In this document: in pieces, positions 1 to 64,000 of the stretch
Layout of the letters: every line of letters begins with the position of its first letter
How positions within the stretch are numbered: the stretch's first letter is position 1
NCBI GenBank assembly: GCA_021432635.1
Contig: MU270136.1
Coordinates: 25,914-89,913, forward strand
Direction of reading: 5' to 3'
Length of the DNA: 64,000 nucleotides
Origin: Thozetella sp. PMI_491
Lineage: Eukaryota > Ascomycota > Sordariomycetes > Chaetosphaeriales > Chaetosphaeriaceae
Translations under genes and position numbers: made by a program
The notes under the pieces: generated by a model
Seen by the model: the letters and a program-made list of their open reading frames with translations, nothing else
Told to the model about the DNA's origin: nothing
The model's database searches: none

Positions 1-3000
1 TACTTGACGCGCTCATCAGTCTCTTCCCCGAATTTTCCAAGGGTCGGGCCCAGCCTATGCTTTGTAACGTGGAAAATCAAGTCGCACTCTGCCTCGACCC
101 GTCCCGGAAAGTTTGGCTGGAGGCGAAGTCGAACGATGAGCTGCGCTGTTCCTGGGAATGGAGCATCGCCAGCGCACCAGCTATCGCGGGGAATAATGTA
201 AAAACCACCAAACACGTCACCGGAAGGGCCGTATTTGTCTCGAATGAAGACGTTGACAAGAAGAGCGAGTTCGCACGCTATGAGCGCCTTGTGGGGTACG
301 CGCGGTGTACGAAGCTATTGGATGGCTCTTCTGGCGACGTCGGGATCGACATAATGCAGGGTCGTGGCATCTACGCTGCCTTCAGTGACGTTGTTGACTA
401 TCCCGCGCAGTATCGTGGCCTGCAGAAGCTTGTCGGCCGCAGTTTGCCGCCACTTGGCGCCGGCGAGTCGGCCGGACGTGTCGTCAAAAAGCATGACGAC
501 AAGACGTGGCTGGACCCAGTACTATTAGACTGCATTAGCCAGGTCGGTGGTATCTGGGTCAACTGCATGAGAGAGTCTGCGGCCGGGGATATGTACATTG
601 CCACGGGATTTGAGCGCTGGGCCCGAGCTCCGGAGCTTGATGATAGGTACCAGCGGCCCGAGACGTGGGATGTATTTGCCACACACCAGGAAGCATCCGA
701 CCAGCTATTTTTGAGCGACATATTCGCTTTTGACCCTGCAAACGGAAAGCTGGTTGAGGTGATACTCGGAGTCAACTATCACAAAGTCTCGAAGTTGTCG
801 ATGCGCAAGATGCTCACGAGATTGACAGCTTCTGACGTGATGATTGCAGACCAGCCGAAGGTGCTGTCGGCCGAGCTAAGAGAGGAATCACTGCCCATTT
901 CGGATGATGTCGTCAGTGCGTTACAGAAGGGTGATCTTCCAAATCTGTCATCTGGCGGCCCTGATATCTGGGGGGACGTCAAGTCCCTTTTGGCAGAGAT
1001 GTCTGGACTCGAGCCGGAAACGCTGCAGCCAGACTCGCTGCTCGCTGACATCGGTATCGACTCCTTGATGGGCATGGAACTGGCACGCGAGCTTGAAACC
1101 CTCTTCAAGTGTTCCTTACCTAGTGAAGAACTTATGAACGTGGTCGATGTTATCTCACTTGTAAGGCTGGTACAGACAACCTTGGGTCTACCTCATTCCA
1201 GCGAAGGAGAAGGAGACGATGGCGATGATAACTCTTCTTCTGCAAGCATCATCCCAATGTCAGAGTCTGGAACTGGTGCCACGTCTACATCTGGTCTCTC
1301 TGATATGGGAGGCGACGACGCAACCGATGGCAAAGATACTGAACTGCCCCCGTCAATCATCATGGAAGCGTTTGGGGAGTCCAAGGCCCTGACTGACAGG
1401 TTTATCTCCGATTATCACTGTTCCGGGTATATGGATTCTGCCCTTCCCAGACAGACGCAGCTCTGCATCGCCCTTGCTGTCGAAGCGTTTGAGAAGCTTG
1501 GCTGCTGTCTCCGGACGTCCAAGCCAGGACAGGTCCTTAGCCGCATCCAACACATCCCCTCTCATCAACGCCTCGTCGATTATCTCTACCAGATGCTGTC
1601 GGATGAAGCACGCCTCTTGGACATTGTGGATGATACCATTACACGCACGCAGATCGCCGCTCCTTCTAAAACCAGCGACGCCCTGCTCGCCGAGCTGCGT
1701 CGCAATTACCCGGATCACGACTGGGCGAACCGCCTCACACACTTTGCAGGATCTCGCCTAGCTGATGTCCTGTCAGGGAATTGCGACGGCACCAAGCTCA
1801 TATTTGGCACCGAGGAGGGTCGTGAGCTAGTAGCCGGCCTATACGGTGACTCGCTTCTGAATAAGCTCGCGAACGTGCAAATGCAAGACATCATCACACG
1901 TCTTGTGGCCAAGATACCGCGTGATCAAGGGCCACTGCGTGTGCTGGAACTGGGTGCAGGAACAGGCGGCACCACCCGCGACATGGCTGCATTGCTGTCA
2001 CGCCTGGGCGTGCCTGTCGAGTATACTTTCACCGATCTATCCGGCTCGTTCGTGGCGGCCGCGCGGAAGCGATTTGGCAAGGAATATCCCTTTATGAAAT
2101 TCCGAGTCCATGACATCGAGAAACCGCCAGCAGCTGATCTTGTGGGAACGCAGCATGTGATCATTGCCAGTAACGCTATTCATGCCACCCATAACTTGAT
2201 TGAATCGGCCAGAAACATACGCAAGGCCTTGAGACCAGATGGTTTCCTGATGATGCTTGAGATGACAGAGCCTCTGTATTGGGTCGACATGATATTTGGT
2301 CTGTTTGAGGGCTGGTGGCTCTTTGACGACGGCAGGTGTCACGCGATTGCCCATCAGTCCGTTTGGGAACGAGATCTGCAATCTGCGGGATACGGCCACG
2401 TCGACTGGACAGATGGGTATAGTCCCGAGGTACATATCCAGCGAGTCTTCATCGCGTTCGCCTCTCAGTCCACGAAGGACATGTACAAGCGGACAACGCT
2501 ACCTACGCCTCCAATTAATCATCCGACAGCCCCACAGGTCAGCCCAGAGAGAAGGGCCAGGGTGGAAGAATACGTGAGGAAATACAGCAGTGGATTTGAT
2601 TTATCCAGTCCCGCTGACGAGTGGGACAGTTTTGATAAACACACCGCACTCACGCCTGTCCCCAATGTCATCCTCGTCACGGGAGCTACAGGAAGCCTGG
2701 GATGCTACTTGGTTGCACACCTATCGACCCTCCCCCACGTACATGAGATTTTATGTCTCAATCGTCGTAGCCCAACAACCGAAGCTTCTGTCCGCCAGCA
2801 GCGCTCCATGGCCGACAAAGGCATCTCAATCGATGCAGCATACAATGCTAAGCTCACAGTTCTACAATCAGACACCAGCAAGCCCCGTCTTGGACTCTCT
2901 GCCAGTCAATACCGAAATCTTGTCTCCCATGTTACACACATTGTACATAACGCATGGCCAATGAGTGGCAAACGGCCTCTTTCGGCGATGGAGCCTCAGT

Positions 3001-3806
3001 TTCAGGTGATGCGGAATCTCCTTGACCTAGCGCGGGACATTTCGTCCTACCGCTGGGGCCATGGCTACATGTCCTTCAAGCCAACCTTCCAATTCATCTC
3101 ATCGATCGCTGTCGTCGGCTATTACCCACTCCAGCAAGGGAATTCATCTCTTGTCCCTGAGAAGAGGATGGCTCTCGAATCTGTCCTTCCCAGTGGCTAT
3201 GGCGACGCCAAATTTGTGTGCGAGCGCTTGATTGACGAGACACTGCATCGCGTTCCAGATCGCTTCCATGCCATGTGTGTTCGGCCGGGGCAGATTGCGG
3301 GCTCGAAGCGAACCGGCTATTGGAATCAAGTTGAGCACCTGCCGTTTCTTCTCAAGTCAGCACAAACCTTGGGCCTGATGCCTAGTTTCCACGGTGACCT
3401 ATGCTGGACGCCGGTCGAGGACGTCGCCGCTGCCGTCGCGGAACTGTTGCTAGATGCGACCGTGCCAGAGCCTGTCTATCACATCGACAATCCCGTGCGG
3501 CAGAAGTGGGAAGAAGCTCTTCCTATACTCATGTCCGAGCTGGGGATACCGACAGGAAACGTGGTAGCCTTTGAGGAGTGGGTACGTCGCGTGCGCACAT
3601 TCCCCGGCTTGGAGTCAGAGAACCCCGCTGCGAAGTTGATTGATTTCTTGGATGATAACTTTTTGAGAATGTCATGCGGTGGGCTATTGTTGGATACCGA
3701 GAGATCCTGTGCACATTCAACAACGCTGGCAAGGGTTCGGCCAGTAGATGAACAGGTCATGAGGGGATATCTACGGGGCTGGAGGGATACAGGTTTCTTG
3801 CGCTGA
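1..3806 (+). CDS. Non-reducing polyketide synthase, C-terminal part (PT-ACP-CMeT-reductase), 5' truncated
   Basis: The frame is open from nucleotide 3 to the TGA at 3804-3806, giving about 1267 visible residues; the SAT, KS, AT and start of PT lie left of the window. Order seen: end of the product-template domain (residues ~1-275), one ACP (~320-395) with GIDSLMGMEL, whose Ser codon at 1062-1064 is the phosphopantetheine site, a Ser/Gly/Asp-rich linker, a C-methyltransferase (~450-820) with the SAM motif LELGAGTGGTT, and a thioester reductase (~880 to end) with the NAD(P) motif VTGATGSLG and a YGDAK (YxxxK) catalytic pair near 3198-3212. In this family the MT adds methyl branches to the poly-beta-keto chain and the R domain releases it as an aldehyde, as in azaphilone and methylorcinaldehyde synthases. 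No intron is needed in the visible part. The neighbouring halogenase and P450 fit tailoring of its product. Confidence 0.95.
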   Translation, partial: LDALISLFPEFSKGRAQPMLCNVENQVALCLDPSRKVWLEAKSNDELRCSWEWSIASAPAIAGNNVKTTKHVTGRAVFVSNEDVDKKSEFARYERLVGYARCTKLLDGSSGDVGIDIMQGRGIYAAFSDVVDYPAQYRGLQKLVGRSLPPLGAGESAGRVVKKHDDKTWLDPVLLDCISQVGGIWVNCMRESAAGDMYIATGFERWARAPELDDRYQRPETWDVFATHQEASDQLFLSDIFAFDPANGKLVEVILGVNYHKVSKLSMRKMLTRLTASDVMIADQPKVLSAELREESLPISDDVVSALQKGDLPNLSSGGPDIWGDVKSLLAEMSGLEPETLQPDSLLADIGIDSLMGMELARELETLFKCSLPSEELMNVVDVISLVRLVQTTLGLPHSSEGEGDDGDDNSSSASIIPMSESGTGATSTSGLSDMGGDDATDGKDTELPPSIIMEAFGESKALTDRFISDYHCSGYMDSALPRQTQLCIALAVEAFEKLGCCLRTSKPGQVLSRIQHIPSHQRLVDYLYQMLSDEARLLDIVDDTITRTQIAAPSKTSDALLAELRRNYPDHDWANRLTHFAGSRLADVLSGNCDGTKLIFGTEEGRELVAGLYGDSLLNKLANVQMQDIITRLVAKIPRDQGPLRVLELGAGTGGTTRDMAALLSRLGVPVEYTFTDLSGSFVAAARKRFGKEYPFMKFRVHDIEKPPAADLVGTQHVIIASNAIHATHNLIESARNIRKALRPDGFLMMLEMTEPLYWVDMIFGLFEGWWLFDDGRCHAIAHQSVWERDLQSAGYGHVDWTDGYSPEVHIQRVFIAFASQSTKDMYKRTTLPTPPINHPTAPQVSPERRARVEEYVRKYSSGFDLSSPADEWDSFDKHTALTPVPNVILVTGATGSLGCYLVAHLSTLPHVHEILCLNRRSPTTEASVRQQRSMADKGISIDAAYNAKLTVLQSDTSKPRLGLSASQYRNLVSHVTHIVHNAWPMSGKRPLSAMEPQFQVMRNLLDLARDISSYRWGHGYMSFKPTFQFISSIAVVGYYPLQQGNSSLVPEKRMALESVLPSGYGDAKFVCERLIDETLHRVPDRFHAMCVRPGQIAGSKRTGYWNQVEHLPFLLKSAQTLGLMPSFHGDLCWTPVEDVAAAVAELLLDATVPEPVYHIDNPVRQKWEEALPILMSELGIPTGNVVAFEEWVRRVRTFPGLESENPAAKLIDFLDDNFLRMSCGGLLLDTERSCAHSTTLARVRPVDEQVMRGYLRGWRDTGFLR

Positions 3807-7314
<3,508 letters not shown>

Positions 7315-8223
7315 CCCATCCTAGTTTGCCAGCTCTCTAGTCTAGATGTTGCGCATATCTATAGTCTCCAAATTCTCTTCGGGGGGTTTTTTTTTTCTTT
7401 TTTTTTATACCGCCACTAGTGTTTCCCATATGCTGCGATCCAATAAAGCCCGATAATGGGAATATTTCGGCCATCTGAGTCGCAAATGGAGGGGTAAGTC
7501 AAGCCTCGATATGATTTTTCGGATAGTTAGAGACGATCTCGAACGTCAGCCGTTAAGCGCGCCAGATATGGAACCGAATGAAATTTCGACAAGGTAGGGC
7601 AAGGATTCTTAATAATTCTTTATATTTAGATAGACCGCAGGTTTGCCGTATCTCCGGTGTATGCCACGCACCGAACGGGCGGTCCGGTCAACCTCAGCTG
7701 GCCGGCGTGGTCTCACCGGTTGAAAGGTAGCCGCTCCGTACGCCCCAATGCATGCACCGAGTCAATCTTTCTACTGTGCGATTTACTTGATTCCTTACTT
7801 GTGACCAAGATGCCGGGCATGGTAGCTGCTGTGCGAGACAACTGTGGCTGTTCAGCTGTACGATAATTGCATACTTCTGCGAAATTAAGTATAGAGAAAT
7901 TGGTTCAATTCTATGCGTACTAACTGGTATTTACCTCCGCCGTGATGGCGCCGACCCTATCATGCTCATTAATTGCTGCAAGGATAAAAGTCACCTACCG
8001 AAACACCACCATAAAAATCGCTACGTATTGCTCCTTGGGCTGCCTTTGACAACGCAGGCGCTAACCAAGTGTTCCTTCCACCAGTGAGAAGAGGAAAGCG
8101 CTGTCTCTAGGCACTAATTCGCCGCACCGGTGAATTAGATCATACAAGTCCCCGGTAATGTTGAAATGTGTGGTCGTGGAACTAAAGACTTCATCTCCCC
8201 ATCCTTCCTGACAACCTCGAACT
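7315..8223. other. Intergenic region between convergent halogenase and membrane-protein genes
   Basis: No gene supported. A T-rich tract at 7387-7408 probably belongs to the halogenase 3' untranslated region. Nothing else recognised. Confidence 0.5.
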
Positions 8224-9813
8224 TCACAGGTGTTGTAGACACGAACGTAATTTTAACATCGAGTTTGTGCCAGTCGGGGAAGTGCTAGACTTCTGATCAG
8301 ATAATTGTTGCTGCATCCTCTTGATGTACAGAGCAACTTACCTTTTTAATAATGAAAACGAGGAGCTTATGCTTTGCCCGTGTGAAGCTCACCACACCAA
8401 TTACAAAAGGTATCAACTGTCCAGTTGACTCAATAGTGTGAACACCAGAGATATTATTCCACCTAATCGAGAGCTCGACGCTGGCGATGAACCAGATGGT
8501 TGCACCTACAACCCACAACTGCCACAGGCTGGCCACTGTCCAGCTTGAGGTAGACCTAGATTGAATCAGATATGTGTATGATCACGTACAATTCGACTCT
8601 GAGCTTACAATTTGTCCAGCTTGTCGCTCTCTTTGTCGGTCTTTTCGTTTGCGTCCGCGAGCCGAGTACCAGAGGAAAATAAGGCGTACAGCGAAAAAAG
8701 TTGACCGGGAACATAAGGCTGATTTGTACCTTCCATCGACTCCATGGCATCAAAGACTGTCCCTAAAACAACCAAAAAAAGATACATAGTAGGAGACGCA
8801 ATCGATATCGCTAACGGGAAGATGCCGGATCCGCTTCTCAGCGCGACTGCCAACTTCTGGACCACTTTTCGCGACCGACTGTGTTTCGTAGGTGGTTTTG
8901 AAGGAGATCGCGGGTGCCTTTTGCCAAAGATTTTCTTCCCTAATAACCATACTAGGTCGCAGATCGCGAGAGCCTCGAAATAAAGAAATAGTCGTTCGAA
9001 GGTCGTGACTAGGATTGAAGCGACCAATCCGAAGCCTACAGTTATCATGACTCCAACCACTTGTAAGAACGTTAGGCAACTCCCGCCTAGATCTCGTTTG
9101 CCGAACATGAATATGAACCCATCCGTCCCGCATAGGCCGTCGGTGCGAAGTGGCGGATACATGCTTCCGAACAACAGAACCGTATTGGTTATGGCAACCA
9201 TGGTGGCGATACTCATCCTCCAGGCTGCACCCATCCAAGAAAGTGAAACATCTTTGAATGCGCTGAGCTCGCTTAGACGCACGGTAAACGCCGGCCCTCC
9301 CAGGTTGGAAAAGACCCTGAACACTCCGGGCAATAAGCCTGCTGAGACGGCATTTTCCACGTCTATGTTCCTAAGAAACGGCGGGACTCTGTCTCTCTTA
9401 GGCCTCTTGGGCCCGTTAGAATGCGAGTTGAAGAATGCCGCCTTGATTTTCTCGACGCGGCGTGGGCTCAAGAGGTGCAGGCGCAACCCGAAAATGGGCA
9501 TCAAGGTGAGTAAATAACCCCAGCAAATCTGCAGCATCAAATACGCCTCGACAACGTTAACCACCTGGTTAGAAATAGCCTGCAGCAATGCTACCATAAT
9601 AGCGAAGATGAACACCGAGTTTGCGGTATGTATTTCCGCAGACGCTTCGGAATCTATCGTGATGCAAAGCCATGTTGAGTACCATTGAAGGTAGACACCG
9701 ATGCGGATGCCGAGGCCGTAGAGGTCCGGGTTGCCCTCAAACCCGGGGCAGTGTGCTTCAGAGGTTAAATTTGAAGAGCTCGACATTCTTATTTCATTTT
9801 GGAAGCGACACAA
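8224..9813 (-). CDS. Uncharacterised fungal integral membrane protein, 3 exons
   Basis: Multi-pass membrane protein of a family common in ascomycetes but of unknown function. Exons 9813-8609, 8555-8342 and 8292-8224 stay in frame and give about 495 residues; the introns are GTAAGC..TCTAG and GTAAGT..ATCAG. If the last intron is not removed, the frame stops at 8297. A second Met 27 bases downstream (9786) gives MSSSSNLT and may be the true start. The N-terminus has a conserved-looking segment (CPGFEGNPDLYGLG), then about eight hydrophobic stretches, a basic cytoplasmic loop (KRPKRDR), and a C-terminal helix-rich part with SIRWNNISGVHTIEST. It lies between the halogenase and the P450, so it could belong to the biosynthetic cluster, but no transporter motif is visible and the role is open. 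Confidence 0.75.
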
Positions 9814-11214
9814 GAAAATGAAAAGAATTCTCTAAGTGACCTGTTGTGCGGCTGCCTGAAAATATAATCCCGAAAATCTCCACCACGTGATTCAGCCGCA
9901 TGAGGCTACGAGGCGTGCAGCCGGGTTGGAAAATAACCACGTGAAGAAACTAGTCGAAACATTGAGGTTGAGGTTATTTGTGAATCGAGAACACTTGCCG
10001 GTTACCCACAGCGTATACTGATCACATCGGGCTCATTCAATTGCTCAAGTATACGCTTTCATTGTAGAATATGTCTTGTCTTTCTAACCTACCCATGAAA
10101 AGGTAGGCGTCATACTATGCACAGGACGGCTCATAGCCACGCCTCAATACCGCTAAAGATAAACCTACGTAGATAATCACAATATAGGTCCGTAGGAAGG
10201 TAATGACAGCAATGAAAGAAACGAAAGTCTCTTTTCCGTGAGGCCCAGAGTATACCAACTTGCCTTTGAAGAGGTCACGGTGAAAACAGGACCCTGGTGG
10301 GATGGTGAAGTGAGGGCTACGCATTAAATTAACATGGTCTTGTCTATAATACTACTAGGGATAGCGCTGCACCTCCCCCTTACTCTACCTAAAAGCCAGC
10401 CCTTGTAGCTCACACAGCAATGCCAAACTTGGTATCTCAGACACAGTCGATAAACAACGCATGTTCTGTACCGACAAAAGGCAGCTGAAAGGGTTATATA
10501 TGCAGATCATTTATAGTAGATAGTGTTCCCTCTGCGGGCAAAGTTAGCTGTGCGCTTTCACTGGGTATTACATAGATTGAAGGGGGGGCTCGTATATGAG
10601 GGTTTATAGATTATTCATTCTCTTAGTTGACTCTCGTGTAATAACCCTATAATCCTTAGATGCTTTTTAAGCCAATAAGAGCAACTACAGCCACTATGTA
10701 ATTTAGTTGTATTAAGGTAGCCTTCTCAAGGTTAGGGGACAGGGTAGCTTAGCATGTGACTTAAGATAGCCAATTGTAGGGCGGGATAATAGATCCTATA
10801 CGCGTAACTAGGGATTATAGGGTTATTTCAGGAGATTTAAGGCTGACTTCAAGATAATTCTTTCTCCTGTATAAATAAAGATTGAATGACGTTAAATTCA
10901 AGGTCTTGAAACAAAGACGTAGATTTTAAAGGCAATAACCCAAGTAAAATCACTAAAGTTACGATATAATGACAGAAGAGATACAATAGAAACAGTCCAC
11001 AAGTTCTTTATTACTCCAAAGGACAGTGCCATGAAATGAGCCTTGCTGACTTTTACACAAAACACGATGGCTAAGAGTGTCTCTCAGACATTAGATGATG
11101 TTCAATCTTGCTGCCCCGAGGTTTGGGTGTAAAGACCTTATCAGTTGTTCTGTCCTTGGCTAATGAGCTAGGACTTCAATGATCACAGCCCTTAACCTAA
11201 CTTCCGTCATTTCG
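9814..11214. other. AT-rich intergenic region
   Basis: About 1.4 kb with no supported gene. From about 10480 to 11000 it is AT-rich with TAGGGTTAT-like words and scattered TAG/TAA in all frames, which looks like decayed, possibly RIP-affected DNA. No terminal repeats found. Confidence 0.45.
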
Positions 11215-13027
11215 TCAGCTATTTAATGGTACCGGCTCCGCGATTTTTACAAACATGTCGCGATGGCAGTTAATCAAGTAAGACTGTTCGGCCCACGGGG
11301 ACACAGGATTGACGAGTTGGAAATCGAATTCACGGAGCAACTAGGACAGTATTTGCGTTAGCCGAATGGTCACCGCCATGCAATTCCATGGGGGTTAAGA
11401 GCAAGACGTCAGAGATGAGCCTTTCTCACCTCGAAAAACACCTTATTCAGCTCCATTACAGCAACGGACTTTCCCGCACACATCCACCTACCGCCACCAA
11501 AAGTGATATCGAGAGCCCGGTCCATTGCGAGTTTCTGCTCTGGGCTGCACTCGAGAAATCTCTCGGGCCGGAAGATATCAACGTCAGCGCCGAAGATGTC
11601 TTTTCTCCGGGTAAGCGCTGCCGTGTTGTGGCCAACTGCAGTCCCACCCGGGACGAAGAGTCCATCGATTGTATCACCCTCGGGCGGAACGACCTTGTAT
11701 TGCCCATAGGGTACTGGGTTCCTAATGCGGTAGCCCTCCCATATTACGGCTTGGAGGTAGGGAAGCCTCAGGGCCTCTGACTGTGATATCGGACTCGAGA
11801 CTTTCCCTTGCTCTACCGCTTGCTTGATCTCTGTTTTCAGCCGGCCGTAGACACTTGGGGTCGTCATAATATGGAGCATTGTGGATTGAATCGTCGAGGC
11901 AGTTGTATCTGACCCGGCGATGAGCTGCACTAGAGCTTCTGCTTCAAGCTCGCGCTGACTGACACCGCGGTGAATGAGACCGTTCTTTTAAGTCAGTCCA
12001 GACTTCCAAAAGGTCTGGTAGAAGGACGCATCTTCGTAGCCGGAGGTGATACAGGTACGATTCGGGAAGGCAGGAAAGAAATGTACATACAAACATGTCT
12101 GGCGTATCCGGCCCTTCATTGTTAAAACGTTTCACAATGAGATCTTTGGTAATCCTTGCAGGGGATTTAAATGTTAGCGACGTATTGTTTGCGTGGGTGT
12201 GACTGCGCCTAATGAGCAACGAGATAGCAGTGGAATATTCCTTACCCCATGACCTTGCCAACACCTGTCCTGTCTGTCGACTTCGGGCCCAAAAGGAGCA
12301 GGCCAATATATGAGAAAGTAATGCGTCGAAGCCATGGGATATCCATGCTTGATACCATCAAGGCTTGTATTTTATCTACATTAGCTAGCCACCCGTATAT
12401 ATCGTCGCCTTCGTCCAAGTAGCCGAACGGCTTTCCATGGCCAAGTCGGGTGATAACATCCATGGTGAAGCATCGAGACAAGTGCGCGAAATCTGCGACG
12501 CACAGATCTTCACCCTTGGATAAATACTTCCGTCGAATTAAGTCGACCAAGCGGAGAACCTGAGAGTCCACAGATGCCTCTAGGTCTGGATTTTCACGAC
12601 TGCTGTAACCGCCGATTATCTTAGCTTTGAGCTTATCATGCTCCGCAGTGTCAATAATGGAGAATGTCGTATCCATATCGTATGTGAACTTTGTCGCAAG
12701 ATACCAGGTATCACGACGATAGCTACTCTTGATTCCTGACATCCTCCGGAAGACGTCTGGGTCGTCGCTGACGAGGGAGTTCGGCCCTACCCGGACAAGA
12801 GATCCGTACGCTCTAAGTCCTTGATATGCTTCATAGTTTAGCCCTTTTATAGTGTTGTATCCAACCCATGCGTACGAGACAGACGCCAAACGTGGGCCTG
12901 GGATGTGAGAGAGCCGATACCAGCTCCAGAAATTGGCTATAATAATCCACAGGCCGATGCCAAGTATAAGACAGACGGCAATGGCCTGGGTGTCTAAGGC
13001 GTTCATTCCATTTTTAACTAGTGTCAT
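11215..13027 (-). CDS. Cytochrome P450 monooxygenase (pisatin-demethylase-like), 4 exons
   Basis: Haem-thiolate monooxygenase, probably anchored in the ER. Exons 13027-12246, 12154-12091, 11984-11430 and 11340-11215 give 508 residues in one frame. Visible in order: N-terminal membrane helix (~15-38), proline hinge HIPGPRLA, I-helix AGSDTTAS, K-helix E-x-x-R as WEGYR, the PERF region (FRPERF), and the haem loop FGGGRWMCAGK with the Cys ligand. The last exon supplies the usual C-terminal strand (LLREFDFQL). The overall pattern resembles the pisatin demethylase group of fungal P450s, whose members hydroxylate or demethylate varied aromatic and terpenoid substrates. Its position beside a PKS and halogenase suggests oxidation of the polyketide. 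The substrate is not deducible from sequence. Confidence 0.92.
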
Positions 13028-13766
13028 GATGAGGAGTAACTGCTCACTTGCTTTAACTTGAAGGGACTTCCAGCAGTAAGACGGCGGAGGGCTAGGGGGG
13101 GGATTAGAGGTAGGATAAAAGCATGCTCTACCTGACGCTGCCTTAGATGACTGGCTGGTGCAAGAACCCCAAACTGACGGGAGTTTAAAATATCAGACAA
13201 CGTGTTTAGACCTGATTGGAAAGATTCAGTAAATAATTAGGACGATCAGTGCGACGTTAGAGCGGGGTTAACAACTTGCATCAATCCTTATCTACTGCCT
13301 GTGTGTGGGTGTGGCTAAATGTGCAGAAATATTGCATAGATGTTGTGTTGCACACCTCTTGAGGTTGAGGACCTTGACGTCTTGGGTTAGCGCACTTTGG
13401 CTGTCAAGTAAGTGCCGACTATAAACGCCACCTCATGCCGCATAGCCGACCCATTCCGTCAGAAACCTCCGACATATTTTGTGGTCTATCTACCTATCAA
13501 AATCTCCCTATATGTACACGGTTGTCCTTCAACTGTGTGTGGAAAGATCTTACGTAGATAATTGACCACATAGGTAGAGAGTGAGTTATAGCTCTTGTAT
13601 ACTCGTAGAGCGAGATCGGCAGCGAGCAGGATCTCACATCGGGCATCGTAATAAGTAGGGTGGCTAACTAAGGGAGCTGGCGAAACAATGGTTTATTGAT
13701 CACACGAAGCTCGTACTATGGAAATTGCCGCTAAGAGCCGTCGAACTAGTGGGGTGTGCTTGGCCT
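13028..13766. other. Intergenic region upstream of the P450 gene
   Basis: Promoter side of the P450 gene and 3' flank of the dynamin-like gene. No further gene or clear motif recognised. Confidence 0.5.
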
Positions 13767-16700
13767 TCAGCCAGAACTCGGGAACAGAGAGCGAGAGCTA
13801 AGAGTTTGGCCTAGTATGGTAGCGGATCCTGTGGGCACAACAGTCCGTTTGGGCCCAGCAAATGTACTACTTCTCCACAAAGTAGTTTTGGTTGCCGATA
13901 CTAAGGCTGTCCCAAAGTACTCTCCTGAATCAGACTCGGGTGTGGATTGTTGCGACATCACGGCCGGGCGGGTGGCTGTCGAGGCCGCAGGAGTCGCGGT
14001 CATGGCAGTTAGTATCGAGACAGTCCCGAAGTCTGAAGTAGACGATTTTCGAAACGTTCGATCACTGGGCATTGATTCTGTATCCGAAGAAGATGTAGAA
14101 ATTGAGAAAGTGGGCGACGGTGGCGTCGATGATGGCGCTGAGCTACGTGAGGTCTGACTTTGCGGCGTTGCGGTCTGAATCGTGTCAGATGGATCTGCCT
14201 CTTTCTCTCCTGTCCCGGTTGGAGTGGCAGGTGATGTATCTTCTGTCGCATTATATGTGACGATGGATGAGGCCTCATCTGCTAATGCGATGTGTTAAAT
14301 CACCCACACGTGGTACATCGACACAAATCGGACAGCTTACTTGGTTCTGGATCTCCTCCCGTTATGCTAGCAGATATGTCCATGATCGAAGGTAGTTCTG
14401 TTGTTTTGTTAGCATTGTGTGAGAACAGTACGGTCCACATCACCGCTAAGTATTTGGTTGACAAACCTGAGGGCTCTCTCGGCCTGCTTCGCCGGCATGT
14501 TTCTAGACCCTCTTCCAGCTTCTTCACCCTTGCCTGAAGCATCGCCCTCTCTTCAGATACCTCTTCGGACTGGGCAGCCAGCTTCTCTAGAGTCTCTGTT
14601 TTCATCCGGAACACAGCCGCCGGTGTCAGGATACTTGGGATATCGCGCACAAGGCAGCTTTCAACAGCCAGACTAATGACGTTCTCGGTGAATGTTGTTA
14701 GGGACATCTGCATTTTAGAGTTAGCCCAAGCCAAATTCGCACGATATTCCGCCTCGGCTAACCTCATAATGAGTTTCCATCATATCTATGACGTTCTCTT
14801 TCTCGATCTCGCTGCTGTGGAAGTCGTCGGAATCGACAAGCGCTTTCATTATTATTTCTGATTGGAGGGCCTTCCTAGGCCTGTCTTGAAAGGTCTCGCC
14901 GAACTCTTCCTGCATGAATGCTACAAGTTTCCCTGCAAGTCGATTGATGCCGGACTGAGATACTGCTTTGTGGAACCGGGCTTCGAGGGGCAGCCCATAT
15001 CCTTCTTCGTGTGGGCGAAGAAGCTCCTGTAGCTTCTCGTAAAGAACTTCTTTCTTCTGGCTGAAGAATGGATCCACGCATTCCCGTAGTATATTCATCT
15101 CGGTGGTTTTCTCAAGTCCAATAATATACGAAAAAAGTTGCTCCACAAAAGCCTTTGAGACCCCTAGGGTCAAGTCGAGGTGGAACTGGGCAATAGCCCT
15201 CCAGGGTCCCATCTGCACTTGAAAGAGCTGAAGGGCAAGCCCGCTGTTAGCGATCCCGGGAAGCTCTCTTCCTAGGTTGCGGGCTGCGAGAGAGTCGATT
15301 TTCTGTTTAAAGTCGGTTGTAGTAATCGACTCTGGTTTTCGGAAATCGTTGTACTTGTTCACAAACGGCTTGAGGTAATCGATGGAGCAGCTCTCCTTGT
15401 CCAATCCGTACTTGGGAGCGCAAATTTTATTGTTGGTATTCGGGAAGTTAATTTCGTAAGCTTTTCCTTTCTTGGCCAGGATGGCAGCAAAAGCTTGATT
15501 CAGCTTCCTGAGTGTGGCCCTTAGCTTGTTGGCGTCTTGTCGAACGGTGCCAAAGAACGCATCGCTGTATCTGCCTTCGATAGCATCATGGGCCAATCGG
15601 TTAAATCTCTCCGCGATGTCGAGCAAGTATAGCCTCTGATCGTCTACCTCGGATCTGTCTTTTCCGAGTCGCTTTAGCCTTTCTTTATGCTCACTTAGCT
15701 TGTCGTCGATGTCGTGGATGAGGTCAGGTAGGCACCGCCTGATATGCTCCAGAAGGACTTTGCTCAGCTTTTTCCTCAGGTTTTCAACTCCACGGCTTGA
15801 GTGTCTAACGGTACTCCACTCTCCAGATTTGAAGAGTACCTGCTCCTTCAGATCTCTGAGTTCACAGCTGAGGTCTTTCTCCTCGTCCGATCGGTTCCGT
15901 AAAACGAACCACCCGAGCAAGACGTCATGCTCGGGTTCTAGACCGTTAATAAGGTCGATGTACTTTCGACAGTTTGGTCCATGGCCGGCAAGATCTGGCT
16001 TCGTAACCACTCCCAGAGTTCGTTGCCTCGTGGGATCGTACTTCCGGACCTCTTCTAGAACTGTTTGGCTGGCATAGTTGTAGTTCGCGGCGACAACGGC
16101 TAGAATTATGCTCTTGTCCTGTCGCATGTAGTGCTCGATTAGCTCATAAGCAATTTGCCTGCCTTCCTTGGACTGATCAGAGGTTGCCGAGTGGAAGAAA
16201 CCCGGAAGATCTACAAGAGTGAGCGACTCTATATCTGGCCCGTGGATCTCCACACGTAAAACGTCCTTCGAGAATTCGCCCTTGCGGATCTTCATTCTCT
16301 CCTTCGCCTCGTTGATAATTTCTGGAAGAACATCTTTGTCGAAGCCTGACCTTCGAAACGGTTGGGACTCGGCATCATTATGCTCTGGAGAATCTGAATC
16401 GTGGGCATATTGGATTGAAACATTCACCCTCGTCTCATTTGCCTTGCGGAGGACCAGCTCTGTGGCGAATCGAGTGCACACGTCTTCATCCACAGGAAAA
16501 CGGACGCGAGAGATTGCCTCCAGAACAGAGCTCTTTCCCGATGATTCTGGAGCATCGTTAGTTGATACTTGTTACTCCCAGAGTGTTTCACAGCGGCGGC
16601 GGGAGGCGGCCTTTAGTCGGCACGATATGGAATGAGGGCGTCATAGGGGTTTGCTGCCCTCAAAGGATCGTAATAGGGAAATATGGGGTTCAAGGTGGCT

Positions 16701-16863
16701 TACGGTCACCAACGACAATGATTTGGGGAAGATTGACGAGCTCCCCGACTTTGATCGCTCGAAGGTTGTCGATGGCATCAAGAAGGGCTTTCCCTTCCCC
16801 ACTGCTTAGCTGAGACAATATTTCGGAATCGACGCCGCTGACATCTTCAGAAGTCGGTAACAT
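13767..16863 (-). CDS. Dynamin-like large GTPase with disordered C-terminal tail, 5 exons
   Basis: Large GTPase of the dynamin/Mx type, a membrane-remodelling mechanoenzyme. Exons 16863-16704, 16546-14763, 14707-14467, 14397-14341 and 14278-13767 join in one frame (about 917 residues). The frame is also open up to an ATG at 17007, but the Met at 16863 just before DSEILSQLSSGEGKALLD fits family N-termini better. The GTPase motifs are complete: GDQSSGKSS, which is split by the first intron, LVDLPG, and VVTKPDL. A long middle/stalk region follows, then a GED-like segment (ENVISLAVESCLV) with a coiled coil (SEEVSEERAMLQARVKKLEE). The last ~200 residues are rich in Ser, Thr and Pro and probably disordered. 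The 69-nt intron at 14466-14398 is a multiple of three, so retaining it would also leave an open frame. Organelle target unknown. Confidence 0.88.
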
Positions 16864-18726
16864 TTTGACTCCAAGGGACGCTTTGTGGTGTATATCTGCG
16901 GGGGAACTGGAACTGCGGAGGGGGCGCTTCACGGGGTTTAAGCAAGAGTGAATGTCGTGCGGATCTATAATTTGCAAGCAGAGCGAAGAGGGATATCGCG
17001 ACTTCAACCGAGCAGTATAAGGGTGACTGGATTAATCAATCAATATCGGCCGCTCAAAAAAAACAAAAAAACACAGGAAAACCGAGCTAAGGCGCTAGTA
17101 TGACTCTCAATCGTCGCGCCCGGATTGCACAGACCCTTGGCGCAAACAGCGCTGGCCAGGTCCTCTGCCAAGGCAAGACCGTGAAACTGATAAAAGCAGT
17201 GAGAAGACTTGGCCTTTGGGGAACGAGTCAGTATCGCGGCCCTCACGGATATCTTGGGCTGTTTCACTAGCTGTACTCACAAGCGAACATCACCTCGATG
17301 GAAACTGATTAGCGACAGAATCTCTGGTTCGTTTCTCTGCTGACAATTGGTATTTGTTTCAGGCGCTCGGTTGCATGTTGACCTCCCGTACGGACGTCCG
17401 AATGGGGCAATAATGGATACTTTTGTTGCGCTGGAATTTTCTAGGGCATACTAGCTCTATGAACGAGGCTGCCAAGTGACCAATGCCGGTTTGGCGAGCG
17501 GACCCATCTGGTAGTGAAAGGTACCTGTTGGTTTGCCACTGTTTTATAACGTCAATTCGCGTTTTAACACACGCATACCGTACCTTGCTGAGTCGGTGTC
17601 CCCTGCTTCAAACCCCAAATAGTTGAGCAAAGGCCACTCAATTACTACTGGCGCTTGGCTTTACCGTCCCTTGTGCCTGGAACACAAATGGGTAGATGGA
17701 TCCTTCTTAATGAAGCCATACAGTGATATAGTGCTGTTTCCGTTGCCGTGAGCCTGTGCTACGGTGTTCCGGCCGATGGACTCTAGGCAGTCGATGGCGG
17801 ATACGACGGCGGCGGCGACAATAAGAGAGTTGAGGGTGATTGTGTCTCAGAAGGAGCTGATGCTCGCATATACAATCTGTTCGACGCGCTAACCATGCTA
17901 AAGAGAGCCGGCGGAAGAAATGTACCTAGTAAGAGTCAACCATGCAAAATGCGAGAACGAAAGTCAGCACCAAAGGTCTGAAAATGTAGCTATGCTAAGT
18001 TAACGCGAGCTCTGCGTCAAAGATCTTCGAGATGTCGGTTGTTCTACTATGGCTAGCTTTTGAATTGTTTGAAACCCGATCTCGTGGTGGTTAGTTTGGA
18101 GGAAGGGGTGGGGGGTAATATGATGGTTGTGTTTTTCAAGGATGGCTTAGACGAGGATAAAGCGGCCCGAGGCTTTTAGACTCGATTGCATGTCCGTGGC
18201 AGACCCAACATGTGAGGCCTTGTGCTAGATCTAATGTTTTACGGAGGCCATCTAGTTGTGTGGGTGTAGTGCGCTAGCTAGTCGCACTGAGCGCTCCTCA
18301 TCAGTACATATTACTGTATAAGCTCCTCAGGCCGAGAAACTTCTTATCTCTTGAATGGATTGTAAAAGCTGACCTTAAGAAGGCTTGCACAGCCAGGGTT
18401 AGTTCCAGTCCCAGATTTTCGATAAATTACCTAAGGTACGGCAATTTTACGGGCTGATGTCTGTTAATAGAGCTCTAACCAAATAATAGCAGCTTAAAAA
18501 TCTCGCTTTCATTTACCCCGAAGGCCCCGCCGACGCCAGTTTTAATTCGGGCTATGCGATTAGCCCACAACACCTAGTCCAAACTCGCAGCCGTATGGGA
18601 AAAGTCCTTGATATTCCCAGACATGGTCTACTTAATTCCCCAATTGTCCGCTCTTATCGATTATGCGTTCTGCCACAGCTGACCATCCCATTAAGCTTGG
18701 TCGCATCCCTGTTTCCCGGTACTAAG
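16864..18726. other. Intergenic region between divergent dynamin-like and sulfatase genes
   Basis: Shared 5' flank of two divergent genes. The sulfatase frame is also open back to an ATG at 18595. No other coding region or RNA gene recognised. Confidence 0.5.
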
Positions 18727-20489
18727 ATGGCCACTCCCGCAGCCCAAGATGGCCGCCGTCCCAACTTTCTCCTTATTGTTGCCGACGACCTCGGATTCTC
18801 GGACATCGGCGGATTCGGCGGAGAGATTCAGACGCCGAACCTCGACTCACTGGGGGCCGGCTCGGGGGGGCTGAGGATGACCAACTTTCACACTGCTTCG
18901 ATGTGCAGCCCCACGCGTGCCATGCTTCTGTCGGGCACCGATAATCATATTGCTGGTCTTGGTCAAATGGAAGCATGGGGCCGCGGCCGCGACCCCCCTG
19001 TTCCCTGGGCGTCCCGGCCGGGATACGAAGGCTACCTGAACTTTCGCGTAGCGGCTTTGCCCGAAATATTGCAGGATGCAGGATACTACACCGCCATGAG
19101 TGGCAAGTGGCATCTGGGCCTCAAGAAAGAGGTGACACCTCAAGCGCGAGGCTTCGAGAGAAGCTTCGCATTGTTACCTGGTGGTGCCAGTCACTTCATG
19201 TACGAACCCAAGAAACCGGACGGCACGCCTGTTTTTGCCCATTGGGCTAGTCTATACAATAAGAATGGTGAAACGGTTGATCCAAGATCTTTCCCAGACG
19301 ACTACTACACATCGGACTACTTTACTGGCCAACTGCTTGAGTTCCTGGAGGAACGTGAGGAGGATCCGGCCAAGAAGGAGAAGCCATTCTTTGCATTTTT
19401 GGCGTTCACCGCCCCGCATTGGCCGCTCCAAGCTCCACAGGAGAACATTCAAAAGTATGCTGGGGTTTATGATAACGGGCCGGATGCGCTACGCCATCAA
19501 AGACTACGCAGACAGGTCGAACTCGGCCTCTTGCCTGCCGACGTACAGCCACACCCCGTCGAAGCTGGCTCAGCGAAGGAGTGGGAAGATATGACGCCCG
19601 AGGAAAGGCAATGGTCAGCCAAGACTATGGAAGTCTTTGCGGGCATGGTCGATCGCATGGACTGGAATATCGGTCGTGTTTTGGATCAAATAAAGCAGTA
19701 TGGCGAGTGGGACAACACTTTTGTCGTCTTCATGAGCGATAATGGTGCCGAGGGTGCAATCATCGAGGCGATCCCCATGACCGGCGATGTGATCAAGAAA
19801 GCGATTGACAAGGCATATAATAACGACGTGGAGAACCTCGGAAATCCTGATTCCTTTATCTGGTATGGACCGAGATGGGCACAGGCATCGACGGCTCCTA
19901 GCAGAATGCACAAAGGGTACATTACCGAAGGCGGGATCAGATGTCCAGCAATTATCCACTACCCCCCGGTATCTAAAGTCCATGGTGGCGGGGGCATTAC
20001 AGACATATTCACAACGGTAATGGACATCCTTCCCACCTTTCTAGATTTCGCTGGAATTCCGCAACCAGGGACAACGTTCCGGGGGCGGGATGTAGTTGAG
20101 ATTAAAGGCAAATCGTGGAGGCCGATGCTGGAGGGACCAGCGACCACCCTTTATGACGAGAATACAGCGATCGGATGGGAGTTGTTCTTCCACCAGGCTA
20201 TCCGGAAGGGAAAGTACAAAGCGGTGTTCATTCCAAAGCCGAAGGGCCCGGAAAAGTGGCAGCTCTATGATGTCGAAAAGGACATGGGGGAAATCCATGA
20301 CTTGGCAGAGCAGAAGCCCAAAGTTCTTGAGGAACTTGTTAAATGCTGGCTCGCATATGTGGCCGAGTTTGGCGTGTTTTTGTGAGTCATCTTTTGCAAC
20401 TGGCTATCCATCGTGGCCAGCTGTAGACGCTAACCCGGGATTTTAGGAGAGAAGAGCTCGAAAGGGACTATCAACTGCCTCTTCATTAA
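18727..20489 (+). CDS. Sulfatase (Cys-type arylsulfatase family)
   Basis: Hydrolyses sulfate esters. The metal-binding start of the fold is seen as NFLLIVADDLGFSD, and the active-site signature C-x-P-x-R as CSPTRAMLLSG. The Cys is the residue that the family converts to formylglycine. Further family motifs are SGKWHLG, AFTAPHWPLQAP, MVDRMDWNIGRV and FVVFMSDNGAEG. The start at 18727 (MATPAAQDG) puts the catalytic fold at the usual distance from the N-terminus; an upstream in-frame ATG at 18595 would add 44 residues that look unlike coding. No signal peptide follows the preferred start, so an intracellular enzyme is likely. The frame stops at 20385, but a strong intron (GTGAGT at 20382, GCTAAC, TTTTAG at 20446) would splice to a tail ending at 20489. 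Converges with the sugar transporter gene 215 bp away. Confidence 0.9.
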
Positions 20490-20704
20490 AATCTTAGTAT
20501 CAGTACGCGAAGAGGAGACTGGTTTCAAAGATAGAGCGCAAACACATAGGATTGGTTTAATCCCGCCTTTAGAAACTCAAGGTTGATTTGGAGCATCATA
20601 ACATAGTAAAAGGCTATGGGCATTATCGCTATGGTATTCGTGAATTTCCATACACGCAATGAACCCTTCTCAGTGGCCCTTTCCATGACACAAACCGAAG
20701 CTAC

Positions 20705-22318
20705 TCAAACAACGGTCTGGGTAGCAAGATCGACTTGGCTCTTCTTGAAGTCTCGCGCACTAACTTTGTTCTTGAAGAGGATATCCACCTCCGCGAATGT
20801 GCGGTTCTTCGTTTCGGGAAGGCGAAAGTAGGCCCAGATAAGACTGAGACACATCCAGAAGCCGAAAAAGAACCCGGCCTTAGCGCCCCAGTTCCATGCC
20901 GCCTTCTGAACCATGTGAGGTACGAGCTGGCTATTGACCATGCCCAAGACATTGTAAGCCGTTCGGGCTGCCACAACGCTCTTGGTGCGGAGATAGTTGG
21001 AAGGGATCTCGGTGACGATGGTGTACACGATGGGGCCGATAGTGAAGAAGAAGACGAAGTATTCGACCAAAAGAATGCATCCAATTCCGTAAGCGATGTT
21101 GGCGTGAGTAGCGGGATCTGGGATGCCTAGAAAGCCGATGAGGAAGGTTGTCGAGGCCATGAACACAGTCCCGCTTATCAGGAGAGTTCTCCGTCCTACC
21201 CTTTGACTTAAATAGCAAGCAATGAAGACCCCAATGATGGCCAAAGAGTACTCCCCCATCCCAAAGTCAAACGCGGCGGCAGTAGGCAGGCCAGCTTGCT
21301 CTAGAAAGTAAACGACGTTGCCCACAAGAGGCGAGGACAAGCCCTGGATAAGATAGACAAATACGGTGATCTCGGTCCGTCGGAAGTCTACCCCTTTGAA
21401 AAGATCCCAGTAAGAACTGGTGGAATTCATCTCATTCTCGATCTTGACAGTGTACACCATCATAGAGACGGTGTTGTTCAGCTCCTCCTCGGTCACGGTG
21501 CTCGACCGTAGACGACGCAACGATTTGATGGCATCCTCGGAGCGTCCCCTGCGGATGAGCCACCATGGAGATTCAGGCGCCAAGAAGATACCAATCGCGA
21601 GAGGGATGGGGAGCGCCCATTGGAGTGCGAAGGGAATGCGGTATGCCCACTCGCCTTCCATGGACAGGAAGCCGGTGAGCGTGCCGGTGCCGATGAGATA
21701 GCCAACGCTCCAGCAGAGGGAAACGAGCATGGTCAGGTAGGGCCGCAGCACATTTGGGCAGACTTCGGCGGCATAAGTGGTGGTTAAGGTTTGGAAGACG
21801 CCCCAGGGGATACCAAGCAAGATCTCGGCGCCCAGATACATATAGATGCTAGTGGCGAAGAATTGCAGAAAGATGAAGGCCACCATGAGAACGAGGCAGC
21901 CTATCATGACCCGCCGGTATCCGAACCAATCCGCAAACAAGCCGTTGAGAAGCAGACCGATGATCTCGCCAGCCTGGACCCCGTTGCCGATGGCCGACTG
22001 CATGTCGGCCGGGATCTGGTAATCCCCCGAGCTTGTGAGCGTGCCGTAGCGTTCTCGGAAAGGCGGAAACGCATTGAAACCCGAGATGAAGGCGTGGTCG
22101 AAGCCTTCCATGATGAGTGCGGCCGAGAACCAGATGGACCAGAAGACGGCCTTGGGGTACTTGCGCACGCCCTCGTAGAAGCTCATCTCGTGCTCATCGT
22201 CAGTGGCCTGCTGCGCGCCTTTCAGGATTTCATCTGCGGTGATGTATCCCTCCGGGTCCTTCTCGTCGAGGACGACCACGGACTTGGGGTCCGAAACATC
22301 TTCCTGGTGGTGGGTCAT
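20705..22318 (-). CDS. MFS sugar transporter (alpha-glucoside/H+ symporter type)
   Basis: Single-exon 537-residue member of the major facilitator superfamily, sugar porter family, in the plasma membrane. Twelve hydrophobic segments can be laid out, with family signatures GLFADWFGYRR (loop 2-3), PESPWWLIRRGR (end of TM6), RVGRRTLL (loop 8-9) and YFRLPETKNRTFAE at the end of TM12. The TM4-5 region (IPWGVFQTLTTTYAAEVCP) and overall pattern resemble fungal maltose/alpha-glucoside permeases (Mal31-type) rather than hexose carriers. It lies tail to tail with the sulfatase gene and head to head with the rhamnogalacturonan lyase gene. This fits a role in bringing an oligosaccharide into the cell for these enzymes. 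The sugar itself cannot be told from sequence. Confidence 0.92.
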   Translation of the reverse strand: MTHHQEDVSDPKSVVVLDEKDPEGYITADEILKGAQQATDDEHEMSFYEGVRKYPKAVFWSIWFSAALIMEGFDHAFISGFNAFPPFRERYGTLTSSGDYQIPADMQSAIGNGVQAGEIIGLLLNGLFADWFGYRRVMIGCLVLMVAFIFLQFFATSIYMYLGAEILLGIPWGVFQTLTTTYAAEVCPNVLRPYLTMLVSLCWSVGYLIGTGTLTGFLSMEGEWAYRIPFALQWALPIPLAIGIFLAPESPWWLIRRGRSEDAIKSLRRLRSSTVTEEELNNTVSMMVYTVKIENEMNSTSSYWDLFKGVDFRRTEITVFVYLIQGLSSPLVGNVVYFLEQAGLPTAAAFDFGMGEYSLAIIGVFIACYLSQRVGRRTLLISGTVFMASTTFLIGFLGIPDPATHANIAYGIGCILLVEYFVFFFTIGPIVYTIVTEIPSNYLRTKSVVAARTAYNVLGMVNSQLVPHMVQKAAWNWGAKAGFFFGFWMCLSLIWAYFRLPETKNRTFAEVDILFKNKVSARDFKKSQVDLATQTVV

Positions 22319-23228
22319 GCCGTCGGCTTGTTGCTCAATGCGATCTGGGACGTCGAGTATGTGGCTGGCTTGGCAGCTGCTGACTGCGCTTAGAAGGCCT
22401 TGGCGGCATCCAAATATATTATTTTCGAGAACGGGTTCAGGGGGGAGGCCTGGCCTCCCTCCTTGGCATGTGTTATTACCCCTTGTCCCACTCCTACCCT
22501 TTCTGCACTAGGTCTCTCACACGCCACGTCACGGGCGCCCCCGGGCGCGCCGTTCGCAATTGCTCCGGGGGCGTCGTCTGCGGGGGAGCGGCTGCGGGGT
22601 GCAGCACGCTAGGACGAGCCATTGGGGTAAGACGGCCGGGGGGACCTGGGGGTTCACTGGGGATATGCTGGGCCTAACACGGGGATACGGGGTATCTCTG
22701 GCGGAATCCTTCGTCCCCGTGACGTTGCCCGCTCAGAAAATGATCGGGCGGCGGGCGAATGGGGACGGGCCATGGATCGCGAGAAAGGAGATTACCTGAT
22801 AAACCCCATACCAAAGCACGATGACGTGACTTCGATAAGACCGTCGCGAGAACTATAGCCCGAAGTCACCGAAAAGGTCCACCAATCTCCAGCGGTAACG
22901 GAAGATGCGGCATCAAGGAGTTCTCTCTCTGCGCCCACTCGGGTTCCCGAGATCGGCCTGGTCTCTGGCAATAACCTTGCGGCCATTTCTCCCTGACCGG
23001 TACCAGCCAGCAGCTGTCCATTCGCGCCTATCTTATTTCGGCTCCACCCGGCCTTGGCGATTGTTCCTGTAATTCGGTAACGCGCCAAGCGATTCTTACT
23101 ACCCGCCTCACCTGCCTCCCGGGCTAGTTTGCAATCGCCAAGACTCGCATACTAGGGAGAGTCGTATTCTGCCAAGACCAGAACTGGTCCGCAAATCCTC
23201 AACATAGCAAAGTGAACCTCATTTTCCA
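22319..23228. promoter_or_regulatory. Divergent promoter region of transporter and lyase genes
   Basis: A 910-bp region between two divergently read genes, notably GC-rich at 22435-22780 with several GGGG/CCCC runs of the kind bound by zinc-finger carbon regulators. The site identity is not established. No gene is supported; the small ORFs here are low-complexity. Confidence 0.45.
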
Positions 23229-25853
23229 ATGTCGGTCGCTACCGTACGGTGGCTCGCTACCGATCGCGGCGGCGTGGCACCGGCGCATGGAGTCTCATTT
23301 GGGATGCCGTGGCCAAGAGGTCTCTATCAGCCCGGCCAGAGGTTCGTGATCAGAGGGCAGGAGAAGGAATACCCGCTGGACTCTCGAGAGCTGGCTTTCT
23401 GGGCGGATGGGTCTCTCAAGTGGACCGCCCACTCGATTAGCGGCGAATTTCGCTACTGCGACCGCTATACTATAGTAGGAGTCAGCACCACCGAGGAACC
23501 GAGTGGCATCGTGGTTGATGCGAGCTCCCCACGTCTGTCGGTCTCAACTAGAAGCGGGCTGCAGCTCAATTTCTCGGCCCCCGGGAGCTCGTCCATCTTT
23601 GACAGTCTTAAATTGAATGGCCGCACTGTCTGCTCCGGCGCAACAGTTATCGCCTCCATCAGCAAGAAGGACTATTATACCGTCGTCAAGGAAGTCCAGG
23701 TGGAAAATATCACTTTCAGCAGAGCTCTTGTCAAGATATCTGGAGCGGTTGTTTCGGCCGATAGTGATGAGCACCTCCCGTTCGACACTAGAGTCTATCT
23801 GTACTCGGACTCGTCATCTGTGAAAATTATGCACTCCTTCGTTCACGATCTAGACCCGCAGACACCCCTTACCTCGCTGGGTCTCCGGTTCTCGGTTCCC
23901 CTCGGCGCTACCGAGTTCTACAACAGACACGTTCGCTTCGGAGGCTCCGGTGGTGGTATCTTGAAGGAAGAAGTCCAGGGTTTGTCCGGATTGAGGCACG
24001 GCCCAACGGATGAACACAGGATCGACCAGACTGCAGGCAAGGCCGTTACAATCACGGAGAATGAGTGGAAGGGATCCGATCTACGTAGAGGGGTCGCATC
24101 TATACCAGCGTGGGACGCTTACTCTCTGTCTCAACTGTCATCAGATGGCTTCACCCTTAAGAAGCGGACCAAAGCTGGCTGTTCTTGGGTAAAGGTCACT
24201 GGTGGAGGAAGAGCTGATGGTACCGCGTACGTGGGCTCAGCTACCTCTGGAGGCTTGGCGGTCGGTATGGCCGACTTCTGGGAACGCTACCCGACCCAGC
24301 TTGATATGAAGGACTTGACAAAGGATGAAGGGAACCTCGTGGTATGGTTCTACTCACCCTTGGCAGAACCTCTCGAGACTGCACCGTACCACGACGGCCT
24401 AGGGCTGGACACCTATGCGAAGCAATTGGAGGCTATGAACGTCACATACGAAGACTACGAACCTGGCTTTGGCACCGCGAACGGTATTGGGAGGTCTAAC
24501 CAGGTCTTTATTAGGCCATATCTATCCACACCGTCCAACCAAGATCTGAGCGCCTTTTCATCGCTGATCAGAGACCCCATTCGCCTGGTCCCAACTCCAG
24601 AGTATATGTTTTCGACGGGCGTTTTCCATGGGTGCTGGGCGCCTGATTTCCGTTGTCTTGGATACGAACCTCCAGTTAAGGAGCGAGAGATCGAAAGAAA
24701 CCTCGAGCTACTATTCAAATATTATCAAGGGCAGGTGGAGCAGCACCGATGGTATGGATTCTGGGACTACGGGGATGTGCAGCACACTTATGACCCGTAT
24801 CGACACGCGTGGCGGTATGATGTTGGCGGGTTTGCTTGGGACAACTCAGAACTTTCGACAGATCTATGGCTGTGGCTCTACTACCTCCACACTGGACGTG
24901 CGGACGTCTTCAGGATGGCGGAGGCGATGACACGTCACACCAGCGAAGTGGATGTGTACCATTCAGGAAGGTTTCGGGGGTTCGGCACGCGCCACGGAGC
25001 CCAACATTTCAGCGATAGCTCCAAGCAGGTGCGGATATCCAATGTGCTGTATCGAAGAATTTTTTACTATCTCACCGGTGACGAGCGTGTGAGCGACCTG
25101 TTATCAGAACTCGAAAGCTGCCAGAATGCCTTGCTTACACTTGACTCGCACCGAAAGGTTCAGCAACATGCGCCAGTCCCCGATGGCTTCGCTTTAGCCA
25201 ACATCGGTCTCGACTGCGGGCCGCTAGCAGCAGCCTGGCTGACAGCATGGGAAAGGCGAAGAGGCAACTGGGCACAATGCCGACAATTGGTGGGCAAGCT
25301 ATTAGATGGGCTGTCCCGGCTGACACATGGTATTGGTAATAATGCCATTTTGCTGAACCCCCAAACCGGCGAGATCCGCGAGTGTTCTCCACCTACGCCG
25401 GCGTATACCATCTCCCACTTATCTATGCTGTTCGGATTCCCCGAAATCTTCACAGAACTATTGGACTATGTGAAGGAGGAGTTCCCACTCGAGGTCGAGG
25501 GTTTTAAAAAGGTCTGGCTCTCGTACTCAAGGGCCTACAACGGCGGGCCAGACGTCCAGAACGAAGAGTTCGGCTTCGTATTCCCCCCTACGGCGACTTG
25601 GAGGCAGAGTCACTCTACTCTCACCGCATTGGCTGCAGTGAGCCAGAACAGCACAGAGCTTGCTAATGCAGCGTGGACGCAGTTCTTCGGGACAGATGGA
25701 TATCGCGAAGATCACGATTGGAGCGTTGTACCAGCGATCGCCCCTGAGTATTTTAACACTGGAGAAGAGGCATCCTGGGTCACAACTAACGAGACTGCTC
25801 GTTACGGTGTCTCCGCCATAGTCAATTTAGCTAATATCCGACAATATCTCTAG
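23229..25853 (+). CDS. Exo-rhamnogalacturonan lyase-like protein (PL26, PcRGLX/YetA-like)
   Basis: Single-exon protein of 874 residues. Its length, the start (MSVATVRWLATDRGG) and the internal pattern match the polysaccharide lyase family 26 type described from Penicillium chrysogenum (PcRGLX). That enzyme cleaves rhamnogalacturonan I from the chain end and is intracellular. No signal peptide is present, which agrees. The N-terminal part reads as beta-rich (ELAFWADGSLKW, YLYSDSSSVKIMH); the C-terminal half is rich in aromatic, alpha/alpha-barrel-like motifs (HRWYGFWDYGDVQHTY, WAWDNSE-like FAWDNSELSTD, FRGFGTRHGAQHF). It is divergent from an MFS oligosaccharide transporter and near a sulfatase, suggesting intracellular processing of imported pectin fragments. 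Family assignment comes from memory of sequence patterns, not a search; catalytic residues are not assigned. Confidence 0.82.
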   Translation: MSVATVRWLATDRGGVAPAHGVSFGMPWPRGLYQPGQRFVIRGQEKEYPLDSRELAFWADGSLKWTAHSISGEFRYCDRYTIVGVSTTEEPSGIVVDASSPRLSVSTRSGLQLNFSAPGSSSIFDSLKLNGRTVCSGATVIASISKKDYYTVVKEVQVENITFSRALVKISGAVVSADSDEHLPFDTRVYLYSDSSSVKIMHSFVHDLDPQTPLTSLGLRFSVPLGATEFYNRHVRFGGSGGGILKEEVQGLSGLRHGPTDEHRIDQTAGKAVTITENEWKGSDLRRGVASIPAWDAYSLSQLSSDGFTLKKRTKAGCSWVKVTGGGRADGTAYVGSATSGGLAVGMADFWERYPTQLDMKDLTKDEGNLVVWFYSPLAEPLETAPYHDGLGLDTYAKQLEAMNVTYEDYEPGFGTANGIGRSNQVFIRPYLSTPSNQDLSAFSSLIRDPIRLVPTPEYMFSTGVFHGCWAPDFRCLGYEPPVKEREIERNLELLFKYYQGQVEQHRWYGFWDYGDVQHTYDPYRHAWRYDVGGFAWDNSELSTDLWLWLYYLHTGRADVFRMAEAMTRHTSEVDVYHSGRFRGFGTRHGAQHFSDSSKQVRISNVLYRRIFYYLTGDERVSDLLSELESCQNALLTLDSHRKVQQHAPVPDGFALANIGLDCGPLAAAWLTAWERRRGNWAQCRQLVGKLLDGLSRLTHGIGNNAILLNPQTGEIRECSPPTPAYTISHLSMLFGFPEIFTELLDYVKEEFPLEVEGFKKVWLSYSRAYNGGPDVQNEEFGFVFPPTATWRQSHSTLTALAAVSQNSTELANAAWTQFFGTDGYREDHDWSVVPAIAPEYFNTGEEASWVTTNETARYGVSAIVNLANIRQYL

Positions 25854-26085
25854 TAGTATAAACTCAGTTTACTATGTTTAGTATATATAACAGCTGCTAT
25901 TTCGTCGCTAACAACCCCGCAAATTCATGTCATCAGAACACTTTGTTAAATACAGCTCGGGTAACTTAGGAGCGAGGTAAGGATGTGGATATCAGAAATG
26001 TTTGGTTAGAAAGAGACTCAGCGCTTAGGGTCGCTGAGATGCCCTAGACCCGCTTGTCGTCGTTGGCCTCGTAAGGAACCATTTT

Positions 26086-26661
26086 TTAAATTAGCCTTTC
26101 CATCAGCCCTTGCGCCAGCATTGTAGATAGCAATACCGTGACGAGTAACCCACCCCGCATGTGTGTATGCCTAGAAGCCGAGGCGGTACTCGTGTTACTT
26201 GGTGATAGGCCCGCAGTTGTTACTGTTCCTGTAGTTGTTGCCGGACAGACCCCGGTCGAAGGGGATGATAGTCTAGACAAGGATAATTCACATGGCGGAG
26301 AGTTGAACAGTGCTGCCCGGCTGTTTCCGGCGCGCAAAGCACTCCAGCACCTAGTCTGGTTAACATGTGGCTTAATCGCTCCAAGGATGGCGCGCGGGAT
26401 TTGGCTTACTCGGCCGCAGTTGTAGCAAAAGGAGCTGCACATCCTGCACATGTGCAGGAGCAACAATCAACGCCGTCAAGATGGCAGCCGGGGTAATTCG
26501 ACGATAACGATGCTGAGCACGCCGATGCGCTACTGTTACCATATCTAAGTTAGATGACGGTTTGAGTCCATGGAATGTCAGAGGAGTTATGGTATATACC
26601 TCAGCGCAGACGATGGATACGTCGCTCCCCAAATATCCTTAGCAGTTGTCGTCGACGTCAT
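26086..26661 (-). CDS. Possible small Cys/Ser/Thr-rich protein with hydrophobic C-terminal tail, 3 exons
   Basis: Exons 26661-26600, 26532-26410 and 26350-26086 join in one frame (149 residues), with introns GTATAT..AACAG and GTAAGC..GACTAG, both in phase 2. The middle exon carries a Cys cluster (GCHLDGVDCCSCTCAGC) recalling CFEM-like surface proteins. The last exon is Ser/Thr-rich and ends in a hydrophobic stretch (GGLLVTVLLSTMLAQG), the shape of a GPI-anchor signal. No signal peptide is visible at this start, so a further 5' exon may exist or the locus may be decaying. No firm family assignment. Confidence 0.35.
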
Positions 26662-27204
26662 AATAGTTCTAAGTGATGTTTATAGCAAATGGGGTGCATA
26701 TGTTCTCTTGGTGAGACGAAACACTAGGATGAGGGTGGGTAGAAATCTAGGTCTGAGTACAGTTCTTTGTAGCAGCTTCTGCTTGCAAGAGGCTTGGGGG
26801 AAGGGGGAAGTTGCGGAGACACGCGACGCTTGACTAATCCTTGGTACGGTATGCTTGACGGAGGCACAGCATCGCGAGCAAAGATCCCGAGAATTAGGCG
26901 AGACTTGCCCCATCGCTTATGCTTACTCTGGCGACCTTATTTAGGGTTAGGGTCTATTCTGCCAGCCGTGCCCGCCTTGGCTTTACTACCAATCGTATCT
27001 ACGGTCAGCGGTCTGTGGCCGTCGTTGCCAGGCCTCAAAGCGTAACTATCCTGAAAAGCTATCAGCAGCCATCGTCATCAGGAATACATTTCCCACCTTA
27101 CGGGGGGCAAACCCCCGCCTTGGAATAATTTTGACTGCCTGAAGGATGTCGCACTCGCTGGGAGATTCCCTTGAATAACCATCGTTCGGGGCTCTCAACT
27201 CAAA
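26662..27204. other. Intergenic region upstream of the first HET gene
   Basis: No gene recognised. 5' flank of both the small Cys-rich candidate and the HET gene. Confidence 0.4.
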
Positions 27205-29127
27205 ATGCGTCTTTTGAATGCGAAGTCAATTGCTTTGGAGGCTTTCCCGGATGACCGCGAAATCCCCCCGTACGCGGTGCTTTCGCACACTTGGGGCGAC
27301 GAGGAGGTAACGTTCCAGGAGATGACGCATGGTGACATGGATACGCTCAAGGCGAAACAAGGGTTTACGAAAATTCGTGGCTGCTGTCAAAAGGCGTTGG
27401 GCGATGGACTGCACTACGTCTGGGTAGACACATGCTGCATCGACAAGTCCAGCTCGGCGGAGCTTTCTGAGGCGATCAACTCCATGTTTCGTTGGTACAA
27501 GAACGCCAAGGTCTGTTATGCCCATCTCAACGACGCGCCCGCCGCCAGCAGCCGCCCGACGGAGAGCTACGAGGATCTTCACGCCGCGTACGCGTCATGC
27601 CGCTGGTTCACCCGTGGCTGGACCCTGCAGGAGCTGCTGGCGCCGGCCGATGTGCAGTTCGTCGATGCGAGCTGGAATTACATAGGTACCAAACTTACAA
27701 ACTTGAAAGCCCTCGAAGAGATTACGCGCATCGGCCGGCGGTTTCTCCGCGACGTCGATGAGCTCCAGTTTGCCAGCGTCGCGCAGAGAATGTCCTGGGC
27801 GGCAGGGAGGAAAACCACCCGGCGCGAGGATGCGGCCTATTGCCTTCTTGGCATATTCGGCATCAATATGCCCCTGCTCTACGGAGAAGGCGACAAGGCC
27901 TTCTTCCGACTTCAAGAGGAGATCATGAAGGAGTCGGATGATCAATCCCTCTTCGCCTGGAATCTCGGCATACCTCTCGATCAATGCGGCAATGCAGGGG
28001 GGCTGCTTGCACCATCTCCTTCCGCCTTTGCTAACTGTGGCGACATTATATTCTGGGGGCAGCTGTCCACCATGCAACCCACTCACTATTACATGACAAA
28101 CAAGGGGCTTCGTATCGAGCTGCCGCTAGTCCGCGCGAATGACGACTCCGAGACGGTCTACGCAGTCTTAGATTGTCTCTGCAACATGAAATTTATTTGC
28201 CTCCCGCTCTCCCAAAGCTACCATGAGGATGTCTACCAGAGGACAGAGGGAAGCATACCTCGAACTGTCTCGGCCAGGGTTCGGAATCGAGCGAGGCGGA
28301 AAGTCATATACCTCCAGAAGCACCTCCCCGGAAATTCTCTAACAATGTATTTCGGAATTTCCACCCTGGTAACCACTTCGCTCCGGGATAATAACTATCG
28401 TCTTATCGACGCCTTTCCACCCCATGCTATCCTCAAAGTGGACCCGACGAGCATCACGTGTGGTGATGCGCACCGCATCGTGCTACTCTTTCGGCGAGAC
28501 CGCAGACATCTCTTCGCGCTTCTGATCACCGCTGCCTACACAGCTGAAAAGCACCATCTCTCGCGACCCGTGCTCCAGCACATGACCTGCCAAGTGGCCG
28601 CGGGGCTGACGCCGCGGCGCTTTCTCGCACTCATCTTGGAAGGCGGACTCGCTAGGATCGCCAGCGTCTCACAATTTAAGAACGCCGACGCTGTTGGTAG
28701 CCACATCGTCTCGACGGCGATCCTCGACAAGACTTCTGGCGGCTGGACCATGGGTGTCCACGTAGACACTAACACGAATATTCCAGACTCTTTAGATGAT
28801 AACAAAGGAGACTCAGACACAGACGATATGGAGCCGATATCCATGGTCGCCTTGGCTGCTATGTTCAACAACACGAATCGGGACTTCAGACTGCGGCAGG
28901 CTTGGGCTAGACGAAATAGGTCATCGACAGGCGCTCTATCCCCAAGATTTGCCTACATGATATTCGCCGCTGTATCAGCTGCGGTGCTTTTTATATGGAA
29001 ATTTAAGGAATTGCGATCCTGTCTGGCAGAGCAGCTAAGCACTCTCCTTTTCACAGTGGCTATTTTGGTGCCCGCAATCTTAATATTGGCTCGGTACTTG
29101 GGCAAGCCCGACAGCCGAAATGTGTAG
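27205..29127 (+). CDS. HET-domain (heterokaryon incompatibility) protein with C-terminal membrane helices
   Basis: Single-exon, 640 residues. The HET domain occupies roughly residues 22-170 with the usual blocks YAVLSHTWGDEEVTF, YVWVDTCCIDKSSSAELSEAINSM and FTRGWTLQELLAP. It continues into the segment typical of HET-E-like proteins (QRMSWAAGRKTTRREDAAYCLLGIFGINMPLLYGEG). HET domains mediate programmed cell death after recognition of non-self in fungi. No NACHT or repeat domain follows. Instead the C-terminus has two strongly hydrophobic stretches (FAYMIFAAVSAAVLFIW and LLFTVAILVPAILILA), so the protein may be membrane-bound. The start matches family starts (MRLLNAKSIALEAF). It is the first of three HET genes in 20 kb. 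Confidence 0.93.
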   Translation: MRLLNAKSIALEAFPDDREIPPYAVLSHTWGDEEVTFQEMTHGDMDTLKAKQGFTKIRGCCQKALGDGLHYVWVDTCCIDKSSSAELSEAINSMFRWYKNAKVCYAHLNDAPAASSRPTESYEDLHAAYASCRWFTRGWTLQELLAPADVQFVDASWNYIGTKLTNLKALEEITRIGRRFLRDVDELQFASVAQRMSWAAGRKTTRREDAAYCLLGIFGINMPLLYGEGDKAFFRLQEEIMKESDDQSLFAWNLGIPLDQCGNAGGLLAPSPSAFANCGDIIFWGQLSTMQPTHYYMTNKGLRIELPLVRANDDSETVYAVLDCLCNMKFICLPLSQSYHEDVYQRTEGSIPRTVSARVRNRARRKVIYLQKHLPGNSLTMYFGISTLVTTSLRDNNYRLIDAFPPHAILKVDPTSITCGDAHRIVLLFRRDRRHLFALLITAAYTAEKHHLSRPVLQHMTCQVAAGLTPRRFLALILEGGLARIASVSQFKNADAVGSHIVSTAILDKTSGGWTMGVHVDTNTNIPDSLDDNKGDSDTDDMEPISMVALAAMFNNTNRDFRLRQAWARRNRSSTGALSPRFAYMIFAAVSAAVLFIWKFKELRSCLAEQLSTLLFTVAILVPAILILARYLGKPDSRNV

Positions 29128-30136
29128 ACGTTGACAAATCCAATGTTGAGTGGATTGCCACTTTCAGCCAGCTGTCTTCTGTCCAAGATGACAGTTAACA
29201 CCAGCCCTCTAGCCCTATCTAGCCGTACTATCACGAGACGCTGCTATGGGGTATAGCATGTATGAGCCTAAACTTGGCAACGGTAGTGTGGTGGTCAAAT
29301 ATTCTGTATTAATCGATCGATGTATACGTTTTTCTCGCCCTCTTTAAGTTGGGTTAAACAGAAGTTGTATACTAGTATTATTGTACCAAGGATTAGGGAC
29401 TTAACCCTTCAATGGTCGATATAGAGCTTCATTTCCTACATTTTGCGAGATTAGGTAGTATACCACTATAAAATAAATCTTGCTAAATCGAGCATCCTTG
29501 GCGGGTAAAAGCTGCAGGCAGTTCTACCGTCGCCTAGACACAAGAGTTAAATCCTGCTAAATAAGATGATTATACAGTCTCTGAGGACGGTGTATACCTA
29601 GTCAATAGCCCCCTGTTTTTTCTCTATCGATCCCAGTCTCGAAGACGCTGAAGAGAGCACGGGCATCGATTAATTTACCCTGATGGTCCTAAACAACATG
29701 TTACACAAGGCATCGAGGTACCTAACAGCCACGGTCATGCCGGCCGGGGTGCATGCAAAAAAGAATGCCAACGGCGAACTAACACCACCACCATGTAGTT
29801 ATGTATATCGACCGGAAGTGCATAACGTGTCACCGTTGGGTGTGATTCTCCCATTAAGCACATCACAGGACAAGCAGTTTGCACGTAGCTCTCACATTTT
29901 CCCAGCATGTCACCTTCTGTAGCTCCTATTTCTTAAACTTACAGTAAGACTACGTAAATCATAACAGCAGCAGTTTATTTGAATGAAATCTTATCTAATG
30001 ATGATATGATTAGGCTATAGCCAGACTCTAGTTCTGGATTACGGGGAATATGGTTAGGCCTTTTCTTCTCGTACTTATTAGAGTCTCTCATGAAAAGATA
30101 CCGTTGGTGATGGCTCAACTGCTGGCTCCGTTGTCG
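29128..30136. other. Intergenic region between HET and esterase genes
   Basis: AT-rich, about 1 kb, no gene supported. It holds the 3' flanks of two convergent genes. Confidence 0.5.
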
Positions 30137-31798
30137 CTAGTAGCTATTCTCACACTCCCACGAGGATGAACTGTTTGCATTGCCGCCTTGATAGACTGCA
30201 ACACGAGGATATGGACAGAGTGGACGCTCCATCGTACCATCGGCACTGATACCTGGAATCAGGTCTGGTGCCACGCTGTTCTCGACCCAGTCAATAAGTT
30301 GTACGAGCGGATTGCGAGGCGTGATTCCAGTAAAACCGCAGTGAGAGCTCCCGGGTGCCTCAAAGAAGCGATAAAAGTCGTGCAGGTTTGGGTCGTAAGA
30401 AAGACTCCGGTTGTAATAATCGATAGATCCAGCCATGTGGATAAGTTGGTCGGCTGTACCGTGCCAGTGGATAATCTTACCACCAGAATGTTTGAAGTCT
30501 CGGAGGACTGGGAGGTCAGTGCTCATGACGTGGTGCCACGCTTTGAGAGCATGGGCAAATGAATCTTCCATGAGAGTGGAAGGTGCCGAGGTAATTGGGT
30601 AGTCCGCATCTTGGAAGAGGAATTGGGTGATGAACTCGCTTGAGATGGGAAATGGCTCGCCGGTGAAACTGGTGCCATTCTTGATGGTACTAGCAAGTCC
30701 GCTGAAGGATGTGCCTCTCGCCATCCCAAACCACAGCCGCTCGCCTGTAACGCTGTTCTTTGGGCCATCCCAGATTAAATTAGCGACTTCGGCATCAGGA
30801 CCCGTAATGGTCAAATTTGTTCCAGTATCGTTGCAATAGGTGCTTTCACCGATCATGGTGGACGCATTGAAGTGGCAATCGTATGGCCGAGATATGATCC
30901 CGTCCACAACGCCATCGAGACCATCACACGCGGCAATCGAAGCCTCCTGGATTGCAGAGAAAACGCAAGGATCAGGGTAGTGGCCTAGGCTGTTCATGAC
31001 AAATTGTGGGTGGTACTCGCCAGTCACAAAGCTAGCCCAATTAATAGCAGGTGCGCCGGCCAGGATCCCGTCATAGAAGCCAGCATATCGCTGCGCCAGC
31101 ATCATTCCCTGGCGCCCGCCTGTGGAGCATCCATCGAAGTATGAATATAAAGGAGGCTGGTCGACTACATCGATGGTTAGCGGGTACTCGGCGCTACGCG
31201 TGCTTCTGGGTTATATGGTGCCAATGGTGGAAGATGCCTCACACAAGTCTGTGGTAATTTTTTTACCAATGATATTGGCTTCAGCTTCAGCGACTGCGAA
31301 GAATGTCTGTGTGTACATGTAGTTGACTCTGCTATCGGCGTCGAGAAACCAGGCCTCGGAGCCGGGCGTTTCTAGTGAATGGCCCCCGTCTGTGCCAACA
31401 GCGATGGAGCCATTTCCGATAGGCGGTGCCATGGAGCTAAACGCACTGAGAGCAGACCACCCAGAGCCACCTATTCCAATCATGCGGCCATTCCATCCTT
31501 CGAGTGGCAGCCATACGCTGACTGTAATATTGTCGTTCCACCCACGGTGGCTGTATTGAAGCGTCACATTACAAAACGAAATATATGTTTCGTATTCGCT
31601 GAATGGATTGACGGTTGTTGCTGCGGTGGAATAGTTATACACGGGGGCCGCATTGATGCTAGTAAAAACAATGCCAGGGAGAATAGGGCGTGTAATCAGG
31701 CCTAATGAACAGCCTTTGATCGTGGTGGAAACGACGCTAAGCCCATCGGCAATAGCTAGCAGCCCAGTGGCTAGCAGCAATAGTTTGGTGTCTAACAT
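30137..31798 (-). CDS. Tannase/feruloyl esterase family protein, secreted, 2 exons
   Basis: Exons 31798-31243 and 31164-30137 splice (GTGAGG, GCTAACC, TGTAG) to restore ITTDLFDQPPLYSYFDGCSTGG, giving 527 residues, a usual family length. The Met at 31798 begins a signal peptide (MLDTKLLLLATGLLAIADG), so this start is preferred over an in-frame ATG at 31852. The family's CS-D-HC motif is complete: nucleophile Ser in GCSTGGRQG, Asp in GTADQLI, His in SSHCGF, with the paired Cys beside Ser and His. Many N-x-S/T sites fit a secreted glycoprotein. These enzymes cleave ester bonds between phenolic acids and sugars of plant cell walls or tannins. Which substrate is used is not predictable here; the nearby pectin-related genes make a feruloyl ester plausible. 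Confidence 0.93.
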
Positions 31799-33407
31799 GA
31801 TTGGCACTAGTTTGCAATATACATAGAACAGCGAGCGAGATGAGGAGCTCAAGATCTAAGCGTCTTGTTCGGGGTTTTCAGTACATTAGGTGGCTCTTTG
31901 GGAAGTGGATGACAAGTCCCGACAAATTCGTACCCCGCCCTAAGGTGTGATTTGCACGTCACAATATCCCCACCGGGATTCCCATGCCGCACTCTAAACC
32001 CCATCTGTACTGCAGGATGTAGGATAAATATCTTCGCCTATCTTCCCTCGGTCCCTAGTCCCCGCCAATCAAAAGCATACAAACTCTTGGTTACAATTCT
32101 TACTAAATTATTATTGTGGTTAGAGGATATATTCTGAATATTGACAAAGTTTTAAATAAAAGAAGTGGCATTAGAGCTGACTATTTGACTATCTGTGGTC
32201 CAGTTGTGCTGGACACACCGGTTGGCGGTATAGTTCTTCCCACGGCCAACGCCGAGCATCCCACGGATGAGGGCTTAGCCGGACCTAGACATGTTACTGC
32301 ATATTGCAGGAGGAATCCCTAACATTTTACCTTGAATCTGCTCTCTAACGTGTACTGGTAATTATCTGAGTAGAATGAATAGCTGAAAGGAGGCAGGCTT
32401 GTCAGTAGATTAGATATGCGATCACTCGAGCGCTCTAGATACCGACTGGAAGGGAATAATTGGATTGCTTCAGGTTTAATAGATCGTCCTAAGCTTCAGT
32501 GGCGCAATCTAGAATATCGAATTAGCTTCTCTCTCTTACTGCCCAGAGGAGGTGAGGTCCGCCGAGCTATTTCACATCTGGGGAACGGGGAGGGGTATAC
32601 AAAAAGGAATGCCACAACTAAATATTCCAGACTGAGTAAAGTAATAAATAAAAACATAAAACTTGTGAAATTGATCTATTTAAAAAAGTTAAGCAAATTT
32701 ACATTTTATATTGAAACAGGCAACTGTTAACTATATTAACTTACTATTTAGTTGAGGGCTTCCTAGTCCGAAAGCCCCTAAGGATCAATCTTGCCCCGCC
32801 CGACCTTAGTGCTAGTAACATTGCTGCTCTCATATGGGAGTCTAAAAAGATAGAATGAAGCAGGGTCGCCCAAGAAGTAGTGTTGATTAGGTAGAGGATT
32901 TTAAAGTGGATACTGGAACTGCCCTCGTGGATAAAAAGAAGTGAAGGCGATTTATCGCCGCTAATGTTGTACGGAACATGGAAATATACATGGGAAATGG
33001 CACAATTGGGATCGTTTCGACTTGGCTGATAGGCGATAATAATACGACAGTCCAATTGAACATAAATTCTGAGGCGGTAGCTCTACAAGCTGGATCGGGC
33101 ACTATTTTGATCGCACTATTGCGTTCAAAGGATTAATCCTTTGCCCCGTAGCGAAGTGAATATGCTGCCAAACACAACAGCGTTTACGGCTAAATAAAAT
33201 GGGCCTGTGGGAAAGATCTCCCATCTCTCGACGATCATAGTTCGACTTATGGCAAGCTCTATCACAGACACGGCCATGCTGGTCGAAGCTGCTAGCCAGA
33301 CATACGCATTAGCGAGTCCCTCCCCTCTAGACACTTACGCCATGCAATCCTACGCATTACCCATATGAATTCCATTTGCCCCTAACATTGAGCATGCCGT
33401 TTTCCGA
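31799..33407. other. AT-rich intergenic region with decayed coding-like fragments
   Basis: No intact gene. Minus-strand fragments at 33334-33125 and 33102-32887 read as hydrophobic, membrane-protein-like stretches (WLAASTSMAVSVIELAISRTM; FNWTVVLLSPISQVETIPI) but lie in broken frames, so they may be relics. The part at 32590-32760 is very AT-rich. Confidence 0.35.
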
Positions 33408-35378
33408 TCAGTGGATATTGAATGGCCTTAAATCCCCCTTCACGATATCCATAACTAGCGACTCGTCCAAGCAGGGCCCCTCAATGATACCATCGACATA
33501 TCCGCTGCCCACTAGTCGGTAGTAGGTATTGCCGCCTGGCTCAGCTGTGGTGCCGGGTTCCCTGCGAACGAAGAGCGGCAGCTCTGCTTCTATCGGGAGA
33601 AGCACAACGTCCCCGTGCTTGATGTCGTCTGTGCAGATACCAAAGAGACCAGTATCTGTCACTACGAAGGTCTTTCCTTGAAGTGTCATGGCCGCGTCAA
33701 ATATAGCGTTTGTCACGTGGCTGTTTTGGAAAGCATCTTGAAAAGCGTCTGCGAAAAGCTTCTTGATAGAGTAGCGCCCATTTGGCCACATTGGGTGATC
33801 CGCTGGACGGTTTCGGGCATTCATGACATCGCGCAAGAGCGCGTAACCATCTAGTATTTCCATCGCCGACGCCGGTTTGTCGAAGTTTTTCCAGTGGGCA
33901 ATAGGCGCGAGAGCTAGACGAGGAGCAAGCGTCCTTGCATTTCGAACGCCTGCCCATGGGTTGTTTCTTGTGCTGGTGGCCCCTGCCAGGATACTATGTA
34001 GCAAATCGGCAATTTGACCCACCCGGATCATGATGGTGTTTCCCATACGTAGCGCTATGCGACAAGACCCGAGCGGACGGCCCAAGAAATGTAACGTCTT
34101 GAAGTCGCTAGAAATCCGGGACGGTGGAGGCGGCGTTGGCGATCCTGTCCAGAACCTTAAGCTTGGGGGGACTGTTTTGAGTTGCAGGTTGATCTCAGCG
34201 CGAGCGAGGTCTGGCGCCCACGAAGGATAAGATAGGTCCGATAGCCGGCCGTCCCGCAAAGGGAAGTAGGTAAACACAGAAGCACCGAGCTCTTCGTTAA
34301 TCATGTATGCGCTCGCCTCCAGCAGGACTTGCTTTGCCGGTTTTCTGTAGTCTGCTGGATACGCTTTCTGGGCCTTTGGCATCATGCCATACAAACCATA
34401 CACCTTGTCGCGATCATCGCTGCACCGGCGCTTGGCTGTCATCTGAAGGAGGTGGCACAAGATATGTTCGGAAAATTTGTTCCCGCCGTGGTTCACCTCC
34501 ATCAGAAAATAACCCACCGCGTCAGTTATGGCCTTTTTATCTTCGGAAAGGTGGAGCTGGAGGGATGGTTTTGTGATATACGCCACGATCCCCGCTACTG
34601 CCAGCTGTAGCTTTCCGACCCCTTCAACGTCGAAAATGGACGCACGGAAAATCAAATGCCCACAAACGCAGATCGGTTCCTCTTTGGCCAGTCGGTATTC
34701 CTGGAATGTCCACACACGAGCCCAGTACGGTGAAGTAGCCAGAGCATGGATTCCGTCGACAACCGCGAAAGCCGCTAGATTTCTCTGCTCACTATCCTCC
34801 TCAGGAAATTCAGCGTCGATGTCAAGAGGCTGCATCTTTGAGGATGACTTGTCCGGCACGTAGCGCTTCGCCCACGCTATTGCTGCTTCGATATTAGAGT
34901 TAGCGGCGCCCAGCCATGCGATTACATTTACACAGTCAGAGTATATCCTGCTCATGAGAGGTATCTGAAAGTTCTTTTCGTCGGTGTCGACTTGGTTAAT
35001 GCAGACGGCGTCCACCCACAGTGTCCTGGGGGCATCGGAGTGTCGAAGGTAGCGCAGGGCCAGCTCGAGGTTGACCGACACAGGCCACGGATCGCCATCG
35101 ATAGCGATAGTTTTCTTGATACTATCCTCGCCCCACACATACGACAACGCCTCAAACTGAGGCCGGTCATTGAGAGAAACGACACGGAGCGAGCATTGCA
35201 GCGGGCTATCGAAGATGGTATCCGGGTCAATGGTAAGTACTCGTATCTCCGCGCGCGTAGGCTCAAGTTTACCGTAAATCCGCGACATCGCATTGTTGAT
35301 TTCGCTCTCAGTCCGCTGGCAGAACCAAGGTGCGAGCGGCTCGGCTCTGGAAGAAGTATCAGCCTCACCGCATTTCAC
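33408..35378 (-). CDS. HET-domain protein (HET-6 type)
   Basis: Single-exon frame of 656 residues; a second Met at 35285 (MSRIYGKLEP) may be the true start. The HET domain blocks are clear: FEALSYVWGEDS, LWVDAVCINQVDTDEKNFQIPLMSRIY split over two short motifs, VIAWLGAANSN, and YWARVWTFQEYRLA. They are followed by the DDRDKVYGLYGMMP motif and SYPSWAPDLA usual in the HET-6 group, and a long C-terminal half ending with the conserved-type GDVVLLPIEAELPLFVRRE. No other domain is attached. Such proteins trigger cell death in incompatible fungal fusions or act as downstream effectors of non-self sensors. It lies next to the ankyrin/CorA-like gene, read in the same direction 1.1 kb away. Confidence 0.93.
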   Translation of the reverse strand: MKCGEADTSSRAEPLAPWFCQRTESEINNAMSRIYGKLEPTRAEIRVLTIDPDTIFDSPLQCSLRVVSLNDRPQFEALSYVWGEDSIKKTIAIDGDPWPVSVNLELALRYLRHSDAPRTLWVDAVCINQVDTDEKNFQIPLMSRIYSDCVNVIAWLGAANSNIEAAIAWAKRYVPDKSSSKMQPLDIDAEFPEEDSEQRNLAAFAVVDGIHALATSPYWARVWTFQEYRLAKEEPICVCGHLIFRASIFDVEGVGKLQLAVAGIVAYITKPSLQLHLSEDKKAITDAVGYFLMEVNHGGNKFSEHILCHLLQMTAKRRCSDDRDKVYGLYGMMPKAQKAYPADYRKPAKQVLLEASAYMINEELGASVFTYFPLRDGRLSDLSYPSWAPDLARAEINLQLKTVPPSLRFWTGSPTPPPPSRISSDFKTLHFLGRPLGSCRIALRMGNTIMIRVGQIADLLHSILAGATSTRNNPWAGVRNARTLAPRLALAPIAHWKNFDKPASAMEILDGYALLRDVMNARNRPADHPMWPNGRYSIKKLFADAFQDAFQNSHVTNAIFDAAMTLQGKTFVVTDTGLFGICTDDIKHGDVVLLPIEAELPLFVRREPGTTAEPGGNTYYRLVGSGYVDGIIEGPCLDESLVMDIVKGDLRPFNIH

Positions 35379-36482
35379 GGAGGAAGGTTTGTCCGTTGCT
35401 GACCCAATGTGCCTGGACAGCTCAGCCTCACGACGATTGGGAATACGAAGTCCGGGCGTCAGCTATGTTGATTCGCTAAATGACTTGACTCTTCGGAGAG
35501 ATAGACGTCGCCATATACCCTATTTATCCTATCGCAGGCCTGGAACAGACACTAAGTTGATAATTATCGTAATTATCATTATAACATACCCTTTACCTTT
35601 TAAACACTTCATCTAAGGCTCGCTCCTACAGTCATGGCATCGCTCGGCGTCTACAAATCAATCCTGCGTGCTATCTAAGTATATGTAATTGCCGCCGATC
35701 GGCTTCTATTTGTCTACTAGACTCATATCTAGGAGCAATTGAATAAAACCTTAAATAGCACTTTTGAGAGTATTAAAGACAAGGACAAGCCAAGGTTAAC
35801 TTAGGGCTAACTTCGAACTACAGAATGCTCAACAAAAGAAGAGGCTAGCGTTAAACTCCTTCTCCCATTGCTAAAGGCGGCATATATTCACTGCCCATCT
35901 TATCACATCCGTGTACTTATCATCGGCAAGCGACGGGCTAAGGCTCTAGGCTTGGGGTACTTTCTACGGAATAACGAATATTTAGCTACACGACCCCTGC
36001 CCTCCTTCTCTACCTAAAAAATGTCACTGTTAAAGACAAAGATGAAGTTCCAATAATTTTGTACATCTTCCTTCTATTAATTAATACGGCATTTTTTTTT
36101 AATTATTTAAAGATAGTAATGAATATGTATGTAGTAGAGTATTTACGACACAAGCGAACTAGCACAATTGTCTCGCACAGTGAATACCGCACCCAGCATC
36201 TTGGGCACAATTAATATTAATGGATATAAATTATCCCCCTTTAAAAGTCGATATTAAAGCAACTCCGTCGTCTTCGTACTAACACACCACCAACAACCAG
36301 AAATGTCAATGCTGTGGCTACTGGACCCGCCACAGCACCAGCTATCCATCCCTTAGATGGAACTGCACTTATTAGTGAGCGATAAGTACAAAAAGCAAAA
36401 CGAATGGGATTCCTCCCATATTTTAGCTTCCAACTCGCGCAGCTTATACTTTTCACTTGTTTGCTATTGCCTCACCCGAGTT
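35379..36482. other. Intergenic AT-rich region, one membrane-anchor-like ORF fragment
   Basis: No firm gene. A minus-strand frame at 36456-36241 contains a single hydrophobic helix followed by RRRR (GWIAGAVAGPVATALTFLVVG), the shape of a fungal single-pass anchor. It lacks an obvious partner exon and may be a relic. The rest (35560-36180) is AT-rich. Confidence 0.35.
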
Positions 36483-39400
36483 TTACGCACCGAACTCTGG
36501 CTCCTTGTTTGGCCGCTTGGCTATTAATGACCAAGTTGCTAAACGAGGGAATGCAGTAGTAATACGTGGGATAATACGGGGAGGTTGCGGTAAAATCCAT
36601 GACAAGATCCATCTTCGCAGCTTAGGTAGGTATATGATACTTGAAACAATAATCGCAACGAATGTCACTATTTCGCCGATTCCTGCAAAACTTGTCAGCA
36701 ACGCGAGCAGATTATGCGCACCCCAATACTTCTTTTACCTAATCGAGCTGCAATCCATCTAGAACTATACAGCACGGCGCCGTTATCATCCCTTGGGAAT
36801 ACATCGAGATTGATAGCGAAAAGGCTGGTCATAAAAGATAGCGGTGTCTGTTGCGCAACACATCAGGTTAACTAGGCCTCATGCTAATGTCGAAAGGGTA
36901 TATTTGAGGGCGAGCGAAGGGGAGGGCCGATGGCTTAGTAGGGCAGGAAATAATCGTACGAAGATAATCGTCACTATGGTGAACAGCATGATAAAGTCGT
37001 TCTGTCTTCTGGCAAGTTCTGCCTCGGCCAAAGAACTTTGTGCTTGTTTCGTTTGTACCAGATAGTCCAGCTGTTTCGGGGTCAGCGTCCAATATCACGA
37101 GCGACATTGAAGCGAGGAATAGGGGTCCGGCTGCATACTGCATTTAGCATCCTCTCAGCATCCGTGTCCAGCCTCTCGGTGCGCTTCATGAGAGCTTCTA
37201 TACCACAGTCCTGAATGAACTGCTCTCGGTAGTTCTTTTGCAAGTCAGAAGTGCCGGGCCAGAGTATGATAGACAAGTTTTCAAGAACACTACGCTGGTT
37301 CTCAAAGACCCGGAGGATCAGATGCAGTTCGTCGCGTATGTCCTTGACCTCGTAGATGAGCTTGATTTCTTTGTCGATCGACTTGGCTTCTTCTTCGATC
37401 GTCTTTGCGTCCTTGGTGTTGGGTTCGTCCTTATTCTTACTGGATTTGGCGCTCGGTTTGGATGTTATGGAAGTATGGAATGTTTTGAAGCAGAGGGATT
37501 CTCCGTCGGACTAAAGGTTGGATGAGTTAGCTCGCGCTCTGTCTATAGCGAGGTACAAAGCAGAGTGGCGCCATACCCGTGTGGCAATGCAGCTTTCGAA
37601 TATATCTAGGATATGCACGCCGAGACCCGCATACTTGAATTTGTCGAGAAATGTGGCACACTCGTGGATGATATGCCCCATGAGCTCCTCTGGGCTCAAA
37701 AATGACCGAATTCCACTTTGCCGTACTGTATCCAAAAGACTGTCTTCGTGGCCAATATGCCATCTCTCTGGGAACGTCGTGACAATGGTACCTTTGTAGA
37801 AAGTCAGTTGCCGTATTGATCAACAGCGTTACCAAGCAGTACCGACTTTCATCTAATTTCCAGAGCCAGAGTTGATGCACTGTGAGCAGCCTCTTCGCAG
37901 CTTGCTGACTAGGTGGCTTCGCCGGGCTCTGGTCGGTGGTATTGAACTTGTTGCCTAGAAAGGATTTGTTTCGTCCAATGGGTTTCCCGAGGGTTGGCTC
38001 ATATACCGTCCCGTTTGAAGCTTCAAATGGCTTTCCACCCTCGACAACCGAGGTAATGTCTTGAAAATCCGTCAGCATCCAAGTGGATCTTGTTCTCGAA
38101 TGCAGGTTCTTACATGGAACTTCGACATCGTCATCTGATAGGCTTGTAGAATGAATCCGCTGGCATCTATGCGTGTGAACTACTCCGGTCGAAGTTGCGC
38201 TCGGGATGCATCTGCATTCAATCTCATGGGGGAACCATTTGTACACGACTTGGTCTTCGTCTCGGATCTTGAGGTCTTCGATGCAGAGAATATCATAATA
38301 CGACTGGTCCAATGTCTGTGCCCCTTGATGCCCGGAAATTCCTTCGAAGGGTAGGTAGCATGCCTCCAACTCAGCCATAATCTCGGCCTGCTTATGCTTC
38401 GGTCTGTTGAATTTGTTAAATTTATGCCGTTCGAGATATTCCGCCGTCTCGAAATCGATATAAGGAAGCTTCCAATACGTCAGCGTCATTGGCCGGAGGA
38501 GGAATATTGAGCAGTTGTAGGATCCTTAACACACAACGACAGATAGCTTTCCATCCACAGGGAAGCTGGTGTTACTCTTCCAAGCCTCTCTCCCCAATTC
38601 TCCCGGGCCGCTGGACAATGTTTCGGAAACCTCAGTTTTCGAACCTGCGGTGTCTGCAGATGCGACAGACGCTCTCTTCTCCCCGGGTCCACTGACCCCA
38701 GGAGGGAATGTGCCGGCTTTCGTAGTGTTCTTTGGCAAGGGACCAGTGTTCGCCCTATCGGCATTCTTCCAGGAATCCTTGGCCTGTGCTCCGTCAGTTT
38801 ATCCTCGTCGTTCGTCGTTTAAGTAGAGAACATAAAGCGCCACTGACGTGAGGCATCCTGGTGCAGCCAACATTGCCTCCACTTTTTTCTCTCATATTTT
38901 CTTCCAAGAAACCCCATACCTCAGCCTTTCTCTCGGCCGAATCGAAGTCTTGAATCCAGTACCAGACGAAATCCTAGCCTCCTTAGTCAGATTCTGTTCC
39001 TGGAAACCATGAGGGGCATAGTTAGCAAGCAAACCTTAACCCATGTCATCTATGACAGGTGTCAGCTGAAGTTTGTAGTTCTCGGGTACGTCCGAACCGC
39101 TGTGGTCCGCAAGTCAACTCACGTTGTTTGCCGGAAAGTGTATCCATTTCCATACATCCTTTTTGCTGACTTCATGTAACCCTTTGCCGCACGCCTCCTT
39201 CTGGAGGAAGCTTATATATTTCTCTTCAATCTCGTGAAACTTTGTTGTGTAAATGAAGTCGTATACCGAAACTCGGTACGACCACGGGAAGTTGCCATGC
39301 CTCCAGTAGAACCAGATGCTGACCCAGAATTTCTCGCTGACCCTCCGCTGCTTCGTTCCGCACGTTGGTTTCGCGTTGGGTACCGGAACCAGTTTCCGGC

Positions 39401-40449
39401 CGCGCTGCTTCCCGGGGTCATCATCGAACAAGTACAAGTACTTGCGCGCCGCTGGCTCGCGGTTGATAATGTCTCGCGGCGTATCGCCTTCGGAATTGCA
39501 TACGTGTGCGTCGGCGCCATTTGTCAGCAATAAGTCCACAATCTTCTCGCTGACTTCTCGGTCCTGCCTCTGGAGATCTGTCGGTTCGGGGAGGCGACCT
39601 TGGTCATCCTTGGTGTCTGCCTCACGGGCCAATGCGGCAGCCGCATCATGCAAGGGAGAGTCCCCTGTCTGTGTTAGCCATCAACTTGAGTGCTTTCTCG
39701 GTACGTGCATTTTGCTAGGGCCTCCCGATAGTGCCACACCAGATATGGTACCTACCAGATGCGACTCTTGTGTTCACCTCGGCGCCATTATCGATTAGAA
39801 GCTTGATAGTGGCATACTTCTGGTGACCCCATTGCACCACGGCATGCAGCGGGGTTCTGTATTGGTTGTCCACTGCATCAATGTCTGCTCTGTTGGCCAG
39901 TAGGCTCTCGATAATCTCAGGTATCCCAAGTATTGCTGCTTCATGGAGGGCGGTCCTGCCGAGGTCGTCTTTGGTATCGATGCCCTTATTGATTTGCGAA
40001 TGTAGGAGTAGTTCAGAGACCACGCGTTGATCCTCTGCTTTGACCGCGCGGTGCAGTATCGTCCGTCCGCGCTTGTGCGTAACGATTGTGCTCCTGCAAT
40101 TGATCAACGGCGTTATAACCCCGTATTTGCCAGCATCGACAGCCTTGAATAATTCGTCCAGAAGCGTGTCGTCCATCAACTCTTCGTCCTTCGTCTTCAG
40201 GGGCTTACTCGCCGCTGCCCTCAGCCTCCATGCTGCATCAATCCTTGTCGGTTCGCCTGACGCTACCGCGCTAACGAACTGGGTCTTCCATATTTCGTGA
40301 GATACTTTTTGTAGTCTATCTACCGTTGGCTCTCTTTTCGCGCCGCTGGCCATTGGCGGTTCCGTGTTTGCAGTTTCTGCGTTGCTCGGTTGTACGACTG
40401 GCAACGTGGGCAGTCGAAGGTGGGGAGATGACATGGTTGATACACCCAT
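36483..40449 (-). CDS. Ankyrin-repeat protein with C-terminal CorA-like membrane domain, 12 exons
   Basis: Twelve segments keep one frame to a 1071-residue protein: 40449-39756, 39664-39123, 39049-39035, 38973-38848, 38783-38576, 38524-38114, 38059-37847, 37791-37577, 37510-37139, 37070-36960, 36847-36739 and 36682-36483. Ankyrin repeats lie at ~115-300 (GRTILHRAVKAEDQRVV, GRTALHEAAILGIPEII, YRTPLHAVVQWGHQ, DSPLHDAAAAL, EGDTPRDI). Next comes a central part with the blocks TLDQSYYD, VHQLWLWKLDES and TIVTTFPERW known from a large fungal family of ankyrin/CorA-like proteins. After a charged coiled region (EEEAKSIDKEIKLIYEV), two membrane helices follow (FIMLFTIVTIIF and IVTFVAIIVSSIIYL) around PLSFMTSLFAINLDVFP. 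Family members are often found near HET genes; a transport or signalling role is not proven. The third exon is only 15 nt. Splice sites were placed by frame and family agreement; the 38575-38525 intron is the least certain. Confidence 0.82.
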
Positions 40450-42059
40450 TAATCGGCGGTATCCATCTACTGAAGAACCAAGGGAGCTTTATGGGTGGTA
40501 GTGTCTGGGAGAAGGCAGCAGGGCGGATATTTCTTCGACAAAAGTCGGCTGCGGCAGCTTAGGCAGTGGAGGTTTCTACAGCTACAGATGAGCCGCAATT
40601 CTTGGGTAGATGCCCCGGACCAATTGTCGCTCCAAGATAAGCTGCAGCCTGCTTGAGGTCGTGTGCTAACATGCTGAAAGTTGGTCGGCTTTCGCCCAAG
40701 CTAAACTTGCAGCTGAACGGCACAGGTTCGAGTTGAGTAATAAGAGAGGCAAAAGACGGACTAGGCTGAGTAAATGGATGGGCATCTGCAGCTCGAGTCG
40801 AGGCTATGCAGATTGTATTGGTCTCCTACGCTGCGGCCGACTGACAAAAGTGGAGTTTTGCAGCATTTCAGCGAGCCACAGCGGGATGGTGCAGGTTCCC
40901 CAACGAATCAAAGCATGGTAGTATCACTGTCGCGCAGCGAATGTGGTGTGGAAGGTAGTTAGCGAGTTGTGATAGGATTCGCTGTACATGGATGTGATTT
41001 CGGGCGGCCATTCCCGTTTCGGGAATAATTACCAGGCAATGCAGGAATCTGCCGCTGCGAGTCGGGAAGAATTGGCCCCCAAAGCCTTTGAGCCTCGCAG
41101 CAGGCAGGCAGTGGCGATGACAGTATGGATTGTGAGTCACTTGGATCTGGTCTTTGATGCCTCCACCGTCAGTAGGTTGTATGCAGCGTGTTGCCAAGTG
41201 CCAATGCTCATCTGATCCTCCCCCCTGGCAAAGCTGTTGATCAAGCTCATGTTCTTGAACACGACCTTCAGCTTCCGGAAGTACTCCGGTGACCATTTAA
41301 AGTCGTACCTGTTACATCGCATAAAGAGGGAGGGGAAGGGGGGCGCACGAACTGCTTATTGGACTGCCGTCCTGCAGCTGAAGTTTCAACAGGGTTTAGT
41401 GTGGGTGACGCTCTCAATGGGGGGAGGGGGACGAGAAAGCTGATAGGGGATTTATGTAAGTTGGCGCTCGCTAAACTGACCTGAGGCAGCTCAAGTGGCC
41501 ACGAGGCTAAATCCGAGGTGAGTGTGACTCACTCTGGAGGCATCTCCTCAGCCATTAGCTGGTATAAACTGGATCCAAAGCGGCATAGATTATTATACTA
41601 ACTGCGAAAAGATATTTGGTTAAACGATGGGTACTGTCCAAGATAAGTCATTAGAATTCTATCATAAGCCAAGCATCGTACAGTGTATCAATCCTAGGTA
41701 GCTAGATGATCAAACAATTAATAATAGCTAGGGAGTCCTAACGTAGAGCCAAGCTTAACCTAATATGCTCCCTTCGAGCCACTCAATACTACCGAAAGAA
41801 GACGCCGGTATTAGACTGCTTCCGATTCCAAAGGAAGCGCTTTGTCCTCTAGCAGCAGGTCTAGGGCATCGATTGCGACGAAATGTTCTCCTTTTCGTTG
41901 AACTAAAACAGTTCAGATCAGATCCTAACTGTAACTAATTGTAAAAATTCACTTAGTAACTTGTAATATATTTGATACTTAACTTATACAGTCTATTATC
42001 GATACCATGGTCCTCCTAGTCTTCTATAAATCCGTTAAATAGACCCTTGAGCTTAATTA
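40450..42059. other. Intergenic region left of the Fot1-like element
   Basis: No firm gene. Minus-strand frames at 41322-41137 and 41296-40868 look partly protein-like (FKWSPEYFRKLKVVFKNMSL) but could not be joined or recognised. The part from 41560 is AT-rich. Confidence 0.4.
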
Positions 42060-42105
42060 AGTCGACCTACGTGCCAACCGCCCACCCCCCTCAACCGCCC
42101 ACCTC
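42060..42105. repeat. Left terminal inverted repeat of the Fot1-like element
   Basis: Begins AGTCGAC right after TA and carries ACCGCCCAC twice, separated by a C-rich spacer. It matches the complement of 43971-44015. Confidence 0.92.
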
Positions 42106-42252
42106 AAATCCACACCAGCCATATGGACCACATATAGTAAAACAGCCACAACTCAGTCAATTTTTACTCTGTAAACATAAAAACTAGTGCAATCTGCTCA
42201 TTATACAGTAGCTCGTTCAACCAGTATAAGAGGACCCGGTCGGATCTTCGTT

Positions 42253-43830
42253 TTACCGGCGCCGACCACGCCGTGGTGGCTCCACAGCATACTCGCTTCC
42301 AGATGACTCCTCCTCCTCGTCAGTGGCCACATCGATACACTCTGCTGCAGTTAAAGCTTCAACAGTACGTTGTATAGGTTCTTTATTACGTTAAGCAAGT
42401 ATATCGCCAAGAGTAACAAAGCGTTTGTTTGGATTTGGTTTCACAGACTTCCTTTTCCTCGGCTTGGCCAGTTCCAGTTTCTCTCGGAGAGTGACCAACT
42501 CTCTCGCTTGTGTAACAAGTGTAATGTTAAGGTTGTTGAGTTATCTAGTAATCTTCCTTATCACTTGGCGTGTTGTAGGGCTTATACCCTTATACTGTAG
42601 CAACCGCTAGATGTCTGTACTACTTTTTAGCGTATTAATGCCTGAAAAGAGTGAGGGAGGGGGGGTTGTAGCCCGGGGCTCTGGGCGAGTCAGTACCTAT
42701 AGGGATATGAGTAACTTCTATCTGTTGACTGGCTAGAGACTAGTTGCTTGCCAGCTAGAGAGTATATTCTCTTTCTAGAGGCTAACTGTATAAGCTTTAA
42801 AGTATAACTTAAAGAACCTAAGCTTCTTAATACAATCCTTATCTGTACTGGCTATAAGGGTATTCACAAGTGACTAGTATCGAGCTTTAAGACTTGAGAA
42901 ACAGCCTAAATCTAGTGGCTGGGTGACGTGGGAGGTATAGGCAGGTAAGAACAATAGATATATATTGTGGAGGAAGTATATAGCAAGGAAGTCATTAGTC
43001 TGATAGGATTTATAGCCATCTAATATAAGAAGCTAAACAGTTAAAGGATCCTTAGGGTTAGTTTGTATGAGAAAGACCTTCTCCAGCCACTTAACAGTAA
43101 TCTTATTGCTAGTCCACCCATTATTAGAGACTATTACCTGCCAAGTAGGGTGCTGATAAAGTATCTCGTCGCAAAACTATTAATCCTGGACCTGTTTCCC
43201 TTTTAGGATCACCAGGGGATTAAGGCATTATCCTCTGGCAGAGATATATTTGATGATAAAGATCTAGGAGTGTGAGGTATTAACTTTAAGGGGAGTTATA
43301 GTCTTTCTAGGGCTAGTCGAGGCCCTAACAACAAGACTATTCCCCCCCTGACCCTCTATAAGGCCCCCCTTATCAGTATTATACCTATTCTCTAGGAGGA
43401 TCTAGCTTATAGTCTTGTATAGTTTAAACAACTGGTTGATATTGTCAGGGCAGGCTACATTCACTCTAGCCCACTTAATACAACAACCAAGCTTTGTTTT
43501 AAGGACAGGCTAGCGTTTAAGGAAGGTCGTAGTCCATCGCTGGCTAAGAGGATCATTATCCCCCTAGCTCGCCAAGATCCAGATCATTAAAATATATAGT
43601 TAAGAGTGGATTAAAGTAAAACCAAGGGATTCCTAACGTAAAATCCACTCAACTAGGCGTTCTTTAGCCTCTAGAGATACCCTCTGCCGACACTAGGCCT
43701 CCTCCTCCCAAGGGGAGCTTCTATAGATACGACCGCGGAGCGTACTCCGGGGGACCTTCCAAATCCGGCTTGCCTCATAGACTGGCGTGCCATCGTCAAT
43801 ATCAGCAACGGCCGAAGAGAAATCTAAACT
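42253..43830 (-). pseudogene. Decayed Fot1/pogo transposase
   Basis: Translating the minus strand gives a recognisable transposase from about 43830 (psq-type helix-turn-helix, KVPRSTLRGRI) through LKTKLGCCIKWARVN and the DDE domain, to an acidic/basic tail (DEEEESSGSEY, PRRGRRR) ending with TAA at 42253. At least five in-frame TAG/TAA codons interrupt it where related proteins have Trp, Gln or Arg, which is the change expected from C-to-T mutation such as RIP. It cannot produce a working enzyme. Confidence 0.85.
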
Positions 43831-43970
43831 AGTGTAAGAAGCTATAAAAGTAATGAAAAGATAACGATTCTAATGAGCTACTTACCGTATCGATCGAGCG
43901 CGTGGATCTTATATAGTGGTGGTTGGTATCAAGGGGGTGAGGGAGAGACGCGTCGCGCGTTAGCATGTAA

Positions 43971-44015
43971 GGGTGGGCGGTTGAGGGGGGTGGGCGGTTG
44001 GCACGTAAGTCGACT
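43971..44015. repeat. Right terminal inverted repeat of the Fot1-like element
   Basis: Ends GTCGACT followed by TA at 44016-44017. It is the inverted partner of the left repeat, with one visible base difference (T for C) near the tip. Confidence 0.92.
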
Positions 44016-44017
44016 TA

Positions 44018-44430
44018 TATTGAATGTGATAATAGAAGGTGCCACCCTAATCTGACCGAAGATCATCATTACAGTGGTTGAAAAAAAAAGCTTATAGGCA
44101 TGTAGTATGAAAGATTTACGAAAGGTAAGAGAGAGATGAAGCGCCGGACATGAGGAATCCTTTTGCGTAGGTGAAGTATGAGATCTCCTTGCATGTGTTG
44201 AGCTGGGTTGTTGCTTTTGTGGCGTCCATAGTTATAGGAGAACCAATCAAAGGTTTGCCGGTCTTGTGCTTACAGGGCCAAAGGAGGGGTAAGTTTAAGT
44301 TGGTTACACTGTGAAGTCTTGATTCTCACCTCGTTACGGCGAGTTTCTTTTCCATAATGAGAAGTCTTTCTGCGCCATATCCTCAGATCAAACCCGCCCG
44401 GTCCCCAATATCGCACGAAACGTCTTGGAC
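44018..44430. promoter_or_regulatory. 5' flank of the third HET gene
   Basis: Short region between the transposon end and the HET start. No motif recognised. The insertion of the element about 415 bp upstream may have altered the promoter; this is inference. Confidence 0.35.
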
Positions 44431-46611
44431 ATGCCCGAGTATCGCAGCTTGGACTTGGGTGGAGACGAGGTTAGAGTGCTGGCTTTGCACGAGGAAACCA
44501 CGTCCGACTTCATAGAATGCTCGTTGGAGTATGTCTCGCTGAACGACTTCTCGAAGGAATACCTCGATTTCCTTAAGTTTCTGGGAACCGAAAAGCCAAG
44601 GCCATTTGAACTCAATAACCTTTGGGAATTTCTCAAGGATCCGGAAAGGGATATCGAGCTCATCAAACCTACAGATGACTCTGGCTATTTTGGAAATATA
44701 GCGGCACATTTCTCGGGCGACTATTCTTTCCCACCCGGCCCGTTCGAAAATGCAAACCGGTACACATGGGGCGACTTCTGCGCCTTGTCATATGAATGGG
44801 GAGACCCCACCTTGACGGCTGAAATCGTTGTCGATGGGGGCAAGGCTACGGTGACGCGGAATCTAGAGCAAGCCTTGCGTAGCGCACGCCATTGGCTGCG
44901 CACCAGACACCCTGACGAGAAGGTCTTCATCTGGGCCGATGCACTGTGTATAAACCAACTCGATATCTCCGAGCGTAATTCGCAGGTCAAACGCATGGGG
45001 CGAATCTATACGGATGCCTGGCATGTATTGGTATGGACCGGCGGTCCCCTCAGCATTGGCGACGAAGAGGTTATGGAAATCCTTTATAGAGCAGCAGGTT
45101 CGTCTCTTGACTCGACCAATGCGGCGATTGAGGACCTGGTATCACCGGAGAAGAGCGACGCATGGATGGGTCTCTTTGAGCTAGGCGCTAGATCCTATTG
45201 GAAGCGGCTTTGGATCATCCAAGAACTTCTGCTTGCCAATACCGGTTCAGTACTCTTCTTTGGCGACAAATCTTGCTTAACCGCGGTATACTTGCGAGCT
45301 TGGGCTTATGTCGTGACACATCACGTTACACTCACCTCCAAGCTTGGTACAGAAGCCTCTGAGGCACTTAGGCGCAGCATTCAAGGTGCCGAGCGCACTG
45401 AGAGATTTATGCACCTAATTCGGTTCAAGATCGACGCAGAACCGTACCCCCCGCTGTTGCTACTACTAAGTTCGGGCCGCCGAGCCAACCAGAAAGATGA
45501 AAGGGACAAAGTATACGGGGTCATGGGGCTAATGGCTCCGCACATCAGCAGTGCCATTGTGACGGATTATGAGCAATCTGTAGCCCAGGTGTATTCCAAT
45601 TTTGCAAGAACCGTCATCGCTACCACTGGACAGCTTGATATTATTTATCAAGGACCGCCAATCGAACAGAAGAAGCAAGTGCAGCTACCGACTTGGGTTC
45701 CTGACTGGTCGGTCGGAGGGTGGTCTGATACTCCTGCGAAAGAAGAGGGAGACGAAGGAGACGAAGGAGACGAAGGAGACGAAGGAGACGAAGGAGACGA
45801 AGGAGACGAAGAAGAAAGACAGGGAGATGAGGAGGAAAAGGAGCTGAATCTGCGGGTTCTAAATCTTGTGGCCGTGGATTATTATGACGGCTACAGGGCA
45901 TCCGGGCAGATTCGCCATGTCTATCGAGATGGAGAAGACCCCAGCGAGCTCCTATGCAGGGGGTTTCGGGTTGACTCCATCGATGGCCTTGGTTGTACGT
46001 GCCTGATGGATGGTTATGATTACGCACACAACAGTTCTTCCCCGTCAACCGCGAACTCCGAGTCAGTAATGGCTGATAAAAGTCTCGAAGAGCTTCGCCG
46101 GGCATTCTGGAGCACATTGAAGATATGGCGCGGCACTGACGACATATCCTTCTTACAAGATTTACCTTTTTTCGACGGAAATATACCCCAGGACACGCCA
46201 TATTTCTCCCTTTTCGACTTGTTCCAACAATGCCACAAAGATTTCATGGTGGGCGGGAGATCATTATCTTCATTTCTTCCCCCTTGGTCAGAAGAGTACA
46301 AGGACACCATGGAAGAATTGCAGGCCGATACGCAGAAGTTTGGCGTGGTGGATCGACTTCTGGTCACGCTTCGATCCCGACGGTTGGTAACGACGACATC
46401 GGGCCGTCTTGGAATGTCTCCTGGCAGTGTACAGAAGGGAGATTCTATTTTCATCTTGAATGGATGCACTGTACCACTCCTATTACGGCCAAATAACGAC
46501 AGAACGTGGCGTGTGATAGGAGAGTGCTTCATTTATGGTCTCATGGATGGGGAGGCTATAGCAGCTTTGGAGAGAAATGAAGTTTTCGAAGTAGATGTCT
46601 TGTTACGGTAA
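44431..46611 (+). CDS. HET-domain protein with an acidic Gly-Asp-Glu repeat
   Basis: Single exon. The first ATG (44431, MPEYRSLDLGG) gives 726 residues. The HET domain is at ~115-270 with FCALSYEWGDPT, FIWADALCINQLDISERNSQ, VLVWTGGPLS and YWKRLWIIQELLLA, followed by KDERDKVYGVMGLMAP and LPTWVPDWSVGG. A longer N-terminal stretch than usual precedes the domain. In the middle, 45748-45810 is a perfect run of seven 9-bp units coding Gly-Asp-Glu, within an acidic region. The C-terminal part closes with the family's GRLGMSPGSVQKGDSIFIL and YGLMDGEA motifs. Role as in other HET proteins: regulated cell death after non-self recognition, possibly as effector of a separate sensor. The dead transposon ends about 415 bp upstream. 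Confidence 0.93.
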   Translation: MPEYRSLDLGGDEVRVLALHEETTSDFIECSLEYVSLNDFSKEYLDFLKFLGTEKPRPFELNNLWEFLKDPERDIELIKPTDDSGYFGNIAAHFSGDYSFPPGPFENANRYTWGDFCALSYEWGDPTLTAEIVVDGGKATVTRNLEQALRSARHWLRTRHPDEKVFIWADALCINQLDISERNSQVKRMGRIYTDAWHVLVWTGGPLSIGDEEVMEILYRAAGSSLDSTNAAIEDLVSPEKSDAWMGLFELGARSYWKRLWIIQELLLANTGSVLFFGDKSCLTAVYLRAWAYVVTHHVTLTSKLGTEASEALRRSIQGAERTERFMHLIRFKIDAEPYPPLLLLLSSGRRANQKDERDKVYGVMGLMAPHISSAIVTDYEQSVAQVYSNFARTVIATTGQLDIIYQGPPIEQKKQVQLPTWVPDWSVGGWSDTPAKEEGDEGDEGDEGDEGDEGDEGDEEERQGDEEEKELNLRVLNLVAVDYYDGYRASGQIRHVYRDGEDPSELLCRGFRVDSIDGLGCTCLMDGYDYAHNSSSPSTANSESVMADKSLEELRRAFWSTLKIWRGTDDISFLQDLPFFDGNIPQDTPYFSLFDLFQQCHKDFMVGGRSLSSFLPPWSEEYKDTMEELQADTQKFGVVDRLLVTLRSRRLVTTTSGRLGMSPGSVQKGDSIFILNGCTVPLLLRPNNDRTWRVIGECFIYGLMDGEAIAALERNEVFEVDVLLR
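45748..45810 (+). repeat. Coding minisatellite, 7 x 9 bp
   Basis: Seven identical tandem copies of GGAGACGAA, in frame with the HET gene, coding Gly-Asp-Glu repeats. Copy number can change by slippage without shifting the frame. Confidence 0.97.
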
Positions 46612-47330
46612 ATTCTAAGCCCACTTAGGTTTCTAACTCAAACTGTGGCTTGGGGGGACGCTGCAATGGATGGGCGGCCGGGACTTGCCTGGAATGGAGA
46701 GGAAGTGGCGCACGTGGAGCTCTGTCTTGCCCACTCCGATATCACCTCCTTGCTTCTCCTATTGATCGCGTACTTCTATTTCAAGGCTCTTAACGATGTG
46801 CAAACTGGCTTGCGCCTACCGTAGAAGACACGTTTTAATAGGTGTGGCAAATACGTTGTTTCCTACGTTGCCATGTAGAGTGGAACCTCGCTTGCCGCAA
46901 CTACTGGCGATATAACTAGTTTCGCCCCACTACCCCCTAATCATGGAGATGCGGGATATGCCCGGGCGCCACTCGGCTTGTCCCCGATCAACGCTCAGTA
47001 AGGTACCAACATACTGTCCGGGGCATAGCCGACTCCACTGAAAGCGCGGCGCTTTAGGCTCAAAACCGTACCTGCTAAAATTTTAACACTGCCCCCTCTA
47101 GCACTTGCTAACCGATCTTTATTAACGTAACGGAGATACAACGCCAGTTTCACGCTAGCGTTATCTACACCTTTCCTAGATCTAGTATATGCCTCTGTAC
47201 TCCAAACATGCCCTGTATATACTGCCGTCTACAATACCTAGGTTATTGGCCACGCCACTTCCGCCTTCACCCCCCTGTTCTTCAAGTAAAACGCAATAGT
47301 AGCGAGTTCAATTTACGATAATTCTACTTG
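46612..47330. other. Intergenic region between convergent HET and amidohydrolase genes
   Basis: No gene or RNA recognised. Confidence 0.5.
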
Positions 47331-48269
47331 CTATGGAGAATAGTCGTATAATTCCCGTGGGTTACGATCCCACATATCTTGCCATTCCTCCTCACTTAGC
47401 CAAGTGCTCAGCTTTTGGATCCATTTAGGATTGTCGATCTTAAGGAATGGTTCTGTCTCCTCCGGGTTCTCCATATTTCTATCCTCATGCCGCTGCGTGT
47501 GCGGCCAATCGCTTCCCCACACAGCACGGCGGGGATTTGCTCGTATCAACTGCGTCACAATCTCTTGGAGATCTTCGTAAGCCGAGTCGTCCCTCTTCGA
47601 GTTGCGGTAGGGGGCCGAGATCTTGACCCAGAGATTACCGTCCTTTAGCGCGCCGAGTAAATCTTGCCACTCAGGCGTGTCGGTGACAGGAATCGCCCCG
47701 GGTGGCGAGTAGCTTGGGCCTTTGGCTAGAGCCATATGGTCGACAACCAGCGGTAGTCCCAGTCCGCTGGCAACCTGACGCAATCGCTTCCAATATGCCA
47801 AATTCGGCTGCTGGATTTGGATGCTCCAGCCCCTTCCCTTGCTATCCCACTTCATCAATCGAGCCGCAGTCGCCTGAATGAGTTCAACCTGTTTTTCTAG
47901 ATCGTTCATGGCCCGGTGGCGAAAGAAATCGATGCGGACGCTCCGCACACCCGCTTCGTGATATTTCTCTAGTAGGTCGTCGGAAACGGTTTGCTCATTG
48001 AGCACACAGATGCCTCGAGCTTCGCCGTTGAATTGTTGAAGATAGTGGAGCAAGGACGTGCAATCGGGTCCGTACGACAGGCCATGGGCTATGACTACAT
48101 TAGCTACGCCAATAGACGCCTCAAAAGCTTTGAGGTCTTGAACTGTGGCAGGCGACGGTGTAAAGTGTCGACCTGGTGCGAAGGGAAAGATGTCTGTCTC
48201 GAAGATGTGATGATGAGTATCCCAGGCACCGGTAGGGACGGATTTGGACGGATAGCTTTGAAAAGACAT
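47331..48269 (-). CDS. Amidohydrolase family protein (2-pyrone-4,6-dicarboxylate lactonase-like)
   Basis: Single-exon, 312 residues, the normal length for the amidohydrolase-2 / COG3618 TIM-barrel group of metal-dependent lactonases. Strand one carries the H-x-H metal site in WDTHHHIFETD. Later barrel strands show SVRIDFFRHR, LVVDHMA with its His, NLWVKISAPYR, and the terminal metal Asp in VWGSDWPHT. Relatives hydrolyse lactones such as 2-pyrone-4,6-dicarboxylate, fuconolactone or sulfomuconolactone in aromatic or sugar-acid breakdown. No signal peptide, so cytosolic. It is divergent from an MFS transporter gene 944 bp away, which could import the compound. The exact substrate is not visible in the sequence. 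Confidence 0.9.
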   Translation of the reverse strand: MSFQSYPSKSVPTGAWDTHHHIFETDIFPFAPGRHFTPSPATVQDLKAFEASIGVANVVIAHGLSYGPDCTSLLHYLQQFNGEARGICVLNEQTVSDDLLEKYHEAGVRSVRIDFFRHRAMNDLEKQVELIQATAARLMKWDSKGRGWSIQIQQPNLAYWKRLRQVASGLGLPLVVDHMALAKGPSYSPPGAIPVTDTPEWQDLLGALKDGNLWVKISAPYRNSKRDDSAYEDLQEIVTQLIRANPRRAVWGSDWPHTQRHEDRNMENPEETEPFLKIDNPKWIQKLSTWLSEEEWQDMWDRNPRELYDYSP

Positions 48270-49213
48270 AATTAGGTCGGCTATGCTTTACAACAGCTTC
48301 GGGGGTACGCAGCTTTGTTGGATTGTGCTAGGAAGGAGTAAACCTTTGAATTGGCCGAAATCCAGAGTCCGTGTCGGTATTAGTACATCATGACAGGAAG
48401 TACTGTCCCTCTAGGTTCTTTGACTTGTTCTTTTTTGTTTTCTCGGGGCCATGCCGAACACATTGGAAGTCACCGGCATGACTCCGGGCACAGGCCGGGC
48501 TGACCCTTAGCTTCGCTTCCGTCCTTTAGTATACGAATTGGCTACGCGGCGCCTTTTCACTTAGGTACCTCATCCGCGAGTCATGATAGTAGGACAAATA
48601 TCGGAGTTATGCTTTCAGTATGCAAGAGCCTGTCTCTCTGCCAATAATGACATCACCCCTCTACTGTGACGGCCACGACTACCTGCAGTCGAACTCGGCC
48701 CTATGCCCCATCGCCCTTCGCTATTAATCACTTAACTAGTACCTTAGACATGTTATAATCTATACGTAGTGCGGTAGAAATTTTCTCATCCACGAAGAAA
48801 TAATAATATTTGAGACAGATCCCATTCTCCTCTCCGTTTGAGCTTCGTCTAAGAAGGTGGCATCTGCAGTACCCAGCGTTACTTGATCTTCCCCCTTCTT
48901 AGTCTTGCGGTATCCGGCCCAAAATTAATTTCCAAAGAAACCGGCGTAGAACACGGTAGCTCATCATAACTAGCACACCGAGGCTGTACAGTCCTCCAAT
49001 CCCCACGGTGCTTCCCCGTGGGGGAATGCTTGTAGCAGAGCGGGGTCGGCGGAAAGCCGATGATGGCCATGGCTCATAACGGTCCACCTTGTCCACTCGC
49101 GTCGGTGCATAAGTACCTAGTAAACAAGCAGAGAAGTTTTTGGGCTTCTCTTGGGTTGCTAAAGCACTTTAACCAAACTCGATTCTCCGCTACAGACTTG
49201 CCTTGCTCCTACA
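48270..49213. promoter_or_regulatory. Divergent promoter region of amidohydrolase and MFS genes
   Basis: 944 bp between two divergent genes; no other gene. It contains a palindromic-looking stretch around 49004-49026 (CCCCACGG..CCGTGGGG) that could form a hairpin or be a regulator site. Confidence 0.4.
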
Positions 49214-50949
49214 ATGCCTCTTGTCGACAGCAAAACTGCGGCAGAGACTCCCAAGGGAGTTATCTCGCTCAAAATAGTCCTTTTCTGCGCCCTCTTGTCC
49301 TTCTCTGGCGCTCTTCATGGTAGGTCCATAGCAAACTTTCCTTTAGCTAAGCAGTATCTAGCACCGGTTCCTGCACATATGCCAATTGTCAGTCACGGCT
49401 AACAAGCTCTCGGTCTCCAGGATTTAACACAGCCAATATCTCTGGTGTTCTCGCCATGCCGACGTTCGCGAAGAAGTTCGGCCTTGACCAGATGGACAGC
49501 AGCGCGGTTGCTGATTGGAGTGGCTGGATTACATCTATGCTGATCCTCGGTTCCTGTGCAGGAGCTCTGGTGACCGCGATTGTCGGAGACTGGCTTGGCC
49601 GCCGATACGGACTGGCCGCCTCTTCTGCCATATTCTGTGTATCTGCGGTCCTGATGACCGCCAACCCTGGCGGCGAGGCCGGACGCGTTGAATTCCTGGT
49701 GGGCCGGTTCCTGTCAGGCTTTGGTTCGGGAGCTGCCAGCGTAATTGGAACCGGCTACATTGCCGAGATTGCACCTAAGGCCATTCGTGGAGGACTCAGT
49801 GCCCTCTACAACGCCAATACCATGCTTTGCGTCGGTCTCGCCTACTGGATCAATTATGGAGCTCTCTCCAACATCGCCGGCGATGCGGAATGGCAAGTCC
49901 CCATGGCTGTTCAGGCACTGCCAGGTGTCATACTCCTAGCCGGCCTCTTCTTCATCCCAAACTCCCCTCGCTGGCTCGCTAGTAAGGGCAAAGCCTCGAA
50001 GAGCCTGGAGTCTCTCTCACGCCTCCGTTCGCTCTCGCCGGAGCATTCTTTCGTAGACCGCGAGTTCCGAGAGATTCAACATGGCGTGGAGCAAATGAGC
50101 GAAATTGGAGCCGGTGGCGCCAGGACCATCATACGCGAGATATTCTCGCCTAGCATCCGCAAAAGGATGATCATGGTCATGATCATCCAGGTCGGATTCC
50201 AATTCTCAGGCGGCAACATTATCACGTATTACAACACGCCCATTCTTACATCCATCGGGCTCGGATCCAAATCGACCAGCTACATATTTGCCGGGATATA
50301 TGGTATCGTCAAGTTCGTCGCCGTCTGCTTCTACTGTCTCTTTGTGGTCGACCGCTTCGGCCGCCGCTCCGCCCTGTTCGCAGGATCCGCTGGAATAATC
50401 GCCTCACTTCTGTACTTGACTATCTACCTTGCTGTTTCCACCCCCTCGTCCACCTTGTCCGGGGGCACCAGTGGTGCCGGGTGGGCAGCTGTGGTTGCTA
50501 TTTATATCTTCGCCATCGCCTACGCAGTTTCATGGGGCACCATTCCATGGCTTATCAATGCAGAGGTATTTCCTACTCGCATTCGATCTGTGTGCATGTC
50601 CATCTGCGTTACTTGGCAGTACTTAGTCAACTTCGCCCTTACTCGCGGACAGCCTAACATGGTGATCGCCATGCACCCATGGGGTCCCTTCCTTTTGTTC
50701 GCTTGTTTTACTACCCTTATGACGGTATACTGCTTCTTCGCTTATCCCGAGACTCGGGGAATGTCTATGGAGGATATGGATGAGCTCTTCGCTATGCCAT
50801 GGTATAAGGTCGGCCGAGCTAGTGTTCAAATTGTTTCCAAGCAAAATGGGAGCCATCATGAAGAATACGCACAGGATGGCAAGGGCGGGGAAAATAAGGA
50901 ACACGAGATAACCGTAAACTACTGCGAGGGTAAGAAATTATCGGTTTAA
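49214..50949 (+). CDS. MFS sugar/quinate-type transporter, 2 exons
   Basis: Plasma-membrane sugar-porter-family carrier. Exon 49214-49319 joins 49421-50949 (GTAGGT..CTCCAG), restoring GALHGFNTANISGVLA in TM1 and giving 544 residues. Family signatures: DWLGRRYG (loop 2-3), a glycine-rich TM4 (GRFLSGFGSGAASVIG) with YIAEIAP, PNSPRWLASKGK after TM6, QFSGGNIITYYN in TM7, VDRFGRRSA in loop 8-9, and AEVFPTRIRS with PETRGMSMEDMDELF after TM12. The sequence type is that of fungal hexose, lactose or quinate permeases; the substrate is not certain. The C-terminal tail is hydrophilic. Divergent from the lactonase-like gene, with which it may share regulation. Confidence 0.93.
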
Positions 50950-51787
50950 ATAGCATTTATACAAACGCTTTTCTCGAGTACAACATTCCGAGATAGCAGT
51001 TCTCAATGCCGCTCGTCTACGGGTTAATGGTCGCATCTATATGATAGGGCATTGCTGCATAATATAAAGTAGGCCCCCCCGAAACCTACAGTAAGTCATG
51101 TGGTAAGTGTGAGAATGGGTTTTGACGAAGCCCAGTTGGCGAGTTGCCCTCTTTGCTATCGGTGGTATTATTGACTTTTAGTGTAGGTCTAGCCCTGACC
51201 TAGTAAACGGTTGCCACATAAGATAGCTTTAGGAAATGAAGGGGAAAAAATTCCAGGACAATGACTCGCATACCATTAGAGGGTCCCTTGTTACTTTACT
51301 GCTACTACATGCACAGTGCATACCTAGCGGGGTGAGTCTCACGACTCATGATAAGGGGTGGCAGGGGCCGAAAGTTAAGATCAGTATCCACAGCAGAGGC
51401 AAGGAAGGGTTTCCGATTATTCTTGCTGCACAGTCTTGCCGCCCCCAGTATTGCCAGCTCAGGCACCGAGACGCGCACCTCCGGTGGGTCCTTTTTGGAT
51501 AGGCGGCGCTACTCGTGACCTGGTGAGAACATGGGAGTTCCGTGGGGCTCATCTAGGGTTTCCACGCAGGGATCGTCTCCGAGGGTCCCTCGGGATTGGG
51601 CGTGGGACATGGATCACAACGCTAGGCGGCTTTCTCGGGCTGTTGAGACATGTGGAGAGGGGTGGAAAAATTCTGAGCAGATTGTGTAGTTAGTCTTTCT
51701 TATTTTCTTAGTTTTAGCGCATCACTGTGAGATCGAGTTCGCGATCCCTACGTACGACAACGAGCCAGAGTTGACGAGAACGACGCC
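50950..51787. other. Intergenic region between two MFS genes
   Basis: No gene supported. 3' flank of one transporter gene and promoter of the next. Confidence 0.5.
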
Positions 51788-53365
51788 ATGGGCGAAAAAT
51801 ATTTCGGCCTCAAAGGCCGTGGGCTCGAAATCTTACAGACTGCCTTGGTGGTGGCCCCTTCCTTCGTTCTCTTCGGCTACAACCAGGCAGGAATCGGCGG
51901 GCTACTGACCGAGGATGACTGGGTTGCTACGTTCCCGGGCATCGATACCGTCCACAGCACCGGGGAAGATAAAAGCCGGAAGTCGACGCTCCAAGGTTTC
52001 GTGGTGGCTACCTTCGTCATTGGTGCCCTGATAGGTTCGCTGTCTTGCTCGTACACGGGCGACAAGTTCGGTCGGCGCAATGTCATTTTCGCCGGCGCGC
52101 TCTGCACGCTGGTCGGAGAGGTGCTGGAGTGTTCGGCTTACGGGCTGCCGCAGTTCATCGTAGGGCGCGTCATTATTGGGCTCGGTGTCGGACAGCTGAC
52201 ATCGATTGTGCCCGTGTGGCTGAGCGAGACGTCGGGGGCTCAAAACCGTGGGCGACAGGTAGTGTTGACAGGCCTGTTCATCTGCTTGGGCTACGTGTTG
52301 GAGAGCTGGCTGGACCTGGCCTTCTTTGAGTTCAAGACGGGACCTGTGACTTGGAGACCGCCCATTGCCATCGCAATTGCCTTCTCTTTGATCCTGATGG
52401 CTGCGATCTATTCACTACCGGAATCACCGAGGTGGCTGGTCCTCAAGGGGCGTATTGAGGAGGCCAGGGCGACCATTTCGGCGCTGAGAGCCTTCCAGGA
52501 AGATTCGATCGAGGTGCAGTCGGAATTGGCTGGCATCGAGTATTCCCTGGAAGATACCAGCAAAGGCGCCGCCAAACTCAGGGACATGCTCACCATGGGC
52601 GATGATAAACTGCTGTATCGATTTGCCTTGTGCATCTTGCTCCAGTTTTTCCAGCAGATGTCGTCAGTCTCTCCCGTCCTCCTGCCTATTCAATGGCCCC
52701 GTCATAGTTCGCGAAGTATAGCTGACTGACTACATTCCCATAGCGGATCTAACCTCGTCTCCGTTTACGCGCCCATCCTCTTCCAGCAGAACCTCGGTAT
52801 GAGCAGCGAGCTCTCTCGCGTCCTATCCGGCGGTGCACTAACATGGAAATTTCTTGCCTCCTTCCTCGCTTTTGTCACAATTGACAGGCTCGGCCGGAGA
52901 GCCGTCTTCATCCTTAGCGGCTTCGGCATGTCGGCATGTATGGTCGCGCTTGCAGTCAGCACCCACTTTCCCTCTTCCAACCACGGCGCACAGATCGCAG
53001 CGGGCTGTTTTCTATACCTGTACAACACGTTCGTGCCCATCGGCTTTCTAGGTGCCAACTTCCTATACTGTGCAGAAGTTGCGCCTATCCGCCTTCGCAT
53101 GGCCATGTCCTCCATCTCGACGGCGAATCACTGGTTGTGGAACTTTGTGGTCGTCATGGTTACACCTGTGGCCATAAATACTATCGGATGGGGTTATTAC
53201 ATTGTTTTTGCCGCCATTGGCGCCTGCATTCCTTTATCCGTCTATTTCTTCTTCCCAGAAACCATGGGGAGAAACCTAGAGGAGATTGATATGCTATTCA
53301 GAGAGTCTCCGTCTGTCATGGCGACCGTTAGGTTTGCGAAGACAAGAAGGATAGCCACACCATAA
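51788..53365 (+). CDS. MFS sugar transporter, 2 exons
   Basis: Exons 51788-52662 and 52744-53365 (GTCAGT..CATAG) give 498 residues and restore QQMSGSNLVSVYAPILFQ in TM7. It is a sugar porter: FGYNQAGIGGLL in TM1, GDKFGRRNVIFAG in loop 2-3, GRVIIGLGVGQLTSIVPVWLSE in TM4 given here as two adjoining motifs GRVIIGLGVG and IVPVWLSE, PESPRWLVLKGR after TM6, IDRLGRRAVF in loop 8-9, and FPETMGRNLEEIDMLF after TM12. The WLSETSGAQNRGR segment in loop 4-5 is typical of fungal hexose-type carriers. It is read in the same direction as the previous transporter, 0.8 kb away, but the two differ enough in sequence that they are not recent copies. Substrate unknown. Confidence 0.93.
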
Positions 53366-54835
53366 GAGTTTGCGCCGGGAAAGAAAGTGGAGAGGAATGC
53401 AGATCATATAGAAGGTATATATTTAGGGCTAAATACTCTATATATCTTAGTAAAATTTTATACTTACTTTTTATAGCAAGAATTATTGTGAAGGTACAAT
53501 TATAAGCAAGGTAATTTATCTTTAGCAAGCCTCATAAGTTGGGCTGCATACATAGAAAATTGAAAAACAGCCAATCCACACCGTAGACACCATACCCGGT
53601 ATCTCTAAGCACCGCAAAATTCCAGTAATAATCATAATTGATCTACTTTTCGTTGATAGAGGCAGCCACTCGGGGCTCGCAGAGCCTTATCCTAGACCTT
53701 TACATGCAGAGCTTGTCAGGGCTGATGAGCTACGATTAGCTTCCATCATGTATAATACCTAGTAAAGTTGACAAAAGCTATCAATGATAAGTAGCTTGAC
53801 ATTGGCGATTTAAAAATTGTAACTAGGACGCAATGCAGAGAGGCAACGAGCGCTGCTCCAAAGCACTGTGGATTTGGACTATTCTCGCGCGGTTCACTAA
53901 TCCGTCTACGGGTCGAGATCGCGATGCAAACAGATCGGCGCTAGCGGAGATCTAGCAGAATTTGAAACGGTCCCTGGGAGGGTGTGGCAAAAAGACGATT
54001 CTTAGAAAGGGATGCACCGATATGTGGTGAAGAATCGCTTCCCGGCGGCAATTTAGGGGCGAATCACAGTCACGCCCTTTTTATTATATGATCAGAGGGC
54101 TTGAGGTACCATCTGATCGCCTTGGAACCCCGGATCTGTGTAACACGGACGGCCAACATCACGATATGCAATGGCACGCCATCGCGTAGCATATGATCGA
54201 TCTTACCCTAAAGAATATCACGCCGTTGTCAGGCGATGGCATTGCTCATTAACAGAAACCCCAAGCCGCGAGTGGGTGGTGGCGTGATGTACTGCAACTA
54301 GGCCGAGACCGTGTAAAATACATTGTGAAATGCTTTTTTCGGTCCCGTGCACACGGCAATATTCTGGTGGCGTGGTGGCGTCATCTCCTTGTGCTACATC
54401 ACTTTTGAACGATCGATGCAGGCAGCTCACGTTTTTGGTAGACCCCGGATGTAGTCTTGAAGCGCGAATAGAATATTCACAGGGTGGCCAGAGAACGACC
54501 ATGCAGCTGTTTTGACTGGACGTACAGTCGCATCGGATCCCTACAATCTATGATGGTGCGCCGGCAGTGCCTTGTAAACACATGCATAGCTCCTGCGAGG
54601 CCGGCTCCATTTGCCAGTCCAAACGTGAGTGGTAAATCGCCGCATAAAAAGAGCTTTTCTTGATGCAACTATGCATGAATACACTTGCTACTTAATACTA
54701 TTTAGGTAACTGCACCAACAAGCTGGAATCGCAATTCACTCACTCCCCTGCGCAGACGAGGTTGGCCGGATAATGGATACAGAATGACTGAGACCAGGAA
54801 CTATGCCGTGTCTTCTTTGGTAAATACGGAAACTC
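53366..54835. other. Gene-free AT-rich region
   Basis: About 1.5 kb without a supported gene. AT-rich at 53400-53530. Confidence 0.5.
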
Positions 54836-55595
54836 CTATTCCTCCAAGGCACTGTGTCTACGCTTTGCATGCGTCTCGTGTGCCCCGGGAATAGTCCTCA
54901 GCGCAACTGTTATATTCTGGCCTGTGGATGTGACACCATGGATATACGTGTCCTCCCCAAATGGCCACTATATCGACACTCTTAGTGACTGCGCGGGGAA
55001 AATTGGTATGGAGGGTGGGTAAAGAATGAAGGTGTTACTACCCACTTACCTGGCCTTTCATATCGGCGCTATCCTGCCGATCATACTGCACGAACTCATT
55101 CTGATCTTCCGCTAAGCAGGCGTAAGCAGCCGAAATCGCGTCATCACGGTGTAAGTAGCAGCCCTGTATCTCCGTTGTTTGCGTAGCACCCGAACGGTCT
55201 TGAAGGTAGTCGATCTTGGTTTGTAGTACGTAATGAAGATGGTCTACCCCTACTGGCATCTTAACGGCTCCGTCTTTATCTTCGAGGAGCCCAAGATCGT
55301 TGGCCGTCGTTTCTATCCCGATAAGCAGCTCTTGGCCCGCAGGGGCTTTAGCGAAAGCCATAGTCCCGTCGCCATATTTCCACGGCTCTCCAGCCTGGTG
55401 GATCTCATACTCCACGAAGTCTTCGGGCTCGTAGTGAAGAAAATGAAATCCTGATGCGGCGAACTTCTTCGCTGCCTGCAGAGTAGCATGGGTTCCGAGA
55501 ACGTGGACAGATATCCTGTCGCCCGAAGTGGTTTCCTGGGGCGCAGTCACCGTTAAAATGGTGTGGTATAGCAATTCGGGTTTGTTAGAGTCCAT
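54836..55595 (-). CDS. Uncharacterised fungal protein, 2 exons
   Basis: Exons 55595-55050 and 54967-54836 (GTAAGT..GATATAG) give 225 residues. The second exon reads WPFGEDTYIHGVTSTGQNIT and completes a globular protein; without splicing the frame stops shortly after the donor. No signal peptide or membrane helix. Recognisable blocks include VHVLGTHATLQAAKKFA, MAFAKAPAGQELLIGI and GVDHLHYVLQTKIDY. These recur in the decayed copy 0.6 kb upstream, which shows that they are conserved and coding. It resembles hypothetical proteins of other ascomycetes; no function is known to me. The product is probably cytosolic, mixed alpha/beta. Confidence 0.75.
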
Positions 55596-56140
55596 GGCAA
55601 GACACTGCTGCTAGAATAAGTAGTAAGATGAATGTATTTATTTGAGGTGTTTCGCGGTAGATGTTTTCTAATTGTCGGATGGTAAGATGGATGGACTGCG
55701 CTACTGTTACCAGGCGGATTAGACTCATTTTATAATGCAGAGCGATGCTGAAAGCCATCTTTTGGATCTCTGAGGTGGCGTGATAAACGGCATGTCTGCG
55801 TTCATTGTCGTGGTGTGATGACTAAAAATTTTGTTGCGAGTGGCTTGCTCCTCGCACTAGTAGAGCGCCTTCAACATGACATTCATGAGCATGTGACATT
55901 TATTAGCGATTTACACAGATCTAGCTGTTTCCTCGACCTTACCATCTACGACACCTACCAAACAATCATATGAATCACAAGACTATATCCAAACCTCGCC
56001 ACCCCCTCGTGTCGACACTGCCAGACATCAAAGGGAGGGGACTCAAGTTGAGATATCTTTATTTTGGAACCTAACCGCATTCCAAAGCGCGGCAATCCAC
56101 CTAACTGTCTCGGTGTGAGACTTTAACAGCCTGGTCCAAT
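55596..56140. other. Intergenic region between the unknown gene and its decayed copy
   Basis: No gene recognised. Confidence 0.45.
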
Positions 56141-56560
56141 CTCCCCATGCGTAGACTCTATCATCAGCTTGGTCTTGCAGCCAGAAATCTCGTGCTTATA
56201 CGGGTGGCCTCGTTTGTCGCGGTTGTAACTGACCTCGGATCAACCAACATAGTGAAGGTGAGTTTCACTACTGGGTAGCAGGAGGGTGCCATCAGGACTC
56301 TGTTTCAGATTCTCGTAGTACATCCTAGTCTTAAACCCGACGAGACACTCTCGCCCGTTAGGTGCTTTCGCGTAGAAAGTAGTGTTGTCCCCGTGATGCT
56401 AGAACCATGCTGTGCTGCGCTCTTCGAAAACAGAAAAGCTATCTGCGCTGAATCCGGGGAGCTGAAGCGCCTTTCTGGCTTGCTGAGTGGCGGCATACAG
56501 ATTGCCGTGCGTGCCTAGGACACAAAAAGTCCCAGTAGCACCACCGGTAGTAGCAGGGGG
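56141..56560 (-). pseudogene. Decayed paralogue of the neighbouring uncharacterised gene
   Basis: Minus-strand translation gives VLGTHGNLYAATQQARKALQ, then after a TAG stop NTTFYAKAPNGRECLVGF and SSETHLHYVG before another stop. These align block by block with VLGTHATLQAAKKFA, MAFAKAPAGQELLIGI and DHLHYV of the intact gene at 54836-55595. Two or more in-frame stops break it, and its 5' side runs into a G homopolymer at about 56556-56572, so it is very likely dead. It represents an old tandem duplication, since the two copies are far diverged. Confidence 0.8.
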
Positions 56561-56572
56561 GGGGGGGGGGGG
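56556..56572. repeat. Poly-G tract
   Basis: About 17 consecutive G on the + strand, at the 5' edge of the pseudogene. A shorter poly-G run lies at about 57099-57110. Length is prone to slippage and sequencing error. Confidence 0.8.
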
Positions 56573-57640
56573 AATGTAACGCCTACATTATGGAAAGTTT
56601 TTAAGCCTCAGAAATATATGAACTATGCCGGCAGTGGAAGGGGGAGTGACACGATTGGCACTTGCGATAGCATCATGGTTGGTAGAAGTTCTAGCCAAAC
56701 GCCACAGAGGCTTAAAACAGCTGATTATCATAAGACATTTGCGGAGACTAAGCGCTGTCGGCCGCTAAGAGGCTTCTAAGAGGCCGCTTCCCAAGATCCG
56801 CTACTAACCGTCATGTAAGACACTTCATTTGGCAGGATAGATAATTGTGTCGTGACTTTTGCATGGCTATTGTTTCAATTATGTTGGATGACCGATACTC
56901 GGCATGCAATAGCCTGTGGAGGTGGATGATTTGTTAGTAAAAGGCGCCAGTCCATGGAAAAGTTATAAAGGCGTGTCTTAAGGTTAGATATAATCTTCGG
57001 TGCATATTTTGATGCTTGTGTCGGTGCGTATCAAATGCTTCGTTATTCGTGCGTACCGAGCGCAGGGGGGTTTGTTTTGTGGCGCACTGGTGCCCGGAGG
57101 GGGGGGGGGGTATCTTTTTCGATCCCAAAGCTAGGCACGCCTGGAAGCCCCAGCTAACTCTTCCATAACTATTGACCTTACATCTGGAGTTTTCTAAATG
57201 AGTCCTTTGTAGGCGAACAATTATGCGTCGGCGACAAATCAACAGTTACATATTAAGGAACCTCGGTCCGCCATGTATTGGTGAAATCTGGGCGCTCTTC
57301 TGGAACTCGCCATTTAGCTGTATGTTGGAGGGAATAGTACCGCCCTACACTATTGTTTGCTACACACCCTTGGAATTTCTCATACACGGCACAGGTACAG
57401 GTTTCTCGGGTTACTGCTTTGTCAAAATATTGTTGCAACCTTCAACTGCTACAATCCATCCTAGCAGCACCGTTCTAGTTATCCGATGAACTTAAACTGT
57501 CACTAGGCAATAAAGATCTTCTCAGAAAGCGATGTAAACTCGTAGTGGCCGTCGTAGAACTATCTTGAATACGCGAGGTGCTGGCAGAACATTGAAGCAC
57601 CAATGACGCCAGTCTCCTGCAGGCAGGTTCTTTTTCCCCA
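56573..57640. other. Gene-free region
   Basis: No gene supported; contains a second poly-G run near 57099-57110. Confidence 0.45.
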
Positions 57641-58021
57641 TCATTTTCTTTCCGTGAACCCATATCCTGGTGTCCAGCCTCGAAGCAATCCTATGTGTAG
57701 CTCATGTTTGTACTCTTGACCGCTGTAGCTGGGTCGCCTGCTAGGTTCCGGAACCCATTCCATTGTCCTTGCCATGATCCTTTCGACATCCATTGGCCGC
57801 CGACAGTAGACAGGGAATGTATTTGATCGGATTATTGGGGCCACTTCGTCATCTTGTGGCCGCTCAGTCTGAGCTGGGAGCGTCTGCACCCGGGGGAGTT
57901 TAGGGGCCGGACCGTCTGTCATACCATTGCATGCGCTCTTATCATCGCCCTTAGCAATGTTTTCTTTGTTCAGCCGAGCTTCTGCTAGGGTCTCTCCTTT
58001 CGCCTTGCTTGCTTTACACAT
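57641..58021 (-). CDS. Hypothetical small protein
   Basis: An open frame of 126 residues with protein-like, hydrophilic composition (MCKASKAKGETLAEARLN; RSNTFPVYCRRPMDVERIMA; EYKHELHIGLLRGW). No signal peptide, membrane helix or known motif. It might continue through an intron downstream or be only part of a gene. Not recognised; kept because it is the longest frame in the stretch and shows few low-complexity features. Confidence 0.3.
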   Translation of the reverse strand: MCKASKAKGETLAEARLNKENIAKGDDKSACNGMTDGPAPKLPRVQTLPAQTERPQDDEVAPIIRSNTFPVYCRRPMDVERIMARTMEWVPEPSRRPSYSGQEYKHELHIGLLRGWTPGYGFTERK

Positions 58022-58742
58022 GACAGAGGTTATGCTTTCGACTCGAGATTATTATTCAACTGTCGAGGATATATCTAGATAATAACTATCGCTAGTAGCG
58101 TTCGACATGGAAATACTAAAGGGGAATGGGTACCTTGTGTGAGAACGCTGACTTAATGCTCTCGTAATCTGATAGATCTTGGTTTGAAGGAGGTGAGAGG
58201 CAAATAGAGCAGCGAAAACCCTCACGGACATTATAAGTTAGGCAGGTCACGCTCCTACTGTGCTATCATTGTGCTCGAGAATTGAACCCTCGGATCTCGA
58301 TACAGTGCCCTCTGTGGCGTGATACATGATTCGACTTTTCCCGTCTCTAGCCCTTGATACAGTTACACCACTATTGTGTCGCTAGAGACCCCCTTAACCA
58401 CCTCGTGATGAGCAACGCCTAGACTACGTAGTTTCGTTAAAGAGTTACACTTAGCCACTACCTGAGCACTGGTATACAGTTTGGGGTAAGCCCACGATAA
58501 CATGTAAGCTTCTCTGGGACTAGTCTCGTCAATCGAAAACAACATAGCATCTAATGTCCCGTTTTGAAACATTGCAATTAAACCCGATCTCGCAGATATG
58601 CATCGCTTGCTCCCAGCCCTGGTCACTAGTATCGTGCGTTGCCCCCAGCCAGGCTCCGTGGCTTAAAATGAAAAGCACTATTTATAAATAGGTAGGAATA
58701 GCCTTGCGCACCCTTTTCCCCGGTGAAATATGCTCTTCATTA
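58022..58742. other. Intergenic region with tRNA-like box motifs
   Basis: No gene supported. On the minus strand, a B-box-like GGTTCAATTC (about 58270) and an A-box-like TAGCACAGTAGG (about 58247) occur in the wrong order for a tRNA; see the rejected list. Confidence 0.4.
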
Positions 58743-59540
58743 CTACCAGCAAGTACCGAACCCTTTCTGGCATCCCGCTCCGCACCATGGAGCCGAGGAG
58801 CCACTAGTATCATATCAGTATACGAGACCTTCTCCAAATTACGCTTTCAAAGGGGGCCGAGGGAAGAGAACTCACCACCAGCCCTCACTCGAGCAGCAGT
58901 TACCTCCGCCGCAGGCATACGGTCCCTTGCTATTCGGCCCACAACTTCCATCCGTGCTGATCGGATAGGGAGACGGCGGCACGGGAGGGTTGTAGCAGTA
59001 TCCAAACTGTGGCTGGCACCCCGGCCCACAGTGAAGGTCAGTTGCACCACTAACGTCGCACAGGTCAGAGTGAACCTTGCATTGGTCATATCTTCAAGAC
59101 GACGTGATGCGCCAAGCACTTACCACCAGTTTGATGAGGAGCAGCAGTTCCCTCTGGAGCAGGAATATGGCCCTGCGCTGTTCGGGCCGCAGCTGCCGTC
59201 GGTAGTAACTGGGAATGGTCCGCAAATCCCATACGCCGGCTGGCAGCCAGCGCCGCAGTACCCAGAATAAAGGCCGCTGCAGGGTCTCGTTAGTTTACGA
59301 AGTTGGAGTCCGCCGAGCTGATTGTGGATTAACTCACCAGTATCCAGACTGCGAGCAGCACAGCCCAGTCGCACAAGAGCCGACGCCCGGCCCGCAGGTC
59401 GCGCGCTTCACCAACGTGCTGGCATTTCCTAGATCGACCCAGTCCAGCTCCGGTGATCCTCGATGCGGAATAACGATAGCAAATCCAGATGTAAACAGAA
59501 AGGCGAGGGTGGCAAGCCCTGATAAGATCAAAAATTGCAT
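58743..59540 (-). CDS. Secreted chitin-binding protein with three hevein-type (CBM18) modules, 4 exons
   Basis: Exons 59540-59338, 59276-59124, 59049-58876 and 58803-58743 give 196 residues. The start at 59540 begins a signal peptide (MQFLILSGLATLAFLFTSGFA), followed by a short pro-region ending in KR. Three hevein modules follow, each with eight Cys: the first contains SCATGLCCSQSGYC and YCGAGCQ, the second YSCSRGNCCSSSNWC and HCGPGCQ, the third YACGGGNCCSSEGWC and WCGAGCQ. A Pro-rich linker lies between the second and third (YNPPVPPSPYP). The protein ends right after the third module with no enzyme domain, so it is a pure chitin-binding protein of the cell wall or secretome. In fungi such proteins can shield wall chitin or act on hosts and competitors. 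All three introns are in phase 2 and cut the same conserved Cys codon (TG|C or TG|T). Confidence 0.92.
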
Positions 59541-61422
59541 TCTCAATGCGGTATCTCTGGTGTCTTCAATTAGTAGTGTGGTGTGAGTGCTTTTAACTTT
59601 CAAGTTTCAGTTGGCCCCTATGCTAGCCCAGCAACAACTCGGCCGCTCGTATTTATGCTTTCAACATCGTCGAGATACCCTGAGACTGTGCTGTTGATGG
59701 CCACTGGTGGCATGCTAGTAACGTTATAGTCCCGAGATGAGAATAGCTGGTGGGTTCGCTTGCATAAGAACTGCAGGGTGTGATTGGGTGCAGTCAAAGC
59801 TCGACAACTGTCCCGCATCGAGGGCTGCATCACAGATAGCCAGCCACCGCCATTGGATGGCTACCAGAACAAGCTTGCCGTGCCGAGCCGCGGCAATGTG
59901 GTCAGGACTGATAGGTCTTGGGGAAAAAATGCACTAAGTCACCTGGTCATTTGCCGGTGATGGAATGACTCGCCCCCCATGAGTATCGCGGTGCCGAGGA
60001 GCTCGAGCACGCGACGGCGCTCGCCTTTTTCAAGCGGTTTTGGGACCAGAGCTTAAAGGCTGCCAGAAATAGAACCTTTTTTTTTATAAAAAAAAGGAAA
60101 CTTTTGGACGACGGAATGTCATTTGCCCCCGTTCTTTCAACAGCCGGCGCGCCTCGGTATCGGCGACCACCGTTTGGATCGTGGCATCGGAAATGTGTGA
60201 GTGTATATCTCTCAGCAGTTCAGAGCATGTGTCAATCCGTTTCGCGTTCTCCGACGGCAACCGTGCCACCCGGCCTAGCGTTAGGCATAAATGTATCGCC
60301 TATGTAATGACTGTGACGGCAGCATGCATGGCTCGCTTTATATATTGTCTGCTGCGCGCCACCGCCTCATCTGCCTTCCCCGCAGTAGCCTATTCCGGAA
60401 TGTCTATGCACGTGCCACGGCTGCGATGAGCTGAGCGCTGAAGGTAAAGCGCCAGCATTAGTCCACTCTTGCTGTGGTGAGCCACTTATCGGCCGGGCGA
60501 ACGGTACTAGGATCAAGGCTTGCCTTAGATACCACTGCTACATTGCCTGGAAACCCGAGCAGGCCGTAGCATTCACCGCAGAGATCGAATGATAATGCCC
60601 TCCCAGCGATATAATTATCGGAGTTTCGGCCGTTCCTCTAGTGTTTCGTCTAAGGGCCGTCTTGAAGAAAAGAGAGCGAGGAAGCTAGAGAATATACTTT
60701 AATACTCAGCAGGGGAACTTCCTGTTGACTTATAGAATCTCTACGTAATTACACATCATCTAGCACTATTCATACTCCATCGCCGTGACCTAAACTCCCT
60801 CAACCAGTTCTCTTTATACCGCCGCTACATTAGTAACCCAATCAATGCTTCTTCTAAAATAAAACAAGTTCTACCGCCCTAGATATGACTTCAAACAAGC
60901 ATTCCTAATGGCGTAAACAGCCCGTAACTTAAGATATGGTTACCTATTGGCCCATCAGCATCCTAACGGCGAAGCTCATGCAGGGCGTTCCTTTGTAGCT
61001 AATTGAACGAGATTCTAGCTATCTCGCAATGCCGGCATCGCCTGATGATGTGTGGCGTCTCTCGGGACACGCCGCGTTAAGTATCAGCGCCCGATTGGCT
61101 AACGGCTCGCACCGGATGGTCTTTCTCAAGGAAATAAAGGCTTAGTAGGATCTCCTTCTGTTTGATTACCTTGTTCTTGGTTTTAAGTAAAATATTATAA
61201 CTAATCTTTAAGGGGTAAAGGACATACCGGCAGAATCAATGCCTCTCGTCCACTCATCGTTTGAAGTCCGACTGAAGATTAAGTAAGCGAGCATCTAGAC
61301 AATTAACCGAAATTGCACAAAAGCACAGCGGGTTATATAGCATGCTGCGTATCCCTTAACTAGATCTGACATATTTCAACGTCTTTTTGGCACAACTCTA
61401 CCCTGTAGTTAGCGCCCAATTC
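59541..61422. other. Gene-free, AT-rich region
   Basis: About 1.9 kb without a supported gene. It contains short A/T homopolymers (60078-60100) and an AT-rich decayed-looking part at 60650-61250. Confidence 0.5.
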
Positions 61423-62035
61423 ATGGGATTCTACGGCTCTACATCTAGTATGCACCCACAACGCATACAGATCATCTATATTGTTACAGTCACGGTAGGC
61501 GGGATTGTAGCAATACTCGATGTTGTTACTCTCGGCCTATTGATCTACTGCACCATAAATTTTCAAAAGACGTTTGGGATAGGATATGCGTCGGTGAGGG
61601 GCTTCTTCTGTTGAAATCAGATACTCTACGCAATTTTCACTGACTATTTTTATCGACAAGGCTATTTGGTCAATCGCCGTGGAAGGCCTTGAGATCTTTT
61701 CTGTTCTTATAAGAGACACTGCTACTTCTCGCCGTTTAGTTGGCTGGCTCGTCATCGCCGACTTTCTCACCGCGGTATTTTGCGTTGTCGCCGGGGTAAT
61801 GATTGCACTGGCCGATCTGGGCTCCGATTTAGAATCAGGTGCTGGACTATATCATTACGTCGCCGATCCCTGGAGGATGGATGCAGCTATTATGCAGATG
61901 ACTGTGGGGTAGGTATTGTCATAGATCTGGATATTTATTTCCCGACCAAGGAAAGAATCTAACGACCATAGATGTTTTCACCTGCTTCTTATGGTGCGCG
62001 GCTGCATCTCCTGCTGTAGAAGGAATCGCCAGTGA
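61423..62035 (+). CDS. Small four-helix membrane protein, 3 exons
   Basis: Exons 61423-61593, 61661-61908 and 61972-62035 join in frame (160 residues); introns GTGAGG..GACAAG and GTAGGT..CCATAG. The start is the first ATG (MGFYGSTSS). Hydrophobic segments are at ~14-38 (IIYIVTVTVGGIVAILDVV and on), around FGIGYASAIWSIAVEGLEI, around LVGWLVIADFLTAVFCVVAGVM split in two halves, and a short third-exon stretch (CFHLLLMVRGC). It ends in a basic, Cys-rich tail (CCRRNRQ) that could be lipid-modified. The fold outline resembles fungal MARVEL-like four-helix proteins, but no signature residue proves it. No neighbours suggest a function. Confidence 0.6.
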
Positions 62036-62316
62036 TGTAAGCCACATAACGAATCGAAGCCTACAAAGTATCGCGGTATATATATCTAATAGTTGATAGG
62101 TCTTTCATAATAACTAATGGAGTTTTTCACCAGTGTGTCAATATTAAAATAAAAAGCAGGAGATCGATCCCACCCGCTTGTAATACGTTTTTTTTTCTTT
62201 TCTCAATATAAGGTATACTGAATCATGCCAATCAATAGAGCGAAAAAGAGACCACTTCCCCAGTAGCGAATTACCAAAGTCCACTTCGTTTTCTAAGAGA
62301 AACGGCATTGGCCGTC
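62036..62316. other. Short intergenic region
   Basis: Contains a T-rich stretch at 62190-62205. No gene. Confidence 0.4.
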
Positions 62317-62637
62317 TTAAGGTCCCTTCACAATCGTCATAAGAATATCTTGTGGTTTATTTCCGCTAGCCTTATAGGTTTCTGTTTGGTAGGCCGGGTT
62401 GCTCGTGTTGGCCTGCACCACAAACTGGCCACCGTGCTCATCATAGTAGATAATGGCATTTTTCTTGGAGGTATTCGACGCGTTCACGCCGCCATCGATG
62501 GTGTTAGCCATGTCCTCGAGGAACACATTTGCATTGACGGCATCAATCGTATGTTTTGCCAGCACCAGGACGCTACCAGTCGTCAAAACTGGCCATTCGT
62601 CACAAGCGAAAAGGTACACCGAATTACCACGCCGCAC
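62317..62637 (-). CDS. Hypothetical protein, possibly 5' incomplete
   Basis: Open frame of 106 residues with protein-like composition (VYLFACDEWPVLTTGSVLVL; TIDAVNANVFLEDMANTIDG). A few bases upstream another frame starts MQFLLIIIFPT, like the beginning of a signal peptide, but a stop separates them and no plausible intron joins them. The gene may therefore be broken or wrongly bounded. No known motif. Confidence 0.3.
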   Translation of the reverse strand: MRRGNSVYLFACDEWPVLTTGSVLVLAKHTIDAVNANVFLEDMANTIDGGVNASNTSKKNAIIYYDEHGGQFVVQANTSNPAYQTETYKASGNKPQDILMTIVKGP

Positions 62638-63513
62638 GCAGACGGCAACAGGCTATGTTGGAAATATTATTATCAAAAGAAACTGCATGAGACATTTGAA
62701 ATGGCTATTTAGCAGGTATATATGATGCAATTTAAATGCAGGTGCTCCTAGGTCCTTTTCTTCTCGACGAAACCAACAACACACACTTCCTGCGCGGTGA
62801 TCCGGCTGAAATTAGCGGTGTGGCGCGTGACGGGTTGAAATGTTCCATTTCTCCACCCGCTTTGATGAAGCACCGGGTTTTCTCAAGCTTTCTCCCCAGA
62901 GTTTGGAGCTGATTGTGTGAAAATGATGACATGTTCTTGTTGGCAGAATATCCGCCAAGATAACCTGACGTAGACACTATAGCCACTCCAAGTAGAATTC
63001 AAGTGCGAAGAATGACACACCAGACATCAGTACCTTCAGAATAGCCTCGTGGAAGCAGATAGACATTTTTTTCGACGCTGTTGAGAATGAGATTCCATTA
63101 AAGTCTCTGTTGAGCACAAGGCTTTCGCCGTCCAGAAGACCAGATTGATGAAATGCATTACTACCTTCCTCTTCGCATGATCTTCAGGGCTTATTAGACA
63201 CATTTGTCAAAGCTCTGTATCAGGCCCCTCCCTTACCAACTGCTCCCGGTGTTGGTGAGCATCAAATCTTAACCAGTCACGGCTTGCTCTGAGTGACAGG
63301 TGAATCATTGCTAAGCCTCTTCGTCCCTGGTATCGCACTTCCGAAAATAATTCTAGAATGCGATGTTCTTCATTCATAACTTCCAAGACTACACTTTCTC
63401 GCCGATTTCAAGGCCAAATGTCTCCTCACTGGGCTGAAAAATTATCCTCGCCTTCCGAAGTTCCCAATAGCACCAGTTACCTCCGTCGTATTGAGAGCTA
63501 TTTTATATAGTCG
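62638..63513. other. Gene-poor region
   Basis: No gene supported. Confidence 0.45.
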
Positions 63514-64000
63514 CTAGGCCTCGTCTAGACATACACCGATACGATAGCTCGCTGCGTTTTCCTCGCTATCAGCCTGCAGAAAGGGATCGATATCTCCTTC
63601 AACTCCAGTAGAACCTACAAGCCACCTTCCCTCTTCAATCAAGCGCTTCCAGTTGTCAAGGATTGTCGACAGTTTGGGTAAGTGGCTGGGAAGATATGGA
63701 CACCACCCATATTGGTAGAGAGCATCATTGTTAACCATGCTTTCTGGAACTTGGTGACGATTACTATCCGTCACTGCATCCTCGTTGCCTTCACGGACCC
63801 ATCCGTTTGCGCCGATAGGAGTTGGGAGGACCAGGCGCACTGCATCCTGTGAAATCATGTCCGGCCAGCTATAGAGCCCACTAAGCTCATTGACCAGATA
63901 TCGTAGACATTCTCCTGCAAATTCGGTTGATACAGACCGCATAGTGAGAACGGGGAGCAGGAAGCAGAGCACGTGCGGAACAACCCACACACAACACCAC
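63514..64000 (-). CDS. 3' part of an unrecognised gene running off the window edge
   Basis: On the minus strand the frame is open from the window edge to the TAG at 63514-63516 (about 160 residues). The composition looks coding (CLRYLVNELSGLYSWPDM; LPKLSTILDNWKRLIEEGRW; GDIDPFLQADSEEN). The N-terminal part and the true start lie beyond the window, or upstream of an intron near the edge. No domain recognised. Confidence 0.4.
   Translation of the reverse strand, partial: WCCVWVVPHVLCFLLPVLTMRSVSTEFAGECLRYLVNELSGLYSWPDMISQDAVRLVLPTPIGANGWVREGNEDAVTDSNRHQVPESMVNNDALYQYGWCPYLPSHLPKLSTILDNWKRLIEEGRWLVGSTGVEGDIDPFLQADSEENAASYRIGVCLDEA

Follow-up and report, generated by a model that had tools for sequence, protein, structure and literature searches.

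An ankyrin-CorA gene flanked by HET genes in Thozetella sp. PMI_491 and its CorA paralogues, one of them with a NACHT-like part

Introduction

Two-gene allorecognition loci such as het-c/pin-c of Neurospora and het-B (Bh/Bp) of Podospora consist of a HET gene adjoining an unlike gene, and divergent alleles under balancing selection have been shown there, as far as the available text of the two sources goes (PMC2988816, PMC10890737). The same layout is present, by coordinates, in the stretch of DNA considered here (the window: 64,000 nucleotides of contig MU270136.1 of Thozetella sp. PMI_491), but the unlike gene codes for a protein with ankyrin repeats and a CorA-type membrane part (ANK-CorA), the locus is known from one genome, and the flanked arrangement was seen at one further locus. 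Fungal NACHT-ankyrin NLRs offer a second comparison: their NACHT-like P-loop part and ankyrin repeats are shared by a paralogue of the window gene on another contig (C1), which carries a C-terminal CorA module in addition, whereas the scanned parts of the window gene itself contain no NACHT match. HeLo and gasdermin pores are the immune membrane effectors alongside which an ANK-CorA protein would stand, and fungal genomes carry expanded HET, ankyrin and CorA gene families.

CorA magnesium channels, whose signature is GMN after the first helix, have PF01544 and two C-terminal hydrophobic stretches in common with the window gene, and differ from it in that AIN replaces GMN and ankyrin repeats are added. 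A soluble N-terminal part joined to a CorA-type membrane domain is also found in the SAM-AMP-activated CorA effector of type III CRISPR systems, for which the available part of the source proposes pore opening in defence (PMC10600005); its N-terminal domain differs from the ankyrin part of the window gene, whose host is eukaryotic. No type III CRISPR locus or CRISPR-CorA-type gene was found among 20 frames scanned in the window, matches of the window protein to PADLOC CorA models are weak (E 6e-4 and 2e-3) and confined to its membrane part, and a family protein from contig C9 has no match to these models. Among the literature matches listed, none describes a NACHT-ankyrin-CorA fusion, and the nearest entry, to judge from the portion available, is A. 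nidulans AN6960, with a WD domain, an ankyrin repeat and a CorA-like part (PMC5371717).

Organisation of the locus

The preliminary description of the window had seen in positions 33408..46611 a non-self recognition island, with an ankyrin/CorA-like membrane gene and a transposon between two HET genes and a third HET gene further left, and this layout is borne out by domain matches and by the gene model (Table 1). HET genes 1 and 2 lie on either side of a single intact ANK-CorA gene, the pogo/Fot1-type transposon is placed between this gene and HET gene 2, a tannase gene separates HET gene 3 from the island, and the domain scan of the window frames sets the whole, HET gene 3 included, among sugar-use genes.

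Table 1. Coordinates of the HET genes, the ANK-CorA gene and the transposon in the window
Feature	Position	Strand	Description
HET gene 3	27175..29127	+	PF06985; other HET subclass
HET gene 1	33408..35462	-	open frame, stop to stop; PF06985
ANK-CorA gene	36483..40434	-	11 exons, 1079 aa; PF12796 and PF01544
Transposon, pogo/Fot1-type (DDE_1)	42058..44017	-	broken transposase reading frame; 46-nt terminal inverted repeats
HET gene 2	44323..46611	+	open frame; PF06985

All three HET genes exceed the curated PF06985 cut-off of 22.5 bits: HET gene 1 with 105.4 bits (E 4.4e-30), HET gene 2 with 93.7 bits (E 1.8e-26) and HET gene 3 with 58.7 bits (E 1.1e-15), the last match being partial (profile positions 1-93 of 146). 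The first ATG of the frame is found near 35288 in HET gene 1 and near 44431 in HET gene 2, which also contains a 9-bp tandem repeat (45748-45815), and hydropathy marks the C-terminal stretch of HET gene 3 as hydrophobic. Sequence search up to E 1 returned no solved structure for HET gene 1, and an AlphaFold model of it built on an alignment of three rows reached a mean pLDDT of 30.6 and was not used. The terminal inverted repeats of the transposon are 98% complementary, its stop-free pieces match DDE_1 (best E 4.6e-11), and ten further copies were found with at least 90% coverage and 78-93% identity; ARAGORN reported no tRNA.

The ankyrin-CorA gene

The predicted ANK-CorA gene has 10 GT-AG introns and zero internal stops; an earlier model that broke mid-gene was discarded once the paralogue on C2 had revealed the correct frame. 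Its first exons encode the ankyrin part (PF12796, E 3.8e-22), and the CorA domain (PF01544, E 1.5e-12, 47.9 bits; cut-off 27) lies with two predicted membrane helices at the 36483 end, the hydrophobic stretches covering aa 966-984 and 1014-1032 (hydropathy 2.08 and 2.11). The protein was scanned as two separate parts, with 125 aa between them outside the scan: the N-terminal 412 aa matched ankyrin families only, the C-terminal 542 aa matched CorA only, and neither part gave a NACHT or NB-ARC match. The gene thus has the CorA domain and paired C-terminal helices of a CorA channel, and lacks its motif, the GMN position reading FAIN. A profile built from three family members hits CmaX at E 6e-4 and CorA structures at E 2e-3 to 3e-3, in each case through its membrane part, values near 2e-3 being weak in this structure search since an unrelated viral glycoprotein chain is listed at E 2e-3; no plasmid record resembles the CorA part.

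A CorA family with a NACHT-like member

The window gene is one of about 12 genes that make up a narrow CorA family in this 72.3-Mb genome, the 11 others being the union of three protein searches, none of which lists all of them; three weak matches, C5:1592k (E 8e-4), C46:333k (E 0.002) and C20:336k (E 0.005), were excluded. In the paralogue on C1, ankyrin is matched at E 2.1e-13 and PF24883, which represents the P-loop NTPase part of NACHT-like proteins, at E 7.3e-30, while PF05729 (NACHT) falls just below its cut-off (24.8 against 26.7 bits). Its CorA module follows the NACHT-like/ankyrin part on the same strand, and the 15-nt exon of the window gene model appears to recur at the junction, so that from its gene structure C1 reads as a NACHT-like/ankyrin/CorA fusion, an NLR-like receptor.

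In the five members found to bear ankyrin, GMN is replaced by AIN (window), TIN and AIN (two genes on C9), AIP (C2) and ALQ (C1). GMN is thus kept in 0/5 of them and in 3/3 members without ankyrin in the fetched sequence (C54, C66 and C91, where a home-made ankyrin profile was run over 20, 10 and 10 kb), a link noticed after the fact. Three further members, their N-termini outside the reading, show SMN, SMQ and ALS, and the twelfth (C11:522k) is left out of these counts.

These observations bear on the claim that the locus encodes a sensor joined to a membrane protein of an immune kind. The C1 paralogue and the absence of GMN from the five ankyrin-bearing members found speak for it; the evidence for a partnership with HET proteins is weak. 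The family looks akin to fungal immune receptors as far as its domains and motifs can tell, and appears a better lead than the HET partnership. The reading that we favour, tentatively and at somewhat below an even chance, is that ANK-CorA, rather than transporting magnesium, is a membrane effector gated by its repeats that belongs to the fungal NLR/HET repertoire and needs no HET partner; its place in this repertoire is argued from the C1 paralogue, which has the same module after a NACHT-like/ankyrin part. In this reading the chromosome stretch is one in which independent HET genes cluster and which also contains one member of the CorA family. The ankyrin repeats would bind a cytoplasmic ligand or a guarded target, this binding would open or assemble a CorA-type oligomeric pore, and the pore, devoid of the magnesium selectivity motif, would allow an ion flux leading to regulated cell death or signalling. 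The NACHT-like/ankyrin/CorA gene and the motif loss in the ankyrin-bearing members are concrete, testable grounds for regarding ankyrin genes annotated as 'Mg2+ transporter, CorA-like' as candidate immune membrane effectors.

The effector reading has against it that fungal CorA expansion has been interpreted as magnesium transport, in the part of the source available (PMC3897900). That interpretation, together with a CorA domain above its curated cut-off and the two C-terminal hydrophobic stretches, would suit an ordinary divalent-cation transporter with regulatory or scaffolding ankyrin repeats and accidental HET neighbours. We consider this unlikely, as GMN is replaced in every ankyrin-bearing member found although separate CorA-family genes of the genome keep it, and as one paralogue has a NACHT-like receptor part.

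HET genes in the neighbourhood of the family

HET genes are numerous and clustered in this genome, so that flanking alone is weak evidence. The HET list holds at least 266 loci, drawn from the best candidates scored, and one search alone gave 440 first-look candidates. Adjacent HET pairs within 12 kb number 26 against 9.4 expected, and four triplets within 20 kb occur among 240 listed loci, the window being one of them, where 0.5 would be expected under uniform placement, or 3 if there were 440 HET genes. This clustering, the transposon beside HET gene 2 and the clustering of HET and lineage-specific genes in Neurospora, as described in the available text of PMC10684091, could be accounted for if the stretch evolves fast, bears transposons and accumulates lineage-specific genes, with HET genes common in such stretches and ANK-CorA in non-immune signalling. 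Such an explanation appears improbable to us, to the same degree as the transporter: the stretch lies among ordinary genes for sugar use, and both the motif change and the NACHT-like/ankyrin/CorA paralogue point to a membrane role of immune type.

The proposal of a joint non-self recognition unit, in which ANK-CorA works with one of the flanking HET proteins or with both, sensing being done by the repeats and killing by HET or CorA, was confronted with the neighbourhoods of the 11 other family members. This narrow-family test, made after the wider set described below and after C9 and C66 had been seen, is the one relied on. At least one listed HET gene lies within 10 kb of 2/11 members, a frequency not above that of the controls, 10/92 for P450 loci (105 matches merged) and 11/70 for ankyrin loci, the latter inflated since at least two frames combining HET and ankyrin (C22, C42) remain after removal of C14 and C40, which have both in one frame. 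Control genes reach 2/11 in 43% of draws and random points in 15%, the random-point probabilities resting on the contig extents seen and not on true lengths. Adding the three weak matches gives 2/14 by the same HET list.

The count of two HET genes within 10 kb behaves differently: 2/11 members against 0/162 control loci (0/92 P450, 0/70 ankyrin), matched by 0.15% of random-point draws, which may mean that the HET neighbourhood is not neutral. The numbers are small and the signal fades with distance, to 1/11 at 8 kb and to 2/11 against 4/162 at 15 kb. The members concerned, C9 near 1.24 Mb and C66, are both of those having HET neighbours, with two HET genes each. The former is the sole other locus seen with the order HET, ANK-CorA, HET; its HET genes are not closely related to those of the window, and the HET subclasses differ. 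The two HET genes at C66 are on the same side of a CorA gene that keeps GMN and in which no ankyrin was found.

When neighbourhoods of 20 kb around ten CorA genes were read directly, with a home-made HET profile built from three sequences, HET frames appeared in 2/10 (C9 near 1.24 Mb and C15). Four of the ten are narrow-family members (C9 twice, C2, C54), and HET frames are absent within 10 kb of C2, of C54 and of the other member on C9. Over 10 kb at three more members, the reading showed one HET frame at C66 and none at C1 and C91; for C18, C10 and both members on C11 the HET lists were relied on, for three of these together with about 1.5 kb of flank. In addition, contig C16, with the closest paralogue of HET gene 2 among the matches listed in the same genome (44%), has no CorA match in protein searches. 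A joint unit, in spite of the HET genes on both sides, the order repeated at C9, the two-HET count and a layout known from the loci described in part in PMC2988816 and PMC10890737, is therefore less probable still than the two preceding alternatives, given the single-HET counts, the differing HET subclasses, the one-sided C66 locus, the members devoid of HET frames and the C16 paralogue.

A more far-reaching version is the least probable of all, a long shot: fungi would use CorA-type pores as effectors of NLR-like receptors, adjacent TIR-like HET enzymes would make or relay the opening signal, and NACHT-ankyrin-CorA and ankyrin-CorA proteins would have given up magnesium selectivity in favour of an ion flux gated by a ligand, as a eukaryotic analogue of the SAM-AMP-activated bacterial CorA effector.

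A wider CorA set of 27 loci, many of them merely broad PF01544 matches, shows no HET excess either, with 2/27 within 10 kb against 9/92 P450 and 11/70 ankyrin loci, on the basis of 240 listed HET loci. This set consists of 34 positions minus seven: the window gene, C51 and C112 (taken as ordinary transporters by score), C69 (taken as MRS2-like) and the weak matches C77, C12 and C46:403k. Close to the matches set aside, HET genes lie at 14 and 16 kb from C77, about 9 kb from C51 in a later list, and a HET match is found about 11 kb from C46:333k.

Composition of the HET/ANK-CorA island

The genome covered comprises 72.3 Mb in 157 contigs, and the window, located on contig C122, has a fungal gene content. 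The preliminary description had read this region as an island in which HET genes lie on both sides of a large ankyrin/CorA-like gene (hereafter ANK-CorA), accompanied by a transposon and a third HET gene, and all of these elements were recovered, the third HET gene as a partial domain match.

Features of the island and of the NACHT-like relative on contig C1 (L040 is the stretch C1:2747000-2756999)
Feature	Position	Strand	Description
HET gene 1	window 33408-35462	minus	HET domain, E 4.4e-30
HET gene 2	window 44323-46611	plus	HET domain, E 1.8e-26
HET gene 3	window 27175-29127	plus	HET domain, partial match, E 1.1e-15
ANK-CorA gene	window 40434-36483	minus	Single open model, 11 exons, 1079 aa
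Transposon	window 42058-44017		46-nt inverted ends; DDE_1 transposase pieces
NACHT-like + ankyrin frame	L040, 5397-7493	minus	699 aa; PF24883, PF12796
CorA module of C1 member	L040, about 3443-4965	minus	ALQ instead of GMN

The glutamate at position 162 of the HET gene 1 protein is invariant across the three window HET proteins, and it may be the glutamate of functional relevance noted in PMC9815663. HET genes are abundant in this genome (440 candidates at first look; 266 loci, merged from several searches, used for neighbour counts). The loci also cluster among themselves: of 240 listed, adjacent pairs no more than 12 kb apart number 26 where 9.4 are expected, and there are four triples spanning at most 20 kb where 0.5 are expected. 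Since the window is one of these four, a trio of HET genes over 20 kb is uncommon without being unique.

The transposon has ten further copies in the genome, each with at least 90% coverage and 78-93% identity. The closest (93%) occupies C18:787285-789244, and a HET gene (C18:782989-784116) lies about 3 kb from it. Neighbours of the HET/ANK-CorA stretch include a dynamin-like gene, a sulfatase, sugar transporters, a PcRGLX-type lyase, a tannase and an amidohydrolase, all but the first being genes of plant sugar use that surround the stretch (window 18490-53365). The frame at window 6345-6971 matches tryptophan halogenase (PF04820, E 5.1e-8).

Association of CorA-family genes with HET

A union of protein searches of the genome gave a CorA-module family of 12 loci, three weaker matches being set apart. 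At least one listed HET gene was found within 10 kb of 2 of the 11 members other than the window gene, against 10/92 P450 and 11/70 ankyrin loci, a count reached by random points in 15% of draws and by control genes in 43%; the family is thus not enriched for HET neighbours at 10 kb. In contrast, both of these members have two HET genes within 10 kb (2/11 vs 0/162 control loci), a result that only 0.15% of random-point draws reach; the figures become 1/11 vs 0/162 at 8 kb and 2/11 vs 4/162 at 15 kb.

One such member, on C9 near 1.24 Mb (L019/L020, C9:1238350-1246083), repeats the order HET / ANK-CorA / HET. One of its HET genes ranks 32 of 66 listed matches to HET gene 1 and 50 of 88 to HET gene 2, and the other is not among the listed matches to either. 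At this locus the ankyrin frame stands head-to-head with the first of the HET frames, with about 200 bp between frame ends. On C66, both HET genes lie on the same side of a CorA gene that keeps GMN and in which ankyrin was looked for and not found. No HET frame occurs within about 10 kb of the C2, C54 and second C9 members, and the closest paralogue of HET gene 2 among the matches listed (44% identity) is on C16, a contig without a CorA match. The low HET ranks at C9, the C66 arrangement, the members lacking a HET frame and the C16 paralogue speak against a fixed partnership, and we lean towards the view that ANK-CorA and HET form no fixed pair. The interpretation given in the preliminary description is partly supported.

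Two-gene loci in which a HET gene adjoins an unlike gene, as in the window, are described for het-c/pin-c (PMC2988816) and het-B (PMC10890737). In a lichen fungus, CorA, HET and ankyrin families are all reported to be expanded (PMC3897900); Cladonia grayi is reported to have expanded HET and ankyrin families (PMC6652019), and Trichoderma to have gained ankyrin and HET genes (PMC10512326). HET domains are presented in PMC10197012 and PMC12881547 as TIR-like and inducing cell death, allorecognition not being the business of most HET genes.

The CorA module and a NACHT-like member

The introns of the ANK-CorA model, ten in number, are all GT-AG and 55-112 nt long, and its coding sequence is free of internal stops. 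Ankyrin repeats (PF12796, E 3.8e-22) occupy the first part of the protein and a CorA domain (PF01544, E 1.5e-12) the last; aa 966-984 and 1014-1032 are hydrophobic. The closest sequence matches of the membrane part are CmaX (E 6e-4) and structures of CorA (E 2e-3 to 3e-3), and the same list includes a single unrelated viral chain; PADLOC CorA models match the membrane part weakly (E 6e-4), and do not match the C9 relative. The nearest entry among the open-licence papers covered is A. nidulans AN6960 (WD domain, ankyrin repeat, CorA-like) in a table of PMC5371717.

GMN is the signature of CorA channels. The motif comparison covers 11 of the 12 loci (all except C11:522k): the five members found with ankyrin carry AIN (window), TIN and AIN (both C9), AIP (C2) and ALQ (C1) at this position; GMN is kept in three members without ankyrin in the fetched sequence (C54, C66, C91); three more, whose N-termini lie outside the reading and which are counted in neither group, have SMN (C10), SMQ (C18) and ALS (C11:57k).

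In the most likely mechanism, the ankyrin repeats would bind or sense a cytoplasmic target, and the CorA part would assemble in the membrane as an oligomeric pore that lacks magnesium selectivity and opens upon sensing. A signal from a HET enzyme might possibly be passed to this pore, on the model of the SAM-AMP system (PMC10600005).

A lead more interesting than the HET neighbourhood is that CorA may serve fungal NLR-like proteins as an effector module. Among the open-licence papers listed in the literature survey, no description was found of ANK-CorA and HET working as a system, nor of a NACHT-ankyrin-CorA protein, which at this scope is weak evidence of novelty. On C1, the 699-aa frame upstream of the CorA module, on the same strand, combines a P-loop part of NACHT-like type (PF24883, E 7.3e-30; PF05729 itself scores 24.8 bits, under its cut-off of 26.7) with ankyrin repeats (PF12796, E 2.1e-13), and the junction matches the family pattern, an ENN/ANN end followed by an apparent 15-nt exon, MEWIE (MTWVK in the window gene). 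With this frame and junction, the C1 member resembles an NLR that carries a CorA module at its C-terminus, and looks like a putative NACHT-ANK-CorA gene.
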